DNA from: Nitrospira sp.
Lineage (GTDB): Bacteria > Nitrospirota > Nitrospiria > Nitrospirales > Nitrospiraceae
Direction: 5' to 3'
DNA length: 64,000 nt
Assembly (NCBI GenBank): GCA_016788885.1
Contig: JAEURX010000037.1
Coordinates: forward strand, 1 to 64,000
The notes under the pieces were generated by a model, which did no database searches, was not told the DNA's origin, and saw only the letters and a list, made by a program, of their open reading frames with translations. Positions 1 to 64,000 of this stretch are shown here, piece after piece. Position 1 is the first letter of the stretch; the number at the start of each line of letters is the position of its first letter. A program made the translations under genes and the position numbers.

Positions 1-600
1 CTGCAGCTTGTGAAAAATATTGCGCACATGGTTTTTGACGGTCTTCTCGCTGAGATCCAAACTATTGGCAATTTCCTTGTTCGTCTTTCCGTCGGCCACG
101 AGGCGCAGGACTGTGATTTCACGTTCGGTTAGGTCGTGCTCGACCCACGCCGGCTTTTTTCCCTTCTTCTGTGACATGAGGGAGAACTCGGCGAGGATTT
201 TGCTGGCGACTGACGGGTGGATGAGCGATTCTCCCCGATAGATCGCCCGGATGGCCGCGACGATTTGCGAGGATTCCGAGTCCTTGAGCAGATAGCCGGT
301 GGCGCCGGCTCGCACGAGATCGAAGATGTATTGCTGTTCCTCATACATCGTCAGAGCCACGATGCCCATGTGGGGGAATTCCCGTTTGATTTGCCGAGTG
401 GCTTCAATGCCGCCCATGCGTGGCATGCTGACATCCATCAGAATGACATCCGGCATGAGGGTCTTGGTTTTTTCCACCGCTTCGACACCGTCCTGCGCTT
501 CTCCGACCACGTTGATGTCGTCTTTTGTTTTGAGGATGGCCGCCAGGCCTTCGCGCACCACGCGGTGATCGTCAGCGATCAGGACTTTAATTTTTTCCAT
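1..600 (-). CDS. LuxR/NarL-family response regulator (C-terminus cut by window edge)
   Basis: An N-terminal receiver domain starts MEKIKVLIADDHRVVREG, with the acidic pocket (ADDH) and the phospho-acceptor Asp in PDVILMDVSMP, and the conserved Lys in GYLLKD. A linker leads to a LuxR-type HTH (LTEREITVLRLVADGKTNKEIA, split around residues 165-185). The frame is open at position 1, so the last recognition-helix residues are missing. The start ATG at 600 overlaps the 3' end of the upstream histidine kinase by 14 bp (ATGGAAAAAATTAA), so the two are translationally coupled and almost certainly form a cognate pair. Its targets cannot be read from this window. Confidence 0.93.
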   Translation of the reverse strand, partial: MEKIKVLIADDHRVVREGLAAILKTKDDINVVGEAQDGVEAVEKTKTLMPDVILMDVSMPRMGGIEATRQIKREFPHMGIVALTMYEEQQYIFDLVRAGATGYLLKDSESSQIVAAIRAIYRGESLIHPSVASKILAEFSLMSQKKGKKPAWVEHDLTEREITVLRLVADGKTNKEIANSLDLSEKTVKNHVRNIFHKLQ

Positions 601-1708
601 GACGAATCGTCTCCTTGTCGGCTAACGGGATGCGCAACACGATCCGCGTGCCGCGCCCTTTCTTTGAATCGATCGTGGCTTCCCCGCCCACCAGTCGCGC
701 TCGCTCCAGGATGCCGCGAATGCCGAAGTGATCCCACTTTTCCGGATCGCGGAGCACGGCGTCCATGTCGAACCCGATCCCGTTGTCGGAGATGGTCACT
801 TGAAGCAAATCGAAGCGAATGTCCAGTTGAACCGAGACTCGGCGGGCCTTGGCGTGTTTCTGGACGTTTGTCAGCGCTTCCTGGACGATGCGGAACAAGA
901 AGATCTTTGTGCGCGGGAACAGGATCGTCTCGTCTCCGGTCACGGAGAACGCGGTCTTGATGCGGTATTGTGTTTCGTAGGACTTGAGATAGTTCGTCAA
1001 CGCCGGGATGAGCTCCATCTTGTCGTAATGCAACGGCCGCAGGTTGAAGATCACCTGTCGCGCTTCTTGGATGGCGAGCTTCAGTTGAGCTTTCGACTCC
1101 CGGATCGTGGCGAGGCTGGCTTTGGGATTCTTGCGAAGGAGTTCCTGGGACAACTCCAGTTTGAAATTGACGCCGGCGAGACTCTGCACCAGACCGTCAT
1201 GAATTTCGCAGGCAATGCGAGTGCGTTCTTCCGTGACCGCGGCACCCGTTTCTTTGACGTAGAGTCGGTACAGGGACTGGTACTTGTTCAAGGCCTTTTC
1301 GATGTCAGCAGTCGCCCGGATGCGAGCTTCGATCAGCTGCCACATGAATTTGGCGCTGGCGCCTCCGATCACGGAGACGCCCATGCGACGGATGTCTTGC
1401 AGATATTCGCCGACCTCCGGATTCCCCGACACATCGATGACCAGATCGACCGGACCCATGGTCATGAGTTTCCGGTAGTGGCGAGTGACACGAATTCGCA
1501 GGCGCCGGGCGAGTCCGAGACCGGGTGCTTGTGCACTGATGTCGGCAACCCCGACGATGCGCACCAACGGGTCGTTGGCGAAAATTTCCATCAAGGCCGT
1601 CCCGCCGCGTCCGGCGCCGATGATGGCGACATGTGTCGCTCCGGGTGTTCGCCGTCTGGTGGGCTGAGGGGTCGTTTGTCGTGCGTGGGTGGTTTTGGTG
1701 GTTGCCAT
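587..1708 (-). CDS. NarX/DegS-type sensor histidine kinase with N-terminal Rossmann-fold domain
   Basis: A 373-residue cytoplasmic kinase with no transmembrane segment. Residues about 25-120 form a Rossmann-like NAD(P)/nucleotide-binding fold: THVAIIGAGRGG glycine-rich loop, acidic end of beta-2 in VGVAD, then VDLVIDVSGNPEVGEYL. The HisKA_3 dimerisation domain follows, with the phospho-His in RIACEIHDGLVQSLAG, then a HATPase_c domain (N box EALTNVQKHA, G1 box DNGIGFD, G2 region FGIRGILERA). The usual membrane or PAS input is replaced by the dinucleotide-fold domain, which suggests sensing of a soluble redox or nucleotide ligand (inference). The start could also be GTG at 1720; neither start has a clear Shine-Dalgarno. 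It overlaps the response regulator gene downstream. Confidence 0.9.
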   Translation of the reverse strand: MATTKTTHARQTTPQPTRRRTPGATHVAIIGAGRGGTALMEIFANDPLVRIVGVADISAQAPGLGLARRLRIRVTRHYRKLMTMGPVDLVIDVSGNPEVGEYLQDIRRMGVSVIGGASAKFMWQLIEARIRATADIEKALNKYQSLYRLYVKETGAAVTEERTRIACEIHDGLVQSLAGVNFKLELSQELLRKNPKASLATIRESKAQLKLAIQEARQVIFNLRPLHYDKMELIPALTNYLKSYETQYRIKTAFSVTGDETILFPRTKIFLFRIVQEALTNVQKHAKARRVSVQLDIRFDLLQVTISDNGIGFDMDAVLRDPEKWDHFGIRGILERARLVGGEATIDSKKGRGTRIVLRIPLADKETIRHGKN

Positions 1709-1815
1709 ATGTGTCGGCACTGGTGAAGCGGAGGTGGCTCCGCGGTGGCTGCATCGTTTCTGTCTGGACTGACACCGAGCGAACCAATCCGAAGCAGCGA
1801 GGAGCAGGGGAGGGA

Positions 1816-2280
1816 CTAACGTTCCCGGCGCTGCTGGGCCAGCGACTTGATCTCGTCCATGAACTGGTCGATGTCCTTAAACTCTCGGTACACGGAGGCA
1901 AACCGGACGTAGGCCACTTGATCGAGCTGAGACAGTTCTTTCATCACTTCCTCGCCGACGGCGGTGCTCTCGATTTCAGTTTCTCCCATATCCTGGATGC
2001 GTTTTTCGATACGGTCGGTGACGGCCTCGATAGTCGTGGTGCTGATCGGCCGCTTTTCGCAGGCCTTCTTCAATCCCGAGACAATCTTGCCTCGATCAAA
2101 GGGCTCCCGTCGTCCATCCTTTTTCACGACGGCCGGCATGGTTTCTTCGACCCGTTCGTAGGTGGTGTAGCGGCGTTTACACGACAGGCATTCGCGCCGA
2201 CGACGGATGACCTCACCTTCCTTGGCCATCCGCGAGTCGACGACTTTGTCTTCGACATCGTCGCAGAAAGGGCACTTCAC
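1816..2280 (-). CDS. nrdR: Transcriptional repressor NrdR
   Basis: A 154-residue protein with the N-terminal zinc ribbon ([17 protein letters not shown] and [13 protein letters not shown]) and the ATP-cone domain ([20 protein letters not shown]). This is the standard length and order for NrdR, the dATP/ATP-sensing repressor of ribonucleotide reductase genes. The start is GTG at 2280, preceded by AGGACG. It lies 15 bp downstream of glyA on the same strand and probably belongs to a glyA-nrdR transcript. No ribonucleotide reductase gene is in the window. Confidence 0.97.
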
Positions 2281-2295
2281 TGGCGAACGTCCTGC

Positions 2296-3573
2296 CTAAG
2301 CGGGAGACGAATCGTAGGCATGAAAGATGGGGAAACGGTTGCACAATGTTTTTGCCTGCGCACGGACTTCGCTCTGCACCTGTGAGTCTTGCGGATGCTG
2401 CAAGACCCGATCGATCAGCGCCACGATTTCGCGCATCTCAGCTTCGCGCATTCCGCGTGTGGAGACGATCGGACTGCCGATCCGGATGCCGCTAGCCACG
2501 GCGGGCGGTTTCTCATCGTAGGGAATGGCGTTCTTGTTCACGATGATGCCGGACGCGTCCAAGGCGGCATCGGCTTCTTTTCCGGTGATGCCCTTGTTGG
2601 TCAGATTCACCAACATCAGGTGCGTGTCGGTTCCTCCCGAGACGATCTTGTAGCCGCGCTCGATCAGCCCCTGCGCCAGCGTGCGGGCGTTGGCCACTAC
2701 CTGTTGCTGATACCGCTTGAATGCTGGGGACATGGCTTCCTTGAAGGCGACGGCTTTGGCGGCGATCACATGCATGAGCGGGCCGCCTTGCAAGCCGGGG
2801 AAAATGATCTTATCGACAGCTTTCGCATGCTCGGCTTTGCACATCGTCACACCGCCACGGGGGCCACGCAACGTCTTATGGGTCGTCGTCGTCACAAAAT
2901 CGGCGTAAGGAACGGGATTCGGATGCAACCCGGCGGCAATCAAGCCGGCGATGTGGGCGATATCTACCAACAGATAGGCACCAACCGATTTGGCAATGTC
3001 TTGGAACTTGGCGAAGTCGAGGGTGCGGGCATAGGCGCTGGCCCCCACCACCAGCATGCGGGGACGACATTCTTCAGCGATCTTGCGGACCGCCGCATAA
3101 TCGATGGTTTCGGTCTGCCGGTCCACACCATAGGAAAACGCGCGGAAAATGATACCGGAGAAATTGACCTTGCTGCCGTGGGTGAGGTGTCCCCCTTGGG
3201 CGAGGTCGAGGCCCAGGATCGTGTCGCCGGGTTTCAGCACGGCCAGATAGGCAGCCATGTTGGCTTGCGACCCTGAGTGTGGCTGTACGTTGACATGTTC
3301 GGCCCCGAAGATTTGCTTGGCGCGATCGATTGCGAGGCTTTCGACGGTATCGACGTGCTGGCAGCCGCCATAATAGCGTTTGCCGGGATATCCTTCGGCG
3401 TATTTATTTGTCATCACGCTGCCTTGGGCGGCCAAGACGGCGGGACTGGCAAAATTTTCCGACGCAATTAGCAGCAACTTGTCGCGCTGCCGCTGCTCTT
3501 CGGCGACGATGGCGTCATACGTCTCGGGGTCGGTCGATTTCAACGCGTCCAATGACCCGATCAGATCCTGCAT
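2296..3573 (-). CDS. glyA: Serine hydroxymethyltransferase
   Basis: A 425-residue PLP enzyme interconverting serine and glycine with transfer of a one-carbon unit to tetrahydrofolate. Visible motifs are [19 protein letters not shown] near the N-terminus and the PLP-lysine motif [16 protein letters not shown] chose the ATG at 3573 because GGAGGAAGC lies just upstream; the frame stays open for 14 more codons but without a better ribosome site. It is followed closely by nrdR and preceded by rplI. No unusual residues were noticed. Confidence 0.98.
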
Positions 3574-3626
3574 GCTTCCTCCGAGCGTGGCGCCGGTCGG
3601 GCGGCCACGCGTCATCGCACCACAGA

Positions 3627-4103
3627 TTAGGCCGTGGGAGCGGCTGCTTCCGTTTCTTCCTGTTTCTTGACCACGTGCACCGCGATCGTGGCGGTCACTT
3701 CGCGCGGGAGCTTCACGGCAATCGCGTGGGTTCCGAGTTCCTTGATGGGTTGCGCCAGCTGGATCTTGCGACGATCCACGGTAAAGCCCTGCTCGGCCAA
3801 CCCTTCCGCAATGTCCTTCGCCGTCACCGATCCGAACATCTTGTCGTCTTTTCCGACCTGGGCTGCGATCGTGAGTGACACGGTCGACATCTTCTTGCCA
3901 TGTGCTTCGATCTCTTGCTTTTCCTTCTTGGCCTTCTCGGCTGCGGCGCGCTTCGCGTGTTCGAATTCTTTGATGTTCCGGCTATTGGCTTCCACAGCCT
4001 TCTTGCGCGGCAAGAGATAGTTCCGGGCAAACCCGTTGGAGACGTCCAAAAGGTCGCCAAGATCGCCCACGCCATCGAGTGTTTCCTGGAGAATCACCTT
4101 CAT
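3627..4103 (-). CDS. rplI: 50S ribosomal protein L9
   Basis: A 158-residue protein starting [17 protein letters not shown] with the L9 signature [21 protein letters not shown] in slightly divergent form ([20 protein letters not shown]). A long connecting helix and a C-terminal rRNA-binding domain follow, then a short acidic/alanine tail. A strong Shine-Dalgarno (AGAAGGAG) precedes the ATG at 4103. The usual companions rpsF, ssb and rpsR are not adjacent: rplI heads a minus-strand unit with glyA and nrdR behind it. Confidence 0.98.
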
Positions 4104-4133
4104 ACTGCAACTCCTTCTGTTGGAAAGGGAAAA

Positions 4134-4162
4134 AGCATACTGACGGGCTGTACAAAAGTCAA
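4134..4162 (-). promoter_or_regulatory. Sigma-70 promoter for rplI
   Basis: On the minus strand TTGACT (4162-4157), a 17-bp spacer and TATGCT (4139-4134) lie about 30 bp upstream of the rplI start. The rest of the 311-bp gap between rplI (4103) and the next gene (4415) shows no convincing gene. Confidence 0.65.
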
Positions 4163-4414
4163 TTGATCCGGAGCGGTCGGATCGGGGTTTTCTTCAGCCG
4201 TCCGGACCAGCGATACGGGTGCGTGGCAGGGCGTGGTGCGCCCGTTCGCCATTCGGAGCAAGGGGAGCGTCTGGTTGGTGAGGGGGGTGTTCCCGGCTGG
4301 ACAGGGTCTTTCTCAACTCTTTAAGATACGCTCCCTATTTCACTGAGCATGCTGCCGCAGATGTCGGGGGCATGTAGGGCCGAGCCCCTTCGACAGTCAG
4401 GAGCATAACGAGTT

Positions 4415-5890
4415 ATGGCCGCCATACCCGGCACCTTGCCGGATCTTCTCGATCAGTTGGCTGCGACCCTCGAACGCGATGCCGCGCAGAGTGCAGCGCA
4501 GGGGCAGGATCAAGCGGTCGCGCTTGTACGCGGGCGGTTGCTGCAGACAATCGGGAACCTGCACCTCTATGAGTTCTTCCTTCCGCCGGATGTTCGGGTG
4601 GGTACCGATCTCGCCGCGACTCTGCTGCTGGGCGAGGAGACGGAACCGACGGAAGGCCTCGTCTTGTTCCAGGAGGGCGAGCGTCTGGTGCTCCAGGTGT
4701 TTGATGCGATCGGCGAGGTGGTCCCGCACGCCACGCTGGTGCCGGACTCCAGCGGATTGGTTCTGACGACCAGCCATCGGTTGGCGGAAATGAGCAAGGC
4801 AGGTACGTCGTATACGCTAGGTCCTGCGGAACGTTTGCTCCCTATCCTGGAAGCAGCACAAACAGGAGACCATGCCGCGTTGGCGGCCGTGACCCCGACC
4901 TCGGTGTTGACGCCGCTGTGGCAGGAGGATACGACAGCGCGCCGGCAGAAGGTGGCCACGCTGGTTATCGAGTTGATTCGAGCCAACAAGCGTATTCTTC
5001 TGGTCACCCCAGATCATCAGAGCGCAGATGTCATCACCCTTGTGGCCGCGCGGGCCATAAAGGCGGCCGGGCTGACGTTCAAGAGCTGGCTGAGTCGGTA
5101 CGAACTGGCGACCAGCAAGGAAAGCGCGGGCATTCCCCTCCCGGATTTGGGATTCGAGGCGCAGATGCATCAATTCTATGCCAAGTCTCGGTCCGACAAG
5201 GCGGCGCTGCGCAAGAAGTACGATCGGTTTCGCGAGCTTACGCCGATCCTCGCCTATAAGGCGCAAAAGCAAAAAGATTTGGACGAAGTGCGCCTCCTGG
5301 AATGGCGTCTGGTGACACAGTTGAGCGACTACCAGGCGAAGATCAAAGATATCGACGCGACTCTGGCGCAGTATGAACAGCTGCCGATTTGGAAACGTCT
5401 GTCCATGCAGGCCATGGGAAAAAATGTCGACTCCCTTCGCGAATACAAGGTCATCTATGAGCGCTACAGCGCCGGGCTTCGCAAGGAGGTCGATATCGCC
5501 AAGCAGCGGATCGAAGAGCTCATTCCCGAAGCGACGGTTCCCAAGGAGCTCAAGCCGGAATTTGCCGAGCTAAAAGAGGATGTCATTCATTTGGGCGGCA
5601 CCAAGAAAATCCGGGAGCTCCTGGCGGCGGAAGAGCATACGAACCGTCAGGCCTTCGTGCAGAACCGGCGGGTGATCGTCACCACTGCCGCGCGAGTGGC
5701 GGCGGATCCTTTATTTCGCAAGGTGCGGTTCGACGTGTTGATTGCTGAAGAGGCTCCTCGTATCCCGAGTCCATTTCTCCTGGCCGCGGCGGGGCTGGTG
5801 CGCGAACGCATTGTGCTCACCGGCGATCTGCGGGAAGTGACCCCGCACAGCGCCTGGAATCTTCGGAACGGCCTCTCTCCAATCGTGTAA
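4415..5890 (+). CDS. Degenerate superfamily-1 (UPF1/DNA2-like) helicase-type protein
   Basis: A 491-residue protein of uncertain function. The C-terminal part reads FDVLIAEEAPRIPSPFLL (from residue 439), then RIVLTGDLREVTP, which aligns by eye with motifs II and III of UPF1-like SF1 helicases (DEAxQ, then GDxxQLPP). Around residues 173-208, KRILLVTPDHQSADVITL resembles motif Ia, but the Walker A loop that should precede it is absent (PLWQEDTTARRQKVAT). A charged, probably coiled-coil insert covers about residues 245-400, and the protein ends just after motif III, so the second RecA domain is missing. It is probably not an active helicase (inference). It stands alone between rplI and tRNA-Leu. 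Confidence 0.7.
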   Translation: MAAIPGTLPDLLDQLAATLERDAAQSAAQGQDQAVALVRGRLLQTIGNLHLYEFFLPPDVRVGTDLAATLLLGEETEPTEGLVLFQEGERLVLQVFDAIGEVVPHATLVPDSSGLVLTTSHRLAEMSKAGTSYTLGPAERLLPILEAAQTGDHAALAAVTPTSVLTPLWQEDTTARRQKVATLVIELIRANKRILLVTPDHQSADVITLVAARAIKAAGLTFKSWLSRYELATSKESAGIPLPDLGFEAQMHQFYAKSRSDKAALRKKYDRFRELTPILAYKAQKQKDLDEVRLLEWRLVTQLSDYQAKIKDIDATLAQYEQLPIWKRLSMQAMGKNVDSLREYKVIYERYSAGLRKEVDIAKQRIEELIPEATVPKELKPEFAELKEDVIHLGGTKKIRELLAAEEHTNRQAFVQNRRVIVTTAARVAADPLFRKVRFDVLIAEEAPRIPSPFLLAAAGLVRERIVLTGDLREVTPHSAWNLRNGLSPIV

Positions 5891-5933
5891 CTATCAGGAG
5901 GGTTGGCCACGAGCGAATTTTCAGTCGCTCACC

Positions 5934-5962
5934 TTGACGGGTTCTAACCGATCAGCGATAAT
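5934..5962 (+). promoter_or_regulatory. Promoter of tRNA-Leu(CAG)
   Basis: TTGACG (5934-5939), a 17-bp spacer and GATAAT (5957-5962) end 17 bp before the tRNA 5' end, a typical arrangement for a tRNA gene. Confidence 0.7.
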
Positions 5963-5979
5963 CCCGCCTCATTCCTCGA

Positions 5980-6066
5980 GCCGAAGTGGCGGAACTGGCA
6001 GACGCACTGGTTTCAGGTACCAGCGCCCGTAAGGGTATCCGGGTTCAACTCCCGGCTTCGGCACCA
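5980..6066 (+). tRNA. tRNA-Leu (anticodon CAG)
   Basis: A class II tRNA of 87 nt including an encoded CCA. The acceptor arms GCCGAAG and CTTCGGC pair fully. The anticodon arm is CTGGT-TTCAGGT-ACCAG with CAG at the centre, the long variable arm is CGCCCGTAAGGGTAT, and the T arm is CCGGGTTCAACTCCCGG. The remnant of a tyrosine recombinase gene abuts its 3' end, as is common for tRNA genes used as integration sites. Confidence 0.95.
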
Positions 6067-6072
6067 CCCTTT

Positions 6073-6393
6073 CTAAATTGTAGCGATTTCGTGAGCTTGC
6101 GAAGAGGCAGGGCAGCGACGTGTTATGAGCGTGTTCACGCGGCTCATCGCGCCGTCGAGTTTCTCAGCCTTGATCGACCGGTCGCGCAGGGATAATTCCC
6201 TCGATGCATGGCCGACAGTCTTCATGATCGTGTCGGGATCCATCCCGGTGTCAGCCAAGCACGTCACCACACAGCGCCGAATATCGTGGAAAATGACGTC
6301 TTTGATCTCCCGTATCCTGCAGAGCGGCACGAGCCACTTCATTCTCAACTCGACGTCACGGTCCTGTCCCCGAACTACTACTGCCTGATCCAC
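6073..6393 (-). pseudogene. Tyrosine recombinase (integrase) C-terminal remnant
   Basis: The translation contains FHDIRRCVVTCLADTGMD followed by DTIMKTVGHASRELSLRDRS, matching the core of phage-type tyrosine recombinases (H-x-x-R box, then G-H). The catalytic Tyr expected in a 'FDRY' context is replaced (LRDRS), and only about 100 residues remain of a family that is usually 300-400. No N-terminal arm-binding or core-binding domain is visible. It ends 7 bp from the tRNA-Leu 3' end, so I interpret it as the relic of an element once integrated there. Confidence 0.65.
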
Positions 6394-6460
6394 AGCACGG
6401 AAGATTCTGAAGAACTAAAAGTAGTCCGACCACGATCCGCACCCGAAGCGAGGACTGCGT

Positions 6461-6808
6461 ATGACTGACAAGCTCAATCCCAAGCAGCCGTTAAGTGTAG
6501 AAGAGAGCGTCCTCGCCACCATGTGGGCGATGGAAGCGATTGTTGAGCTACTCCAGAGCAAGGGACTCTGTTCGAAGCAGGAGGTCCATGATATGGTTTC
6601 GGAATTGCGGACCCGGCATGCTGAACTGAAGGGAAAGGTCATTGTGCCCGGCACTCTCGCCAACACTACAGAAGAGCAATATCTGATCGATCATGTGCTC
6701 AAGCTCATTGAGGCGGTCGGGTTGCAGCCAGCAGAATCGAAGGAACTTCTTCGCCGAGTGTCGTTGATCATCGATCAGCACGCACGCACGAAACAGATGC
6801 CGAGGTGA
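6461..6808 (+). CDS. Hypothetical protein, 115 residues
   Basis: A predominantly helical, charged soluble protein (start MTDKLNPKQPLSVEESVLATM). No family was recognised. The start has AGGA six bases upstream, and codon use looks like that of real genes (high third-position GC). There is no signal peptide or membrane segment. It lies in the decayed region behind tRNA-Leu and may be cargo of the lost element. Confidence 0.55.
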   Translation: MTDKLNPKQPLSVEESVLATMWAMEAIVELLQSKGLCSKQEVHDMVSELRTRHAELKGKVIVPGTLANTTEEQYLIDHVLKLIEAVGLQPAESKELLRRVSLIIDQHARTKQMPR

Positions 6809-6959
6809 GTTTTCGCCACCAAGGCATGCGTATTCATTTCACGAGACGCTCAACCCGTTCCCTTCCTTCTGTACCCGAATTGTTGCCATCTTCCGAAAAC
6901 GTTCTCCACCTTCACAACGATCTGAGCATGGCCACGGACGCCGCTATGAGGAAGTCCCT

Positions 6960-7172
6960 GTGATCAAGAGATTCGTCGACGTGATGGCTTTTCTCGTTCT
7001 GGGCCTGGCCGGTGTGGTTGTCATGTATGGCCTGTTTGCCTTCATGGTGGTCGCTTGGAGTTGGCTGGAGGAGCGGGGGCTTCTGGGGCAGGCAGGCCTC
7101 GTGGTTCTGCTCGTGGGGTGGGCATCTCATCGTGTCCTCCTGTTTTGGAGGGAGTCGCAATCAGAAGGTTGA
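6960..7172 (+). CDS. Small membrane protein, 70 residues
   Basis: A GTG start preceded by GAGGAAG. It has two hydrophobic segments (about residues 6-33 and 41-60, including FLVLGLAGVVVMYGLFAFMV) and a charged C-terminus. No family was recognised. The ribosome site and coherent hydrophobic pattern support coding, but the size and the decayed surroundings keep confidence low. Confidence 0.45.
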   Translation: MIKRFVDVMAFLVLGLAGVVVMYGLFAFMVVAWSWLEERGLLGQAGLVVLLVGWASHRVLLFWRESQSEG

Positions 7173-7702
7173 TCAGAATGGGGATCGCCTACTCAAACCG
7201 TGTGTCTGGCACCTTGTTGCGGATGGGTATTGTCGGCGATCGGCTGATCGGCACAAACATGTGATCACCCAATGAGGGGAGGGTTCGCTGTCGAATCCCG
7301 CAGGCCCGCCCTCCACTGTCCGCCAGAACTCTTCGACAGACTCAGCCAGCAGATTTTTGATGCGCTCAATCACGAAGGCGTGACTTCCCACTAAGCCCTC
7401 CAGGTTGTGGCCCGCACAGCGGAATTCTTCGCCGCCGTTGATCTGGTCGCGGGCCGTCCCTCTCATTCGCGCCCGGACTGGTTCCTCAGTACCCCCTGCT
7501 CGGATGTGTTGTGACGAGATGCCCTACCTCTTTGGCTCGTCGACAGGCCTAACTCGGGAAGCAAGGAGGGCATCACTCCTTCTAGGCCGTAACGATATTG
7601 AGCGTTTGTTGCGCGAACTCGGCCAGGGGAGTTTTCCTCTCCCTTGAGGTCGTCCTGTGCGTGGTGCAGGGATGTGGAACGGAGTCGGTTAGGAGGGATG
7701 GA
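7173..7702. other. 530-bp stretch without a convincing gene
   Basis: ORFs exist on both strands (for example a 97-codon minus ORF at 7173-7466), but none has a ribosome site plus a recognisable family. The stretch looks like decayed sequence in the tRNA-linked region. Confidence 0.5.
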
Positions 7703-8176
7703 CTACGATCCGACCGGCGTCATCAACCAGTTGGTGATATAGACGTTGAGAACCTGGCCCTTGCCCTTTGGCAGCAGCTTGTTGACGGTGCGCTTGAGAT
7801 CTTCTCGCAAGGTGACTGATTGACCGGGCACGCGCAGGTCTTGAACCGGATAGGTATGCAGCATTTCCATAATGTACCGATCGATCTGGTCGTGTCGTTC
7901 CCTGATGATCGTGGCGGTCGCAGGCCGATCGATCTCCACGGCGAGGTTTGCTTGAACGTAGTAGAATCGCGCCCCGTCATCGACCGGGGCCACGATGGCC
8001 GGCAGATTGATGGTGAGGCCCGCAGATGTTGGTGAGAGTTCAGCGGAGGGCTTGCTCAGCGAGAGCGTGCGCGGAATCAGGTCGGGGGTAGAGAAGCCGC
8101 CAAGATACCCGACCACCAAGAGGATGGACGAGATACTGATCAAGAGGGCGAGGCAGATGCGCAGGGTGATGTTCAT
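7703..8176 (-). CDS. FliL-like protein (flagellar basal-body-associated family)
   Basis: A 157-residue protein with one N-terminal membrane anchor (ITLRICLALLISISSILLVV). The periplasmic domain has the FliL layout: a beta strand with LPAIVAPVDDGARFYYVQANLAVEI, a helix region RHDQIDRYIMEMLHTYPVQDL, then SVTLREDLKRTVNKLLPKGKG and a final strand QVLNVYITNWLMTP. FliL normally supports the flagellar stator, but no other motility gene is in the window, so this may be an orphan or repurposed copy. It sits in the decayed region after tRNA-Leu. The family call rests on pattern only. Confidence 0.7.
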   Translation of the reverse strand: MNITLRICLALLISISSILLVVGYLGGFSTPDLIPRTLSLSKPSAELSPTSAGLTINLPAIVAPVDDGARFYYVQANLAVEIDRPATATIIRERHDQIDRYIMEMLHTYPVQDLRVPGQSVTLREDLKRTVNKLLPKGKGQVLNVYITNWLMTPVGS

Positions 8177-8612
8177 GCCGTCAATGATTGGGGTATGGTG
8201 ACTGCTCAGCCGGCGCTGCTGTTCAGAGGCCGGAATCGCCGTCCGGATAAGCGTACCACCTGCCGCCTGAAAGTCTGTACGTAGTCATCATGGTTTTCGA
8301 GCTGGGTAAATGCCCAGGCTGTTCCAAGCGATGTCGGAATTCTCTCTCCCCATACATTCAAAGACATCCGGCCAATTGTCAGATGTGTCCGACAGTGCCT
8401 TGGTTGCAAAGGGAACCGTGGTAGCAGCAACCGGTAAGAACGCTCACTGTCCCTGCCGTGAGCACAGTGATCAACCTGCCCTTTTATCCCCATGATCGCA
8501 GTAGTCCCCTTTGATATACTCCCGGCTAATTCGGTTCTCCTGTCGTCACGATGCCGCTCGTGCCGGGCGCCGTTGGCGATGGGAGCCACGCCATACGGAT
8601 GTGGTCCACTCC
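8177..8612. other. 436-bp stretch without a convincing gene
   Basis: No ORF here has both a plausible start and a recognisable product. The right part probably contains the unrecognisable 5' half of the RNase HI pseudogene that follows. Confidence 0.45.
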
Positions 8613-8891
8613 CAATCGGTCGTCCTCCACTCCGGCTCACAACTACTCATCAAGATTATGACACTCGGTTGGAAGCGGAAGAAGAACCAGGTTCTTTGGG
8701 CGGAACCGGATGAGTGAGCGGAGATCAGCCAGATCAGTTGGACCTGGGTGCGCGGCCACAAGGGGCACCCTGAAAACGAAGCCTGCGACTTCCTGGCGCA
8801 ACGCACCGCCTCCATCGCGGCGTCCTCTGGTGGCGCGCAGGTTCAGAAAGGACAGCATGCATCTCCTCAAGGTCGGACGCTTCCATATTAA
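8613..8891 (+). pseudogene. Ribonuclease HI remnant
   Basis: One frame reads QSVVLHSGSQLLIKIMTLGW, then KRKKNQVLWAEPDE, an in-frame TGA (8715-8717), then [20 protein letters not shown] and [11 protein letters not shown]. This matches the second half of RNase HI: the D-S-Q-Y/L-L strand, the basic GWKRKKNQ.LW region, and the W-x-W-V-(K/R)-G-H-x-G-H-x-x-N-E-x-C-D motif. The catalytic Asp of the 'DSQ' motif is Gly here, a stop interrupts the frame, and the N-terminal catalytic strand cannot be found upstream. The gene is therefore dead. Confidence 0.8.
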
Positions 8892-9057
8892 CCTCGACTA
8901 TATCCAATTCATCCACGAGGAACGGGAGGATTTAATTCTGCATTTCGGTGAGGGGGCCAACCTTCGGACCACCTCTGTCGCGCGCAATTCCCCTGAAGGT
9001 GAACTGCTGCAGCGGTTCATGGTCCACCATCTCTGGGCGGATCCGTCTCCGGCCTAG
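8857..9057 (+). CDS. Small hypothetical protein, 66 residues
   Basis: Starts [20 protein letters not shown] and ends [23 protein letters not shown] precedes the ATG at 8857. The alternating hydrophobic pattern suggests a small beta-rich fold. It overlaps the tail of the RNase HI relic in another frame. No family was recognised. Confidence 0.5.
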
Positions 9058-9168
9058 TAGGCATCAAGTCTTCGTACCTGCCCTTGTGTAGTGCAGCTCA
9101 TTCGATCATTGCCGGTGTGCGGGAGCAGGTGTTGTGGTGGGTGTGTCGGGTTGGACGGAATGCGTGGA

Positions 9169-9585
9169 CTATCCAATGCGGAGCGTCGATCTCGGCTTGG
9201 TTGCCGTTCGGCAATTCCCTGAACAGCCGGTGTCCCGGCCCGTCAGCCAGAGCCGGTTTCTGGCGAACCACGTATAGCCTCGGACGAGGAGCGGATCGAT
9301 GAGAGGGAGGCGGCTCAGGCGGGCCAGCATCCCCAGTCCGACCGCCTGCCAGATGGCGCGGAAGACTTCCACGCCGGTGATGAGCATTCCATCGTCCCAT
9401 TGCGCGTGAATCACTGCGCCAAGGCGTGCGGGATCGAGGCCGGTTGATCCTGCGTCGTACCCAGGGGCCGAGAAATCACAGAGCTTCAGCCGTTGCTTTC
9501 TATCCAAGTGCTTCATCAGCGCCATCTCGCGCGCACAGATGGGGCAGGCGCCGTCATAGAACACGGTGAGTGGGTAGAGTGGCAT
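9169..9585 (-). CDS. DUF393 (DCC family) thiol-disulfide oxidoreductase-like protein
   Basis: A 138-residue protein with the family's N-terminal motif VFYDGACPICAREM (DxxC-P-x-C, thioredoxin-like CxxC), followed by DRKQRLKLCDFSAPG and the central GVEVFRAIWQAVGLGMLARL. A Cys pair near the end (DTGCSGNC) is unusual. The ATG at 9585 has GAAGGG upstream. It lies 16 bp behind the CarH-like regulator on the same strand, so the two are probably co-transcribed. The substrate is unknown. DUF393 genes often occur beside photolyase/CarH-type loci (general knowledge). Confidence 0.85.
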   Translation of the reverse strand: MPLYPLTVFYDGACPICAREMALMKHLDRKQRLKLCDFSAPGYDAGSTGLDPARLGAVIHAQWDDGMLITGVEVFRAIWQAVGLGMLARLSRLPLIDPLLVRGYTWFARNRLWLTGRDTGCSGNCRTATKPRSTLRIG

Positions 9586-9601
9586 CGAAACCGACCCTTC
9601 G

Positions 9602-10519
9602 TTAGCCTGGGATCGGAAAGCGTCGCGTGAGTTGTTCCAGCTTCTCGTCGAGCTCGCCGAAGGTTTCCAGCACGTCGATATCGGCTTCCGTAAAATGCCG
9701 CCGCATGGCAAGTGCTCCCTGGCCGCCGGCCAAGAGTGCGGACAGCGGCGCCACCTCTTGTGCCAGCGCGTGAATCAATTCACTTGCCGGTAAGTCCGGG
9801 AGTGCGATGGTACAGGAGAGAATGGTCAAGTCCGGGGCGACTTCACGACAGAGGTTGCTGAGGGAGAGGATGGGGACGTTGGCTCCGAGGTAGTAAACCC
9901 GACAGCCGCGAACTCGGCAACGATAGGCGACGGCGAGCGAGGCAAGATCGTGTTCCTCGCCGGGCGGGCAAGCCACGACGACCGTGGCGCCGAACTCCGC
10001 GACCGGGAGTTGGTTCATGGCCGCATACAATTTTTGTTTGATCTGGCTGGTCACGTAATGCTCGACCGCCACGCTGATGCGGCCGGTATGCCACAGCTGC
10101 CCCACACGTTCCTGCAGCGGCAGCAGAATCCCGTGGAGTGCTTCTTCGAAGGGCACTACCGCCACGGCACCGTTTAATCGCTTTTCGAAGGTGATCCGAT
10201 CGAGTGGTTCCAGGGCGATTAGCAGTTCTCGCAACAGCCGATCAAACGTATTGTCGACGACGGCCATTCGTGGCCCCGATGTGCGCATGCGGTTGATTAG
10301 CTCTTCCCGTCCCGCTTTGGCCAGATCTCCGATTGATGCTCCCGCATCCAGCTGCTGCTTGAGATACCGCAGCAGTGCCACGTCCTCATCTGAATAGTTG
10401 CGATAGCGGTTGGCTCCTCTGGTCGGTTTGAGCAGAGCAAATCGACGCTCCCACACGCGAATGACGTCGCGGCTCAGGCCGGTGAGTTTCGCAACCCTAT
10501 GAATTCTGTGAGTATTCAT
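9602..10519 (-). CDS. MerR-family regulator with B12-binding domain (CarH/LitR-type photoreceptor)
   Basis: A 305-residue protein. Residues 1-75 form a MerR winged helix (HRVAKLTGLSRDVIRVWERR). Residues about 95-170 are a four-helix B12-capping domain with W143 and the E153-H154 pair of the W-x9-EH motif (LWHTGRISVAVEH). Residues about 175-300 are a cobalamin-binding Rossmann fold with the lower-ligand His at 190 (CPPGEEHDLASL), followed by GANVPILSL and LLAGGQGAL. In characterised CarH proteins this set binds adenosylcobalamin: the dark tetramer represses DNA and light breaks the Co-C bond. The usual Gly after the ligand His (ExHxxG) is Ala here. It is divergent from the 10.6-20 kb gene run with an operator array between them, so autoregulation and control of that run are likely. 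Confidence 0.92.
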   Translation of the reverse strand: MNTHRIHRVAKLTGLSRDVIRVWERRFALLKPTRGANRYRNYSDEDVALLRYLKQQLDAGASIGDLAKAGREELINRMRTSGPRMAVVDNTFDRLLRELLIALEPLDRITFEKRLNGAVAVVPFEEALHGILLPLQERVGQLWHTGRISVAVEHYVTSQIKQKLYAAMNQLPVAEFGATVVVACPPGEEHDLASLAVAYRCRVRGCRVYYLGANVPILSLSNLCREVAPDLTILSCTIALPDLPASELIHALAQEVAPLSALLAGGQGALAMRRHFTEADIDVLETFGELDEKLEQLTRRFPIPG

Positions 10520-10530
10520 CGCGTGGATTC

Positions 10531-10559
10531 AGTATAGATTCATGTCCAATGTTTGTCAA
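10531..10559 (-). promoter_or_regulatory. Consensus promoter of the CarH-like regulator gene
   Basis: On the minus strand TTGACA (10559-10554), a 17-bp spacer and TATACT (10536-10531) lie 12 bp upstream of the regulator's ATG. One inverted copy of the 12-bp operator motif lies inside the spacer and touches the -35 box, as expected for autorepression. Confidence 0.75.
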
Positions 10560-10638
10560 ATATTATCCCATAAAAACTCTTGACACGTTGGACATATAGG
10601 GTGTAAACATTGGACATACACGTTGCAAACATTGGACA
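10543..10638. promoter_or_regulatory. Four-copy operator array, probable CarH/LitR binding sites
   Basis: AAACATTGGACA occurs exactly at 10605-10616 and 10627-10638, as the variant ACACGTTGGACA at 10583-10594, and inverted (TGTCCAATGTTT) at 10543-10554. The three direct copies start exactly 22 bp apart, two helical turns. Known CarH operators use 11-bp direct repeats, and 22 is twice that. The array spans the divergent promoters of the regulator gene and the photoprotection gene run. Confidence 0.75.
10580..10607 (+). promoter_or_regulatory. Candidate promoter of the light-responsive gene run
   Basis: TTGACA (10580-10585), a 16-bp spacer and TGTAAA (10602-10607, 4 of 6 matches to the -10 consensus). 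Two operator copies overlap its -35 and -10 regions, so a bound repressor would block it. It lies 50 bp upstream of the first gene. Confidence 0.5.
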
Positions 10639-10657
10639 CTGTTGCGCAGGAGTAACC

Positions 10658-10954
10658 ATGGCAGCACAACACGCGACCGAAGAAATCGTAGGACGAAGCG
10701 AGACCCGGGTCGAGGTTCTGAAGTTCCGGCAGGAGTCGAGCTGCACGCGATGCGGTGGGCTCATGGTTCCTGATTTCTGTACGGATCTGCTGAACGGTTC
10801 CGGCTCGCTCGACTGCTCCACCCTCCGCTGCGTGCAATGCGGTGACATCGTCGATCCGGTCATTCGGTGGAATCGTCATCTCCAGCGACTGGCCGGTGCA
10901 GCCCGCGAGCTGAAGGTCGTGGGTCAGTTCTCCCGCGCTCAGGTGCCCGCGTAG
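10658..10954 (+). CDS. Zinc-ribbon protein, 98 residues (paralogue 1)
   Basis: The ATG at 10658 follows CAGGAG. The core has two Cys pairs: CTRCGGLMVPDF...DLL, then LRCVQCGDIVDPVI and NR. The pattern C-x2-CGGL...DLL...G-x-(L/I)D...C-x2-CG...DPVI-x2-NR is shared with the protein at 14549-14905, so the two are paralogues within one gene run. It is probably a soluble metal-binding protein; its role is unknown. It is the first gene after the operator array. Confidence 0.75.
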   Translation: MAAQHATEEIVGRSETRVEVLKFRQESSCTRCGGLMVPDFCTDLLNGSGSLDCSTLRCVQCGDIVDPVIRWNRHLQRLAGAARELKVVGQFSRAQVPA

Positions 10955-11001
10955 GATTCATTGTGATGAAGATCATGGGCGGTCTAACGAAGGAGGTACA
11001 C

Positions 11002-11961
11002 ATGCGGAGTCGAAAATCTGTGCAGATAGGCATAGCGGCAGTGCTGTTAACGGGGGCCGCGACGTTGGCGGTCGCGGCGGAATCGGCGGGCGATAAGGAT
11101 ATGGTGCTGATTCCGAAAGGAGAATTCACCATGGGGAGCAATGAGCATGCCGATGAGGCCCGGCATCAGGTGGTGCTGGACGCCTACCTCATCGATAAGT
11201 TCGAGGCGTCGAATGCGCGATACAAGGAATTCATGCGGGCGACCGGCCATCCCGCCCCGGCCTACTGGGACGATCCGCGTCTCAGTAAGCCTGAACAGCC
11301 GGTTGTTGGGGTGAGCTGGACCGACGCCAACGCCTTTTGCAAGTGGGATGGCAAGCGGTTGCCCACGGAAGCGGAATGGGAAAAGGCGGCTAAGGGACCG
11401 GAGGGCGACAATCACTATCCGTGGGGCCATCATCTCGACCCGAAAAAGGCCAACTATGGTCAAAACGTGGGACGCACCATGCCGGTCGATTCCTATCCCG
11501 AGGGCGTGAGCGGATACGGCGTCTACCACATGGCGGGCAATGTCTTCGAGTGGGTGGACGATTGGTACGATCCGAAATATTACCGGAGCAGTAACGCGCT
11601 GAATCCTCGCGGCGCGGACAAAGGCTACAACTTCGCGAACCAAGGTCCGGTCAAGGTCTTGCGCGGCGGCTCCTGGCTCGCTCCGGAAACCTCCCTGCAC
11701 ACCAGTCACCGATTCTGGAATCAGCCGGAAAACAATTCCTACGGTGTTGGATTGGGCTTCCGCTGTGCCAAGTCGGTCACCGTGGTGTCGGAGGAAGCGG
11801 CTCAAGCCGGACGTGACGCATTTATCCAGGCACTCGTCGGGATGGGTGCGGAGAAGCACGCAGATGCCCTTGCGTCTATTGAGAAGGCGCTCGCGGCAGA
11901 TCCAGACAACCGAGAGTATCAGGCGACTCGAGAGCTCATCAAGAACAGCATGAAGAAGTGA
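11002..11961 (+). CDS. SUMF1-fold exported protein A
   Basis: A 319-residue protein with a Sec signal peptide (VQIGIAAVLLTGAATLAVAA). A full SUMF1/FGE-like domain follows: MVLIPKGEFTMGSNEHADEA, YLIDKFEASNARYKEFM, KRLPTEAEWEKAAKG, YHMAGNVFEWVDDWYD, VKVLRGGSWLAPETS, VGLGFRCAKS. The Cys pair that formylglycine-generating enzymes carry after RGGSW is absent, so sulfatase activation is unlikely. The last 45 residues form a TPR-like helical hairpin (KHADALASIEKALAADPDN). A strong AAGGAGGT site sets the start at 11002. A relative at 13286 and a broken copy at 12025 follow. Confidence 0.85.
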   Translation: MRSRKSVQIGIAAVLLTGAATLAVAAESAGDKDMVLIPKGEFTMGSNEHADEARHQVVLDAYLIDKFEASNARYKEFMRATGHPAPAYWDDPRLSKPEQPVVGVSWTDANAFCKWDGKRLPTEAEWEKAAKGPEGDNHYPWGHHLDPKKANYGQNVGRTMPVDSYPEGVSGYGVYHMAGNVFEWVDDWYDPKYYRSSNALNPRGADKGYNFANQGPVKVLRGGSWLAPETSLHTSHRFWNQPENNSYGVGLGFRCAKSVTVVSEEAAQAGRDAFIQALVGMGAEKHADALASIEKALAADPDNREYQATRELIKNSMKK

Positions 11962-12024
11962 TCCGTGACGCAGAGGGGCGGCGATGTCCGCCTTCCTGCC
12001 GCACCGCGGGCAAGGAGGTACGGC

Positions 12025-12867
12025 ATGAATATGATGAGACACGTGCTTGGAGCAGGTTTGGCCATGGGTGTGGTCATCGCGTTGCCGGTAGCCCATACGG
12101 AAGAATCCGACATTCCGAGCGATACGGTGTGCGTGGGCAAGGGCCGTCTGTGATGGGATTGGACAAGACTGAGCTGGCCAAGTCAGACCGGCGGCTCTCC
12201 ATGTACGTCAAGCGCATGAATACACCCTGGTCAGCGGAAGCGTTTCACGACGAAGGTCCGGCCCATATGGTGTTCTTGGATTCGTACCTCATCGACACGT
12301 ATGAGGTGGCGAACAAGGACTATGGGGAATTCATTTGTGCCACCGGCCATCCCGCGCCGGCCTCTTGGGATGATCCTCGTCTGAACACGCCACGTCAGCC
12401 TGTGGTCGGTGTGAATGGGATCGATGCCAAGAGCTAACTGCGAGTTCCGGGGGAAGTGCCTTCCGACGGAGGCGGAGTGGGAGATGGCGGCTCACGGGCC
12501 GAACGGCAACCTGTATCCCTGGGGCAACGATGTCGATTCCGATACGGCCAACTATGATCGACATCATGAGGCGACCCTGCCCGTGGATTCGCATCCGGAG
12601 GGTGCCATCCGGTCGACGCATCGGTTCTGGAATCACCCGCTCAACAACAGCTACGGGGTGGGGTTAGGGTTCCGCTGCGCCAAGAACGCGCCGTCTGATT
12701 GGGAACAGCGCATTCGCGACAGCAACATCACCGCATGAGTGGAAATGGGCCGGGAGCGATTTGCCGAGGCGTTGCAGGCGGTCAATCGGGGGCTGGTGAT
12801 GGATTCAGTTAACGTAGAACTCCTGGAACTGCGTCCCCTGATCGAGCAGTCGATAGCCCGACGCTGA
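12025..12867 (+). pseudogene. SUMF1-fold protein B, broken copy of protein A
   Basis: It begins with AAGGAGGT and a signal peptide (MMRHVLGAGLAMGVVIALPV), but this frame stops at 12153. Homology continues in a second frame (VFLDSYLIDTYEVANKDYGE to TPRQPVVGV), which stops at 12437, and then in a third frame from KCLPTEAEWEMAAHG. About 62 residues are missing between VDSHPEG and STHRFWNHP, including the parts equivalent to MAGNVFEWVDDW and VLRGGSW. An in-frame TGA (12736-12738) then interrupts the C-terminal tail, whose homologue reads on as EMGRERFAEALQAVNRG. Two frameshifts, one deletion and one stop make a functional product implausible. Confidence 0.88.
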
Positions 12868-12920
12868 GGTCTGCGCGCGAACGGAGTCGCTGAGACAGTT
12901 CCTACGAGGGAGGCAGAGCC

Positions 12921-13289
12921 ATGACGAACAGGACAATGATCACGCTGATCGGTGGGGTTGCGGCGTGGCTGTGGGCGACGGCGATTCACGCCGGTCCCCT
13001 GGATGCCAGTCGCCACATGCATCCGGAAAATGTGCAACTCGTGCATGAGGCGGAGCATAGCGTGGACCATGCCTGGGAGGTGTACCACCGTGCGGCGCTC
13101 GGCGGGACCGTGGCGTCGCCCGATCTGCAGGCACAAATCGAACAACACTTGCATGAAGCACGAACCCTCGTGACCCAGGCGCAGGAGGCCGCCGACCGTG
13201 GCGACGCAGGTGCCGTGGAGCGCCTCGTCGGTCAAATCAGCAGGCACACGGAACAGGCGATTGCGGGGAGCAAGGAGCAGAAGCGATGA
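12921..13289 (+). CDS. Exported His-rich helical protein, SmbP-like
   Basis: A 122-residue protein with a signal peptide (MITLIGGVAAWLWATAIHAG). The mature part is helical with regularly placed His and acidic residues (HMHPENVQLVHEAEHSVDHA, QIEQHLHEARTL, ISRHTEQAI), recalling the small metal-binding protein SmbP of nitrifiers, though with fewer His. A role in periplasmic metal binding is an inference. GAGGGAGG lies before the ATG. Its stop overlaps the next gene's start (ATGA), so translation is coupled to SUMF1-fold protein C. Confidence 0.6.
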   Translation: MTNRTMITLIGGVAAWLWATAIHAGPLDASRHMHPENVQLVHEAEHSVDHAWEVYHRAALGGTVASPDLQAQIEQHLHEARTLVTQAQEAADRGDAGAVERLVGQISRHTEQAIAGSKEQKR

Positions 13290-14143
13290 CACAAGGTGTG
13301 AGTGAGAGAAGGACCAGGTGGAGTGTGGCAGGTCTCTTCGCGACGGCCGCCTTTGCACTTGCCCTGAGTCCTGCGACGGCGGCGCCGCCCAGCAAGGAGC
13401 TGGATTCCGTGCCGATGATCACCGTTCCGGCCGGACCATTCACGAGGGGGACCCAGAGTCCCAGGGGGCGAGCTGACGAATGGCCACAGCGCACTGTGCA
13501 TGTCGATGCCTTCGTCATTGATCAGGTGGAGGTGACCAACGAGCGCTACCTGGCCTTTGTGGCGACGACCGGTCACCGAAACCCGCCGAATCCTTATGGT
13601 ACCGGTGCGCTGGTGTCGGCGAAAGGGATCGAGCAACTTCCGGTCGTCCAGGTGACCTGGTACGACGCCAAGGCCTATTGCGCCTGGGCCAAGAAACGGT
13701 TGCCGACCGAAGCGGAATGGGAAAAGGCGGCACGCGGGACCGATGGTCGGACGTATCCGTGGGGCAACGACGAAGCGACGTCGACACGGGCAAATTATGA
13801 CCGCGAGTGGGTCAACGAGAAGACGCTCTATGCGGTGGGGTCGCTGCCGGGAGGCGACTCACCCTATGGTATCAAGGACATGTCCGGCAACGCTCGTGAG
13901 TGGGTTCAGGACTGGTACGACCCTGACTACTACCAGAACGCGCCGACGACGAATCCGCAAGGTCCGGACAAGGGCATCGTGCGGGTCATTCGAGGAGGAT
14001 CCTGGCACAGTCCGCTGGCTGACATTACGGCGACCGCGCGTGGTCGGGGCGGATTTGCATTGCAGACCCATGGGACCGGATTCCGCTGTGTGCGTGGTCT
14101 GGCGGGACAGGACGCTGCCGCTCACGAACCGGCGGCCAAGTGA
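13286..14143 (+). CDS. SUMF1-fold exported protein C
   Basis: A 285-residue protein with a signal peptide (VAGLFATAAFALALSPATAA). SUMF1-domain landmarks are MITVPAGPFTRGTQSPRG, FVIDQVEVTNERYLAFV, KRLPTEAEWEKAARG, IKDMSGNAREWVQDWYD, VRVIRGGSWHSPLAD and GTGFRCVRG. As in protein A, no Cys follows RGGSW, so it lacks the catalytic pair of true formylglycine-generating enzymes. It has no TPR-like tail. It overlaps the SmbP-like gene by ATGA. It probably has a ligand-binding or structural periplasmic role; the function is unknown. Confidence 0.85.
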   Translation: MTQGVSERRTRWSVAGLFATAAFALALSPATAAPPSKELDSVPMITVPAGPFTRGTQSPRGRADEWPQRTVHVDAFVIDQVEVTNERYLAFVATTGHRNPPNPYGTGALVSAKGIEQLPVVQVTWYDAKAYCAWAKKRLPTEAEWEKAARGTDGRTYPWGNDEATSTRANYDREWVNEKTLYAVGSLPGGDSPYGIKDMSGNAREWVQDWYDPDYYQNAPTTNPQGPDKGIVRVIRGGSWHSPLADITATARGRGGFALQTHGTGFRCVRGLAGQDAAAHEPAAK

Positions 14144-14214
14144 ATCACGATGGGCGGTGGTCGGCTCAAGCTGATCGAAATTGAGAAATTGGAGGTACCG
14201 CGACTCCGCACGCG

Positions 14215-14256
14215 GCCTCCCGTTGAGGCGGATGGGTTCTTCCTTCGGAGGAACCC
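14215..14256 (+). other. Two adjacent hairpins in the operon
   Basis: GCCTC-ccgtt-GAGGC (14215-14229) is followed by a 10-bp stem, GGGTTCTTCC/GGAGGAACCC with one G-T pair (14234-14256, loop TTC). No T-tract follows, so this is more likely an mRNA processing or stability element than a simple terminator. It lies in the 186-bp gap after SUMF1-fold protein C. Confidence 0.45.
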
Positions 14257-14329
14257 GTCCCCTCGGCGAACCATCGAACGGAACAACACAAGGTCCCCTA
14301 TGGGTGGGACATGAACGAAGGAGGTGCAC

Positions 14330-14458
14330 ATGGGGCAGCTGATCGTCGTAGGTCTGGTCCTCGTAGCGGTGAGCGTTGCCGCCGCCGCATTGATGAGTCG
14401 CAGGAAACCCGTCTACGTCGTCGTGAGGCAGGGAACGTATCGATCTCACAGCGAGTAA
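14330..14458 (+). CDS. 42-residue single-span membrane peptide
   Basis: A very strong site (GAAGGAGGTG) precedes the ATG at 14330. The peptide MGQLIVVGLVLVAVSVAAAA is one transmembrane helix, followed by a basic tail (SRRKPVYVVVRQGTYRSHSE). Its position inside the gene run and its ribosome site match its neighbours, so I consider it real despite its size. No family was recognised. Confidence 0.6.
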   Translation: MGQLIVVGLVLVAVSVAAAALMSRRKPVYVVVRQGTYRSHSE

Positions 14459-14548
14459 GTCACGTGTGGCGAGTGGGTGTGCTGCACCGTGATCAGGGAG
14501 AAGAGATTCAGGGAAGACTATTTATTTTTCTCGAAGTCGGGGGTTCCA

Positions 14549-14905
14549 ATGGAAACACATGGGACGCCGGAATCATACACTCCTTCGCAAGAGGGCAACC
14601 ATCGATGCCCTCGTTGCGGTGGGCTCTTGTTGACGCAACAGTACATCGATCTCCTGGACGACACTGGTCAGATTGATATCACGGCATGGCACTGCACGAT
14701 CTGCGGGGAGGTGCTCGATCCCGTGATACTGAAGAATCGGTATGGCCCTCCGCCGAACTTGCTGTATGGCACAAAAGAGCGCAAGTTCAGTCAGCGTGTG
14801 ACGGCTCTCCCGGGCCAGCCGGGATCGAAACCGGCAACAGATTTGGGTGAAGCAAGGGGCAGCAGAAATTCCCCTGAGGGCGGGTCTCCCATCGAACCCT
14901 CGTAG
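14549..14905 (+). CDS. Zinc-ribbon protein, 118 residues (paralogue 2)
   Basis: The core CPRCGGLLLTQQYIDLLDD, then WHCTICGEVLDPVILKNR, matches the protein at 10658-10954 position by position, with four Cys in two C-x2-C pairs. A basic, Pro/Gly-rich C-terminal tail of about 50 residues is added. I chose the ATG at 14549; a GTG at 14477 would add 24 residues not shared with paralogue 1. It lies directly upstream of the TIGR01777 gene. Confidence 0.7.
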   Translation: METHGTPESYTPSQEGNHRCPRCGGLLLTQQYIDLLDDTGQIDITAWHCTICGEVLDPVILKNRYGPPPNLLYGTKERKFSQRVTALPGQPGSKPATDLGEARGSRNSPEGGSPIEPS

Positions 14906-14933
14906 AAACTTCTTGTCGGCAAGGACGCGAGAT

Positions 14934-15851
14934 ATGCGGATTGTCATCACCGGAGGAACGGGATTCATCGGGCACGCGCTGGTCGACGCGTTGACGCGCC
15001 AGCAGCATGATGTGGTGGTTCTGTGTCGGAAGCCCGCACGATCGGTTCACTCGTCTGCTGTGTACGTGGAGTGGGATGCTCGAACCGTGGGCCCTTGGAG
15101 AGCTGAGCTACAAGAGGCTGATGCGGTCGTCAACTTGGCCGGTGCCCCCATTGCCGAAGGTCGGTGGACGCCGGCCCGTAAGCGTCTGCTGCTGGAAAGC
15201 CGAACCGTTAGCACCAGACTATTGGTCGATGCTCTCGCTGCCCGTATCTCGCCACTTCCTGTGTTCATCACGGCGTCGGGCATTGGGTACTACGGTGCGA
15301 GTGACGACCGGGTCCTCGACGAGGGGTCGGCACTCGGAGAAGGATTCTTGGCGGACTTGTCTGCAGCGTGGGAGGCAGAGGCGTTGCGTGCCGCCCAGTT
15401 CCGTACGCGGGTCGTGGTGCTGCGTACGGGTATGGTGCTTGAAGAGGACGGTGGGGCATTGCCGAAAATGTTGCTACCGTTTCGCTTCTTCGCCGGGGGG
15501 CCGGTCCTGCCCGGCACGCAGTGGGTCTCGTGGATTCACCGCGCGGATCTGATCGGACTTATTCAATGGGCGATGACGACGCCGACCGTGTGTGGTCCGC
15601 TCAATGCCGTGGCTCCTGAGGCGGTAACGATGAAGACCTTTTGTACGACGGTCGGCAGAGTGCTCCATCGTCCCTCGTGGCTGCCGGTCCCGAGCTTGGC
15701 CTTGCAGCTGGCGCTGGGGGAGCTGGGGACATTGATGACGACCGGTCAACGTGTGGACCCGGCGAAGGCGAGAGCGGGCGGCTACGCCTTCCGGTATCCG
15801 ACGCTGGAGCCGGCGTTACGAGCGATTGTCGGTGGGGAGCGTCGGCCATGA
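14934..15851 (+). CDS. TIGR01777-family SDR (YfcH-like nucleotide-sugar epimerase fold)
   Basis: A 305-residue protein starting MRIVITGGTGFIGHALVDAL (GxxGFIG NAD(P)-binding loop). DAVVNLAGAPIAEGRW, the active-site region ITASGIGYYG and the C-terminal DUF1731 region follow. AAGGA precedes the ATG at 14934. Members of this family recur in CarH/photolyase loci of other bacteria (general knowledge). The substrate is unknown. Its stop overlaps the next start (ATGA at 15848). Confidence 0.92.
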   Translation: MRIVITGGTGFIGHALVDALTRQQHDVVVLCRKPARSVHSSAVYVEWDARTVGPWRAELQEADAVVNLAGAPIAEGRWTPARKRLLLESRTVSTRLLVDALAARISPLPVFITASGIGYYGASDDRVLDEGSALGEGFLADLSAAWEAEALRAAQFRTRVVVLRTGMVLEEDGGALPKMLLPFRFFAGGPVLPGTQWVSWIHRADLIGLIQWAMTTPTVCGPLNAVAPEAVTMKTFCTTVGRVLHRPSWLPVPSLALQLALGELGTLMTTGQRVDPAKARAGGYAFRYPTLEPALRAIVGGERRP

Positions 15852-16333
15852 CTGCCTTCATTGAACCCGTCATGCAGTATGCGCACGCACTGGCGGTGGC
15901 CGTACTGGTCGGCAAGGTGGTGTTGCTCTCCTTTGTGGTCGCGCCGATTCTTGCGAAGCAGTTGGGACCGGACCAGTTCGGTCCTGTCGTTCGCCGATTA
16001 TTCCCTGCCTACTACCTGTTGGGCATGGGCGCGGCGACGGTCGGACTCCTGTCGCTGCTCGCGATTGGATCCCTGCGCGGGCTGAGCGCGTCGGTGCTGG
16101 GAGCGGGAGGGATCTGGGTGGTGATTCTTCTCGCAGAGTCCTACTGTCGTTCGCCGCTGACTCCACAAAGCAACGCGATGCGGGATCGGCTCAAGGAGCA
16201 GGAGCAGCAGGGTGATGTTGATCCGGTGTTGCAGGCGGCCTGGACTCGGCTACACCAACGGTCGCTGTGCCTGAATTCATTGGTGCTGATCGGAGGCCTG
16301 TGCTTGGTCGGCATGATTCGTCAAATCTCATGA
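15848..16333 (+). CDS. DUF4149-domain membrane protein
   Basis: 161 residues with about four transmembrane helices. The first (YAHALAVAVLVGKVVLLSFV) is followed by a conserved-looking APILAKQL and FPAYYLLGMGAATVGLLSLL. The loop before the last helix is charged (AMRDRLKEQEQQGDVD). This fits the DUF4149/TMEM205-like family of unknown function. It is translationally coupled to the SDR gene upstream. Confidence 0.8.
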   Translation: MTAFIEPVMQYAHALAVAVLVGKVVLLSFVVAPILAKQLGPDQFGPVVRRLFPAYYLLGMGAATVGLLSLLAIGSLRGLSASVLGAGGIWVVILLAESYCRSPLTPQSNAMRDRLKEQEQQGDVDPVLQAAWTRLHQRSLCLNSLVLIGGLCLVGMIRQIS

Positions 16334-16349
16334 TGATGAAGGGGGAAGG

Positions 16350-16835
16350 ATGATGCACACACAAGGGTCTGTCGGGCGTTGCCTCTTTGCGGCGCTACTG
16401 AGCCTCGCCGTGAGTCAAACCTGGGGCATCAGTGATCAACTTTGGGCCGGGGACGGTCATGAGAAAGGCGGGTCGCAAGGCCCGATGTATGGTCTGGAGA
16501 CGACCATTCCGGACGGCGTGATCGGCGTGGCGCTGCACGTGGGGGCTGAGCGCGTCGGTGATCCGTCGGTCTTGTTTATCGCGCAAGTGTTGCCGGATGG
16601 TCCGGCGGAGAAGGCGGGGCTCAAGCAGGGTGATCAAGTAACAACCGTAGATGGCGCTGCGCTGACCGGCAAGACGTACGAGCAGGTTGCGCTTATGGTG
16701 CGTGGGGAGCCGGGAACCGTGGTGAAATTGGGGGTAAAGTCGGAGGACGGTGTACGGGAGGTCTCCGTCACGCGGGTTGCCGGGCAGACCTTGTACAAGG
16801 GGCAGATGGGGTCGCACGGTGGTCAGACTAAATAG
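16350..16835 (+). CDS. Exported PDZ-domain protein
   Basis: 161 residues with a signal peptide (CLFAALLSLAVSQTWG). Residues about 50-145 are one PDZ domain: GVIGVALHVG, VLPDGPAEKAGLKQGDQVTT, VDGAALTGKTYEQVALMVRG, EPGTVVKLGV. No protease domain is attached, so it is probably a periplasmic binding or scaffolding protein. The start follows GGGGGAAGG. Confidence 0.85.
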   Translation: MMHTQGSVGRCLFAALLSLAVSQTWGISDQLWAGDGHEKGGSQGPMYGLETTIPDGVIGVALHVGAERVGDPSVLFIAQVLPDGPAEKAGLKQGDQVTTVDGAALTGKTYEQVALMVRGEPGTVVKLGVKSEDGVREVSVTRVAGQTLYKGQMGSHGGQTK

Positions 16836-16842
16836 GTGAGGC

Positions 16843-17367
16843 ATGAAACAGGTGATTGCAGGGATGGTGGCGTTGGGGCTTGTCGCCGCCCTGTCACCGG
16901 CTCAGGCGGTGGAGACAACGTCGGCATATCCGGCCCTGTCGGGGCTTGCGAGAACAGGACTCTACCTATTAGCCGGCGACTATCGTCGGGCACTGGAGGC
17001 CTGCGAACGAGGGATCCAGGACCGGCCGTCAGCCGAAACCTATCTGCATCTCACCTACGTCTATCACGCCATCGATGCGTACCTGGAACAGTTGTCCAAG
17101 GATGAAAGCTGGATGGCCGTCGAGCAGTTGTATCTGAATCTCGCCTATCGGCACACCGAAGATCTCGTCGACCCTCCAGGCGGGCTGGCCCGTATGGCGA
17201 AAGAAATGATCCAGACCAGCGTGCGTCAGCAGGCGGACGTCAGCGCCGCAATGGCGGTTCGGCTCAACAAGTCGGTGTCCGATCGACTCTGGACGGAGCA
17301 GACGCAATGGCGGAGCGCGCACCCCACGACCTGGTGGCAGGCGTTTCCGGAGGCCTGGGTTCGATGA
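16843..17367 (+). CDS. Exported TPR-like helical protein
   Basis: 174 residues with a signal peptide (GMVALGLVAALSPAQA). A region resembling one to two TPR units (LYLLAGDYRRALEACERGIQ, then YLHLTYVYHAIDAYLEQL) is followed by a helical Trp-rich C-terminus (TTWWQAFPEAWVR). It starts 7 bp after the PDZ gene, so a functional pairing is likely. The family was not recognised with certainty. Confidence 0.7.
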   Translation: MKQVIAGMVALGLVAALSPAQAVETTSAYPALSGLARTGLYLLAGDYRRALEACERGIQDRPSAETYLHLTYVYHAIDAYLEQLSKDESWMAVEQLYLNLAYRHTEDLVDPPGGLARMAKEMIQTSVRQQADVSAAMAVRLNKSVSDRLWTEQTQWRSAHPTTWWQAFPEAWVR

Positions 17368-17416
17368 GGACGGTTCCCCCGCGGCATCGTGTCCGCACAG
17401 TGAAGGAGGCAGGACC

Positions 17417-17848
17417 ATGCTGAGACAGACCACTCAACGCGGCATCGATCTCAAGTTATTCGGCGCCATGTTTCTCCTCGTGGGCTTGATCGATATGCTC
17501 ATCATCGAAGGGTTCCCGGCCTATGCGCTGAAGCTGTTCGGGGTCACGATCGCGGGACCACTGGCCTACCTCGTCAAACTGCATTCGCCGGCCGCCCACT
17601 TCCTGATCGGCTATGGCTTCGTGTTTTTGCGCCCCTGGGCCTGGGGGTTGGCCATGGCCTATGGAGGATTCGGCCTGATGAGTGAGCTGATGAACCAGTT
17701 TCAATTCGGCTACCACCATCTGCGTACGGGTTTCATGGCTACAACGGTCCTGTTTCTCTGCTATGTTTCGTGGCGACGAGTGTTGTTTGTCGATCCGTTG
17801 CCGCCACCGACTCGGTTGGCGTCTTCGTCCCCAGAGGTGCATTTATGA
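17417..17848 (+). CDS. Multi-span membrane protein, 143 residues
   Basis: Hydrophobic helices at about residues 13-32, 42-55, 60-85 and 103-120 (LFGAMFLLVGLIDMLIIEGF; AHFLIGYGFVFLRPWAWGLA). A strong GAAGGAGG site precedes the ATG. The 3' end overlaps the photolyase start (ATGA at 17845), so expression is coupled to DNA photorepair. The family is unknown. Confidence 0.7.
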   Translation: MLRQTTQRGIDLKLFGAMFLLVGLIDMLIIEGFPAYALKLFGVTIAGPLAYLVKLHSPAAHFLIGYGFVFLRPWAWGLAMAYGGFGLMSELMNQFQFGYHHLRTGFMATTVLFLCYVSWRRVLFVDPLPPPTRLASSSPEVHL

Positions 17849-19287
17849 AGGGGCTGGTCTGGTTTCGTCGAGATCTCCGGATACATGACAATCCTGCGCT
17901 GTCAGCCGCCTGCAAGGAGTGCCGGGAGATCGTGCCCCTGTTCGTGTTCGACGAGCCTCTGCTGCGTGATCATGTCTTCGGGGCCGCCTGTGTCGGGTTC
18001 ATGTTGGGATGCCTGGAGGATGTACGCCGCTCCTTGGCTGAGCGCGGAGTGACGCTCCTCTGGCGGACGGGTGAGCCGGTGGAGACGGTGTTGCGGACGG
18101 CTCAGGACCTGGCGGTGGACGCGGTGTATTGGAATCGTGATTATGAGCCAGGCGCCATCGATCGGGATCGAATCGCACAGCAGCAGTTGGCTCGACAGGG
18201 TCGTACCGTCAAGACCTTTAAGGACCATGTGGTGTTTGAGGCTGAGGAGGTGCGGAGTCTGACCGGGGATCCGTTTCAACGGTATAGTGCGTATCGCGAT
18301 CGGTGGTGGGCGAAGTGGCGTGCGGCCGCGCCGCCTGTGCTGCCTGTGCCGACCCTTCCATGCGCGGGGAACACGGTATCTTCCATGCCCCCCTGGCCGA
18401 AGCCGGAAGATCTTGGCTATACGTCGGTGCCGATGTGGATCGAGCCGGGTGAACAGGCGGCGCGAGCCAGATTGCAGTGGTTTTTACAAGGGCCGATCCA
18501 TCGCTACGTCAGCGGGAGAAATCTTCCGGCGCAGGACGGGACATCCAAGTTGTCCCCGCATGTGCGGTTCGGAACGATCAGTGCGCGCACGATGGTGCAT
18601 GCCGCACTCCACACCCTCTCGCAGGGCGGACAGGTCTCTCGCGCCGATGTCTTCACCTGGATCGACGAGTTGGTGTGGCGGGAGTTTTTTCAGCAGGTGT
18701 TGACGGCGTTTCCGCATGTCGCAGAGGGGCCGTTCAAGGCGAAGCCCGGACTGCCCCCTCCGCGTTCTGCCGGGCCTGAGCGCGACCGGTTGTTTGTCGC
18801 CTGGAGTCAGGGTCAGACCGGCTATCCGATCGTCGACGCCGGGATGCGTCAGTTGAACAAGACCGGATGGATGCATAATCGCGTGCGCATGATCGTGGCG
18901 TCGTTTCTGGTGAAGGATCTTCGTCTGGATTGGCGAAGCGGTGAACGGTACTTTATGGAGCAGCTGGTGGACGGTGACCTGGCAGCCAACAACGGCAACT
19001 GGCAGTGGTGCGCGTCGACCGGTACGGATGCCATGCAAGGCTATCGCATTTTTAACCCTACCCTTCAAAGTGCGAAGTTCGATCCAGACGGGGGGTATGT
19101 GCGCCAGTATGTCCCGGAACTGAGTCAGGTACCGACCAAGTGGATTCACGAACCGTCGCTCATGCCCAAGGAGGAACAGGTGCGGGCTCGATGCCGCATC
19201 GGCATCGACTACCCTGAGCCGATCGTCGATCATCGGCAGGCGCGTCAGGAATATTTGGATCTCGGGAAGCAGCAGGTGGCCCCGTGA
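17845..19287 (+). CDS. phrB: Deoxyribodipyrimidine photolyase (class I)
   Basis: 480 residues. The N-terminal antenna domain begins MKGLVWFRRDLRIHDNPAL. The catalytic FAD domain shows SRADVFTWIDELVWREFF, MRQLNKTGWMHNRVRMIVAS and GDLAANNGNWQWCASTGTDA, then YRIFNPTLQSAKFDPDG. These match class I CPD photolyases, which repair cyclobutane pyrimidine dimers using blue light and FADH-. The start at 17845 overlaps the upstream membrane-protein gene, and the stop overlaps the GTG of the next gene. Placement behind a CarH-type photoreceptor supports light-induced repair. Confidence 0.96.
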   Translation: MKGLVWFRRDLRIHDNPALSAACKECREIVPLFVFDEPLLRDHVFGAACVGFMLGCLEDVRRSLAERGVTLLWRTGEPVETVLRTAQDLAVDAVYWNRDYEPGAIDRDRIAQQQLARQGRTVKTFKDHVVFEAEEVRSLTGDPFQRYSAYRDRWWAKWRAAAPPVLPVPTLPCAGNTVSSMPPWPKPEDLGYTSVPMWIEPGEQAARARLQWFLQGPIHRYVSGRNLPAQDGTSKLSPHVRFGTISARTMVHAALHTLSQGGQVSRADVFTWIDELVWREFFQQVLTAFPHVAEGPFKAKPGLPPPRSAGPERDRLFVAWSQGQTGYPIVDAGMRQLNKTGWMHNRVRMIVASFLVKDLRLDWRSGERYFMEQLVDGDLAANNGNWQWCASTGTDAMQGYRIFNPTLQSAKFDPDGGYVRQYVPELSQVPTKWIHEPSLMPKEEQVRARCRIGIDYPEPIVDHRQARQEYLDLGKQQVAP

Positions 19288-20237
19288 CGTCGCCGGCGCT
19301 TCGCCTCGGCATCAGCCGGTGTTTGCTCGGCGAACAGGTTCGGTTTGATGGCGGCCACAAGCGGGACCAGTTTCTGACGGAGGTGTTAGGCCGATATGTG
19401 GAATGGGTTCCGGTGTGTCCGGAAGTCGAGGCGGGGCTCGGCACGCCGCGTGAAGCGATGCGACTGGTAGGAAATCCGCTGCGGCCGAGCCTGGTGTCGA
19501 TCAAGAGCGGGCAGGATCACACCCTTGCCTTGGAGGTCATGACGAACAGACGCCTGGCTGACCTGGAAGGGGTGGATCTGTCGGGGTTTGTGTTCAAAAA
19601 AGATTCTCCCAGTTGCGGAGTGGAACGTGTCCGAACGTACAATGAGCATGGCATGCCCAATCGCAAGGGCGTGGGCCTCTTCGCGCGAGCCTTCGTCGGA
19701 CGGTTCCCGCTTGTCCCGGTCGAGGAGGAAGGCCGGCTGAGTGATCCCATGTTACGAGAAAATTTCATTGAGCGGGTCTTCTGTTATCGGCGCTGGCAGG
19801 ATTTGATCCGTGGCGGGGTGACGAGGCAAGCGGTAGTACGATTTCACACAATTCATAAATACCTGCTCCTGGCCCACAGCGCTCCGCACTACCGCCAGCT
19901 TGGCCGGTTGGTGGCGCAAGTCCATGAGTGTCGCCCCAAAGACCTGGCCCTTCGATACGGTGAACTCTTCATGCAGGCCCTGGCGGTGCGGGCGACGGTA
20001 CGCAAGCACGTCAATGTCCTGCAACATATCCTGGGGCATTTCAAGGATCGCCTTGCTGCGCAGGAAAAAGCGGAACTATTGGGTGTGATTGCGGACTATC
20101 ATCAGGGACTCACGCCGTTGATCGTGCCCCTGACCTTGATCAAACACTACGTGCAGGTATTTGATGTCGAATATATTCGCGAGCAGGTGTATCTGAATCC
20201 CCATCCGAAGGAATTGATGTTACGTAATCACGTATAA
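19284..20237 (+). CDS. DUF523 and DUF1722 domain protein (YbgA-like)
   Basis: 317 residues. The N-terminal DUF523 shows LRLGISRCLLGEQVRFDGGH, PVCPEVEAGLGTPREAM and KKDSPSCG (conserved Cys). The C-terminal DUF1722 shows RWQDLIRGG, VRFHTIHKYLLLAHS and LTLIKHYV. GTG start overlapping the photolyase stop. The YbgA-photolyase pair also occurs in E. coli and other bacteria (ybgA-phr), which supports a shared role in light or DNA-damage stress. The biochemical function is not settled. Confidence 0.93.
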   Translation: MTSPALRLGISRCLLGEQVRFDGGHKRDQFLTEVLGRYVEWVPVCPEVEAGLGTPREAMRLVGNPLRPSLVSIKSGQDHTLALEVMTNRRLADLEGVDLSGFVFKKDSPSCGVERVRTYNEHGMPNRKGVGLFARAFVGRFPLVPVEEEGRLSDPMLRENFIERVFCYRRWQDLIRGGVTRQAVVRFHTIHKYLLLAHSAPHYRQLGRLVAQVHECRPKDLALRYGELFMQALAVRATVRKHVNVLQHILGHFKDRLAAQEKAELLGVIADYHQGLTPLIVPLTLIKHYVQVFDVEYIREQVYLNPHPKELMLRNHV

Positions 20238-20240
20238 ACG

Positions 20241-20297
20241 GATGTGATTCCTCGTCCGAGGCCTCTGCGATGAACCGTCTTCGCAGTGAATCGCATC
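20241..20297 (+). ncRNA. Candidate structured RNA element (three-way junction) before cbiX
   Basis: The outer stem is GATGTGATTC (20241-20250) with GAATCGCATC (20288-20297), nine of ten bases Watson-Crick plus one G-T. It encloses two hairpins: CCTC-gtcc-GAGG (20250-20261, sharing C20250 with the outer stem) and CTGCGA-n10-TCGCAG (20265-20286). A smaller hairpin, GTCG-aatg-CGAC, follows downstream. It lies in the 143-bp gap before a CbiX-like gene. I see no B12 box, so it is not an ordinary cobalamin riboswitch. Confidence 0.4.
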
Positions 20298-20380
20298 CAC
20301 AGGCATCCAGTCGAATGCGACGGTGAAGAGAGTCAGTGTCAATCCATGCGAGCGAGACATTCTTGAGAAGGAGCGAGGAC

Positions 20381-20890
20381 ATGGCGACAGTGCGGAAGGG
20401 TGTGATTCTAGTCGGACACGGCGGCATTCCCAAGGGCTGCCCACAAGATTTGGTGACGAAATTGAAGCGGCTCGAAGCCCAGCGCCGCGCGGCCAATCAG
20501 CCGCCGTCGGCAGAGGAACTGGAGTTGGATGGCAAGGTTCGCCACTGGCCGAGAAATGCGGAGACCGATCCCTATCAAGCCGGTTTGGAAGCCGTGGCGG
20601 CGAAGTTGCGCGCCACGCTGGGGGATGTGCTGTTCGCCGTGGCCTATAACGAGTTTTGTGCCCCGACATTGGAAGAGTCGGTCGACCAACTCGCCAAACA
20701 GGGTGCGACCCATATTACCGTGGCGACCACGATGTTCACGCCTGGTGGTTCGCATTCTGAAATCGAGATCCCTGAAATTCTCACGCACCTTCGTCCGCAG
20801 TACCCGGGGGTGGAGCTCCGTTATGCCTGGCCGTTTGATCTCAGCCTGGTCGCAGGAACGCTGGCTGAACAGGTGAAACGATTCTCCTGA
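20381..20890 (+). CDS. CbiX/SirB-like cobalto- or ferrochelatase-family protein
   Basis: 169 residues. KGVILVGHGGIPKGCP carries the first catalytic-type His, and TTMFTPGGSHSEIEIPEIL carries the second. FAVAYNEFCAPTLEESVDQL is the typical middle segment. CbiX proteins insert Co2+ (or Fe2+) into sirohydrochlorin for cobalamin or siroheme synthesis; which metal is used here cannot be read. It is longer than archaeal CbiXS, with an extra charged helix region (residues about 25-60). Location next to a B12-dependent photoreceptor locus is suggestive. AAGGAGCGAGGAC precedes the ATG at 20381. Confidence 0.82.
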   Translation: MATVRKGVILVGHGGIPKGCPQDLVTKLKRLEAQRRAANQPPSAEELELDGKVRHWPRNAETDPYQAGLEAVAAKLRATLGDVLFAVAYNEFCAPTLEESVDQLAKQGATHITVATTMFTPGGSHSEIEIPEILTHLRPQYPGVELRYAWPFDLSLVAGTLAEQVKRFS

Positions 20891-21105
20891 CCGTTCCCCT
20901 GATGTGCATTCCGATGGTATACGGAGTGGCTAGACCGGTGCCGGAGTCGTGTCATCGGATAGTAGGCTGATTCAGATGAACCGTGTTGGGCAATGCGTGA
21001 TGTCTTCTGATCGGCAACCAGTGTAGAATCAGCCGCCGGCACATGGGCCTGCGAGCTGCATCGACGGCATGGCCCCTGGGCGATCATGGGAGCACAGGAC
21101 AAATC

Positions 21106-21681
21106 ATGCTGCAAGACGAACTTGTCGCCGCGTTTCACAAGACTCAGTCGTTCAAATGGGATCCGAGCGGAGGCTTCAAACTCGCATCGGGATTGCTGAG
21201 CCCGTTTTACGTTGATTGTCGAACCTTGATGGCATTTCCCTATGCACGCCACTTGGTGGCCAAACGAGCGTGGGAGGTCATCAAGGATCAAGACATTGAT
21301 TGTCTCGGAGGGCTGGAGATCGGCGCGATTTCCATCGCCACGTCGATCTCCGATTATGCCTATCTTGCGTCTCCTCGCCGGGAGTGGCGGACATTTTTCG
21401 TACGCAAGCAGGCGAAGGATCATGGCCTTGGTCGGTTGGTCGAGGGAGTCGTTCTGGCCGGGGATCGTGCGCTCGTCGTCGATGATGTGCTCACCAGCGG
21501 TGGGTCTGTCGTGAAGGCGATCGTCGCAGCTCGTGAGGCAGGGCTTGAAGTGAAGGAAGCCCTGGTGATTGTCGATCGGAAAGAGCAGGACGGTCGAGCC
21601 CGTGTCGAGCAGTTGGGAGTGCGGGTGGCGAGTCTCCTCACGATTGATGAGCTCATGCAGGGTCGGCCGTCCGCTTCCTAG
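21106..21681 (+). CDS. pyrE: Orotate phosphoribosyltransferase
   Basis: 191 residues. The N-terminal FKLASGLLSPFYVDCRTLM and the PRPP-binding motif ALVVDDVLTSGGSVVKAI identify the enzyme that makes OMP from orotate and PRPP in pyrimidine synthesis. I chose the ATG at 21106 (AGGA seven bases upstream) over the in-frame ATG at 21043, which would add an unusual 21-residue leader. It is convergent with the lipoprotein gene, with one base between them. Confidence 0.95.
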   Translation: MLQDELVAAFHKTQSFKWDPSGGFKLASGLLSPFYVDCRTLMAFPYARHLVAKRAWEVIKDQDIDCLGGLEIGAISIATSISDYAYLASPRREWRTFFVRKQAKDHGLGRLVEGVVLAGDRALVVDDVLTSGGSVVKAIVAAREAGLEVKEALVIVDRKEQDGRARVEQLGVRVASLLTIDELMQGRPSAS

Positions 21682-21682
21682 G

Positions 21683-21994
21683 CTATTTGCACTCGAACTG
21701 TATTCCCCACCGTCGCTCCTCGACGACATCGCTGGATCCTGCGATGGGACTGGCTTGGCGAAGTCGCCCCTTGGTTTCCCCCTCGCGGACGATCGTGTGC
21801 CCGCCCGGACACTTGTGATCGATGATCCGCATTGCGTCCTTGCGGAATGTGGACAACAGCGTGCCTTGCTCGGCACGGTACGGGTACACGACGACGCCTC
21901 CATGGTCTGAGTCTTTAACGAGAATGGCGCCGTCTCCGCAAGCTGACAGGAGGGCGCACATCACCAGGCTCATCAGACTTGACCAACTTTTCAT
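21683..21994 (-). CDS. Small lipoprotein, 103 residues
   Basis: Lipoprotein signal MKSWSSLMSLVMCALLSACG (lipobox LSAC), then a mature part containing GGVVVYPYRAEQGTL and DHKCPGGHTIVREGE, ending IQFECK. The two mature Cys may form a disulfide. No family was recognised. It is divergent from the rhodanese gene and convergent with pyrE. Confidence 0.7.
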   Translation of the reverse strand: MKSWSSLMSLVMCALLSACGDGAILVKDSDHGGVVVYPYRAEQGTLLSTFRKDAMRIIDHKCPGGHTIVREGETKGRLRQASPIAGSSDVVEERRWGIQFECK

Positions 21995-22055
21995 CGAGTA
22001 CCTATCATACAAGGTGAATGCCAGACCCATCATGTCGTCAACCAAGGAGCCAGCC

Positions 22056-22481
22056 ATGCGATATCTTACTTGTATCACGTGTGCAGTCGTTCTCGGCGGG
22101 TTTCTTCTCCAGGAACCAGTGCCTTCCCTCGCCTATCATTCCTACGTATTGAGCGTACAACAATTACGAGCCGGCCTCGCCAAGGCGCCCTCCACGAGCG
22201 CCAAGGGGTTTGTCTTGATCGATGTGCGCTCCCCGGAAGAGCATGCGTCCGGCATGATTCCCGGCACCGACCTGAACATCGATTTTCGAGAAATGAAGGC
22301 GCGTCACCGTGAACTGGGGGTGAAACTGGATGATCATATCGTCGTCTATTGCCAATCCGGCCATCGCAGCAACATCGCTGCGGAAACCTTAGCCGACCTG
22401 GGGTATACGCATGTCTACAATGTGGTGGGAAGCATGAATGCGTGGACCGAAGCGGGATTTCCCATCGCACCGGGACGGTGA
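22056..22481 (+). CDS. Periplasmic rhodanese-domain protein
   Basis: 141 residues with a signal peptide (CITCAVVLGGFLLQEPVPSL). A single rhodanese domain shows VLIDVRSPEEHASGMIPGT and the active-site loop VVYCQSGHRSNIAAETL with its catalytic Cys, then YNVVGSMNAWTEAGFP. It probably handles sulfane sulfur or acts as a thiol carrier in the periplasm; the substrate is unknown. AAGGAGC precedes the ATG at 22056. Confidence 0.92.
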   Translation: MRYLTCITCAVVLGGFLLQEPVPSLAYHSYVLSVQQLRAGLAKAPSTSAKGFVLIDVRSPEEHASGMIPGTDLNIDFREMKARHRELGVKLDDHIVVYCQSGHRSNIAAETLADLGYTHVYNVVGSMNAWTEAGFPIAPGR

Positions 22482-22492
22482 GTCGGGTGGTG

Positions 22493-23419
22493 TCAGGGCT
22501 TTCGGGGTGCCTGCGACGATTCCGACAATGCTCCTGTCCTCGCAGAGGTCCGCGGGCTGATCCCGATGACCGTGGGAAGAGGAATGTGGACGCCTGTGTT
22601 GCCGGCCAGCAATGCACGCCAGCCAGCCTGGGCGGCGGTTTCCTGGGCGGCGTGCAGCAGATCCTGGCTGGCGATGACATCGGACGAGGCGCCACCGTCC
22701 ATGGCCATGGCCTGCCGGAGTGAAGGGAGTTGCCGATGCAGACAGTCGGCCAGGTGATGTAGCGACACGATGTCCACGGTCTTGATCACGAGGATCGCCC
22801 CTTGCCCGTCTTCAGCCACCACCGTCTGAAACGCACGTTTCCCGCTGTCTCGCACCCGGAGTTTGCCCGTCCGGTCGAACAACATCAGTGATTGTGCAGC
22901 CTCGCGGTAGAGCGGCGGATCTTCGGTGAATGCTTCAAACGCGAGATCGAAGACGCGCGCTTTTCGAAGTGTTCCGTCGACAGGTTCCGCCGCAAACAGT
23001 CCTTGCCACGAATGATGTTTCTTACCCCCGAGCGACCGGCCTTCTTTCAGCAACACGCCCAGATAGGAATAGTCCTCGCGAAACAAGCCTGCATTGAACA
23101 TGACGTAGGCGTCGGTCCGTTGCTGCCAATCATGGATCGAGATCGGAGCGCGAAGCCCTTCGTCGCGATACTGATGGATGGAAAATCGGAATCGTTCCGG
23201 GTCGACTTGGAGCATCAGCAAGGCGGGAACCTGCGGGCAGGTGTCGATGGGGTTCCAGAGCGCCACTTGCATGCCGGTAGTCAGTCGCTCCCAAGGCAAT
23301 GATTCTGCCTCGGCCGGCCGAGCCGTGACGACTCCATACAATCCGATGATGAGCAGGCAGCCGCACAGTGCATGTTCCCAGCGATGGAGTGTCGGCGGTC
23401 CTGAGCGGCGATGGTCCAT
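22493..23419 (-). CDS. Phosphodiester glycosidase (NAGPA/DUF2233) family protein
   Basis: 308 residues with an N-terminal signal anchor (ALCGCLLIIGLYGVV). The NAGPA-type domain shows YVMFNAGLFREDYSYLGVLL, ALVIKTVDIV-like strands (AILVIKTVDIVSLHHLADCL) and the motif AMAMDGGASSDVI. Related proteins remove phosphodiester-linked sugars or act in exopolysaccharide metabolism. The frame extends upstream to 23524, but the ATG at 23419 places the hydrophobic segment properly. Confidence 0.85.
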   Translation of the reverse strand: MDHRRSGPPTLHRWEHALCGCLLIIGLYGVVTARPAEAESLPWERLTTGMQVALWNPIDTCPQVPALLMLQVDPERFRFSIHQYRDEGLRAPISIHDWQQRTDAYVMFNAGLFREDYSYLGVLLKEGRSLGGKKHHSWQGLFAAEPVDGTLRKARVFDLAFEAFTEDPPLYREAAQSLMLFDRTGKLRVRDSGKRAFQTVVAEDGQGAILVIKTVDIVSLHHLADCLHRQLPSLRQAMAMDGGASSDVIASQDLLHAAQETAAQAGWRALLAGNTGVHIPLPTVIGISPRTSARTGALSESSQAPRKP

Positions 23420-23545
23420 TAATACGCGTTGTCCTTGATCGTTTCGACAGGGCACGTCGGCACGACGCCCCTGCGGTCTGAGTATAAGAAGGATCGACAC
23501 ATGGGTCAAACTGGTGATGGGCAACGGTCGGTCGGCACTGATCTC

Positions 23546-25186
23546 TTACGAGGCTCTGGCGGTGCGAGATGTGTGGTTCGGTGGTGATGTTTGCACGTGC
23601 GCCGGCCCGGTCCCCGGCGCAGAGGAGTCGAGCAGTGCGCGCACGGTGCGTAGCAGCAGATCCGGCGTGAACGGTTTCTGGAGAAATGTGGTGCGGTGCG
23701 GATCCATGCCGCTGTTGACGGAAATGTCGTCGAGGTATCCGGACATGAACAGCACCCGGAGATTTGGCTTGATGACCGCCAGATGTTCGGCCAGCTCCCG
23801 GCCGTTCATGCCCGGCATCACCACATCGGTCAGCAGGAGATCGACGTGATAACTCTGTTGCGTGGCCGTGAGGCAGGCTTCGACTCCGTTCTTGGCCTCG
23901 ATCACCTGGTAGCCGGTCTTGAGTAACTCGCGACGCACGAGGTCGCGCACCCCATTATCATCTTCGACCAACAGGATGGTTTCAGATCCGTGGCGTGGTT
24001 GGGCCTGTGGGGAATCGGTGGACGTGGCGGTGGTTTGCGGTGTGGCTCGCGGGAAGTACAGGTCAAAGGTCGTTCCGTGTCCGACCTGGCTCCAGACATC
24101 GATGCCGCCGCCGCAGGTGGTGACGATCCCGAAGACGGTCGACAGGCCGAGGCCCGTGCCTTTATGCGCTTCCTTGGTGGTAAAGAAGGGCTCGAATAGG
24201 TGGCCGAGCACGTCGGTATTCATGCCGCACCCGGTGTCCGTCACCGTCAATTTCACATAGTGTCCGAGCGGCAAGGGGTGTAGGTGGTGCATCGGGGTGC
24301 GCGCAAGCTCGACCTGTGAAGTTTCAATGGCCAGGAGGCCGCCGTTGGGCATGGCGTCTCTGGCATTCACGACCAGATTCATCAGGACTTGCTCCAATTG
24401 TCCTGGATCGGCTTTCACATGCCCGTTATGGGGATCGGGACGGATGACCAGTTGGATGTCCTCTCCGATGAGGCGCCGGAGCATGCCTTCGACGTTGCCG
24501 ATGACCGAGTTCAGCGGCAGTACGTTCGGTTCCATCGGTTGCTTCCGGCTGAAGGCCATCAGTTGGCGAATCAGGTTCGCCGCCCGTTCGCCAGCCTTTT
24601 GCATTTCTTCGATCTTGGCGCGGATGGGACTACCGACGGACAGTTCGTCCAGCAGCACCTGGCTATGTCCCATGATGACGGTCAGCAGATTGTTGAAATC
24701 ATGGGCAAGTCCCCCGGCCAGGCGGCCGACGGCTTCCATCTTCTGCGCCTGTCGCAATTGCTTTTCGCTCATCCGTAAGGCGTCTTCCGCGCGTTTCCGC
24801 TCCAATCGCTCATCGAGTTCGCGGAGCGTTCGGCGCACGGAGGGCACCAGTCTGCCGAGACGCTGTTTGGAAATGTAGTCGGTTGCGCCGCGCTGCATCA
24901 TATCGACGGCGAACTCTTCCCCTTGCATGCCGGAGACGAACAGAAACGGCACGTCGGGATGCAGGGCCCGCGCGAGGTCAAGGGCCGCCGCTCCATCGAA
25001 GTCGGGCACTGTCGTATCAGCTAGGATGAGGCTGAATCCGCCCTGCCGGAGCGCCGCAAGAAAGTCTTCCCGCGTGTGGACCCGTTTTGTCTGGCAAGGA
25101 ATGCCGGCATTCCGGAGCGTGGAGTCAATCAGCTCCGCGTCCGCTGGGTTGCCCTCGAGATGGATGAGTCGCAGGGGCTGAGTCAT
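23546..25186 (-). CDS. Hybrid histidine kinase: receiver - HisKA - HATPase - receiver
   Basis: 546 residues. N-terminal receiver (LIHLEGNPADAELIDSTLRN, Asp in LILADTTVPDFDG). HisKA has the His in GGLAHDFNNLLTVIMGHS. A complete HATPase shows NLVVNARDAMPNGG, VTDTGCGMN and GTGLGLSTVFG. C-terminal receiver (ETILLVEDDNGVRDLV, Asp in LLLTDVVMPGMNG). No membrane segment is seen, so it probably receives phosphate through its N-terminal receiver from the adjacent CHASE3 kinase. The ATG at 25186 was taken; an in-frame TTG lies at 25204. Confidence 0.93.
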   Translation of the reverse strand: MTQPLRLIHLEGNPADAELIDSTLRNAGIPCQTKRVHTREDFLAALRQGGFSLILADTTVPDFDGAAALDLARALHPDVPFLFVSGMQGEEFAVDMMQRGATDYISKQRLGRLVPSVRRTLRELDERLERKRAEDALRMSEKQLRQAQKMEAVGRLAGGLAHDFNNLLTVIMGHSQVLLDELSVGSPIRAKIEEMQKAGERAANLIRQLMAFSRKQPMEPNVLPLNSVIGNVEGMLRRLIGEDIQLVIRPDPHNGHVKADPGQLEQVLMNLVVNARDAMPNGGLLAIETSQVELARTPMHHLHPLPLGHYVKLTVTDTGCGMNTDVLGHLFEPFFTTKEAHKGTGLGLSTVFGIVTTCGGGIDVWSQVGHGTTFDLYFPRATPQTTATSTDSPQAQPRHGSETILLVEDDNGVRDLVRRELLKTGYQVIEAKNGVEACLTATQQSYHVDLLLTDVVMPGMNGRELAEHLAVIKPNLRVLFMSGYLDDISVNSGMDPHRTTFLQKPFTPDLLLRTVRALLDSSAPGTGPAHVQTSPPNHTSRTARAS

Positions 25187-25208
25187 CTTTACGTTCGGGC
25201 TCAAATGG

Positions 25209-25676
25209 TTATGCCGACCGTTCAGCTGTACGGCCGGCGCCTTCAGGGGGTGGTTCGTTGATCATGCCCCAGAATACACCGAGTTCTTTCACGGCTTTGA
25301 GAAATTGGTGGAACTCAACCGGTTTGACCACGTAGGCATTGGCGCCGAGCGCATAACTTTCCGCCAGATCCCGCTCTTCTCGGGAGGAAGTGAGCATCAC
25401 GACGGGGATGGGGCGCAAGTCCGCATCATTCTTGATGGTGCGTAAGACTTCGAGTCCATCGACTTTCGGCATCTTCAAGTCAAGCAGGACGACGGCCGGG
25501 TTGCCCTGGAGTCGGGTCTTGAAGTGGCCCCGGCAATAGAGATAATCGAGTACTTCCGCCCCGTCATGACAGAGGATGACCTTGTCGGCCAGCTGGTGTT
25601 CTTCCATGGCCGCGAGCGTCAGCTCCGCGTCGCGCGGGTTGTCTTCTGCCAGCACAATGGGTTTGGAGAGTGTCAT
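25209..25676 (-). CDS. Rcp1-like single-domain response regulator
   Basis: 155 residues with one receiver domain: VLAEDNPRDAELTLAAMEEH, the phospho-Asp in VVLLDLKMPKVDG, Thr/Ser in VVMLTSSREERD, Lys in AYVVKPVEF. No output domain. Its start overlaps the stop of the CHASE3 kinase (ATGA), and it is followed after 22 bp by the hybrid kinase. It is the likely shuttle between the two kinases. Rcp1-type regulators often pair with light- or stress-sensing kinases. Confidence 0.93.
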   Translation of the reverse strand: MTLSKPIVLAEDNPRDAELTLAAMEEHQLADKVILCHDGAEVLDYLYCRGHFKTRLQGNPAVVLLDLKMPKVDGLEVLRTIKNDADLRPIPVVMLTSSREERDLAESYALGANAYVVKPVEFHQFLKAVKELGVFWGMINEPPPEGAGRTAERSA

Positions 25677-27166
25677 GTGGAAGGCCTCGCTAGCGGGAGG
25701 CTGACGTAAAAGGCGGCACCGTTGCCGAGGGCCCCTTCCGCCCAGGTTTTCCCCCCATGTCGGTGAATAATTCGTCGGACATTGGCCAGGCCGATGCCCG
25801 TCCCTTCGAATTCATCCGCGCGATGGAGTCGTTGAAAGACTCCAAAGAGCTTGTTGGCATACTGCATATCGAATCCTACTCCATTGTCTCGCACGAATAA
25901 CACTGCTTCGCCGGGACCGTCGCTCCGGGTTCCGATTTCGATGGTGGCGTTCGGCTGTGTGCTGGTGAATTTAATCGCGTTGGCGATCAAGTTGATGAAC
26001 ACCTGGCGCAACATAGCGGCGTCCCCCGTGACGTCAGGGAGTTGAGCGATTGTCCATGAGATGGCGCGATCTTGCAAGTCATGTCGAAGATCGTGCAGGA
26101 CGGCCGCGATCAATTGGTTCAGATTGACGGTGCCGCGCAACATCTCCTGTCGACCCATGCGGGAAAAGACCAAGAGATCATCGATGAGTTGCCCCATCCG
26201 GGTGGCGGCCTCCGAGATGGTGTGTAGGTAACGTTTGGCCTTGTCGTCGAGGGAGACGGACGTGGCTTTGGCCAGCAGTGAGGCGTACCCATCGATGTGT
26301 CGCAGCGGTGCGCGTAGGTCATGGGAGACGGAATAGCTGAACGCTTCCAATTCTTTATTTGCGGCCTCAAGGAGTTCCCCCCGCCGATGCAGTTCTTCGG
26401 CGATCCGCCGTCTTGCGGTGATGTCATGCCGGATCAGGTAGTACACCGCCGCGAGGAGCACGAAGAGGAGGAGGGCACCGATGCTGAGCAGAATGATGCT
26501 GGAGCGGGTCGTCCTGGTGGATTCGATCACCCGTTGCGCAAGCGCCTTATTTTCTTCCTGCTCCATGAGTCCCTGAAGTTTCCTCGCCGCATCGAGCGAC
26601 GCCTTCGCGACACCGGTTAAGGCCATGTCTCGAACGGACTCATATCCGGTCTTATTCCGTACCTCAATGGCATTGCGTTCTTGCTGCAACTGTTGAGTGA
26701 TGAGCTGTTCGAGGTGCGTGACGTGTGCCCCCTGACTGCTGTCGGGGTCCGTGAGATCGCGCAGGTAACGGATGAACTCCGGTGCGCGGTCCCGAAGCGT
26801 ATTGTAGGCCGCAAGGTAGCTTTCGTCTCCGGTGACAAGGAAGCGTCGGTGGCCATTTTCTGCGTCGTCCAACGCCTCTCCCATCGCACCGAGCAGTTGG
26901 ATGAACTCGTGGCTGCGCTGGTCTTGGTGGCCGTTCCGGATGAGGACGGTCATGTTGCGATAGGAAATGACGGAAATGACGAGGATTCCCGCAAACACCA
27001 GCCCAAAGCCTGCCAAAACGCGCTGTTCGATGGAGCGCGCCTGGACGCTTCGAATCAACGAACCGACAAACGATAATTGGGACGGGACTCGTTCGCCCTT
27101 CGGAAGCGCGGTATTGATGCTGGCATCGAGCGTCCGTTGAGGATCTGGTTCGTTCATGTTCATCAT
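25673..27166 (-). CDS. CHASE3-domain sensor histidine kinase
   Basis: 497 residues. A transmembrane helix near residue 45-65 (VLAGFGLVFAGILVISVISY), a CHASE3-type periplasmic helical domain (residues about 70-200; HEFIQLLGAMGEALDDAENG), a second helix (IILLSIGALLLFVLLAAVYY), then HisKA (FSYSVSHDLRAPLRHIDGYA) and HATPase (NLIANAIKFTS, VRDNGVGFDMQYANKLFGVF, GTGIGLANVRRI). The layout matches phytochrome-like kinases paired with Rcp1 regulators. It heads a three-gene phosphorelay transcript. Confidence 0.93.
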   Translation of the reverse strand: MMNMNEPDPQRTLDASINTALPKGERVPSQLSFVGSLIRSVQARSIEQRVLAGFGLVFAGILVISVISYRNMTVLIRNGHQDQRSHEFIQLLGAMGEALDDAENGHRRFLVTGDESYLAAYNTLRDRAPEFIRYLRDLTDPDSSQGAHVTHLEQLITQQLQQERNAIEVRNKTGYESVRDMALTGVAKASLDAARKLQGLMEQEENKALAQRVIESTRTTRSSIILLSIGALLLFVLLAAVYYLIRHDITARRRIAEELHRRGELLEAANKELEAFSYSVSHDLRAPLRHIDGYASLLAKATSVSLDDKAKRYLHTISEAATRMGQLIDDLLVFSRMGRQEMLRGTVNLNQLIAAVLHDLRHDLQDRAISWTIAQLPDVTGDAAMLRQVFINLIANAIKFTSTQPNATIEIGTRSDGPGEAVLFVRDNGVGFDMQYANKLFGVFQRLHRADEFEGTGIGLANVRRIIHRHGGKTWAEGALGNGAAFYVSLPLARPST

Positions 27167-27243
27167 GAAAGCCCAGGTGTGCCGATGGACACAAGCGGGT
27201 CGTGCGGGACGCTAATGAGTGCAGTCCGTGAACGTCAGCCTGT

Positions 27244-27252
27244 ATTGTAGCA
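27244..27252 (-). promoter_or_regulatory. Extended -10 promoter for the three-gene phosphorelay
   Basis: TGCTACAAT on the minus strand (27252-27244), about 80 bp upstream of the CHASE3 kinase start. The -35 region is weak, as is usual for extended -10 promoters. Confidence 0.35.
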
Positions 27253-27313
27253 GAAGGCCTTGATAAGAGAAGGGATTTTATGAAAACCGGAGGCGGTGAC
27301 CGGAGCGGCGCTC

Positions 27314-28810
27314 TTAACCCCCGACGGGGGGCGTCGGAGGAGAAAGCGACGCGGCCGGACCGAGGAGGTTCGAAAACATCAGGGTTGCGGAGACCGCCCA
27401 GTCGAGGAACGGTTGCGGATAGATGCCGATCACCAGCGTACCAGCCAGTCCGACATAGATGACGGCACGCAGCGGGCCTGTGGTCTTGATGGGAGAAGAA
27501 TCGAGTGGTTCATTGATGTACATTTTTTTGACCACGATCAAGTAGTAGTACATCGAGACGACGATATTGACGAGCCCCACGGTAATAAGCGTGTAAAGGC
27601 CTTCTTTGATCGCGGCGACAAAGATATAGAGCTTGCCGATGAAGCCGGCGAGCGGCGGGACGCCAGCCAGTGAGAGCAGGAAAATCAGCATGGCGAACGC
27701 GAGAAACGGCGAACGCCGATTCAAGCCGCGGTAGTCATCGATCTCGTCGGTGCCCAACGAATTGCTGATCGCCATGATGACGGCGAAGGCACCAAGATTG
27801 GCAAAGAGATAGGTCAGCAGGTAGAACAAAATGGAATCGGTGCCCATTTTGGTGCCTGCAGCGAGACCGATGAGGACGTTGCCGACCTGCGCGATACCGG
27901 AATAGGCCAACAGCCGCTTGATGTTTCGTTGTGCAATGGCGACGATGTTGCCGTAGGTCATGGAGAGGATCGAGGCTGCTACGATGAGCAGCGCCCACGC
28001 CGGCTTGAAGGTCGCAAGCGCTACGAGGAAGAGGCGCAATAGAATGGCGAAGGCGGCGACTTTCGGTGCGATGGACAGGAACGCGGTCACGGGAGTCGGG
28101 GCACCGTGATAGGTGTCCGGAATCCAGGAATGGAAGGGAACGGCGCCGATCTTGAACCCCAGGGCGGCAAAAATGAGGAGGAATCCGATGACCAGGCCGG
28201 TGGTCGGGTTGGCCCCGGTCATTTCGGAAAAGACGAGCTTGCCGGTTTCCCCATAGACGAGGCTGATGCCATAGCCGAGCAGCCCCGCAGCAAAGACGCC
28301 GAGAATGAAGAATTTGAGGCCTGCCTCGTTAGAGGCCATGTCGTCGCGCAGGTAGGAAACGAGCACGTAAAACCCGAATGTGGCGAATTCCAACGTGACA
28401 AAGAGTGAGAGGAGATCGTTGGCGGAGGCCATGAACATCATGCCCAGCGCCGACATCGCAACGAGGAAATAGTATTCTCCTCTGAAAAAGGAAAAGCGGT
28501 GTACGTAATCGATCGAGAGGAGAATGACCAGAGTCGTGGCTAGGAGGATCATCACCTTGAAGAAGATGGCCATCCGGTCCACCACGAACATCTTGGCGAA
28601 GAGGGTCCCGGTGATGCCGGTCATGTCGAACCACGCAAGGCAGCCCAGAGTGATCAACAACCCGGCGATCGTGAGATACGCTAGCTGTTCTTGGACAATG
28701 CGCTTGAAGGAGAAATCTACGGCCAGCACGACACACAGCCAGACCGTCAGAAACAGCTCGGGAAGCAAGAGCAAGAGATCGCTGGGCGATAGCGTCAGAG
28801 AGAAATTCAT
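27314..28810 (-). CDS. nuoN: NADH-quinone oxidoreductase subunit N
   Basis: 498 residues, about 14 transmembrane helices, antiporter-like membrane-arm subunit. The proton-channel segment shows FHSWIPDTYHGAPTPVTAFL and the Lys-containing IAPKVAAFAILLRL, then KRLLAYSGIAQVGNVLIG. It is the last gene of the complex I cluster, and its start overlaps the upstream nuoM stop (ATGA). Confidence 0.97.
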   Translation of the reverse strand: MNFSLTLSPSDLLLLLPELFLTVWLCVVLAVDFSFKRIVQEQLAYLTIAGLLITLGCLAWFDMTGITGTLFAKMFVVDRMAIFFKVMILLATTLVILLSIDYVHRFSFFRGEYYFLVAMSALGMMFMASANDLLSLFVTLEFATFGFYVLVSYLRDDMASNEAGLKFFILGVFAAGLLGYGISLVYGETGKLVFSEMTGANPTTGLVIGFLLIFAALGFKIGAVPFHSWIPDTYHGAPTPVTAFLSIAPKVAAFAILLRLFLVALATFKPAWALLIVAASILSMTYGNIVAIAQRNIKRLLAYSGIAQVGNVLIGLAAGTKMGTDSILFYLLTYLFANLGAFAVIMAISNSLGTDEIDDYRGLNRRSPFLAFAMLIFLLSLAGVPPLAGFIGKLYIFVAAIKEGLYTLITVGLVNIVVSMYYYLIVVKKMYINEPLDSSPIKTTGPLRAVIYVGLAGTLVIGIYPQPFLDWAVSATLMFSNLLGPAASLSPPTPPVGG

Positions 28811-30462
28811 CGCGGGGTCACCTTCGCGATCGCCTCATGGGAAGCCGATACTGGCGTGATGGGCGAACTGGCAAGTGGAATATGTGTCGGCTGCTCCGCG
28901 ACCGGCACGACTTTCGTGATGCGTGCGATCAGCGGGTCGACGCCGGAACGGACGACCGAGTACAGGTGGCCGGGGAAAATGCCAAAGCTGACGCTGACCA
29001 GGATCATGAGGAGGAGTGGCATGCGATCCACCACGGCAACGGCGTCGTGGGAATGGCTATATTTTTCCGCCATCGAGCCATAGAAGAGGCCTCGCATCAT
29101 CTTGAAGAGATACGCCATGGTCAGCACGATACCGAGCACGGCGACAACCACTTGGAACGGGTATTTATTCCAACTGCCGACGATGATCATGACCTCGGCA
29201 ATGAAGTTCACGGTTCCCGGCATTCCGATTGAGGCCATGCAGCCGATGACGAAGGCGGCGGAGATGAACGGCATCCGGTTCGAGAGACCGCCGAGGGACG
29301 GAATGTCCCGGGTGTGAGTTTGGTCATACACCCAGCCGGCCATGGCGAACAGCATGCCGGTGGCCATCGCGTGGGCGAACATGTAGATGATGGCTCCGCT
29401 GAGGCTAATGTAGTCCAAGGCCGCCATACCCAGGAAGACGTATCCCATGTGGCTCGAACTGGAGTAGCCGATGACGTATTTGGTGTCTTTGGCGTAGTAG
29501 GCAACAAGCCCACCGTAAATGATGCTGAAAATGCAGAGCACGGCGGCGATCGGCATCAGCTCCCGAGTCGTTTCGGGGAGGATCTCAAATGCCACGCGAA
29601 TGATGGAGAAGTGTCCCAACTTCATCAGCACGCCGGCGTGCAACATGCTGGTGGCTGCCGGAGCGGCGGCGTGACCGACAGGCGACCAGGAGTGCAAGGG
29701 CCAGATCGGAGCGATGGATGCAAAGCCAAAAAAGATCAGCAACCAGATGAGCGTGGCCAACGGGCCTGAGAAATGCGCCTTCTCCCGCAGCACGAGAATA
29801 TCGAAGGTGTTCAGGCCGGAGAACTTATAGATGAGCAAGATGCCCATTAAGGCCGCAACAGCGAACGCTGAAAGGAACAGGACCAGCTTCATGGCCGCGT
29901 ATTCCTTGCTGTTGGCGCCGAAGTTGAAAATGAAGCCGACGGAATCGCGCTGTTTCAAGCCTTCCGGATCGGTCATCTCGAGGTACTTCTTCGTGTGACT
30001 GCCCCACATGCCCAGGAGCAAATACATGGGGATCACGGACATTTCATAGAAGAAGTAGAGGAAGAACAGGTCCAGCGACATGAAGACGCCGATGGTGGCG
30101 GCGGCGAGGATCAAGATCCAGATGTAAAACTCCTTCATCCGATCTTTGATATGCCAAGACACAAAAATACCGGCAAAGAGCAGAATGCCTGAGGCGAGGA
30201 CAAGCGGAGTCCCGATGCCATCGACACCCAGGTGGAGTGAGATGCCCAACTGCCGCGACCATTCAAGGCGTTGGATGAACTGGTAGCCGCCTTTGATCGG
30301 GTCGTAAGCGTAAAACAGGTAGATGGACGCCACCAGTGTGACGAAGGCGGAGCCGGCTGCCACACCGCGCACCAGCGAGACCTGGCGATTGGAGACAAAG
30401 ATCAGCGCGAGTGCTCCGACAAACGGGGCGAACAAGATAATGAGGAGAGTGTATTCAGCCAT
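28807..30462 (-). CDS. nuoM: NADH-quinone oxidoreductase subunit M, copy 1
   Basis: 551 residues, proton-pumping antiporter-like subunit. FFYEMSVIPMYLLLGMWGSH holds the TM5 glutamate. LHSWSPVGHAAAPAATSMLH with GVLMKLGHFS holds the channel Lys. TKYVIGYSSSSHMGYVFLG is the second half-channel. It is a full-length paralogue of the following gene (30467-32026), so the cluster encodes two M subunits. The sequence differs from typical NuoM at the His/Pro motif (HSWSPVGHA rather than HTWLPDAH). Confidence 0.96.
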   Translation of the reverse strand: MAEYTLLIILFAPFVGALALIFVSNRQVSLVRGVAAGSAFVTLVASIYLFYAYDPIKGGYQFIQRLEWSRQLGISLHLGVDGIGTPLVLASGILLFAGIFVSWHIKDRMKEFYIWILILAAATIGVFMSLDLFFLYFFYEMSVIPMYLLLGMWGSHTKKYLEMTDPEGLKQRDSVGFIFNFGANSKEYAAMKLVLFLSAFAVAALMGILLIYKFSGLNTFDILVLREKAHFSGPLATLIWLLIFFGFASIAPIWPLHSWSPVGHAAAPAATSMLHAGVLMKLGHFSIIRVAFEILPETTRELMPIAAVLCIFSIIYGGLVAYYAKDTKYVIGYSSSSHMGYVFLGMAALDYISLSGAIIYMFAHAMATGMLFAMAGWVYDQTHTRDIPSLGGLSNRMPFISAAFVIGCMASIGMPGTVNFIAEVMIIVGSWNKYPFQVVVAVLGIVLTMAYLFKMMRGLFYGSMAEKYSHSHDAVAVVDRMPLLLMILVSVSFGIFPGHLYSVVRSGVDPLIARITKVVPVAEQPTHIPLASSPITPVSASHEAIAKVTPR

Positions 30463-30466
30463 GGTC

Positions 30467-32026
30467 TTACTTTGAGGGCACTTGGGTCACAGTGTTTACC
30501 GAGGCGACTTTGGCGCGATCCAGCCGGTCGACGAGGGCTTGAATCGAGCCATTCATCATCCTCAGGAATGGGGATGGGTAGAGGCCGATCCACAAAATCA
30601 TGATCGAGAGCGAAAGCGCAATGGTGATTTCGCGCATGTGGAGATCCTTGATGGCGGTAGAGACGTGTTTGCCGACAGGACCCAGCATGGAACGTTCGTA
30701 GTACCAGAGAAAATACGCGGCACCAAAGATCACCCCGAGGACAGCCACCGCGCCAAACCACCATTTGGCTTTGAAGGCGCCCAGGAGGATCAGAAACTCA
30801 CCCACAAAGCCATTCGTGCCTGGAAGTCCAATGGACGCCATGCCGATCAGCAGGAGAAACGTGGCTAAGAGCGGCGCTTGTTTGGCAAATCCCCCAAACG
30901 ATCCAAGGTGTGAGCTTTGTTGCCTGGTTGAGAGGAAGCCGGCCATGAAAAAGAGCCCGGCCGTACTGAATCCGAGGTTGATCATGGTCAGCAGGCTCCC
31001 TTGAAGCCCTTGGAAGTTCAAGGCAAACAACCCCACCACCACGAAACCAAGGTGGCTGATGCTGCTGAAGGCAAGGAGCCGTTTGAAGTCGAGTTGGACC
31101 AATGCCACGACTGCGCCATAAAGAATCGCGGTGAGGGCCAGCACCATGACGATGGCAATCACCCCTTCGCTCTTTGAAGCCTCAGGGAGTAACGGGAAGG
31201 TAAAGCGAAGGAATCCATACGTGCCGAGCTTCATGCCAGCCAGCATGACTGCCATGCCGATTGGCCCTTCGACCAAGGCGTCAGGGAGCCAGGTGTGGAA
31301 CGGGAACACCGGAGCCTTGAACGCAAATCCCATGAACATGAGCCAGAAGATCAAGATCTGCTGGGAGAGCGGAATCGGGACGGACAACAGCTCCAGGAGA
31401 TCAAATGAGTAGACATGGTCGAAGTGGTGCGTAACGGCCCACTGATGGTAGTTGATGTCCAGCAAGGCAATGCCAACCAGCATGAATACGCTGCCCAAGA
31501 GCGTGTAGAGCACATACTTGAGGGCTGCGTAATGGCGATCGGCCCCGCCTCCCCACAGCTTGATCAAGAAGTAGCTGGGGATGAGCATGAGCTCCCAGAA
31601 CACGAAAAACAGGATCAGGTCGATCGAGACGAAGATGCCGATGGTGGTGGTTTCCAGTGCCAACAGCGCCATGAAATACAGGCGCACCTGGTTGCGGACG
31701 GTGTCCCAGGAGTAGATCACGACCAAGACGGTGAGAAAGGCCGTCAACCCTACGAAGAGCACACTGATTCCATCGACGGCTAAGTGATAGCCGATGCCGA
31801 GCGCCGGCAGCCATCGCGCATGTTCTGCAAACTGCATGGCTGCGGAATCGGGGACGAAGCGCACCAGGACGAGGCATGCGAGCGCCAACTCCACGAGGGT
31901 AATGCCCAATGTCGTGGATTTGAGGAGATCTTCGTCGTCAATCAGCCAAAGCACTGCCGCCCCGACCAAGGGAAGGAAGATCAGGTATGACAGGATGGGA
32001 AAGCCGAAACTAAACTCTTCAAGCAT
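30467..32026 (-). CDS. nuoM: NADH-quinone oxidoreductase subunit M, copy 2
   Basis: 519 residues. FFVFWELMLIPSYFLIKLWG has the TM5 glutamate. FPFHTWLPDALVEGPIGMAV, then MLAGMKLGTYGFLRF has the channel Lys; LAGMKLG is two residues shorter than the usual LAGVLLKLG. FKRLLAFSSISHLGFVVVG follows. The ATG at 32026 is preferred over the TTG at 32041. It lies between nuoL and nuoM copy 1. Two M subunits in tandem define the '2M' complex I type reported from Nitrospira and relatives, thought to add a proton-pumping module. Confidence 0.95.
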   Translation of the reverse strand: MLEEFSFGFPILSYLIFLPLVGAAVLWLIDDEDLLKSTTLGITLVELALACLVLVRFVPDSAAMQFAEHARWLPALGIGYHLAVDGISVLFVGLTAFLTVLVVIYSWDTVRNQVRLYFMALLALETTTIGIFVSIDLILFFVFWELMLIPSYFLIKLWGGGADRHYAALKYVLYTLLGSVFMLVGIALLDINYHQWAVTHHFDHVYSFDLLELLSVPIPLSQQILIFWLMFMGFAFKAPVFPFHTWLPDALVEGPIGMAVMLAGMKLGTYGFLRFTFPLLPEASKSEGVIAIVMVLALTAILYGAVVALVQLDFKRLLAFSSISHLGFVVVGLFALNFQGLQGSLLTMINLGFSTAGLFFMAGFLSTRQQSSHLGSFGGFAKQAPLLATFLLLIGMASIGLPGTNGFVGEFLILLGAFKAKWWFGAVAVLGVIFGAAYFLWYYERSMLGPVGKHVSTAIKDLHMREITIALSLSIMILWIGLYPSPFLRMMNGSIQALVDRLDRAKVASVNTVTQVPSK

Positions 32027-32050
32027 CGTAGGTCCAAACAATCTGCCGCG

Positions 32051-34054
32051 TCAGCGTGCTGAATACCCGGTGGAACCGCCTCCGGTCCAGATCAACAAGA
32101 TGAGGTGGACGAGAATAAAGAGTCCCGCCACGATGATGGCCGCATACTGGTGTACCATGCCGGTTTGAAGGCGGCGCCAGGAGCGCGCCAGGAGGTGGTT
32201 CGCATATCCAATGATATTGAGTCCGGCATAGACCACGTGTTTTTCTGTCCAGGTGATTGCCGCAGAGCTTAGATCGGTCCCACGATCGATGCTGCGGACA
32301 ATCCCGTCGATAATGGTCCGATCAAACCAGTCGCAGAGTCTTCCCAACTGTTTGGTAGGTTCGACGAACAGGGTATCGTACAACTCGTCCACATAGTATT
32401 TGTTGAGCAGTGTGGTGTAGACGCCGGGCAAGCGGTCGGCCAGAGCGGTGGCTGCCGTTGACGGTCCACTATAAAAATAGTGGGCAAGCCCCCATCCGAG
32501 GAGCGCGATGACAGTGGCGGTCCCCATCAGGCCAAACATCAATGCGGGCGGAGTTGCATGTTCTTCTCCGGCGACTCCGGCAACCGAATGCAGAAAATGG
32601 TGGAACCAACCGTTCTCTGGCGGCACACCAGGAAAGCCGCCGACGACTGAGAGGGTAGCCAAAACGATCAAGGGCCCGATCATGACCATTGGAGATTCAT
32701 GCACGTGTTCTGCAGTGTGATGATCCAGCCGAGACGTTCCGTAGAAGGTCAGATAGGTCAGTCGGAACATGTAGAAAGACGTCAAGAACGCGCCGACCGC
32801 GGCCATGCCATAGAGCAGATAATGGTGGTGGACGAAGGCATGGCCCATGATTTCGTCCTTACTCCAAAAGCCTGCTAGAGGCGGGATTCCCGCGATGGCG
32901 ATAGTACCGATGAGAAACAACGCGTGCGTCCATGGAATCTTGGACTTCAACGCCCCCATTTTTCGGATATCCTGCTCACCGGAGAGCGCGTGAATGACAG
33001 ACCCTGCCGAGAGAAAGAGTAACGCCTTGAAGAATGCGTGGGTCATTAAATGGAATACGGCAGCGGTGTAGGCGCCGAGACCGCAGCCAAGAAACATGTA
33101 CCCCAGCTGGCTGACGGTGGAATAGGCTAACACCCGCTTGATATCGGTTTGGACGAGGCCGATTGTTGCGGCAAAGAGCGCCGTCACCCCCCCGATCCAG
33201 GCGACGGTGGTCATGGCGATGGGCGCCAGATCGAAAATGGCATGGTTACGCACGATCATGTAGACGCCGGCGGTGACCATGGTAGCGGCATGGATGAGCG
33301 CGCTGACCGGCGTGGGGCCTTCCATCGCATCCGGCAACCAGGTGTAGAGGGGAAGCTGGGCTGACTTGCCGACGGCACCCACGAGAAGGCACAGCGCAAT
33401 GGCGGTGGCCATTTCTGGTGAGAGTTGCGCGGCATTCTGCATGACTTGCGTGTAATCGAGCGTCCGGAAGTTCACGAAGATGAGGAAAATCGCGAGGAGG
33501 AATCCGGCGTCTCCGATCCGGTTGACTACGAAGGCTTTTGTGGCGGCTTTGGCAGCCGAGACTTTGTCGTAGTAGTAGCCGATCAATAGGTACGAGCAGA
33601 GTCCCACTCCTTCCCAGCCGATGAACAACACCACGTAGTTGTTGCCCATGACGAGGAGGAGCATCGAGACCATGAACAAGTTCATGTATACGAAGAAACG
33701 TGTGAAACCGGTCTCCCCATGCATGTAGCCAACGGAGTAGACGTGGATGAGGAAGCCCACACCGGTGATCACTAACAGCATGATGCAGGTAAGCGGATCG
33801 ATCAAATAGGCGAGGTTGATCGTGAGATCTCCGCCAAAGATCCATTTGTACGCGATGACCTCCCGTGCCGCTCCCGTGCGGAGGGTTTCCGTAAACACGG
33901 CGAGCACACAGAGGAAGGACATCAGGACCGAACCCCACGCGAAGCGGTGGGCGAGATCGTGAGAATAGCGGTGTCCGAAGAGGCCGTTCACAAGGACAGC
34001 CATCAGGGGAAACAGGGGAATCAGTTTGACGATCAGATCAATAGAGTCGGACAC
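32051..34054 (-). CDS. nuoL: NADH-quinone oxidoreductase subunit L
   Basis: 667 residues, distal proton-pumping subunit with a GTG start. LFIGWEGVGLCSYLLIGYYY, LPLYTWLPDAMEGPTPVSAL with IHAATMVTAGVYMIVR, and VLAYSTVSQLGYMFLG are the antiporter motifs. After about residue 540 the lateral-helix region (RLCDWFDRTIIDGIVRSIDR) and the last membrane helix (YAAIIVAGLFILVHLILLIW) follow. The length is normal. One base separates it from nuoK. Confidence 0.97.
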   Translation of the reverse strand: MSDSIDLIVKLIPLFPLMAVLVNGLFGHRYSHDLAHRFAWGSVLMSFLCVLAVFTETLRTGAAREVIAYKWIFGGDLTINLAYLIDPLTCIMLLVITGVGFLIHVYSVGYMHGETGFTRFFVYMNLFMVSMLLLVMGNNYVVLFIGWEGVGLCSYLLIGYYYDKVSAAKAATKAFVVNRIGDAGFLLAIFLIFVNFRTLDYTQVMQNAAQLSPEMATAIALCLLVGAVGKSAQLPLYTWLPDAMEGPTPVSALIHAATMVTAGVYMIVRNHAIFDLAPIAMTTVAWIGGVTALFAATIGLVQTDIKRVLAYSTVSQLGYMFLGCGLGAYTAAVFHLMTHAFFKALLFLSAGSVIHALSGEQDIRKMGALKSKIPWTHALFLIGTIAIAGIPPLAGFWSKDEIMGHAFVHHHYLLYGMAAVGAFLTSFYMFRLTYLTFYGTSRLDHHTAEHVHESPMVMIGPLIVLATLSVVGGFPGVPPENGWFHHFLHSVAGVAGEEHATPPALMFGLMGTATVIALLGWGLAHYFYSGPSTAATALADRLPGVYTTLLNKYYVDELYDTLFVEPTKQLGRLCDWFDRTIIDGIVRSIDRGTDLSSAAITWTEKHVVYAGLNIIGYANHLLARSWRRLQTGMVHQYAAIIVAGLFILVHLILLIWTGGGSTGYSAR

Positions 34055-34055
34055 G

Positions 34056-34358
34056 TTACCACTTCAAAAGATTCATTTCGTCGACGTTGGTGGAAATTTT
34101 GCCGCGGAACACCACAATGATGATCGCGAGCCCGATTGCCGCTTCTCCCGCCGCAATCGCGATGATAAACAAGGCGACGATCTGACCTTGCATGGATTCG
34201 AGATAGTGGGAAAACGCCACCAGATTGATGGTGGCGGCGTTCAACATGATTTCGACGGACATCAGGACGATAATAAAATTGCGCCGGATGAGGACACCGA
34301 GCAGGCCCGTCGTAAACAGAATCGCGCTGACGACAACATAGGCGGATAAGGGAATCAT
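34056..34358 (-). CDS. nuoK: NADH-quinone oxidoreductase subunit K
   Basis: 100 residues, three helices. LIRRNFIIVLMSVEIMLNAA carries the conserved membrane glutamate, and IAAGEAAIGLAIIIVVFR the second. The ATG overlaps the nuoJ stop (ATGA). Confidence 0.97.
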   Translation of the reverse strand: MIPLSAYVVVSAILFTTGLLGVLIRRNFIIVLMSVEIMLNAATINLVAFSHYLESMQGQIVALFIIAIAAGEAAIGLAIIIVVFRGKISTNVDEMNLLKW

Positions 34359-34879
34359 GCGTCCCGCCTCGTCTCAACTGACTTCGGGGTTTTGGCCAAG
34401 ACGATGGCACCGACGATGGCGCCGGTAAGAAAGACGCCGATGATTTCAAATTGGAGCAAGTAGTCGCTGAACATCTTGATGCCGACGGCATGCGCATCGC
34501 CATTGAGAAGGACGGCGGCCGTCGAGGCGTCCCCCCGGGATCCGCTGAATGGAGAGCGGACCAACAGAAATACGAGATACGCCAAACCTATCGCAGCGGG
34601 AGCCAGCAGGTACGGCGTTTTGGCATGGAAGTAGCGATCGTCGGTCTTGAGATTTAATAGCATGAGCACGAACAGATACAGCACGAGGATCGCGCCGGCG
34701 TAGACGATGACTTGCACTGCCCAGAGAAATTCGGCGTTCAGCATGACAAAGAGACCTGAGACGTGAAGAAGCAGGGCCAGGAGTGCGAGCCCGCACTGCA
34801 CCGGGTTCTTCAGCGACACGGTCAGGATACCGGCGACAATACTGACCACTGCGAAATACGCGAAAAACAAGAAAGCCAT
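34355..34879 (-). CDS. nuoJ: NADH-quinone oxidoreductase subunit J
   Basis: 174 residues, five helices. NAEFLWAVQVIVYAGAILVL with YLFVLMLLNL is the NuoJ pi-bulge helix region. An ATGA overlap with nuoK and 11 bp to nuoI fit an operon. Confidence 0.96.
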   Translation of the reverse strand: MAFLFFAYFAVVSIVAGILTVSLKNPVQCGLALLALLLHVSGLFVMLNAEFLWAVQVIVYAGAILVLYLFVLMLLNLKTDDRYFHAKTPYLLAPAAIGLAYLVFLLVRSPFSGSRGDASTAAVLLNGDAHAVGIKMFSDYLLQFEIIGVFLTGAIVGAIVLAKTPKSVETRRDA

Positions 34880-34890
34880 AACAGTACGGT

Positions 34891-35499
34891 TCAGCTCAAA
34901 TGTTTGGGTTGTGACTGTGTAGGTTTGAGGACCGATTGCGGAAAGTAATAGCGATACTCCCGACTCTCGTCCGAATTCTTTTCTTGGTTGTGCGTATACA
35001 GATATTTTTTTGCGTCGTCGAGATGGCGTGCGCCGACCTCGTAGAGGCGTTTTTTGTCGAACAGGAGAGTCCGCTTGTCGTGCGTGGAGAATTCATACAT
35101 TTTGGTCATCGCCAGTGCGTTGACCGGACAGGCTTCGACGCAATATCCGCAAAACACGCATTTGGTGATGTCGATATAGAACTCGCTGGCGAAACGCTGT
35201 AAGGGCCGTTCGGGGTCTTCCTGGCTGATGACCTTGATGCAACGGGACGGACAGGCAGCCTCGCAGAGATCGCAGCCCACACAACGATCGCGACCATCCG
35301 CGTAGCGAAGCAGGCCGAGGGCACCTCGGTGACCATCCGGAATCGTCCGCTGCTCGCGAGGGTACTGGAAGGTGATGGGGCGATGAAACATGTGTTTGAA
35401 GGTCACCTTCATCGCGTCCCATATTTCATAAAACAACGCCGCATGAAGAATTTTTTTGGTCAACGCCCCGACACTCATTCCCAACACCTTTCGCGACAT
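34891..35499 (-). CDS. nuoI: NADH-quinone oxidoreductase subunit I
   Basis: 202 residues. Two [4Fe-4S] motifs carry clusters N6a/N6b: CVGCDLCEAACPSRC and CVFCGYCVEACP. The N-terminal amphipathic helix and the C-terminal extension are of usual size. I chose the ATG at 35499 over the TTG at 35502. It follows nuoG by 23 bp; nuoH, normally between G and I, is not here. Confidence 0.96.
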   Translation of the reverse strand: MSRKVLGMSVGALTKKILHAALFYEIWDAMKVTFKHMFHRPITFQYPREQRTIPDGHRGALGLLRYADGRDRCVGCDLCEAACPSRCIKVISQEDPERPLQRFASEFYIDITKCVFCGYCVEACPVNALAMTKMYEFSTHDKRTLLFDKKRLYEVGARHLDDAKKYLYTHNQEKNSDESREYRYYFPQSVLKPTQSQPKHLS

Positions 35500-35522
35500 C
35501 AAAAAGACGGACGAGCTTACTC

Positions 35523-38231
35523 TTACGCACCAACCTTTTCAATCGTTACACGCGTCGATTTGAAATACGGCACTCCGGTGACTGGATCGGCTTCCGTGGT
35601 CATCAAATCTTTCACCGGGGGTTCGTTGAAATGTTCCGGAAAGAAGCAGCAGCCGACTTGGATGTCCGAGTCAGCCTTCACTCCCGCTTGGACAGCACCT
35701 TGGCGTGATGTGAGTCGGACGGTGGACTGCTCTGTGAGGCCGAGTTTTTCGACGTCGGCCGGATTCATGCGTATCCGCCCGGTGTTCGGTTCGATATTGA
35801 TGAGCCCTGATGCCTGGGTGGACATCTTGCCGGAGTGATAGAGGACCTGTCCCATCATCAGGGTATAGGGCCGTGCCTCATCATCCGTGGATGCCTGTGC
35901 CGCAGGGCGGCGATAACGCTCCTGGACCTCGGCTGCGTAACCGTTCGAAAGATAGGCATCCGGAGACGGCGAGACCCGCCGAGGCTGGCCGAGGTTGTAG
36001 TACCCCGGCAACAGTTTCATAATTTCGTTTTGCACGTCCTGGGGCGACTGGTAGGGCCACTCGTAGCCGAGCCCATTGGCCAGGGCGATCAGGATATGCC
36101 AATCCGGGAGGCTTTCGCCGACATGATCAAGCGCCTGGCGGACGCGTAAGACCTTCCCTTCAAGGCTGGTGAAGGTGCCGTCCTTTTCCGCATAGGTGGC
36201 GGCCGGTAGCACGACGTGCGCCATGTTGGCGGTTTCAGTCAGGAACGGATCCTGAACGATCAAGAGTTGAAGTTTGTCGAGGGCAGCTTTCACCTGCATC
36301 GAGGCAGGTAAGGTGGCCAAGGGGTTTTCCCCAATGACGTAGAGCGCCTTAATCTGGCCGGTCTGGATACGTGCCAGAATCTCAAGGAGATTCGCGCCCG
36401 TGCCGGTCGCGGGCAGGGTGACTTCCCAGGCTTTGCCGAAGCGTTCACGCGCGCCGGGATCATCGAATCGTGCTTGCCCAGGCAAAAATTCCGGAGCCAC
36501 GCCCATGTCGATGGCGCCCTGTTCGTTGACCTCTTCGGTCACGGTCGTGACGCCGGAGCCCGGTTGCCCGAGTTTTCCCGTCACCCAGGCGAGATCAATG
36601 AGCTTGAGGACATTCTGGTATCCATTCGGACGACGAACGATGCCCTCTGCGCACAATGCAACGGCGCGCGGTGCTTCGGCAAAAATGGTTGCTACCTCGC
36701 GGATCTGATCGACTGGGACGCCGGTTTGCGAGGCAACGTGATCCAGCGAAATCTGTGCGACCGCCGCTTTCAGAGCCGCAAACGCCTGAGGATGTTGCGT
36801 GGTAGCCGCTTCATCTACGAGATCCTGTTCGATGACGGCTTTGACCAGGCCGTCGATCAACAGGGCCTCCGTTCCCGGCTTCACCAGGAGCGGGTGTGAC
36901 GCGAGTTGGCCAATGTTGGTCGTGGCAGAGTCGACGACGATCACTTGGGCATGATAGACGCGGACAGCTTCCTTGATACGGACGGCGGTTAAGGGGTTGG
37001 TTTCGGTGATGTTCGACCCGATGACAAGGACGGCCTTGGCTTTGGTCAGGTCTTCCCAATCATTCAGCGGGCGGCCAATGCCGACGGCATGGCGAACAGC
37101 GTGAACATAATTCAGATGGCCATACCGCGCGCTACTGTCGAGCTGGTTGGTCCTCAGGCCGGCTCGCATGAGCTTTTGGAACAGATACAGCTCTTCGTTC
37201 GTACAGCGGGCGGTAATGAGTCCGGCAATCGACTCCGGACCATGCTTGCGGTGGATGTCGGAGAGTCGGTCAATGACCGTCTGCATGGCATCCAGCCAGG
37301 GTGTTTCCGTCAAGGTGTCGCCGATGCGAACCAGAGGCTGCCGCAGGCGTTGCTCACTGTCGATGTATTGGAACCCGAATCGCCCCCTGACGCAGAGCCC
37401 ACCATGACCCTTGGCGGTTTCAGTGCGATCGCCCCACTTATTCTTCCAGGAGAGCGGCGAGGTGACGCGGACCACTTCGGTGTCCTTGGTTTCGAGATGC
37501 ATCTGGCACCCGTCACCACAATAGTTACATGTGGTCGTGGTTTTCTTCATTTGCCACGGCTTGTACAAATACTTGGAGTATTTGTTCGTGATGGCGCCCA
37601 CCGGACAGACAGCCAGGCAGTCCCCGCAGAACTCACAGGCCAGCGGCTGGTCACCCTTGGCAACGACCTGGTTGAAGCCGCCCTTCTTCATGAATTGCAG
37701 CGCGTCGATCATCAGGACGTCTTTGCAGACATTGATGCATTCGGCGCAGGCGATGCAGCGATTCATGTTGAAATCAAGCACCAAGCTCCGCGTGTCCTCG
37801 GGAATAAACTTTTGTTTGGCGCTGGCGAGGTTGGTGACACCATGTTGGAACGCCATGTCCTGGAGTTCGCAATGTCCGTCGGCATCACAGACCGGGCAGT
37901 CCAGGGGATGGACGGACAGGTGTTTTTCAACCGCTTTCTTGCGCGCCGCGAACAGATCCTCGCCTTCGGTGCGGATCACCATGCCCGCTGTGGCTTTAGC
38001 CGTGCACGAGCGGACCGGGGCTTTCTTGCCTTCCTGCATCACGAGGCACATGCCGCAGGAGCCGAAGGGATCGAAGGTATAGTGGTAGCACATGGCAGGG
38101 ATGATCTTGCCCGTGCTGGCGATGACATCGTAGAGCGAGACGCCGTCCTTGGCCGATACCGTTCGTCCATCAATCGACAGTTCGATGGTAGAGGCTTCGA
38201 CGTCGGGATTAGTCGCTGGTTTCAAGCCCAT
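35523..38231 (-). CDS. nuoG: NADH-quinone oxidoreductase subunit G
   Basis: 902 residues. A [2Fe-2S] domain (Cys48, Cys59, Cys62, Cys76), a His/Cys [4Fe-4S] region (HPLDCPVCDADGHCELQD), two ferredoxin-type clusters (CIACAECINVC and CEFCGDCLAVCP) and an N7-type cluster (CNYCGDGC with a distal Cys in GGLCVRGRFG). A molybdopterin-oxidoreductase-like domain and a dinucleotide-binding C-terminus (residues about 790-900) follow. The extra C-terminal domain makes it resemble formate-dehydrogenase-type NuoG. No nuoE or nuoF accompanies it, so the electron donor of this complex is uncertain. Confidence 0.95.
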   Translation of the reverse strand: MGLKPATNPDVEASTIELSIDGRTVSAKDGVSLYDVIASTGKIIPAMCYHYTFDPFGSCGMCLVMQEGKKAPVRSCTAKATAGMVIRTEGEDLFAARKKAVEKHLSVHPLDCPVCDADGHCELQDMAFQHGVTNLASAKQKFIPEDTRSLVLDFNMNRCIACAECINVCKDVLMIDALQFMKKGGFNQVVAKGDQPLACEFCGDCLAVCPVGAITNKYSKYLYKPWQMKKTTTTCNYCGDGCQMHLETKDTEVVRVTSPLSWKNKWGDRTETAKGHGGLCVRGRFGFQYIDSEQRLRQPLVRIGDTLTETPWLDAMQTVIDRLSDIHRKHGPESIAGLITARCTNEELYLFQKLMRAGLRTNQLDSSARYGHLNYVHAVRHAVGIGRPLNDWEDLTKAKAVLVIGSNITETNPLTAVRIKEAVRVYHAQVIVVDSATTNIGQLASHPLLVKPGTEALLIDGLVKAVIEQDLVDEAATTQHPQAFAALKAAVAQISLDHVASQTGVPVDQIREVATIFAEAPRAVALCAEGIVRRPNGYQNVLKLIDLAWVTGKLGQPGSGVTTVTEEVNEQGAIDMGVAPEFLPGQARFDDPGARERFGKAWEVTLPATGTGANLLEILARIQTGQIKALYVIGENPLATLPASMQVKAALDKLQLLIVQDPFLTETANMAHVVLPAATYAEKDGTFTSLEGKVLRVRQALDHVGESLPDWHILIALANGLGYEWPYQSPQDVQNEIMKLLPGYYNLGQPRRVSPSPDAYLSNGYAAEVQERYRRPAAQASTDDEARPYTLMMGQVLYHSGKMSTQASGLINIEPNTGRIRMNPADVEKLGLTEQSTVRLTSRQGAVQAGVKADSDIQVGCCFFPEHFNEPPVKDLMTTEADPVTGVPYFKSTRVTIEKVGA

Positions 38232-38308
38232 GGTTCCTCAAATACGATTTATCGATTTGGCGATCCGACGAACGACAGGGGCGTCGTTCCTCTGAACCAC
38301 TCGATGCG

Positions 38309-39556
38309 TCAACGGTCACACTCGCCCATGACGATGTCGTATGTGCCGAAAATCGTCACGGCATCAGCGATCATATAGCCTTTCGACATATGATCGAACG
38401 CGCCCATATGGATGAACGAGGGCGCACGAATTTTCAACCGGTAGGGTTTCCCTCCGCCCGTGCTGACGATATAAAACCCCAACTCGCCTTTATGCGCTTC
38501 GGTTCCGCAGTAGATTTCTCCCGGAGGGGCATTGAATCCCTGCGAAAACAATTTAAACTGCTGGATCATGGATTCCAGGTTCGTGAACACCCGCTCTTTC
38601 GGAGGCAGGGTGACGCTGGGGACGTCTGCCATGACCGGCCCGTCCTGGATCTGCTCAAGGCACTGGCGGATGATCTTGACGCTTTCGTACATCTCTTGCA
38701 CGCGAATCCAGTATCGATCATAGGTGTCGCCGTTCTTTCCGACGGGGACGCTGAATTCACACTTGGGATAGGCCGAATAGGGTTCATATTTACGGAGGTC
38801 ATAGTCGACCCCGGAGCCGCGCAGCGTGGGTCCACTCAGCCCAAAGCTCAGGGCGTCCTCAGCCGAGATCACGGCCACGCCCTTAGTTCGCGCGAGCCAG
38901 ATGCGGTTCTTTTCCAGGAAGATGACGTATTCATCGATCTTCGGCGGAAAGTAATCCAGGAATTGTTTCAGTTTGGCGAACAAAGATGGCGTAAAGTCCC
39001 GCTCGACACCGCCGATGCGATACCAACTGGTGGTGAGCCGGGCACCGCACAGCTCATCAAACCAGTCGAGCAGAATTTCACGGTCTCGGAAACAGTAGAA
39101 AAAGACGGTCATCGCACCGATGTCGAGGGCTTGGGTGCCCAACCAGAACTGGTGGCCAATGATGCGCTGAATTTCCGCCACGATGGTGCGCAGATACTCG
39201 GCACGGTCCGGCACCGTGATGTTCATTAATTTTTCGACCGCTCGACAGTAGGCAAAGTTGTTATACATCGCACACACATAGTCGAGTCGATCCGTGTGCG
39301 GGATGAATTGATGATAGGTTCCTTCTTCAGCCAGTTTTTCCACTCCGCGGTGGAGAAAGCCCATGACCGGGGTGGACTTGACCAGGCGCTCACCTTCCAA
39401 CTCCAGGATGACTTTCAACACGCCATGGGTGCTTGGGTGTTGCGGTCCCATGTTGAGGAGGAGTTCTTCGGTCCTGAGCGTTGGAAGCGTTTCGCTTTCC
39501 GGATGCTCGGGATCGACTTTATAAACCGTAGTTCGTTGGTCTTCGAACTGTGCCAT
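38309..39556 (-). CDS. nuoD: NADH-quinone oxidoreductase subunit D
   Basis: 415 residues, 49-kDa-type subunit forming the quinone site. LLNMGPQHPSTHGVLKVILE near the N-terminus, the quinone-site region HRGVEKLAEEGTYHQFIPHT, and the C-terminal motif RAPSFIHMGAFDHMSKGYMI. It is separate from nuoC, not a CD fusion. Confidence 0.97.
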   Translation of the reverse strand: MAQFEDQRTTVYKVDPEHPESETLPTLRTEELLLNMGPQHPSTHGVLKVILELEGERLVKSTPVMGFLHRGVEKLAEEGTYHQFIPHTDRLDYVCAMYNNFAYCRAVEKLMNITVPDRAEYLRTIVAEIQRIIGHQFWLGTQALDIGAMTVFFYCFRDREILLDWFDELCGARLTTSWYRIGGVERDFTPSLFAKLKQFLDYFPPKIDEYVIFLEKNRIWLARTKGVAVISAEDALSFGLSGPTLRGSGVDYDLRKYEPYSAYPKCEFSVPVGKNGDTYDRYWIRVQEMYESVKIIRQCLEQIQDGPVMADVPSVTLPPKERVFTNLESMIQQFKLFSQGFNAPPGEIYCGTEAHKGELGFYIVSTGGGKPYRLKIRAPSFIHMGAFDHMSKGYMIADAVTIFGTYDIVMGECDR

Positions 39557-39585
39557 GATCGTGCCGTAGTCCTGCCAGGCCGCCT

Positions 39586-40083
39586 TTATCGGGTCGGTTC
39601 ATCCAAAAATTCGAATGTGTCACGCCAGCCCTTTCCGCGGAGCGGAAAGTCTTTGCGCAGGGGATAGCCCTCGTCGTATTCGTCCGGCATCAGAATGCGG
39701 CGAAGATCGGGATGGTTCCGGAATCGGATCCCCATCATGTCGTAGACCTCGCGCTCCATGAAATCGGCGCCTTTCCAGATGTCGGTCAGAGAGTCCACGA
39801 TACAGTCTGATTCCGGCACCCGAGCCTTCAGGCGAATCCGCTGTCGCGTGCGAACAGAGTAGACTTCGTAGACGACCTCGAATCGTTCCTCGTCGTCGGG
39901 CCAATCCACCGAGCTGACGTGGACGATATAATCGAATCGCAGGGCGGGATCGTCTCGAAGGAACTGCGCCACGTCGTGTAGACTCGCACGGTTGACGGTC
40001 ACCGCTACGTCTCCCCGCCATTCCGCTACCTTCGTGCAGGCGCCCGGGAACGTTTCCTCGATTCGTTTCGCTGGGTGACTCAT
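39586..40083 (-). CDS. nuoC: NADH-quinone oxidoreductase subunit C
   Basis: 165 residues, 30-kDa-type subunit. The signature EREVYDMMGIRFRNHPDLRR, then ILMPDEYDEGYPLRKDFPL, identifies it. Standard length, between nuoB and nuoD. Confidence 0.97.
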   Translation of the reverse strand: MSHPAKRIEETFPGACTKVAEWRGDVAVTVNRASLHDVAQFLRDDPALRFDYIVHVSSVDWPDDEERFEVVYEVYSVRTRQRIRLKARVPESDCIVDSLTDIWKGADFMEREVYDMMGIRFRNHPDLRRILMPDEYDEGYPLRKDFPLRGKGWRDTFEFLDEPTR

Positions 40084-40101
40084 GACCTAGATTTCCGTCC
40101 G

Positions 40102-40629
40102 TCAGACCTTCAGGGCGTCCCTGACTTCCTTCGGCTGTGAAAGGAACACGCGCTTTTGCATGATGCGCTCCTGCAGTTTCAGAATGCCGTCGAAGAGGGC
40201 TTCCGGAGTAGGAGGACATCCCGGTACATAAATATCGACCGGTACGAAGCGATCAACTCCCTGCACCACGCTGTAACTATCGTAAATATTTCCTGAAGTG
40301 GCACAGGACCCCATCGCAATGACGTACTTGGGCTCGGGCATCTGATCGTAGATCTTGCGAATCACCGGGGCCATCCGTCGGCATACCGTTCCCGCGACGA
40401 TCATGAGGTCGGATTGGCGGGGGGAGGCTCGGAAGACTCCTGCCCCATAACGGTCCATGTCGTACCGGGATGAGACGGCCGCGATCATTTCAATGGCGCA
40501 GCAGGCGAGTCCGAAGGTCATGGGCCACAAGGACCCTTTCCTGGCCCAATTCACGGCCTTTTCAACCGTGAGGGTGATCACATCGGGGGAACCGTCTTTG
40601 TCGTGTCCCCCCAGTTGAATTAATCCCAT
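40102..40629 (-). CDS. nuoB: NADH-quinone oxidoreductase subunit B
   Basis: 175 residues carrying the N2 cluster. Cysteines occur in [24 protein letters not shown] and [10 protein letters not shown]. The ATG overlaps the nuoA 3' end by 10 bp. Confidence 0.97.
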
Positions 40630-41003
40630 TCCAACGCTCCTTTTCGCCAGGCGTAGACATAGGCGACGAGGAAAAGACCGATAAAGATCAGCATTTCGAG
40701 CAGGCCGATGAGGCCGATCTTGTTAAAGACAATCGCCCAGGGATACAGAAAGATGACTTCGACGTCGAAAATCACGAACAGCATGGCAAAGATGTAATAG
40801 CGCACCGGAAACGGCATTCTGGCGTCCGAGAACGGTTCGGAGCCGCACTCATAGGTCGACAGTTTTTCCGGTTCCGGGTACTTGGGCTGAACAAAATAGC
40901 TGATGAGTAACGTGCCGGCACCAAACGCCAGGGCGATGAACACGAACACCAATATTGGAAAATATCGGCTTAGGTACTCTAAGAGGAGCTCGGAACCGGC
41001 CAT
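40620..41003 (-). CDS. nuoA: NADH-quinone oxidoreductase subunit A
   Basis: 127 residues, three helices. [20 protein letters not shown] is the conserved loop, and [18 protein letters not shown] the acidic helix. The ATG at 41003 is preferred to a TTG at 41018. A small hairpin (CCTCAA/TTGAGG, 41013-41029) lies in the leader and overlaps the weak ribosome site. It is the first gene of the complex I cluster. Confidence 0.96.
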
Positions 41004-41056
41004 CGACTCGAACCTCAACGGGTTTGAGGACTTATAGGGCTATTTAAGAGGTCGGA

Positions 41057-41086
41057 ATCTTAGCCCCTGGTTATTTTTAATAGCAA
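41057..41086 (-). promoter_or_regulatory. Candidate promoter of the nuo cluster
   Basis: Minus-strand TTGCTA (41086-41081), an 18-bp spacer and TAAGAT (41062-41057), about 54 bp upstream of the nuoA ATG. Confidence 0.45.
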
Positions 41087-41506
41087 GCGCACAAAGGACC
41101 TAGGTCTTTAGTCCCGATAGTCCTAGAAAGTGAATACTGTCCAGCAGTTATGAAGCAGCGAGGGAGAGGATCGTGGGAGGTGGTTATGACTGGGGCTCTG
41201 TTGCGAATTTCTCGTCCGGCTCAGATCTCTCTGTGAATGAGGCCTGCCCCTTTCCTGTGGCCGTGTTCATTTTATCGGCGGGGGTTCGCAATCCGCTCGG
41301 TGGGCCGCCTGAGCTGACATCCCACTCCGACGCCATCGGCGTAGCGGGCTGCACTTTCGTCCGCCGAGGGACTTGGGTGTTGATGCGCTGTCTTCCGGTC
41401 GTCATGTGGTGTCCTACGTGGTTCGGCCTGTTGAGCGGCGTCATCGACAAGCTCACGATACCATCCAAGGAGTGCTGAATCAAACCGCGAGGCGCGGGTC
41501 GATTTC
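41087..41506. other. 420-bp gap without a convincing gene
   Basis: Between the divergent nuo and OmpA promoters. Overlapping ORFs on both strands (41173-41478 plus, 41184-41576 minus) have no clear ribosome site and no recognisable product. No repeats or strong hairpins were noticed. Confidence 0.5.
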
Positions 41507-41534
41507 TTGACAACCCCCCGCTCTTTGCTAAGGT
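41507..41534 (+). promoter_or_regulatory. Promoter of the OmpA-family gene
   Basis: TTGACA (41507-41512), a 16-bp spacer and TAAGGT (41529-41534) preceded by TGC (extended -10), about 48 bp upstream of the chosen start. Confidence 0.55.
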
Positions 41535-41581
41535 TGCTACAGACAACCCCCTAACGTGTAAGCTAGATGAGGACATTATTT

Positions 41582-43132
41582 ATGCGCGCCAGCCTGACCA
41601 TCCTGTCATGCAGTCTCATGGCCGTAGTCGCCATTCCTGTTCATGCCCAAGATGCGCAAAGCGTACGCCTGGGCCAAGCCGCGTTGACCTATGCCGCGGG
41701 GTCGATTCGACAGGACATGCCCCTGGAGGGCGTGGTCAATGTGATGACCGGCGACAATCAGCTGGCGGGCAATCGAATGATGCTGGGGTGGTCGGGAACC
41801 GACACGCTTTATCTCAAACTAAACAAGCCGGGTGAGGCGGCCCTGGGGGATCTCTATACGGTGTACCGGCGGGCTCGCAAAGTGTTCCATCCCATTACGA
41901 AGCAGTATCTGGGGTACGTCATCAACCGGGTCGGGGTCGTCAAGGTGATTCAGGTCGATCCGGTGCTGGTCGGTGTGCAAGTGGTTCGTTCGTATGGCCC
42001 GATTTCCCCCGGGGATCCCGTCATGCGGTTTACGCCCCCCGCCGCTGAGGAGATCGCCGAGCAGACTTCAGCAGCTGGTGACGTGGAGGCGGTGATCGTT
42101 GAATTGCAGTCCGACAAGCACATGTCCCTCGTGGCCCAAAGCAACATTGTCTATCTCGATAAAGGTCAGGCGGATGGTGTCCGGGCCGGAGACTGTCTGG
42201 AAATTTTCCGCACGGGTGGCGGCCTTCCTGAACGGAAGATCGGCGAAGTTAAAGTGCTGTCGACCGAGCCGTATACAGCCGCTGCGGTCGTGTCGAAAGC
42301 GGTGTCCCGGGCCCTCATTGGTGACCGTCTGCGCACGAAGCAGGGTTCATCTGTTCAACAGGCCTTGCGGTCGGATCAGCGGGAAGAGGACCTTCCCGCC
42401 GTGACGGTCCAACCGGTCTCGGCCACGAATGGTGTTCCCTCCGTCCCGGTTCAGCAGGACGCACAGACTGCGAAAACGGCTGGTGCCGACCGCGTACGCG
42501 GCGGCGTACGGCTGAATCTTGATGACCTGGCTGATCAGTTGGAATATGAGTCGGGAGAGGTTAAGGTCAAGCCCGCTGGTGTGCCCGTCCTGGCAAAGGT
42601 GGCGGAATATTTAGCGACCGCGGCTGACTCTCAACAGGTCCGTGTCGAAGGTCATTCCGACAATATGGAAATCGGGCCGTCGTTGAAAGGAGCCTTCCCT
42701 ACGAACTGGGAGTTGTCGAAGGCACGCGCGGCAGAAATCGTGCGGTATCTGGTCGAGAAGGGCGGAATGGATTCTGCGAAACTGTCTGCTGTGGGCTATG
42801 GAGCGAGCCGACCGGTGGCTAGCAATGGCACTGAGGCGGGACGGAAGAAAAACCGCCGCATCGAGATCGTGCTGGAATCGCCGGAAACCGAGACCCCGCC
42901 TCAAGCGGTGAAAGTCCCTGTCACGGAGCAGGAGTCAGAATCGGCACCGTACAGCTTTACCCAGTTGGGCTCGGCGCCTGCGGTTGTCGATAGTCTGCCG
43001 GCCGCATCAGCCAATCCGTCTGTCCCGGTTTCGTCCGACGCGTCAGGCGAGCGGGCCCGTGCAGTGTCCGATGTGGCGGTGCCGGCTGCGCCTATTGATT
43101 CGAGCATGCCGACACCTACTCCCGGCTCTTAG
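41582..43132 (+). CDS. OmpA-family peptidoglycan-associated protein
   Basis: 516 residues with a signal peptide (MRASLTILSCSLMAVVAIPV). Residues about 25-250 form an unrecognised beta-rich region with two repeat-like segments (GDLYTVYRRARKVFHP; GDCLEIFRTGGGLPERKIGE). An OmpA/MotB domain (about 310-430) follows: VRVEGHSDNMEIGP, NWELSKARAAEIVRYLVEKG, LSAVGYGASRPVASN, KNRRIEIVLE. A Ser/Pro/Ala-rich tail of about 90 residues ends the protein. The ATG at 41582 has GAGGAC upstream; the ATG at 41567 has no ribosome site. Confidence 0.88.
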   Translation: MRASLTILSCSLMAVVAIPVHAQDAQSVRLGQAALTYAAGSIRQDMPLEGVVNVMTGDNQLAGNRMMLGWSGTDTLYLKLNKPGEAALGDLYTVYRRARKVFHPITKQYLGYVINRVGVVKVIQVDPVLVGVQVVRSYGPISPGDPVMRFTPPAAEEIAEQTSAAGDVEAVIVELQSDKHMSLVAQSNIVYLDKGQADGVRAGDCLEIFRTGGGLPERKIGEVKVLSTEPYTAAAVVSKAVSRALIGDRLRTKQGSSVQQALRSDQREEDLPAVTVQPVSATNGVPSVPVQQDAQTAKTAGADRVRGGVRLNLDDLADQLEYESGEVKVKPAGVPVLAKVAEYLATAADSQQVRVEGHSDNMEIGPSLKGAFPTNWELSKARAAEIVRYLVEKGGMDSAKLSAVGYGASRPVASNGTEAGRKKNRRIEIVLESPETETPPQAVKVPVTEQESESAPYSFTQLGSAPAVVDSLPAASANPSVPVSSDASGERARAVSDVAVPAAPIDSSMPTPTPGS

Positions 43133-43263
43133 TCCAGCGCGGCGACCGGCGTGTCTCTGTCAGCTGGTCGCCGCGTCGTGTCCTCCCCCCTGTTATCCGC
43201 TCCTTGCTCAATACCCCGGGCTTCCGTCATTGTTGCCCTAGCCTTGTGTTGCTAGAATGCCGC

Positions 43264-45627
43264 ATGCGTGACCAGCCCATGCAGGCACCTGCGTCTCCCC
43301 CTGGTTATGTCGACGTGGTATTACCACGTCGACTCCACCGATCCTTTACCTATGCTGTTCCGGCGGAACTCCGAGGTCGCATTGCCGTTGGACAAGCCGT
43401 CGTTGTGCCGTTTGGGTCGCAGGATCTGCAGGGCGTGGTCATTGCGCTGCACCACCGGCTGCCGCCGGGGGCTCCGGCGGGAGGACTCAAACCGCTGCGT
43501 TCGGGCGCGGTGGCTTCGTCGCTCGATCTGCTGACCCCTGCTCAGATCGAGTTGAGCCGTTGGGTTGCGGAACGGTATGCTGCCCCGTGGGGCCAATGCA
43601 TTAAGCTCGTGCTTCCTCCCGTCGATCAGCCTCGTCGCACTCCCACTCGATACCTACCGACAGCGCAGGGCCTTGCTCAACTCTCTTCACTCAATGGGCT
43701 GAGCGAAACCGAAATGCAACTCCTGGTGCGCCTTCGTCGCCGCCCGAAGGGCGTGATGGGCAGTACCCTTCTGCAGGGCGACAAGTCCGCTGCAATGACG
43801 GCGTTGCGGGCACTGGTCAAAAAAGGCTTGATCGAGCGCCATGATGAAGCTGTTGCTCCGAAAGGTATTCGACGTGGGAAGAATCAAGTTTCGAACGAAG
43901 CGCCGGCCCTTCCCATGACGGAACACGGTGAGCGCCTGTCGCTCCCCCCGGCGGACGCGCTGTCGTGGCCAGCGGTGATCGACAAGGCATTGGCGGGGCA
44001 GGTCTTCTCCGCGCTGTTGCTTGAGGGGGAACGTGCCACGAGACATTGGTGTCTGGTCAAGGCTGCACAGGCCGCTCTCCGCCAGCGTCGGCGAGTGCTG
44101 GTGATCACGGGGGATGTCGAGAACGCCGGTCGCCTGGCAGGAGTGTTTACAGCAGCCGGCGAGCAGTCGATAGTCCTGCACAGCGGCCTCTCTGAGAAGG
44201 AGCGTGCGACGGTGTGGCAGGCATCCCAAGTTGAGTCGACCATGATTGTGATCGGCACGCGCATGGCGGTGTTTGCACCTCTCGACCGGCTTGGACTAGT
44301 GTGGGTCGAAGGAGAGGACGATCTGTCACTCAAAGAGGAGCAGGTGCCTCGGTATCATGCTCGAGACGTGGCCGGCCAACGCGCCCGCCGGGATGGCGCC
44401 GTGCTGGTGCTGGCATCGACTCATCCCTCGCTTGAAAGTTGGGCGGCCGTCCAACAGGGTCTGATGACGCCCTGTGTGTATCGCGATCCGACCCACCGTC
44501 CCCAGATTCAGATGGTCGACTTGAATGGGTACGGCAGAGATTCATCTGCCGAAACGGTGCTCACGCCTCTTCTGTGCGAAGGCATCCGTGACGCCATGCA
44601 GCGGCGATCGTTAGCGATCCTTTTCCTCAATCGCAAGGGCTTCGCAAGCGTGCTTCACTGCAAGGATTGCGGGGAGATGCCGCAGTGCGATGCCTGTAGC
44701 GTCGCCTTGACCTTTTTCAGGCGTCGCAATCAGGTGCGCTGTCACTACTGCGGGCGATCGAAGCCCGTGCCGGATCAGTGCCCCGGGTGCCAGTCTTTCA
44801 AGTTGGAGCCGGTCGGGTTGGGCACGGAACGGATCGAAGAGGCGGTTCGGCGGATGTTTCCCCTGGCCCGTGTGGGGCGTGTGGACGGTGAGACGATTCG
44901 TCGTCCGGCGGACGCCAGGGCCTTCAGCCGGCTGCTCCATGCGGGGGAACTCGATATCGTGATCGGCACGCAGATGCTGTTTCGGTTGGCGCTGCCGGCG
45001 AAGGCCGCCTTCGTGGCGGTGCCGGATGCTGATGCCGGTTTGCACGTGCCCGATTTCCGTTCAGCCGAGCGGATGTATCATGCCCTCGTGGACGCCGCGG
45101 AATTGGCCCTCCCGGCCGCCGCCGGAGGCCGACTCCTGGTGCAGACCCGGTTCCCGGATCATCACGCGGTGTTGGCGTTCGTGTCGGGCAGCGAGGAGCT
45201 GTTTCTGGCGCAAGAACAGGCCTTTCGGCAACTGCTTCAGTATCCGCCCTGGACTTGCCTGATTCGGTTGGATGTGTCCGGAACGGCGGAGCCGGTAGTG
45301 GCGCAGGCCGCGCACCGTTGGGCGGCGCTGTTACGAGGACAGGCGGCGTCCATCCAGCGAGCGCAGACCATGGGTGGTCACGGTGCGACTCTGCTGTCGA
45401 GTCAGGCCGGGTTGATGCAGGTGCCGCAGCCACTGCACATCCTGGGTCCTTCCCCGGCACCCCATGCCATGGTCCGTGGTCGGTATTGTTGGCAGATCTT
45501 GGTCAAATCCGATGCCTCTGAGGCCGGGAGGGCCGTGGTCTTGGAAACCCGTGAGGCACTGGAACGAGACTCCCGGCGGGGCGGGCTGCGGTACGATATC
45601 GACGTAGATCCGGTCTCGATGGCGTGA
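43264..45627 (+). CDS. priA: PriA-like primosomal protein with degenerate helicase motifs
   Basis: About 787 residues. The N-terminal 3'-DNA-binding domain is present (YVDVVLPRRLHRSFTYAVPA), as are the Cys motifs of the zinc domain (CKDCGEMPQCDACS, CHYCGRSKPVPDQCPGC) and the C-terminal PriA domain (WQILVKSDASEAGR, YDIDVDPVSMA). The ATPase motifs are lost: the Walker A position reads EGERATRHW (44023-44049) instead of GVTGSGKT, motif II reads VEGED (44305-44319) instead of DEEH, and the QVAGRAGR motif is replaced by an Ala-rich stretch. It probably keeps DNA and protein binding for replication restart but not unwinding, as proposed for actinobacterial PriA. Confidence 0.9.
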   Translation: MRDQPMQAPASPPGYVDVVLPRRLHRSFTYAVPAELRGRIAVGQAVVVPFGSQDLQGVVIALHHRLPPGAPAGGLKPLRSGAVASSLDLLTPAQIELSRWVAERYAAPWGQCIKLVLPPVDQPRRTPTRYLPTAQGLAQLSSLNGLSETEMQLLVRLRRRPKGVMGSTLLQGDKSAAMTALRALVKKGLIERHDEAVAPKGIRRGKNQVSNEAPALPMTEHGERLSLPPADALSWPAVIDKALAGQVFSALLLEGERATRHWCLVKAAQAALRQRRRVLVITGDVENAGRLAGVFTAAGEQSIVLHSGLSEKERATVWQASQVESTMIVIGTRMAVFAPLDRLGLVWVEGEDDLSLKEEQVPRYHARDVAGQRARRDGAVLVLASTHPSLESWAAVQQGLMTPCVYRDPTHRPQIQMVDLNGYGRDSSAETVLTPLLCEGIRDAMQRRSLAILFLNRKGFASVLHCKDCGEMPQCDACSVALTFFRRRNQVRCHYCGRSKPVPDQCPGCQSFKLEPVGLGTERIEEAVRRMFPLARVGRVDGETIRRPADARAFSRLLHAGELDIVIGTQMLFRLALPAKAAFVAVPDADAGLHVPDFRSAERMYHALVDAAELALPAAAGGRLLVQTRFPDHHAVLAFVSGSEELFLAQEQAFRQLLQYPPWTCLIRLDVSGTAEPVVAQAAHRWAALLRGQAASIQRAQTMGGHGATLLSSQAGLMQVPQPLHILGPSPAPHAMVRGRYCWQILVKSDASEAGRAVVLETREALERDSRRGGLRYDIDVDPVSMA

Positions 45628-45633
45628 GGTGGG

Positions 45634-46065
45634 TTACGACCGCACCCGCTTGTTTTTCTTGCGGATCGGAGTGGATGCTGTCGCCTGAGCAGGAGGCGCC
45701 TGCTGTTCCCGCAGGCGCTTAAAGAGGCCGAAGGCGAAGGTGACCCAGAACACCGATGTGAACAGTCCGAAGATGACAGCGTTCAGGATTGTCTCCATCT
45801 GTTCCTCAGTCGGTTGACTGCCGCTTATGCGCAGCTGCACCATGGTCACGATCGGCCACGTCATGCTTTCAAGGCCGAGCCCTAAGGTGGTCCAGGCCCA
45901 GACGGTTCCGATGCTCCGTCCCTTCCACAGGAGAAAGGCGGTGGCGGCAGCGCCGATCAATACCGTCAAGAGGAGCGCAGCCTGCTCCCACATGACGAAG
46001 ATGCCCATGGCGATGACAAGGCCGCCCAGCACGGCATGTAGTTGAGGAGTCCACCAAGTCATCAT
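45634..46065 (-). CDS. Small membrane protein, 143 residues
   Basis: Four hydrophobic segments (AVLGGLVIAMGIFVMW, LLTVLIGAAATAFLLW, TVWAWTTLGLGLESMTWPIV, NAVIFGLFTSVFWVTFAFGL) and a basic tail ending KKNKRVRS. The size and layout recall SPW-repeat-type proteins, but no firm family was recognised. The start at 46065 (ATGATG) gives a compact protein; the frame runs further upstream without a good start. It is convergent with priA, six bases apart. Confidence 0.6.
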   Translation of the reverse strand: MMTWWTPQLHAVLGGLVIAMGIFVMWEQAALLLTVLIGAAATAFLLWKGRSIGTVWAWTTLGLGLESMTWPIVTMVQLRISGSQPTEEQMETILNAVIFGLFTSVFWVTFAFGLFKRLREQQAPPAQATASTPIRKKNKRVRS

Positions 46066-46182
46066 TCCGGTCCGTGGTATCTCTGAATGGGGCACGAAAG
46101 CGGGCGTAGTGTGCGGATCGCCCGGCTGGAAGTCAATGTGGGAAGTCGCGTGAGGGCACAAAGGATCTGCGCGGGGTGCGGG

Positions 46183-46554
46183 TCAGCCGGTAATCTCAGC
46201 TTGGACGGCGTCCAACAACTGCTGCATCTCGAAGGGTTTTTGGAGCGTGCGGCGGGCGCCGAGCATGCGAGCCACATCCAAGAAGTTTAAGATGCCGATC
46301 ATGTCGCTGCCCCCGGTGATGGCCATGATCTTCGCATTCGGAAATTCGCGACGTAACGTGAGAATGCTTTCCAAGCCGTCTTGATCTGGCATGAGAATGT
46401 CCATGATCACCAGGTCTGCGGGTGCCTGGCGGTATTGCGACAAGCCCTGTTTCCCGTCCGCCGCTTCCTGAACGTGATAGCCCGCTTGCTCAAGTGTGCT
46501 GCGGATAAGCCGGCGAATCGCTTCTTCATCGTCCACAATCAAAACCGATGGCAT
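46183..46554 (-). CDS. Single-domain response regulator (CheY-like)
   Basis: 123 residues: SVLIVDDEEAIRRLIRSTLE, the phospho-Asp in LVIMDILMPDQDGLESIL, Thr in AITGGSD, Lys in RTLQKPFEM. No output domain. GAGGAAC precedes the ATG. It lies 106 bp downstream of the PAS kinase on the same strand and is its likely partner. Confidence 0.93.
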   Translation of the reverse strand: MPSVLIVDDEEAIRRLIRSTLEQAGYHVQEAADGKQGLSQYRQAPADLVIMDILMPDQDGLESILTLRREFPNAKIMAITGGSDMIGILNFLDVARMLGARRTLQKPFEMQQLLDAVQAEITG

Positions 46555-46660
46555 ATCGTTCCTCGCAAAAGTCCTCTTCGGTGAAATCGTGTCGTCGGTG
46601 TGCGGTGGTTATGACACAGCCGATGTGGTGTGAGCGGGCCGTATCTCCGGCACTGTGACT

Positions 46661-48256
46661 CTATCGCTCTTTGTCTCGCTCGGCAAGAAATTCCCTCTGT
46701 TCCGTGATGGGTGACGACGCTCGGTCCCGCTGCGGTTCGGCTGCCACAGCCGTGTTGGGGGGAATGATTGCCGGCAGGTAGACCTCAATGGTGGTGCCTT
46801 GCCCGACCGAACTGGTGGCACGAAGCGTCCCTCCCTGTTCGCTGACCATCTGTTGCGCTGCCCCGAGTTCCGCCCCCGCCTGGGTTCCTCCCGGAAGATG
46901 CGCAAAGAGAGGGCCCAGTTTACGGAGTTGGTCCGCTGCGCCCACATCATTGCTGGTATCCGAGACGGTGAGGCGCACATATTGACCCGGGCGGAGCGGG
47001 AGTTCCTGCCCGTCTATCACGTGGCTCAAATCGACATTGTCGAGACGCACTTCAAGCACTCCGCCGGTCGCGTTCATCGCTCCCTCAGCATGAGCTAGGA
47101 GCTTAACGCAGATTTGGTGGATCTGGGTCGGGTCGGCGAGGACCGGATGGGTCGCTCCGGTGATCCACTCGCGGAGACTGATGGTGTTCGGGAGCCGGCC
47201 CTTCAGCAGGCGCAAGGTTTCCTTGAGCAGGATATCGAGGGACACCGGTTGTTTGGCGCCGGTTGTTTGGCGGCTGAACATGAGCATCTGGGTAACCAAG
47301 TCCCGTGCCCGTCTGGAGGCGAGGATGACCTGTTGCACATGCCCGTGGGCCCGACTGTCCGGAACAAGAAGCGGCAACGCTAAATCGGAAAATCCCATAA
47401 TCGCGGTGAGGCAATTATTGAACTCATGGGCCATACCGCCGGCCAGTGTGGCGACGGCCGCCATTTTTTCTGCCTGACGCAGCTGCGCCGCGAGACGTTT
47501 CTGCTCTGAGAGGTCGGTGGCCAGCACCTGAATGGCCGGGTGGCCGTCGAACATGACGGCGCTGGCGACCAATTCCATGTCGATCGTGGTGCCATCCGGT
47601 CGCGGGCATTGCCGCTCGACTGAGGCAGCGGGAACAGACAGTGGGAGATCGTGGAGAAACTCCTGGGAAAAGCATTCCGACAGCGCGCGGCCTTCGAGGG
47701 GGTGGCCTGTCGGGAGATTGAAGAGTCTTGCGCCGGCGTCATTCATGAACAGAAGAGTCTCGTCAGCATAGACAAAAATCGGATGTGGCGAGAGCGACGC
47801 TAAACTTCGATAGCGTTCCTCACAGGCGTGTAGGGCGTCCAAGGCCAACTGTCTTGGGGTGATGTCGCGGACCATGCCCGCATATCCGCTGGAAGGGCCG
47901 TCGCCGATCCGAAGCGGAAAGGCTTCCGCCATGACCCACCGTACCGATCCGTCAGGCCGTTGAAAGCGAAACTCGCGTGAAAAGCTTCGATCCTGCTCGA
48001 TGGCCGTGGTCCAGTCGGTGACGATGAGGTCATAGTCCTCTGGCAGGAGCGCATTCAGCCAGCATTCTCCTGCAGCTGAGGTGCCGGACAGGCCGGCGAT
48101 GCGACGCAGTCGCTCATTCAGGTAACGCGTATGCCCGTGGGAGTCCGCGAGAAAGATGCCGACCGAGGCCTGGTTGGCGAGGGTTCGGAGAAAGGCTTCG
48201 AGCAAAGACGGATCTCCGGCAGATGGAAATGTCGATGGCAGGTCTTGGGCACTCAC
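46661..48256 (-). CDS. PAS-PAS histidine kinase with degenerate ATP-binding domain
   Basis: 531 residues. Two PAS domains (residues about 15-140 and 145-260), then HisKA with an intact H-box (GGMAHEFNNCLTAIMGFSDL). The HATPase region is recognisable but its motifs are eroded. The N box reads LLAHAEGAMNATGG (normally LVxNAxDAM.xGG). G1 reads SDTSNDVGAAD (normally DTGxGM). G2 reads TQAGAELGAAQQMV (normally GTGLGLSTV). The end SSVGQGTTIEVYLP is normal. It may be a pseudokinase or act as a phosphate acceptor/phosphatase. The GTG start has AAGGAG upstream. No membrane helix. Confidence 0.88.
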   Translation of the reverse strand: MSAQDLPSTFPSAGDPSLLEAFLRTLANQASVGIFLADSHGHTRYLNERLRRIAGLSGTSAAGECWLNALLPEDYDLIVTDWTTAIEQDRSFSREFRFQRPDGSVRWVMAEAFPLRIGDGPSSGYAGMVRDITPRQLALDALHACEERYRSLASLSPHPIFVYADETLLFMNDAGARLFNLPTGHPLEGRALSECFSQEFLHDLPLSVPAASVERQCPRPDGTTIDMELVASAVMFDGHPAIQVLATDLSEQKRLAAQLRQAEKMAAVATLAGGMAHEFNNCLTAIMGFSDLALPLLVPDSRAHGHVQQVILASRRARDLVTQMLMFSRQTTGAKQPVSLDILLKETLRLLKGRLPNTISLREWITGATHPVLADPTQIHQICVKLLAHAEGAMNATGGVLEVRLDNVDLSHVIDGQELPLRPGQYVRLTVSDTSNDVGAADQLRKLGPLFAHLPGGTQAGAELGAAQQMVSEQGGTLRATSSVGQGTTIEVYLPAIIPPNTAVAAEPQRDRASSPITEQREFLAERDKER

Positions 48257-48671
48257 AGGTGGCTCCTTCGTCTATGCTGCGTCGGCTGCGGCATCCGACT
48301 CTTCCCGTCCGTTTCACGTGCGCTGTGCCGATGATTCATCGGGCACCGAACGCCTCGCCCATACGATGCCGCATGGGCCCATGAGACTGGCATGATAACA
48401 CCAAGGTTGGGAGGGCAGTTAGAGATGATTGACATTGGGCAATGGAATTGGGCCCTAGTGCAGTAGGGCCATTTATCTACACAGAATGGACCAGCGTGAC
48501 GTCGTCGATTCATGCCGACGCGTAGAGGAGTCGTTCGTCTATCAATAGGCGGATGTACGCACGTGATGCACGACGGAAGCTGCCGGGCTGGTGTGAGGGG
48601 GACGGACGGGACGATCAGGTTGGCACCCGGTGAGTGCCCTCCCTGTGTGTGTGACGGGCCTGTTGAATATT
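48257..48671. other. 415-bp gap with one perfect hairpin
   Basis: Between the PAS kinase and tRNA-Leu(GAG). GGCCCTA-gtgcag-TAGGGCC at 48451-48470 is a perfect 7-bp hairpin; on the plus strand it is followed by ATTTATCT, on the minus strand by no T-run. No gene was recognised. Confidence 0.45.
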
Positions 48672-48755
48672 TGGTGCCGAAGGCGGGACTTGAACCCGCA
48701 CGGCTTGCGCCACACGCCCCTCAAACGTGCGTGTCTGCCATTCCACCACTTCGGC
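48672..48755 (-). tRNA. tRNA-Leu (anticodon GAG)
   Basis: A class II tRNA of 84 nt with encoded CCA. The acceptor GCCGAAG pairs with CTTCGGC. The anticodon arm is CACGT-TTGAGGG-GCGTG with GAG at positions 34-36, then a long variable arm and T arm GCGGGTTCAAGTCCCGC. Its acceptor stem is identical to that of tRNA-Leu(CAG) at 5980. Confidence 0.94.
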
Positions 48756-48861
48756 AACCGAGGCTTACTCCATCGGAACATTGGGCCCGGTCTGTACGCA
48801 CGCATCGCAGACCGTGGACGGCCCGCCTTGCAACGTCGACGTCGGCCCTCAGGGGAAGCGC

Positions 48862-48891
48862 ATTATAGAAGTGGTCCAAAATGCTTGTCAA
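48862..48891 (-). promoter_or_regulatory. Perfect consensus promoter, probably for tRNA-Leu(GAG)
   Basis: Minus-strand TTGACA (48891-48886), an 18-bp spacer and TATAAT (48867-48862). The only minus-strand gene downstream is tRNA-Leu, about 105 bp away, implying a leader of roughly 100 nt. Confidence 0.65.
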
Positions 48892-48982
48892 TCAACTAGT
48901 TGTCCGGTAGAATCTGACGCGAGTTTCGGGGACACGTCGCACATCCTTTCCCATCACAGCGATCGACGGGCTCACGTTCGAG

Positions 48983-49678
48983 ATGACGCCTCTCTCAACC
49001 TCTCATATTTCGCAGACCGGTCGGCAGACTCGTGTGGCCGCGCTGTTTGATGTGGACAATACCTTGCTCCCGGGGCAAGCGAGTGAAGTGCGGTTTTTTC
49101 GGTATCTGTGGAAGCGAGGACTGGTCGGGTGGCGCGAGGTGCGGGACAGCATCGGCTGGGTGTTGCAGAATGCGCCTCCGGTGTCGTTGCATCCGCTCCG
49201 CGAGCGGAAACTCTATCTGGCCGGAAAACCCGCTGCTGAAGTTCGCGCGCTGGCCGAGGAGTTTTGCCGGGCCGACCTGTTTCCGCGTGTGTCGAGACAA
49301 GGGCTTTCGCGCATGGACGAACATCGTCGAGCCGGACACCATATCGTGATGGTCACCGGATCCCTCGATTTTCTGATCGCACCGCTCGCTGCATTGTTGG
49401 AAGTGCCGACTCTGTTGGCCGCCAGCCTGGAACAGCAGCAGCACCGATTCACCGGCCACGTCTGTGCGCCCCTTCCCTATGGCCCCGGCAAGCGGGAGCT
49501 GATCGCGCAACTCACGCGGGATTCCGGTATTGACTTGGCCCACTCGTTTGCCTACGGCGATAGTCCCGGCGATGTCGAATTGCTGGGGATGGTGGGGCAT
49601 CCACTGGTCGTCAACCCGATTCGCGGCATGGGCCGGATCGCGCAGCGGAACGGGTGGCCGACCACCACCTGGACCTGA
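48983..49678 (+). CDS. HAD-IB family hydrolase (SerB-like phosphatase)
   Basis: 231 residues. Motif I AALFDVDNTLL, motif II HIVMVTGSLDF, motif III Lys in GKRELIAQ, motif IV AYGDSPGDVELL. The helical cap (residues about 35-110) is typical of subfamily IB, which includes phosphoserine phosphatase-like and phospholipid-phosphate phosphatases. The substrate is undetermined. It is followed by queE. Confidence 0.9.
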   Translation: MTPLSTSHISQTGRQTRVAALFDVDNTLLPGQASEVRFFRYLWKRGLVGWREVRDSIGWVLQNAPPVSLHPLRERKLYLAGKPAAEVRALAEEFCRADLFPRVSRQGLSRMDEHRRAGHHIVMVTGSLDFLIAPLAALLEVPTLLAASLEQQQHRFTGHVCAPLPYGPGKRELIAQLTRDSGIDLAHSFAYGDSPGDVELLGMVGHPLVVNPIRGMGRIAQRNGWPTTTWT

Positions 49679-49729
49679 GGAGGACCGCCCTGCGCCATCC
49701 TAATGGGCTGGCGGCCGACGTGATCAAGC

Positions 49730-50368
49730 ATGCTCAAAGTGACGGAAATCTTCCATAGCATCCAAGGCGAATCCACCCATGCGGGCAGACCCTGCGTGTT
49801 CGTTCGTTTGACCGGATGCCCGCTTCGGTGCACCTGGTGTGACACGGCCTATGCGTTCTACGGCGGCCGAGATTTCACGGAGAACGATGTGATCGAGCAG
49901 GTGCGTGCCTTCGGGTGTCCCCTGGTCGAGGTGACCGGAGGGGAGCCACTCAGTCAACCGGAGGCGTGTTCGTTGCTCGCCCGACTCTGTGACGAAGGGT
50001 TTGAGGTGTTGCTGGAGACGAGCGGCGCCATCGATACTGCCGGGGTCGACCGGCGAGTCCGCGTGGTGCTCGACGTAAAATGTCCGGGGAGCGGGATGGC
50101 TGAGCGTATGCATTGGCCGAATCTGGAGCGACTGGCGTCTCATGACGAAGTGAAGTTTGTGATCAAGGATCGAGGCGACTATGAATGGGCGCGCGACCTG
50201 ATTCGTCGTCGCGATCTTACGGCCCGGTGCACGGTGCTCGTGAGTCCGGTATTTGGGGAAACGGATCCGCGGCAATTGGCGGAGTGGGTGTTGGCTGACA
50301 GATTACCGGTGCGGTTCCAGTTGCAGTTGCATAAGCACGTGTGGGCGCCGGACATGCGCGGGGTGTAG
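49730..50368 (+). CDS. queE: 7-carboxy-7-deazaguanine synthase (radical SAM)
   Basis: 212 residues. VTEIFHSIQGESTHAGRPCV with the CxxxCxxC [4Fe-4S] motif in GCPLRCTWCDTAYAF, then VEVTGGEPLSQPEACSLLA and VLDVKCPGSGM. It makes the 7-deazaguanine core of queuosine. The C-terminus LQLHKHVWAPDMRGV is typical. Other queuosine genes (queC, queD, queF) are not in the window. Confidence 0.95.
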   Translation: MLKVTEIFHSIQGESTHAGRPCVFVRLTGCPLRCTWCDTAYAFYGGRDFTENDVIEQVRAFGCPLVEVTGGEPLSQPEACSLLARLCDEGFEVLLETSGAIDTAGVDRRVRVVLDVKCPGSGMAERMHWPNLERLASHDEVKFVIKDRGDYEWARDLIRRRDLTARCTVLVSPVFGETDPRQLAEWVLADRLPVRFQLQLHKHVWAPDMRGV

Positions 50369-50405
50369 GCGCAGCCGGTGAACGGTACGAACGAGGGGAG
50401 GATTG

Positions 50406-51926
50406 ATGAAGAAGATCCAGGTTCAAGCACAGGTCGGACGGGCGGAGAACGAGGGGGCCGAGGTTCTGGTAGTGCTCAGTTGCGAGGGCGACTCAGACCT
50501 CACGCAGGAAACGGCCGCCATCAATACTCAACTCGGAGGCCAGCTTGCCGCGCTGATGCAGCGAGGAGAATTTGAAGGGAAACTCGGCGAAGGGCTGTTG
50601 ATTCATACCCAGGGTAAAGCCAAGGCGAAACGTCTGTTGCTCGCCGGGCTGGGCAAAGCCAAGGACCTGCGCCTGGATGCCTTTCGCCAAGCGCTGGGCT
50701 CTGCGGTCAAACGCGTTCGTCAGGCCAAGGTGTCTTCGTTCGGCGTGGTGCTGCCCGGGGCTCTGCTCGAGGAGATCCCCGTTCAGGATGTCGCGCAAGC
50801 GATGGCCGAAGGGGCCATTCTCGGGAATTATCAATTCACGGCCTACCGCAGTCCGAACGGCAGCAAACCGGTTGATGTCGAACGTGTGACGATTCATACC
50901 TCCCAAGCGTCGCTGCTTTCACAGATCAATGAGGGGATCCGGCGCGGTGTGGCAACGGCCGAGGCGACGGTGCTCGTGCGAGACCTGTGTAACCATCCGG
51001 CCAATGTCATGACGCCCACGCGCATCGTCCAAGAGGCGAAAGCCGTGGCGAAGGAGTCGGGTGTGAAGCTCAAGGTGCTCGAGCAGAAGGATATGGAGCA
51101 GCTCGGCATGGGGGCGTTGCTCGGCGTGGCTCGGGGTAGTCATGAACCGCCGAAGTTCATCATCCTCGAATACAAAGGCGCGAAGGCTAAAAAGGGTGAC
51201 CCGCCGGTGGTGCTGGTCGGCAAAACGATCACGTTCGACACGGGGGGGATTTCGCTCAAGCCGGCTGAAAACATGGAGCACATGAAGGCCGATATGACCG
51301 GCGGGGCCGAGGTTCTGGCCACCATGCGGGCTGCGGCACGGCTTAAGTTACCGTTGCACCTCGTGAGTATTCTGCCGGTGGCTGAAAATATGCCTGGTGG
51401 ACGCGCAATGCGGCCGGGCGACGTGGTGAAGACGCTCTCCGGCAAAACCGTCGAGGTGCAGAACACGGATGCTGAAGGGCGGCTGATTCTTTCGGATGCC
51501 TTGGCCTATGCCACCAGATACAAGCCGGCGGTGTTGCTTGACATCGCGACCTTGACCGGTGCCTGCGTCGTCGCACTCGGGCAGTTTGCGATCGGGATGT
51601 TTGGTAATAACGATCTGTTGAAGGAGCAGGTTCGCAATGCCGGCATGCGGGCCGGTGAGCGTGTGTGGGAGATGCCGCTGTGGGAGGAATATTTCGAGCA
51701 ACTCCGCAGTGATGTGGCGGATATGCGGAATATCGGTGGCCGTGGGGGTGGCATGATCACTGCCGCGTTATTCCTGAGCAAGTTTGTGGGCGATTGTCCC
51801 TGGATCCATCTGGATATTGCCAGCACGGATTGGAGCGAGCGCGAACGGGCCTATCTGCCGAAGGGGCCCACGGGCATTGGTACGCGCTTGTTGATTCAAT
51901 TCCTGCTCGATCGCACCCTGCCCTAG
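50406..51926 (+). CDS. pepA: Leucyl aminopeptidase (M17)
   Basis: 506 residues. The di-metal catalytic domain shows VGKTITFDTGGISLKP, MKADMTGGAEVLATM and the family signature NTDAEGRLILSDAL. The N-terminal macro-like domain is complete. GAGGGGAGG precedes the ATG at 50406. A cytosolic enzyme for N-terminal residue removal and peptide turnover. Confidence 0.97.
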   Translation: MKKIQVQAQVGRAENEGAEVLVVLSCEGDSDLTQETAAINTQLGGQLAALMQRGEFEGKLGEGLLIHTQGKAKAKRLLLAGLGKAKDLRLDAFRQALGSAVKRVRQAKVSSFGVVLPGALLEEIPVQDVAQAMAEGAILGNYQFTAYRSPNGSKPVDVERVTIHTSQASLLSQINEGIRRGVATAEATVLVRDLCNHPANVMTPTRIVQEAKAVAKESGVKLKVLEQKDMEQLGMGALLGVARGSHEPPKFIILEYKGAKAKKGDPPVVLVGKTITFDTGGISLKPAENMEHMKADMTGGAEVLATMRAAARLKLPLHLVSILPVAENMPGGRAMRPGDVVKTLSGKTVEVQNTDAEGRLILSDALAYATRYKPAVLLDIATLTGACVVALGQFAIGMFGNNDLLKEQVRNAGMRAGERVWEMPLWEEYFEQLRSDVADMRNIGGRGGGMITAALFLSKFVGDCPWIHLDIASTDWSERERAYLPKGPTGIGTRLLIQFLLDRTLP

Positions 51927-52001
51927 AGGCAGCGGTCAGGCTCGAGCACGTGCTTCACGAGACATCAGTCGCTTCTCACCAGTTTCTCGGAGTAGGGTCG
52001 C

Positions 52002-53153
52002 ATGACGTTACGAGAGCAAATCGGTCAGCTCTTCATGATGGGGTTCATGGGGACCACGGTCAGCAAAGAGCTGGCGTCGTTCATGAAGGCGTACACGCCG
52101 GGCGGCGTAATCTTTTTTAGACGCAACCTCGAATCGGTTCAGCAAATTGTCGATCTGACGAACGGGTTACAAAAGCTGTCGCCTGCGTCGCCCTTGTTGA
52201 TCGCGATCGATCAAGAGGGGGGACGTGTGTCGCGGCTCCCTGCTGAATTCACGATCTTCCCTCCCTGCGCACAATTGGGACAGTGCAATTCCAGCGAACT
52301 GGCCTACTCCGCCGCGGCGACGATCGCGAAGGAGTTGCGTGCGGTGGGCATCAACATGAACATGGCGCCGGTGCTCGACGTGAACAGTAATCCGGAGAAT
52401 CCCGTGATCGGTGACCGGGCCTTCGGCGCGGACCCTGGCCTCGTTGCGGAGTTGGGGCAGGCCACCATCGGCGGGTTGCAGGACAACATGGTGGTGGCGT
52501 GCGGGAAACATTTCCCCGGCCATGGAGATACCTCGGCCGACTCGCACAAGGTACTGCCGGTGGTGGATGCGGGACTTCAGCGGCTCCGCGACACGGAGTT
52601 CCCCCCATTTCAGCACGCGATCCGGTTCGGTGTGGCCAGCTTGATGACGGCGCATGTGCTCTATCGCGCGTTAGATCCCGATGCCCCGGCAACCCTCTCG
52701 TCGGCCGTCATTCAGCGGATGCTGCGGGAAGAGTTCCGGTATGACGGCGTCGTCTTTACGGATGACTTGGAGATGCATGCCATTATCGATCACGATGGGA
52801 TCGGCGAGGCGGCCGTCCGATCATTTGTGGCCGGGTGCGATGTGTTGTTGATCTGTAAAGATCAGGATCGAGTGCAGACGGCAATGCAGGCGATGGAGCG
52901 CGCGGTGCGAGACGGTCGAATCACTCAGGAGCGGTTGCAGCAATCATTGGTTCGTGTGGCACGACTCAAGTCGCGATACCTGTTACCGTACAAACCGGTC
53001 ACCATTTCCGATGCCCGCTTGGTGGTGGGATGTCGCACGCACAGGATGCTGCTCGATTCGTGGCATAAGGCCTATGCCCGTGTGCCTGCGCCGAAGGTCT
53101 CGGAGAACATGCAGTCGGCGGCGGCATTGGATTCACCGGTTGCGCATGTCTGA
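52002..53153 (+). CDS. nagZ: Beta-N-acetylhexosaminidase (GH3)
   Basis: 383 residues. Substrate-binding region LLIAIDQEGGRVSRLP, the signature CGKHFPGHGDTSADSHK with the catalytic His loop, and VVFTDDLEMHAI with the nucleophile Asp. NagZ removes GlcNAc from peptidoglycan fragments during wall recycling. It is longer than the usual 340 residues because of a C-terminal tail of about 40. Confidence 0.95.
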   Translation: MTLREQIGQLFMMGFMGTTVSKELASFMKAYTPGGVIFFRRNLESVQQIVDLTNGLQKLSPASPLLIAIDQEGGRVSRLPAEFTIFPPCAQLGQCNSSELAYSAAATIAKELRAVGINMNMAPVLDVNSNPENPVIGDRAFGADPGLVAELGQATIGGLQDNMVVACGKHFPGHGDTSADSHKVLPVVDAGLQRLRDTEFPPFQHAIRFGVASLMTAHVLYRALDPDAPATLSSAVIQRMLREEFRYDGVVFTDDLEMHAIIDHDGIGEAAVRSFVAGCDVLLICKDQDRVQTAMQAMERAVRDGRITQERLQQSLVRVARLKSRYLLPYKPVTISDARLVVGCRTHRMLLDSWHKAYARVPAPKVSENMQSAAALDSPVAHV

Positions 53154-53332
53154 GGCATCAGCACACTTTGCTTGATGGGGCTTGTTGGAAGTCAGGGGTG
53201 AGGGGCGTCCCTCGCTGAGACACAGGCTTCCCCAATTCCTTCGGACATTCGGCGCTGGCTTTTCTTCCTGGGTTTTGATTCACTGGTCCAGGATCCGATC
53301 CATTTCTTATCAGTTTATTTTACCGAGGTACC

Positions 53333-53722
53333 ATGGCTATCAAGAAAGGCGACATTCTCGACGAACGCAAACGGTTCCCCGACTCCTGTGGGTTGGTGGT
53401 GAAGTGTACCGGTGGCGGTGAGGGATTCAAGAAAATCTTCTGTTGTGGCCATGAGCTGACCGAAGAGGATCTTGTGCCGGAGATCATGTCGTCGAGGGGC
53501 CGAAAACGAGGGGGGCTGCTTCCGGGGGCGATGCTGGAAGAGAAGCGGCAGTTCCCTGATTCTTGCGGCCTTCGCCTCATGGTGATGGATGGAGGGGCCG
53601 GGCTTCAAGGGATCGATTGTTGTGGCCATCTCATTACAGCCGGCGCCGTGCATGGGTTGAGGTTCGGCCAACCGCCGGAGGAAGGAGTTCCTATGCCGAC
53701 TGGTCCGGCAGGGGAGGCGTAA
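53333..53722 (+). CDS. Twin-repeat Cys-rich protein, 129 residues
   Basis: Two copies of one unit: RFPDSCGLVVKCTGGGEGFK with IFCCGHELT (residues 14-43), and QFPDSCGLRLMVMDGGAGLQ with IDCCGHLIT (73-102). The spacing from FPDSCGL to CCGH is identical in both. Each repeat keeps three Cys and one His, suggesting two metal or disulfide sites. There is no signal peptide. The ribosome site is CCGAGG. The stop overlaps the next start (TAATG), coupling it to a PsiE-like membrane protein. The family was not recognised beyond the repeat. Confidence 0.75.
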   Translation: MAIKKGDILDERKRFPDSCGLVVKCTGGGEGFKKIFCCGHELTEEDLVPEIMSSRGRKRGGLLPGAMLEEKRQFPDSCGLRLMVMDGGAGLQGIDCCGHLITAGAVHGLRFGQPPEEGVPMPTGPAGEA

Positions 53723-54243
53723 TGTCCCCTCCAAACGTGCCGGGGGCAGATGATCAGTTCCATCGGCCTAGTATGCGCTGGTGGCTCGGTTTCATGGACC
53801 AACTGGACCGGCTCGGATATGTTGCGGCAGGGTTTAGCCTGCTTGCACTCTGCCTGATTATTTTCGTCCATGCCTGGTACATTTTCCTGGCTCGTCCCAT
53901 TCACCTCGCGCTCCTCCCCGCTGCGCTCAAGTTATTGAACGATCTGCTCCTGGTCATCATTCTCCTGGAACTGTTTCGTACGGTGGTGCGATTTCTTCAG
54001 ACGGAAGTGCTGGAGTTAGAACCGTATCTGTCCGTGGGGATCATTGCCTGTACACGGAGACTGTTGACGGCCAGTGCCGAACTCTCCTATCAGCTTGAAG
54101 CGGTGGCCAAGGAAAGCCGGCATGAGCTCTTTCAGCAATACCTCATGGATGTCGGCTTGAATGTGCTCGTCATCATCATCCTGATCGGCGGGCTGTACCT
54201 GCTTCGCTTACGTCCGTCGATTGAGCGTCGGGCCCTCTCCTGA
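53722..54243 (+). CDS. PsiE-like membrane protein
   Basis: 173 residues with four transmembrane helices (LGYVAAGFSLLALCLIIFVH; LKLLNDLLLVIILLELFRTV; the amphipathic region around LEPYLSVGIIACTRRLL; VLVIIILIGGLYLLRL). LNDLLLVIILLELFRTV resembles the phosphate-starvation-inducible PsiE family. Its function is unknown. It is translationally coupled to the twin-repeat Cys protein upstream. Confidence 0.75.
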   Translation: MSPPNVPGADDQFHRPSMRWWLGFMDQLDRLGYVAAGFSLLALCLIIFVHAWYIFLARPIHLALLPAALKLLNDLLLVIILLELFRTVVRFLQTEVLELEPYLSVGIIACTRRLLTASAELSYQLEAVAKESRHELFQQYLMDVGLNVLVIIILIGGLYLLRLRPSIERRALS

Positions 54244-54330
54244 TCGGGGGTGGACCGAATAGCAGGGGGCGCTAGGTCCTTCTTGCCCTCCCTATGCCTC
54301 TTATGGCATCATGCACCTCTTCTTGGAGGC

Positions 54331-54795
54331 ATGGTGGCCACATTGCTTGAATATGTGGGATCGGTGCATATTTATCTCGGACCGTACCGAGGGAATCCGA
54401 TCGCCTTGTATTTGAGACGGACGGAAGCCGGGTGTCAGATCGGCCCGCGCGCCTATCCTTGGAATGACGTGGTAGGTGCGGGGGAAACCCCCAACAAGGC
54501 CGCCGCAGATTTCGAAGAAAAGTGGAAGGGCAAAGGACTGGCTGCTGATATGTATTCAGGTCCTTCGTGGGAAGGGGGGATCAAGCCGGAACGGCCTGCC
54601 CCGCCGAAACCCGCTGCTCCTCCCAAGCCTGCTGCTGCTCCGGCCGCAGCCACAACCGCCCCAGCTGCTGTTGGAGCCACGAATGCAGCGCCGGTACCTC
54701 CTGCGCCTGCCTCAAAACCGGTCGCTCAGGCTCCTGCCCCTGCTGCAGCGGAACCGAAGGCGGCACCGGTCGCCCCGACAGAAGCCTCGTCCTAA
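54331..54795 (+). CDS. Hypothetical protein with Ala/Pro-rich tail
   Basis: 154 residues from the ATG at 54331 (TTGGAGGC upstream). The first 75 residues form a compact domain (YVGSVHIYLGPYRGNPIALY, PWNDVVGAGETPNKAAADFE, KWKGKGL). The rest is a low-complexity Pro/Ala repeat (PKPAAPPKPAAAP). No signal peptide. The domain was not recognised. Confidence 0.6.
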   Translation: MVATLLEYVGSVHIYLGPYRGNPIALYLRRTEAGCQIGPRAYPWNDVVGAGETPNKAAADFEEKWKGKGLAADMYSGPSWEGGIKPERPAPPKPAAPPKPAAAPAAATTAPAAVGATNAAPVPPAPASKPVAQAPAPAAAEPKAAPVAPTEASS

Positions 54796-54851
54796 TTCCC
54801 CGTTTCCATCAATCAGTTCAGCGACCGGCCGAGAGCCATGCGGCTCATGGG

Positions 54852-56273
54852 TCATTCCACGGCAGGACGCCTGGCGAGTCTGCTATGGCGAATCCCATAC
54901 ATGGCATAGACCAGAATGCCGATGATGGTCCACACAAAGAATCGGATCCAGGTCATCCAGGGGAGGAAATACATTAATCCCGAGCAGGCGAGCACACCCA
55001 AAATGGGAATGAGTGGCATGAACGGCATGCGGAATGGCCGAGGGTGGTCGGGGTTGGTGTAACGAAGTACGATGATGCCGATGCAGACCAAGACGAAGGC
55101 GAACAGCGTCCCGATGTTGGTCATATCCGCCGCTTCGCCGATAGGAATTAGTGCCGCCATAATGGCGACTGCGACACCGGTCAAATACGTCGCATGATGT
55201 GGCGTTCGAAATTTTGGATGGACGCCTGAGAGCCAGGGGCCAAGGAGTCCGTCCCGGGACATGGCGAAAAAGACGCGAATCTGGCCTAACATCATCACCA
55301 CCAGCACGCTCGTAATCCCCGCCACTGCCCCAACGGCCACGAGCGCGGCGCCCCACTTGAATCCGACCACGCGAAGCCCTTCGGCTACGGGTGCGTGGAT
55401 GTCGATCTTCGAGAAAGGCACCAGCCCCGTCAGGACTGCCGCCACCGTAATGTAGAGCAGTGTGCAAACAGCCAGGGAGGCAAAGATGCCAATAGGAAGA
55501 TCCCGTTGAGGATTCTTGGCTTCTTCCGCGGTGGTTGAGACGGCATCGAATCCGATGTAAGCAAAGAAGACGATGGCTGCGGCCGCACCGACGCCGGCAA
55601 ATCCGAATGGCATGAACGGAGACCAGTTTGCCGTGTCGACGGATGAACTGCCGACAGCGATGAAAAACACAATGACGGCGAGTTTGACCAGCACGATCCC
55701 GCACGTGGCCCTTGCGCTTTCTTTGACTCCGACAATGAGGATGCCTGTGACGAGGAGGACGATGATTGCGGCCGGGATGTTCGCAATGCCTCCATCGGCA
55801 CCGGGGGGATGGGTGGCCCAGTAGGGAAGTTCGAGGCCGCAGAGTTTGAGGATATTGTTGAAGTAGCCGGACCAGCCGATCGCGACGGCAACGCAGGCCA
55901 CGCCATACTCCAAAATTAGGTTCCAGCCGGTGAGCCAGGCTAAAAATTCTCCCAGTGTGGCGTAGGAGTAGGTGTAGGCGCTGCCTGCTACCGGAATCAT
56001 CGCCGCGAATTCGGCATAACAGAGGGCGGCCAATGCGCAGGTGATGCCGGAGAGAATGAACGACAGGATGATGCCGGGTCCTGCTCCGGGGCGGTGAGCA
56101 TCTCCGACGATTGCCGTGCCGATGAGGACGAAAATGCCGGTGCCGATAATGGCGCCAATGCCGAGCCCGGTCAGGTCCCAGGCCGTGAGGCTCCGTTTGA
56201 GGCGATGTTCGGGGGCGTCGGAATCAGCGAGGATTTGCTTGATGGATTTGGTGCGAAACAGTGGATTGCCCAC
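54852..56273 (-). CDS. APC-family amino acid permease
   Basis: 473 residues, about 12 transmembrane helices. GLGIGAIIGTGIFVLIG is the substrate-binding unwound helix 1 typical of APC transporters. CYAEFAAMIPVAGSAYTYSY and the GFDAVSTTAEEAKNPQRDLP loop fit cationic amino acid transporters (CAT/YfnA type). The GTG start has GAGAGGAC upstream. The substrate is not certain. Confidence 0.93.
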   Translation of the reverse strand: MGNPLFRTKSIKQILADSDAPEHRLKRSLTAWDLTGLGIGAIIGTGIFVLIGTAIVGDAHRPGAGPGIILSFILSGITCALAALCYAEFAAMIPVAGSAYTYSYATLGEFLAWLTGWNLILEYGVACVAVAIGWSGYFNNILKLCGLELPYWATHPPGADGGIANIPAAIIVLLVTGILIVGVKESARATCGIVLVKLAVIVFFIAVGSSSVDTANWSPFMPFGFAGVGAAAAIVFFAYIGFDAVSTTAEEAKNPQRDLPIGIFASLAVCTLLYITVAAVLTGLVPFSKIDIHAPVAEGLRVVGFKWGAALVAVGAVAGITSVLVVMMLGQIRVFFAMSRDGLLGPWLSGVHPKFRTPHHATYLTGVAVAIMAALIPIGEAADMTNIGTLFAFVLVCIGIIVLRYTNPDHPRPFRMPFMPLIPILGVLACSGLMYFLPWMTWIRFFVWTIIGILVYAMYGIRHSRLARRPAVE

Positions 56274-56332
56274 CCAGTGTCCTCTCTCCGCGTCACGACC
56301 ACAGCATGTGTGCCGGTTTGGTGAGCCCCCTG

Positions 56333-57109
56333 TCAGGAGCCGGTCCCGCGTCTCGCAGGCGAAGGTTGGTGTGACGGGCGACGTGAAGCTGCCCGTAGAA
56401 ATGTCTGAAACAGGCGTCGGTGCAACAGGTGGCGTTCAAAGAGAAATTCCGGATGCCATTGCAGGCCCAGAAAGAACGGAAGTCGAGGGTGTTCGATGGC
56501 CTCGACGATCCCGTCGGGAGCAGTGGCGCTGGCCAGCAAGGTGCGACCGACGGTTTTCACCGATTGATGATGGGAACTATTCACCTTCATGCGCGTGCGT
56601 TTGACGATGCGGTCGAGCAGGCTGCCGGGTGTAATGGTGATGCTGTGCGAAAGCTGTACTGCCGGGGTCTGTTGTCGGTGTTCGAGGACATCGTTCACTT
56701 GGGCTGGGAGGTCCTGATAGAGCGTGCCTCCGCAGGCAACGTTCATGGTTTGCATGCCTCCGCAAATAGCGAGCGTTGGAATCTGGTTGCGGATGGCCAG
56801 CCGGACCAAGTTGAGCTCAAAACTGGACCGCCGTTCGGCGACGAGAGGAAAGCGGTATCGTTGAGATTCTCCGTAGAGGGTCGGGTCAAGATCTGGGCCG
56901 CTTCCCGTGAGCAGTAGCCCGTCGATGCTTGTGAGGAGGCGCCGACGCGCTGAACGGTCTGCGACTAGGGGCAGGATCACCGGCACGCCGCCCAATTCTT
57001 CAATGGCGCGGACATACCGGGCCCGAAGAAAGTACGTGGGTTCCTTGCCGCCCCATTCCTTACGATCGCCGGCATTGAAGTCGGGCGTGACTCCGATGAC
57101 CGGTTTCAT
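56333..57109 (-). CDS. Gamma-glutamyl-GABA hydrolase family (peptidase C26) protein
   Basis: 258 residues. Starts MKPVIGVTPDF; the active-site motif LAICGGMQTMNVACGGTLYQ has the nucleophile Cys, and the C-terminal HPRLPFFLGLQWHPEFL has the catalytic His and Glu. PuuD-type enzymes hydrolyse gamma-glutamyl compounds in polyamine breakdown. No other puu gene is here. The ATG at 57109 is the natural start; the frame runs further upstream without similarity. Confidence 0.9.
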   Translation of the reverse strand: MKPVIGVTPDFNAGDRKEWGGKEPTYFLRARYVRAIEELGGVPVILPLVADRSARRRLLTSIDGLLLTGSGPDLDPTLYGESQRYRFPLVAERRSSFELNLVRLAIRNQIPTLAICGGMQTMNVACGGTLYQDLPAQVNDVLEHRQQTPAVQLSHSITITPGSLLDRIVKRTRMKVNSSHHQSVKTVGRTLLASATAPDGIVEAIEHPRLPFFLGLQWHPEFLFERHLLHRRLFQTFLRAASRRPSHQPSPARRGTGS

Positions 57110-57110
57110 G

Positions 57111-57581
57111 CTACTTGATCGGTTCCAAGGGCAGCGGTAGCGGCTCTTGAGGGGTGTAGTCCCCGGCCTCCCGGGCGGGCTCGCCTGACACGCCGAGGAA
57201 CCGGATGGGCCGATCGCCTTTGAGGTGATCAGGGGTGATGATATAGGTGCCGTACATGCTGGGGACCCAGATGTTCTTTGCCGTCTGCTCGCTGCCTCCG
57301 GAGAAGCCATAGGCTAAGCCGCCGACCACTCCGCCGCCGATTGCAAACGCGAGCTTGAGGGGAAAATACACAATCGTGGCAAGCGCGGATCCGGCTTGAA
57401 TGCCCACGCCGGAGGCGCTGGCGTCATTTGATGAGACAGGGACATTGGAGCTCCCCGATTCTTGTGCGGAGACCGGCACCGCGAGGATGGCTAGTGAGCA
57501 CAGTGCCACCACGCCAAGGACCAGGGCATTCGACCAGAGGCTGCGTCGTCTTTTGAAGGGCAGAATGGCAGAGACGTTCAC
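57111..57581 (-). CDS. Exported hypothetical protein, 156 residues
   Basis: Signal peptide (NALVLGVVALCSLAILAVPV). A Gly-rich hydrophobic segment (VYFPLKLAFAIGGGVVGGLAY) could insert in a membrane. The C-terminal half is KNIWVPSMYGTYIITPDHLK plus a Pro-rich end. The family was not recognised. It is one base from the PuuD-like start, so the two are probably co-transcribed. Confidence 0.65.
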   Translation of the reverse strand: MNVSAILPFKRRRSLWSNALVLGVVALCSLAILAVPVSAQESGSSNVPVSSNDASASGVGIQAGSALATIVYFPLKLAFAIGGGVVGGLAYGFSGGSEQTAKNIWVPSMYGTYIITPDHLKGDRPIRFLGVSGEPAREAGDYTPQEPLPLPLEPIK

Positions 57582-57731
57582 GTTGAGTGCCTCCTTGGGG
57601 CTGAAGTTCTGTGATGAGTGAAAAAAGATGAGTGCTGATGAGCTATGTGCAATTCAGAGTACTCCGTTGTCGTTATAACAAATTCCCCCTCATTTTCAAA
57701 CCCCTTCCGGGTTTGCTGCAGGCGGCATTGT

Positions 57732-58193
57732 TCATGCGAGATCGGGTGGTTCGGCGAGGTCCAGTTCAAGGCGAATGCGATCGGTGATCTCGGCTGGTGT
57801 ATTCTGGGTGAGGTGCGTCAACTCGGCGGTAAACGTTGAGGCCTCGATCACCTGATTCTGTTGATCGAGCCCGGCTTGGAGGGCCAGGTGTAGCGCGCAG
57901 GTGCAGAGGGACTGAATGAAGAGATCATCGGCCCGCCGCATGGTTTCCGTTCGGTCTTCGGGGTCCATGTCTCGCAGCAAGGCCTGGATCCAGGAAGAGA
58001 AGCCGATGTGTTCGCGTGTCTGCCCAATGTGAGGCTGTGCGACATCGACTCCAACCTGTACGCCACCCTTCCAGCTGCGCTTCTTCACATTGAAGACGCA
58101 ACGGAGGTGATCCGGCCGATCCTCAACGGGTTCCGGTCCGAAGAAAAACGTGACGCGGTATTGTGTGAGATCTCCTGGTGCTGGATGTGTCAT
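57732..58193 (-). CDS. Hypothetical protein, 153 residues
   Basis: Starts MTHPAPGDLTQYRVTFFFGP; a beta-rich N-terminal part (CVFNVKKRSWKGGVQVGVDV) and a helical C-terminal part (FIQSLCTCALHLALQAGLDQ). No signal peptide. The family was not recognised. It is divergent from the M24 peptidase gene. Confidence 0.6.
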   Translation of the reverse strand: MTHPAPGDLTQYRVTFFFGPEPVEDRPDHLRCVFNVKKRSWKGGVQVGVDVAQPHIGQTREHIGFSSWIQALLRDMDPEDRTETMRRADDLFIQSLCTCALHLALQAGLDQQNQVIEASTFTAELTHLTQNTPAEITDRIRLELDLAEPPDLA

Positions 58194-58287
58194 GGCGCGT
58201 GGTGCCGATTGTACCATTGCGACGGTCGGAGAACACAGACGGATCGGCAGAGTGGTATCGATGTCAAAATGCCGCTATGATGCGGCT

Positions 58288-59505
58288 ATGAATATGCTCG
58301 CTCCCTCTCGCGCGCACGTGCACCGGATTCAACAGGCCATCCGGGAGCAGCCAGGACTTGACGGCTGGCTCTTTTACGACTTTCGTCATCTGGATCCCAT
58401 TGCGTATCGGGTGCTGTTGCTAGATCCGTCACTCCATGTGACGCGGAGATGGTATTACTGGGTTCCGGCAGTGGGGGTGCCGGTGAAAGTTCAACATCGC
58501 ATCGAGCCCCATGTGTTGGAGGGACTACCCGGTGATGAGCAGTTGTATGTCTCCTGGAGGGAGCAACATACGGCGCTGAGGTCCTTTCTGCACTCCGCCA
58601 AGCGGATTGCCATGCAATATTCGCCGATGAACGCCATCCCGTACCTCTCCCGCGTGGATGCCGGGACCATTGAGTTGATACGTGGGTTAGGCGTGGAGGT
58701 GGTGACTTCTGCGGATTTGGTTCAGCAGTTTGAGGCCGTGTGGGACGAGACCCAATTGGCCTCGCACCAAGTGGCAGCCGAGGGATTGCGAGCCATTGTG
58801 GATGAGGCTTTCGGATTTGTCGGCGCCTCTCTCGCCGGAGGGCGTTCTCTGACCGAATACGACTTGCAGCAATACATCCTCAGCCGCATGCAGGCTCGCA
58901 ACCTGGTCACCTCTAGCGCACCAATTGCCGCCGTCAACGCACATAGCGCAGATCCGCACTATGGCCCGCCGCTGCAGGGATCCGCCCCCATCCGACCCGG
59001 GGATCTGGTGCTGATTGATCTATGGGCGAAGCAGCCCCAAGTGGGGGCGGTGTATGCGGATATCACCTGGACTGGATTTGTGGGGCGAACGGTGCCGGCA
59101 CGGCATCAAGAGATTTTTCAGATTGTCCGGCGTGCGCGGGATACGGCGGTGAGCTTTGTGCAAGAACGCGTGAGGTGCGGGGCGTTCCCGTTCGGATGGG
59201 AAGTGGATGATGCCTGCCGTCAGGTGATTCAAGACGCTGGATACGGGAACTATTTCGTCCACCGCACCGGTCATTCGATCGGTGAAGAGGTGCATGGGAA
59301 TGGGGCCAACATCGACAACCTGGAAACGCAGGATGCGCGTCGGTTGTTGCCGGGCACCTGCTTTTCCATCGAGCCGGGGATCTATTTGCCTCAGGAGTTC
59401 GGCATCCGCAGCGAACTCGATGTGTACCTCTCAACACATGACGCCACCGTGTACGGACAACCGGTGCAAACCGAACTCGTCGCGATTTCCCCCGTTGTCG
59501 GTTAG
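58288..59505 (+). CDS. M24-family (Xaa-Pro-type) metallopeptidase
   Basis: 405 residues. N-terminal creatinase-like domain (LFYDFRHLDPIAYRVLLLD). The C-terminal pita-bread fold has the metal ligands in VLIDLWAKQPQVGAVYADIT, HRTGHSIGEEVHGNGANIDN, FSIEPGIYLPQEFGIRSELD. A cytosolic enzyme releasing N-terminal residues before Pro, or a relative. The start could also be an ATG at 58261, nine codons upstream. Confidence 0.9.
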   Translation: MNMLAPSRAHVHRIQQAIREQPGLDGWLFYDFRHLDPIAYRVLLLDPSLHVTRRWYYWVPAVGVPVKVQHRIEPHVLEGLPGDEQLYVSWREQHTALRSFLHSAKRIAMQYSPMNAIPYLSRVDAGTIELIRGLGVEVVTSADLVQQFEAVWDETQLASHQVAAEGLRAIVDEAFGFVGASLAGGRSLTEYDLQQYILSRMQARNLVTSSAPIAAVNAHSADPHYGPPLQGSAPIRPGDLVLIDLWAKQPQVGAVYADITWTGFVGRTVPARHQEIFQIVRRARDTAVSFVQERVRCGAFPFGWEVDDACRQVIQDAGYGNYFVHRTGHSIGEEVHGNGANIDNLETQDARRLLPGTCFSIEPGIYLPQEFGIRSELDVYLSTHDATVYGQPVQTELVAISPVVG

Positions 59506-59546
59506 TTGAGCCTGCTTCCTCTCATTTCAGTGCCCTCCGCCATTTC

Positions 59547-59576
59547 TTGACACCCTTTGCATCGGGCAGCTATCGT
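59547..59576 (+). promoter_or_regulatory. Promoter of the TatA-like gene
   Basis: TTGACA (59547-59552), an 18-bp spacer and TATCGT (59571-59576), 70 bp upstream of the start codon. Confidence 0.5.
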
Positions 59577-59646
59577 GAGGTGTCGCACAGCCAAATAGGC
59601 TCTGTCGTGCCTACGTCGCCCCTATTGGTCGAGGAAGGAAAGCAAC

Positions 59647-60498
59647 ATGTTTGGCACTATGGGATTTTCCGAACTGATTATTATCCTGGTTATCGTCCTG
59701 ATTATTTTTGGGGCCGGGAAACTTCCGCAAATTGGTGAAGGTGTCGGCAAGGCGTTGAGGGGCTTCAAGAAAGAGGTGAACGACATTCCTCCTCCCGACG
59801 CTCCCGCTGAGCCGTCTGACTCGACAACGGTGGCTGCTCAAGCGCAGTCCGTGCCGGAGATTGCCCTAGCCGGACAGGCCGCCCCGGTTGTCCAGGCACC
59901 TGCCACTTCTCAGGTCACAGCTCCCTATACGCCAGGTCCCGAATTGACTCCCGGTACCACGGCGGCTCTTATGGCTGCGGCCGCCCCTCAGGGGCCCCAG
60001 TCCACTCAGCCGGTCAAGCCGCGAGTCGCCACCGTGGCGCCAGGTCAGGCTGCGCCGGGTTCGGCAGTGGCGCAGAGCCATCAGCCGCCGACCATGGAAG
60101 ATCGGATGGCAGCTCCTGCTCCAGTGATGCGGGCGCAGTACCCGCCTCTGCCTGCTGCGGCTCAGAGCAAGCCAGTAGCCAAGCGCCCATCTGCCATCGT
60201 GAACAAAGATGCCGTGGCTCGGGTGCAGGCAGCCCAAGCTGCCATGCGGGCGAAGGCGGCACAGACCCAATCGGGAGGGATTTCCTCCCAAGACATGCAG
60301 GGTTTGGGGGAAGGGCTTGGAGATGCCGTGCGGACGTTTCGGCAGGCCGTGGCTGATGTGCGGAGTTCGGTCGATCCTCAGATGCGGACAATTCGGGCAG
60401 AAATGGACTCTGCACAAAAGGAGCTTGAGCAGTCAATTGAAGCGGCGAAGCAGGCCCCAGTGGTGGATGAAGAGGCTCCCGCCAAACCGCTCTCGTAA
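59647..60498 (+). CDS. tatA: Long TatA/TatB-family protein with second amphipathic helix
   Basis: 283 residues; usual TatA is 60-90 and TatB about 170. FGTMGFSELIIILVIVLIIF is the membrane helix. KLPQIGEGVGKALRGFKKEV is the amphipathic helix. A long Ala/Pro/Gln-rich linker (about residues 48-210) follows. At residues 219-238 a second segment, GLGEGLGDAVRTFRQAVADV, resembles the first amphipathic helix, then a coiled-coil-like end (AEMDSAQKELEQSIEAAKQ). It belongs to the twin-arginine translocase family; no tatC is in the window, and whether it acts as A or B is undetermined. GGAAGG precedes the ATG. Confidence 0.85.
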   Translation: MFGTMGFSELIIILVIVLIIFGAGKLPQIGEGVGKALRGFKKEVNDIPPPDAPAEPSDSTTVAAQAQSVPEIALAGQAAPVVQAPATSQVTAPYTPGPELTPGTTAALMAAAAPQGPQSTQPVKPRVATVAPGQAAPGSAVAQSHQPPTMEDRMAAPAPVMRAQYPPLPAAAQSKPVAKRPSAIVNKDAVARVQAAQAAMRAKAAQTQSGGISSQDMQGLGEGLGDAVRTFRQAVADVRSSVDPQMRTIRAEMDSAQKELEQSIEAAKQAPVVDEEAPAKPLS

Positions 60499-60692
60499 TT
60501 GTTCGGTCCTTCCACTCGGCAGGGATTGTGGCTGGTGATCTCGCTCCTCAGGTGGAGGGGTGCGAAGTGAGAGTGCCTGTGCGCTATGCAAGGCCGTCCG
60601 AGTCCAAGTATCACGCCTCCATCATGCTAACGGTTGACGTCGTTACCTGAATGCTCGCTGACGGGCATTGTGGAGTGTTAATCAATCTGAAG

Positions 60693-61496
60693 ATGAGCGC
60701 CTGTGTGAAGGCTCGATTTTTTCCCCGCCTCTTCTCTCTGCTTTGGACCTGTTCTCTGATTGCCGGCTGTTACGTCGATGCTCCGCCAGGAGGGCCGGGC
60801 GAGGTATCGATACGCTTGACCGAACTGCTGGCGGATCCGGACCCGGAAGTTCGACGCACCGCTGCTGAGTCTCTTGGAAAAATCGGCCAACGGTCAGCTG
60901 GTCACGGACTACTGACTGCACTGAATGATCAGGATTCGCGTGTGCGTGCTGCCGCAGCACTTTCGCTTGGCAGATTGGGCGATGGCGCAAGCGGGATCTC
61001 GTTGGCAGGACGGTTGGTAGATTCATCCGAGGCGGTACGGGGGGCATCTGCCTTGGCTCTGTCTGAGCTTGAAAGTACCGGAGCATCCGAGGCCGAAACC
61101 ATCCGGGCACTCCATCACCACGACCCATCTGTACGAATGGCGGCCACCCGGGCTTTGGTGAGCCAGGACATCGTCCCTTTTACGGCAGAGCTCGTCGGAG
61201 CCCTTCACGATACCGATGCACATGTGCGACAGGGCATTGCTGCGGCGCTTGGAGAAACGGGAGATAGGAGGGCCATACCCCACTTGTTGCGGCTTCTTAA
61301 AGAGGATGCAAGTGCTGGCGTTCGTTCCGAAGCAGCATTTCGTCTGGGTAAGCTTGGCGATACGAGCGTTGTGGGCGAGTTGTCAGTGGTCGCGAAGGGG
61401 GATTCGGATGCGATCACTCGAGGCTGGGCACGCTGGGCCGTTGAACAGATTACGCCGTCGCGCGGGTCCGATTCAGGGCTTCGACCAATTCGATAA
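60693..61496 (+). CDS. HEAT-repeat lipoprotein
   Basis: 267 residues. Lipoprotein signal (FFPRLFSLLWTCSLIAGCYV, lipobox LIAGC). At least six HEAT/PBS-type repeats follow, for example LLADPDPEVRRTAAESLGKI, LNDQDSRVRAAAALSLGRLG, LHDTDAHVRQGIAAALGETG, EDASAGVRSEAAFRLGKLGD. Probably an envelope scaffolding protein. The 3' end overlaps the convergent PilZ gene by 47 bp. The ATG at 60693 places the lipobox correctly; an in-frame start at 60651 would lengthen the signal unusually. Confidence 0.82.
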   Translation: MSACVKARFFPRLFSLLWTCSLIAGCYVDAPPGGPGEVSIRLTELLADPDPEVRRTAAESLGKIGQRSAGHGLLTALNDQDSRVRAAAALSLGRLGDGASGISLAGRLVDSSEAVRGASALALSELESTGASEAETIRALHHHDPSVRMAATRALVSQDIVPFTAELVGALHDTDAHVRQGIAAALGETGDRRAIPHLLRLLKEDASAGVRSEAAFRLGKLGDTSVVGELSVVAKGDSDAITRGWARWAVEQITPSRGSDSGLRPIR

Positions 61497-61968
61497 GCCG
61501 TGCTTGAGCCTCGGGGGCAATTTCAGTGAACTGCACGCCCATTCCGGGAAAGAGTAAATAGCGCTCTGGTTTTGAGCGGGTCCACGCCACCTTCGCACGC
61601 GTTTCAAATTTCTGATTCGGGCGGTCCGGCAATGAAAACTCTACCTTCAGCTCCGTCCCCGGTGCCAGGGGCGCGCTACTCTCAATAAACAATCCTCCCC
61701 CACCGATGCCGCCGGTTAAGCTGTCAAATTGTTTTCCATCGGGTGTGCTGCAACGGACTTTAATCGCGAGCGGAGCTCGCGGATGGACTCGACTGTGTGC
61801 AAAGCGTGAGTCTTCGTCGATTGAGAGCATGTGCTCAATCAACGTCTCCCAACTGACGATGGCGAGACGTTGCCCCTTGTCGTCGAAGAGGGCGAGGGTT
61901 TCTTGCTCGCAGTCGATGTCGAGAGTTTTTCCGTGATACTCGCGGGTAGCTGTGACCGGAAACTTCAT
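61450..61968 (-). CDS. PilZ-domain protein, copy 1
   Basis: 172 residues. A short N-terminal beta region (REYHGKTLDIDCEQETLALF) is followed by a PilZ barrel: the Arg motif RVHPR and then LTGGIGGGGLFIESSAPLAP. The canonical (D/N)xSxxG of c-di-GMP binders is replaced by a Gly-rich GGIGGGG. The end MGVQFTEIAPEAQARLIELV is typical of PilZ. It overlaps the convergent HEAT gene by 47 bp and is a paralogue of the upstream gene at 62037. Confidence 0.85.
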   Translation of the reverse strand: MKFPVTATREYHGKTLDIDCEQETLALFDDKGQRLAIVSWETLIEHMLSIDEDSRFAHSRVHPRAPLAIKVRCSTPDGKQFDSLTGGIGGGGLFIESSAPLAPGTELKVEFSLPDRPNQKFETRAKVAWTRSKPERYLLFPGMGVQFTEIAPEAQARLIELVEALNRTRATA

Positions 61969-62036
61969 CTCAGATTCTCGGTATGGTGCGTGGCAAATCT
62001 AGAGGGATGTGTCGTCAGGCCTGAGATTCTAGCCGA

Positions 62037-62561
62037 CTATAGGGCGTCACCTTGTGGAACGCCTTTCACCGAATGCACGAGGGAGAGCACACGATTGCGA
62101 GTTTCTGGGGTGATATCTGTAAAGCGTACCCCCATTCCCGGGCTAAATGTGTACTGATCGGCTTTCGGGCAGACCCAGGCAATCATGCCCTTTGCCGAAA
62201 GCCACTCGTTTGGGGTTTCCGGAAGCGTAAATTCCATGACGAGTTTGGTTCCCACGGCCAATGGAGTGAAGCTCTCAATAAACAGTCCTCCTCCCCCAAT
62301 TCCCCCTGCTCGACTTTCGAGGTGCGTGCCGTCGGGCGTCTGATATTTGACCCGGATTGAGAGCGAAATTCTTGGCTCAGATCGCGCCTCGCGTGACTGC
62401 TGAGGTTTTCGGTAGGTCAGGATCTGATCGACGAGAAAGTCCCATGCGAGGCTTCCCATCGGTTCACCGTTGATTCCGACCAGCGTGATCGTTTCCTTGG
62501 AGGAATCGATCTCAAGTGTCTTGCCTTTGTGTCTGGTGCTGGAAACGACGGGGAATTTCAC
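62037..62561 (-). CDS. PilZ-domain protein, copy 2
   Basis: 174 residues, same layout as copy 1: N-terminal region (STRHKGKTLEIDSSKETITL), Arg motif RSEPR, then RAGGIGGGGLFIESFTPLAV, and the end MGVRFTDITPETRNRVLSLV. It shares the altered Gly-rich motif in place of (D/N)xSxxG. It lies 68 bp upstream of copy 1 on the same strand. The pair arose by tandem duplication and diverged. Confidence 0.85.
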   Translation of the reverse strand: MKFPVVSSTRHKGKTLEIDSSKETITLVGINGEPMGSLAWDFLVDQILTYRKPQQSREARSEPRISLSIRVKYQTPDGTHLESRAGGIGGGGLFIESFTPLAVGTKLVMEFTLPETPNEWLSAKGMIAWVCPKADQYTFSPGMGVRFTDITPETRNRVLSLVHSVKGVPQGDAL

Positions 62562-62613
62562 GTGTACTGCCCTATGGTAATTGCAGAAATCCTTACTGCA
62601 GCCATCATGTGCA

Positions 62614-62641
62614 AGTATAGCTCACGGATCAGACTTGTCGA
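62614..62641 (-). promoter_or_regulatory. Promoter of the PilZ pair
   Basis: Minus-strand TCGACA (62641-62636), a 16-bp spacer and TATACT (62619-62614), about 55 bp upstream of PilZ copy 2. Confidence 0.5.
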
Positions 62642-62708
62642 CAAAAACCTTGGATCGTGATGTTGTCTTGGGGGGAAGGCTCGATGTTGCGGTCTTGGTG
62701 AGGCGAAG

Positions 62709-62732
62709 GAGAGGGGGCTTGTGCCCCCTCTC
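62709..62732 (-). terminator. Hairpin downstream of clpX, probable terminator
   Basis: A perfect 10-bp GC-rich stem, GAGAGGGGGC/GCCCCCTCTC, with a 4-nt loop, 42 bp after the clpX stop. No long T-run follows on the minus strand, so termination efficiency is uncertain. Confidence 0.55.
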
Positions 62733-62774
62733 ACATGGTGTCATGGTCAGAGATAGATATTTCTTTTCAACATG

Positions 62775-64000
62775 TTATGCGCTTTTAACATCCTTGTCTT
62801 GCTCGAAGATTCGAATCGGCGCGTGTTTGCCGTTGATGGAGTCCTCGGTGATGACGACTTCCTTGATCTGCTTCTGAGAGGGAGCGTCGTACATCACATC
62901 GAGCATGGCTTCCTCGAGAATCGCCCGTAATCCTCGTGCCCCGGTCTTTTGCGTAAAGGCCTTCCGTGCTACGGCACTCAAGGCGCCTTCCGTGAAGCGA
63001 AGTTTGACCTTTTCAAATGACAGCAGCTTTTCATATTGCTTTGTGAGCGCATTTCTCGGTTCAGTGAGGATGCGAATGAGCGCTTGCTCGTCTAATTCGT
63101 CCAGGGTCGCGACCACTGGCAAGCGACCGATAAACTCAGGAATCAGGCCAAATTTCAGCAAGTCTTCCGGCTGGACATGCGGCAACAATTCGCCTAACCG
63201 AACGTCGTTGCGTCCGCGGACATCCGCTCCAAACCCCATGGCCTTCCGGTTCAGACGTTGTTCGATGATATGTTCCAATCCAACGAAGGCACCGCCGCAG
63301 ATGAACAGGATGTTGGAGGTGTTCACCTGGATAAACTCTTGATGCGGATGCTTGCGTCCGCCTTGTGGGGGAACGTTTGCAACCGTGCCTTCAATGAGTT
63401 TGAGGAGTGCCTGTTGAACGCCTTCACCAGAGACGTCTCTGGTAATGGAGGGGCTGTCACTTTTTCTGCTGATCTTGTCGATTTCGTCGATGTAGACAAT
63501 TCCGCGCTCAGCTCGTTCGACGTCGTAGTCGGCGGCCTGAAGCAACTTCAAGATAATGTTCTCGACGTCTTCACCGACATAACCCGCTTCGGTCAGCGTC
63601 GTGGCATCCGCGAGGGTGAAGGGGACATCGAGGAACTTTGCTAACGTTTGAGCAAGGAGCGTTTTCCCGGTACCGGTCGGGCCGATGACGAGGATGTTGC
63701 CCTTTTGAAGTTCCACGTCATCGACGTCTTTGTCCTTGGCAGAGATGCGCTTGTAGTGGTTGTGTACGGCCACGGAGAGGATTCGTTTCGCGCGATCCTG
63801 ACCGACCACATACTGATCGAGGTGATGTTTGATTTCAGCCGGTTTCTTCAGCTTCGAGGAAATCTCCTCCTTGGCCTCTTCCCAATCCTCCGCAATGATG
63901 TCATTGCAGAGGTTCACACATTCGTCGCAGATGTAGACGGTTGGTCCGGCGATGAGCTTGCGTACTTCATCTCGGCTCTTCCCGCAAAACGAGCATCGCA
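62775..64000 (-). CDS. clpX: ATP-dependent Clp protease ATP-binding subunit ClpX (N-terminus cut by window edge)
   Basis: The frame is open to 64000. The zinc-binding domain is present ([17 protein letters not shown], then [13 protein letters not shown]). The AAA+ core shows Walker [15 protein letters not shown], Walker [12 protein letters not shown], sensor/arginine-finger region [19 protein letters not shown] and the C-terminal [19 protein letters not shown]. ClpX unfolds substrates for ClpP. Only the first few residues are missing. clpP would lie beyond the right edge if the order is usual. Confidence 0.97.

Follow-up and report, generated by a model that had tools for sequence, protein, structure and literature searches.

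A probable bidirectional CarH-type operator of 11-bp repeats between a B12-binding regulator gene and a divergent photolyase operon in Nitrospira

Overview of the locus

In the window, which is a 64,000-nt stretch of a Nitrospira sp. contig, a CarH/LitR-like regulator gene and a divergent repair operon are separated by a 138-bp intergenic gap that carries an array of 11-bp nnnnTnnACAn repeats. We consider it very likely that this array is a bidirectional CarH (LitR class I) operator, at which the regulator would repress both its own gene and the divergent operon in the dark with adenosylcobalamin (AdoCbl), and from which light would release it. The sequence of the array, its conservation, its co-occurrence with the regulator gene, the geometry of the promoters and the protein family of the regulator were established here. 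The repair operon is probably the target repressed by this vitamin B12-based light sensor.

Repeats in the intergenic gap

The 12-mer AAACATTGGACA is present in the gap at 10543-10554 (minus strand), 10605-10616 (plus strand) and 10627-10638 (plus strand), and a copy with two mismatches, ACACGTTGGACA, is located at 10583-10594 (plus strand). The earlier note had listed exactly these copies, and our sequence check found the two exact direct copies, the inverted copy and the variant at those positions; the 22-bp steps that it described between the direct starts (10583, 10605, and 10627) are likewise present in the window. An additional minus-strand copy, TAATATTTGACA (10554-10565), which the earlier note had omitted, lies 11 bp from the inverted copy. 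A pattern search of the 3.92-Mb assembly revealed 3 exact copies of AAACATTGGACA, all of them inside 96 bp of the gap, and the reversed control pattern had no match in the same 3.9 Mb. Among 1000 dinucleotide-preserving shuffles of the gap, none contained an exactly repeated direct 12-mer, none a set of direct and inverted copies, and none a triple of near copies with equal steps.

According to the published consensus, the CarH operator repeat is nnnnTnnACAn, and degenerate repeats (dr) can replace complete ones (DR) (PMC9304148). Five complete units of the gap match this consensus, and the 12-mer copies fall within the following units:

10542-10552, minus strand: DR_R2, ACATTGGACAT, complete repeat inside the regulator-promoter spacer, equal to the inverted 12-mer copy (column identity 0.97)
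10553-10563, minus strand: DR_R1, ATATTTGACAA, complete repeat in 11-bp tandem with DR_R2, holding the regulator -35 box (mean column identity 0.98)
10585-10595, plus strand: DR_P1, ACGTTGGACAT, complete repeat touching the operon -35 box and occupying the first part of the spacer, equal to the copy at 10583
10607-10617, plus strand: DR_P2, ACATTGGACAT, complete repeat over the operon -10 box and the inferred start, equal to the copy at 10605
10618-10628, plus strand: dr, ACACGTTGCAA, degenerate 11-bp unit in the middle, flanked by DR_P2 and DR_P3
10629-10639, plus strand: DR_P3, ACATTGGACAC, complete repeat in the leader past the inferred start, equal to the copy at 10627

The 11-bp register is found on both sides of the gap, with DR_R1 and DR_R2 11 bp apart and DR_P2, dr, and DR_P3 spanning 2 × 11 bp. 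Genome-wide, the scan for operators consisted of pattern searches; the 5 other matches to ACATTGGACA in this genome all lacked neighbouring repeats, and the gap array is the sole such operator found at the stringency used. A triple complete TnnACA tandem at 11 bp was not found anywhere in the genome, window included, unlike in Thermus, which counts against the CarH-operator reading. Published operators in which degenerate repeats replace complete ones likewise lack such a triple tandem (PMC9304148). A riboswitch or other leader RNA element was rejected, as the Rfam search returned no match at E ≤ 1.

Geometry of the divergent promoters

Four promoter hexamers are placed in relation to the repeats:

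10531-10536, minus strand: regulator -10 box, TATACT (AgTATA is kept in 23 genomes)
10554-10559, minus strand: regulator -35 box, TTGACA, inside DR_R1
10580-10585, plus strand: operon -35 box, TTGACA (kept in all genus genomes except one with TTGACG)
10604-10609, plus strand: inferred operon -10 box, TAAACA (TATACA in most of the family), with a spacer of 18 bp here and 17 bp in most loci

The regulator promoter (minus strand, 10559 to 10531) reads TTGACA-17-TATACT, a near-consensus sigma-70 promoter with 11 of 12 matches, and the inverted copy lies within it, as the earlier note had proposed. Its further proposal, that the plus-strand promoter also carries sites, is supported by the promoter geometry: DR_P1 touches the operon -35 box, DR_P2 covers the operon -10 box together with the inferred start, and DR_P3 is located in the operon leader. 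The operon -35 TTGACA is 9 bp, not 11 bp, from the next TnnACA, a second point that counts against the CarH-operator reading.

The 2 divergent -35 boxes (10554-10585 in the window) keep a constant 25-bp offset in 64 of 76 loci, a constancy for which the variable bases in between give no explanation.

Conservation and co-occurrence with the regulator

The same-genus set included several records named Nitrospira, among them Ca. Nitrospira defluvii FP929003. In these genomes the regulator has the same divergent gap, and the array is kept in 23 of 23 aligned orthologues. Mean column identity over the 23 gaps was 0.97–0.98 for DR_R1, DR_R2, DR_P1, and DR_P3 and 0.94 for DR_P2 with the -10 box; the middle unit (columns 10617-10626) reached 0.89, against 0.57–0.71 in the non-site stretches. 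This pattern points to strong functional constraint on the array.

Co-occurrence was probed with a 20-bp pattern of the regulator-side tandem, allowing at most 2 mismatches. All 24 genus genomes with the regulator had the pattern, as against 0 of 5 without it, and at the family level it was present in 95 of 109 with the regulator and 3 of 66 without; its reversed control gave no match in any genome scanned. The coupling of operator and regulator is plain, and since the genomes are related, the Fisher p-values overstate their independence.

These data bear on the alternative that the repeats are merely elements of two back-to-back sigma-70 promoters and form no operator of a regulator. The -35 and -10 hexamers do overlap 3 of the 5 complete repeats, as this alternative would have it. 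However, the repeats reach well past the hexamers, DR_P3 is past the inferred start and is conserved like the rest, the operator is missing where there is no regulator, and the repeats of the outgroup set (13 loci from other families of the order and class) match the published CarH consensus. We therefore regard the promoter-element explanation as extremely improbable.

Origin of the 22-bp spacing

The direct copies at 10583, 10605, and 10627 are numbered here copies 1, 2, and 3. Copies 2 and 3 are 22 bp apart in 23 of 23 genus genomes, while for copies 1 and 2 the distance is 21 bp in 18 of the 23 genus loci and 22 bp in the window and 4 other genus genomes. Alignment across Nitrospira, the check put forward in the earlier note, thus upheld the array itself (23/23) and the 22-bp step between copies 2 and 3 (23/23), but the step between copies 1 and 2 is 22 bp in only 5 of 23. 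Throughout 82 family loci (the mis-placed L039 and L047, which is mostly N, were left out), copy 1 is fixed to the -35 box and copy 2 to the -10 box, and their distance equals the spacer plus 4 bp. The operon-promoter spacer is 17 bp in 68 of these loci, 18 bp in 12, and 16 bp in 2; copies 1 and 2 are usually 21 bp apart because each is tied to its own hexamer and the spacer is usually 17 bp.

The distance between copies 2 and 3 has another origin. Every genus member (23 of 23) has a degenerate middle unit that retains CA; ACA is kept in 15 of the 16 other clade-A loci, and among the family loci that remain, 23% have a full TnnACA, such as TATACATTAGACATACATTGAACATACATTAAACAT in L077. The loci with a complete middle repeat are L043, L059, L071, L073, L077, L078, L093, and L096. 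On the regulator side, a minus-strand TnnACA pair at 11 bp is found in 58 of the 82 loci, and in the outgroups an 11-bp TnnACA pair occurs in 13 of 13 loci against 0.3 expected from shuffles, whereas a 22-bp pair occurs in only 2 of 13. The 22 bp from copy 2 to copy 3 arise from an intervening 11-bp unit that is degenerate here and complete or nearly so in relatives; since the middle unit is often complete in wider relatives and the outgroups have 11-bp repeats, the 22 bp are 2 × 11 bp in a DR-dr-DR layout. The 22-bp periodicity of the window has 2 separate causes, that is to say, a degenerate middle repeat between copies 2 and 3 and an 18-bp spacer between copies 1 and 2. The simplest account of the aligned sequences is an ancestral 11-bp array, of which the middle operon-side repeat would have decayed in this genus.

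The earlier note had read the steps as a strict 22-bp unit, possibly distinct from the 11-bp CarH repeats. Such a distinct class of CarH operator, in which alternate repeats are read and the middle one has no protein contact, would agree with the invariant 22 bp and uniformly degenerate unit between copies 2 and 3 in the genus, and the head-to-tail dimer of T. thermophilus contacts the non-contiguous DR1 and DR3, which are 22 bp apart (PMC9304148). The 21-bp distance that prevails between copies 1 and 2, the 11-bp tandem on the regulator side, the CA or ACA retained in the middle unit of the genus and of most clade-A relatives, the higher identity of that unit than of non-site spacers, and the 11-bp pairs of the outgroups all argue against it. 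On the middle-unit, spacer, and outgroup evidence the distinct 22-bp class is not supported, and we consider it quite improbable.

The CarH-like regulator

9602-10519, minus strand: CarH/LitR-like regulator (305 aa) with MerR HTH, B12-binding_2, and B12-binding domains (Pfam, all above cut-off)

The regulator had been named CarH-like in the earlier note, an assignment borne out by Pfam, phmmer, and AlphaFold/Foldseek. The best matches among solved structures are T. thermophilus CarH/LitR (3whp and 5c8d; phmmer E 2.6e-28, residues 4–269). An AlphaFold model from 53 homologues (pLDDT 89, pTM 0.69) was used instead of one from 17 close homologues (pLDDT 64). Foldseek with this model gave 5c8d, 5c8e, and 5c8f as top matches, with E down to 2.0e-18 over 300 columns. 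Comparison with the CarH structures yielded full-length TM-scores of 0.49–0.60 (by query length) with RMSDs above 10 Å, and the B12 domain alone aligned at about 2.5–3.6 Å over ~200 columns; we read the moderate full-length scores as domains that are differently placed relative to each other in the model.

The motifs GxxW, EH, GxxH, and GxxxP are reported as the signature of light-responsive cobalamin domains; for the cobalamin motif, the signature paper requires only GxxH (PMC11796333). The regulator has all 4 of them (GQLWHTGRISVAVEH and GEEH...GANVP), and the equivalents of the axial His177 and of Trp131 are invariant across the 53 sequences. Its B12 loop reads ExHxxA and departs from the strict ExHxxG cobalamin motif; the last position among the 53 relatives is G in 36, A in 13, and S in 4, and ExHxxA is a variant inside the group. 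The Thermus CarH dimer is held by Arg176 and Asp201 (PMC10442372). At the positions of Arg176, Asp201 (dimer), and Gly160 (dimer–dimer), the regulator has E189, N214, and V173, and of the Thermus tetramer contacts checked (Arg176–Asp201 and Gly160/Gly192) it retains only the Gly192 equivalent. The oligomer may therefore differ from that of Thermus CarH, and CarH-family proteins are known to differ in oligomer state (PMC9304148). The NCBIfam CarH equivalog NF052513 was the best match, yet at 130 bits against a cut-off of 400, so that the regulator is CarH-like and not the NCBI equivalog. Because of this departure in the B12 loop and of the E, N, and V at the interface positions, we name it CarH-like only.

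Two clades of CarH-like proteins exist in the family (L035–L101), about 70–75% and 50–55% identical to the regulator of the window; they often share one genome, and both have an operator of this type.

The divergent operon

The plus-strand run contains the following genes:

10658-10954, plus strand: 98-aa CxxCGG...CxxC protein, first gene of the divergent operon
11002-11961, plus strand: FGE-sulfatase-domain protein (Pfam PF03781, E 4e-53), a presumed operon member
14928-15851, plus strand: TIGR01777 (YfcH) SDR protein, same-strand run
17842-19287, plus strand: DNA photolyase (Pfam PF03441/PF00875), same-strand run
19284-20237, plus strand: TudS-DUF1722 fusion, a RudS-type tRNA 4-thiouridine desulfidase (Pfam PF04463 and PF08349; RudS as defined in PMC11417400), overlapping the photolyase stop

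From the gene order and the mostly short gaps, we infer that the run is one transcript. RudS and photolyase genes have been reported in LitR-controlled light operons (PMC11417400), and genes of these two kinds are typical of LitR-regulated operons (PMC11417400, PMC9758184).

The 98-aa protein had no Pfam or NCBIfam match. It is one of 2 related small CxxCGG...CxxC proteins in the window (10658-10954 and 14477-14905), and a protein of this strict pattern is encoded by the first divergent gene at at least 73 of 108 regulator loci; the linkage to CarH suggests a shared function. An FGE-like gene is broken across overlapping frames at 11958-12437 and 12415-12738 (11958-12738 in all), and looks like a duplicate in decay, the intact copy being that at 11002-11961.

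Proposed mechanism

Characterised CarH proteins occupy their operators in the dark with AdoCbl, which is reversed by light (PMC8156234, PMC9304148), and DNA binding, cofactor, light release, and repression are ascribed to the present regulator by analogy with them. The promoter of the regulator gene has its -35 box and spacer covered by the two 11-bp tandem repeats of the minus strand. At the divergent promoter, the plus strand has one repeat over the -35 box and spacer, and the DR-dr-DR set over the -10 box, the inferred start, and the leader. When AdoCbl is present in the dark, an oligomer of the regulator would occupy both sets and block RNA polymerase at both promoters. Light would break the Co–C bond and the oligomer would leave, after which the regulator and the photoprotection genes (photolyase, RudS, FGE-like, and CxxC proteins) would be expressed. 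It is fairly unlikely that in Nitrospiraceae both divergent promoters, with their -35 boxes at the constant offset, form one nucleoprotein switch, in which a CarH protein of non-Thermus interface binds the repeats of both strands as one assembly and reads every second repeat on the operon side.

Instead of light, the supply of B12 or another signal might govern the B12-MerR protein and its operator. Nitrospira marina is a B12 auxotroph (PMC8115632), so that occupancy could track B12 availability, and the ExHxxA loop and altered interface residues would fit such a role. Against it, all 4 motifs of the light signature are kept and the operon carries a photolyase and RudS, and a B12-supply or other non-light switch is in our judgement unlikely.

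Comparison with known operators and the wider regulon

The light-responsive CarH operator favoured here resembles the Myxococcus xanthus Pcrt operator of CarH/CarA, which is arranged as DR1-dr2-DR3-DR4-dr5 with the complete DR1 and DR3 22 bp apart (PMC9304148): both have 11-bp nnnnTnnACAn repeats, a complete pair 22 bp apart around a degenerate unit, and a -35 TTGACA inside a repeat. The repeats of the window differ in being on both strands over two divergent promoters, with non-carotenoid genes as targets. The published uninterrupted-tandem CarH operator shares the TnnACA core and has repeats that cover the -35 or -10 box, whereas the window has a two-repeat tandem, a single repeat, and a DR-dr-DR set. 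In the Sorangiineae carH–crtI gap, carH is also divergent from its target with DR and dr units between them (PMC9304148), but there one DR is combined with two or three drs, and the window has 5 complete units that are conserved in the family. Class II LitR proteins of Pseudomonas (PplR1/PmlR2) are likewise MerR-type light repressors whose targets include photolyase, with TnnACA-like TGTACA boxes over the -35 box and downstream of the start; their boxes, however, have the form T(G/A)TACA-N12-TGTA(C/T)A (PMC9758184). We see in the array a clean case, spread across the phylum, of a switch type that is already known, and the DR-dr-DR layout behind the 22-bp spacing, which the earlier note had offered as a possibly distinct arrangement, is not new, having been described at Pcrt (PMC9304148).

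Photolyases have been noted in Nitrospira, which are nitrite oxidisers, and no light regulator in Nitrospira was found in the literature searched. With this locus, Nitrospira has a precise candidate for the operator of a B12-based light switch and for the operon under its control, and some 100 operator variants found in nature, together with their regulators, are suited to the study of how CarH tolerates degenerate repeats and altered interfaces. If the switch is confirmed, photoprotection in Nitrospira would depend jointly on light and exogenous B12.

Operator control of the sigma-factor homologue of the own genome was rejected, because no such operator site was found upstream of it. In L134, L137, L138, L139, L144, L145, and L148, a CarH-type tandem lies between glutathione-peroxidase-like and divergent RpoD-like sigma genes (names read from the translations), which suggests a light regulon that may include a sigma factor in Nitrospiraceae outside this genus. 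In several relatives, the same 20-bp tandem precedes further CxxCGG genes.
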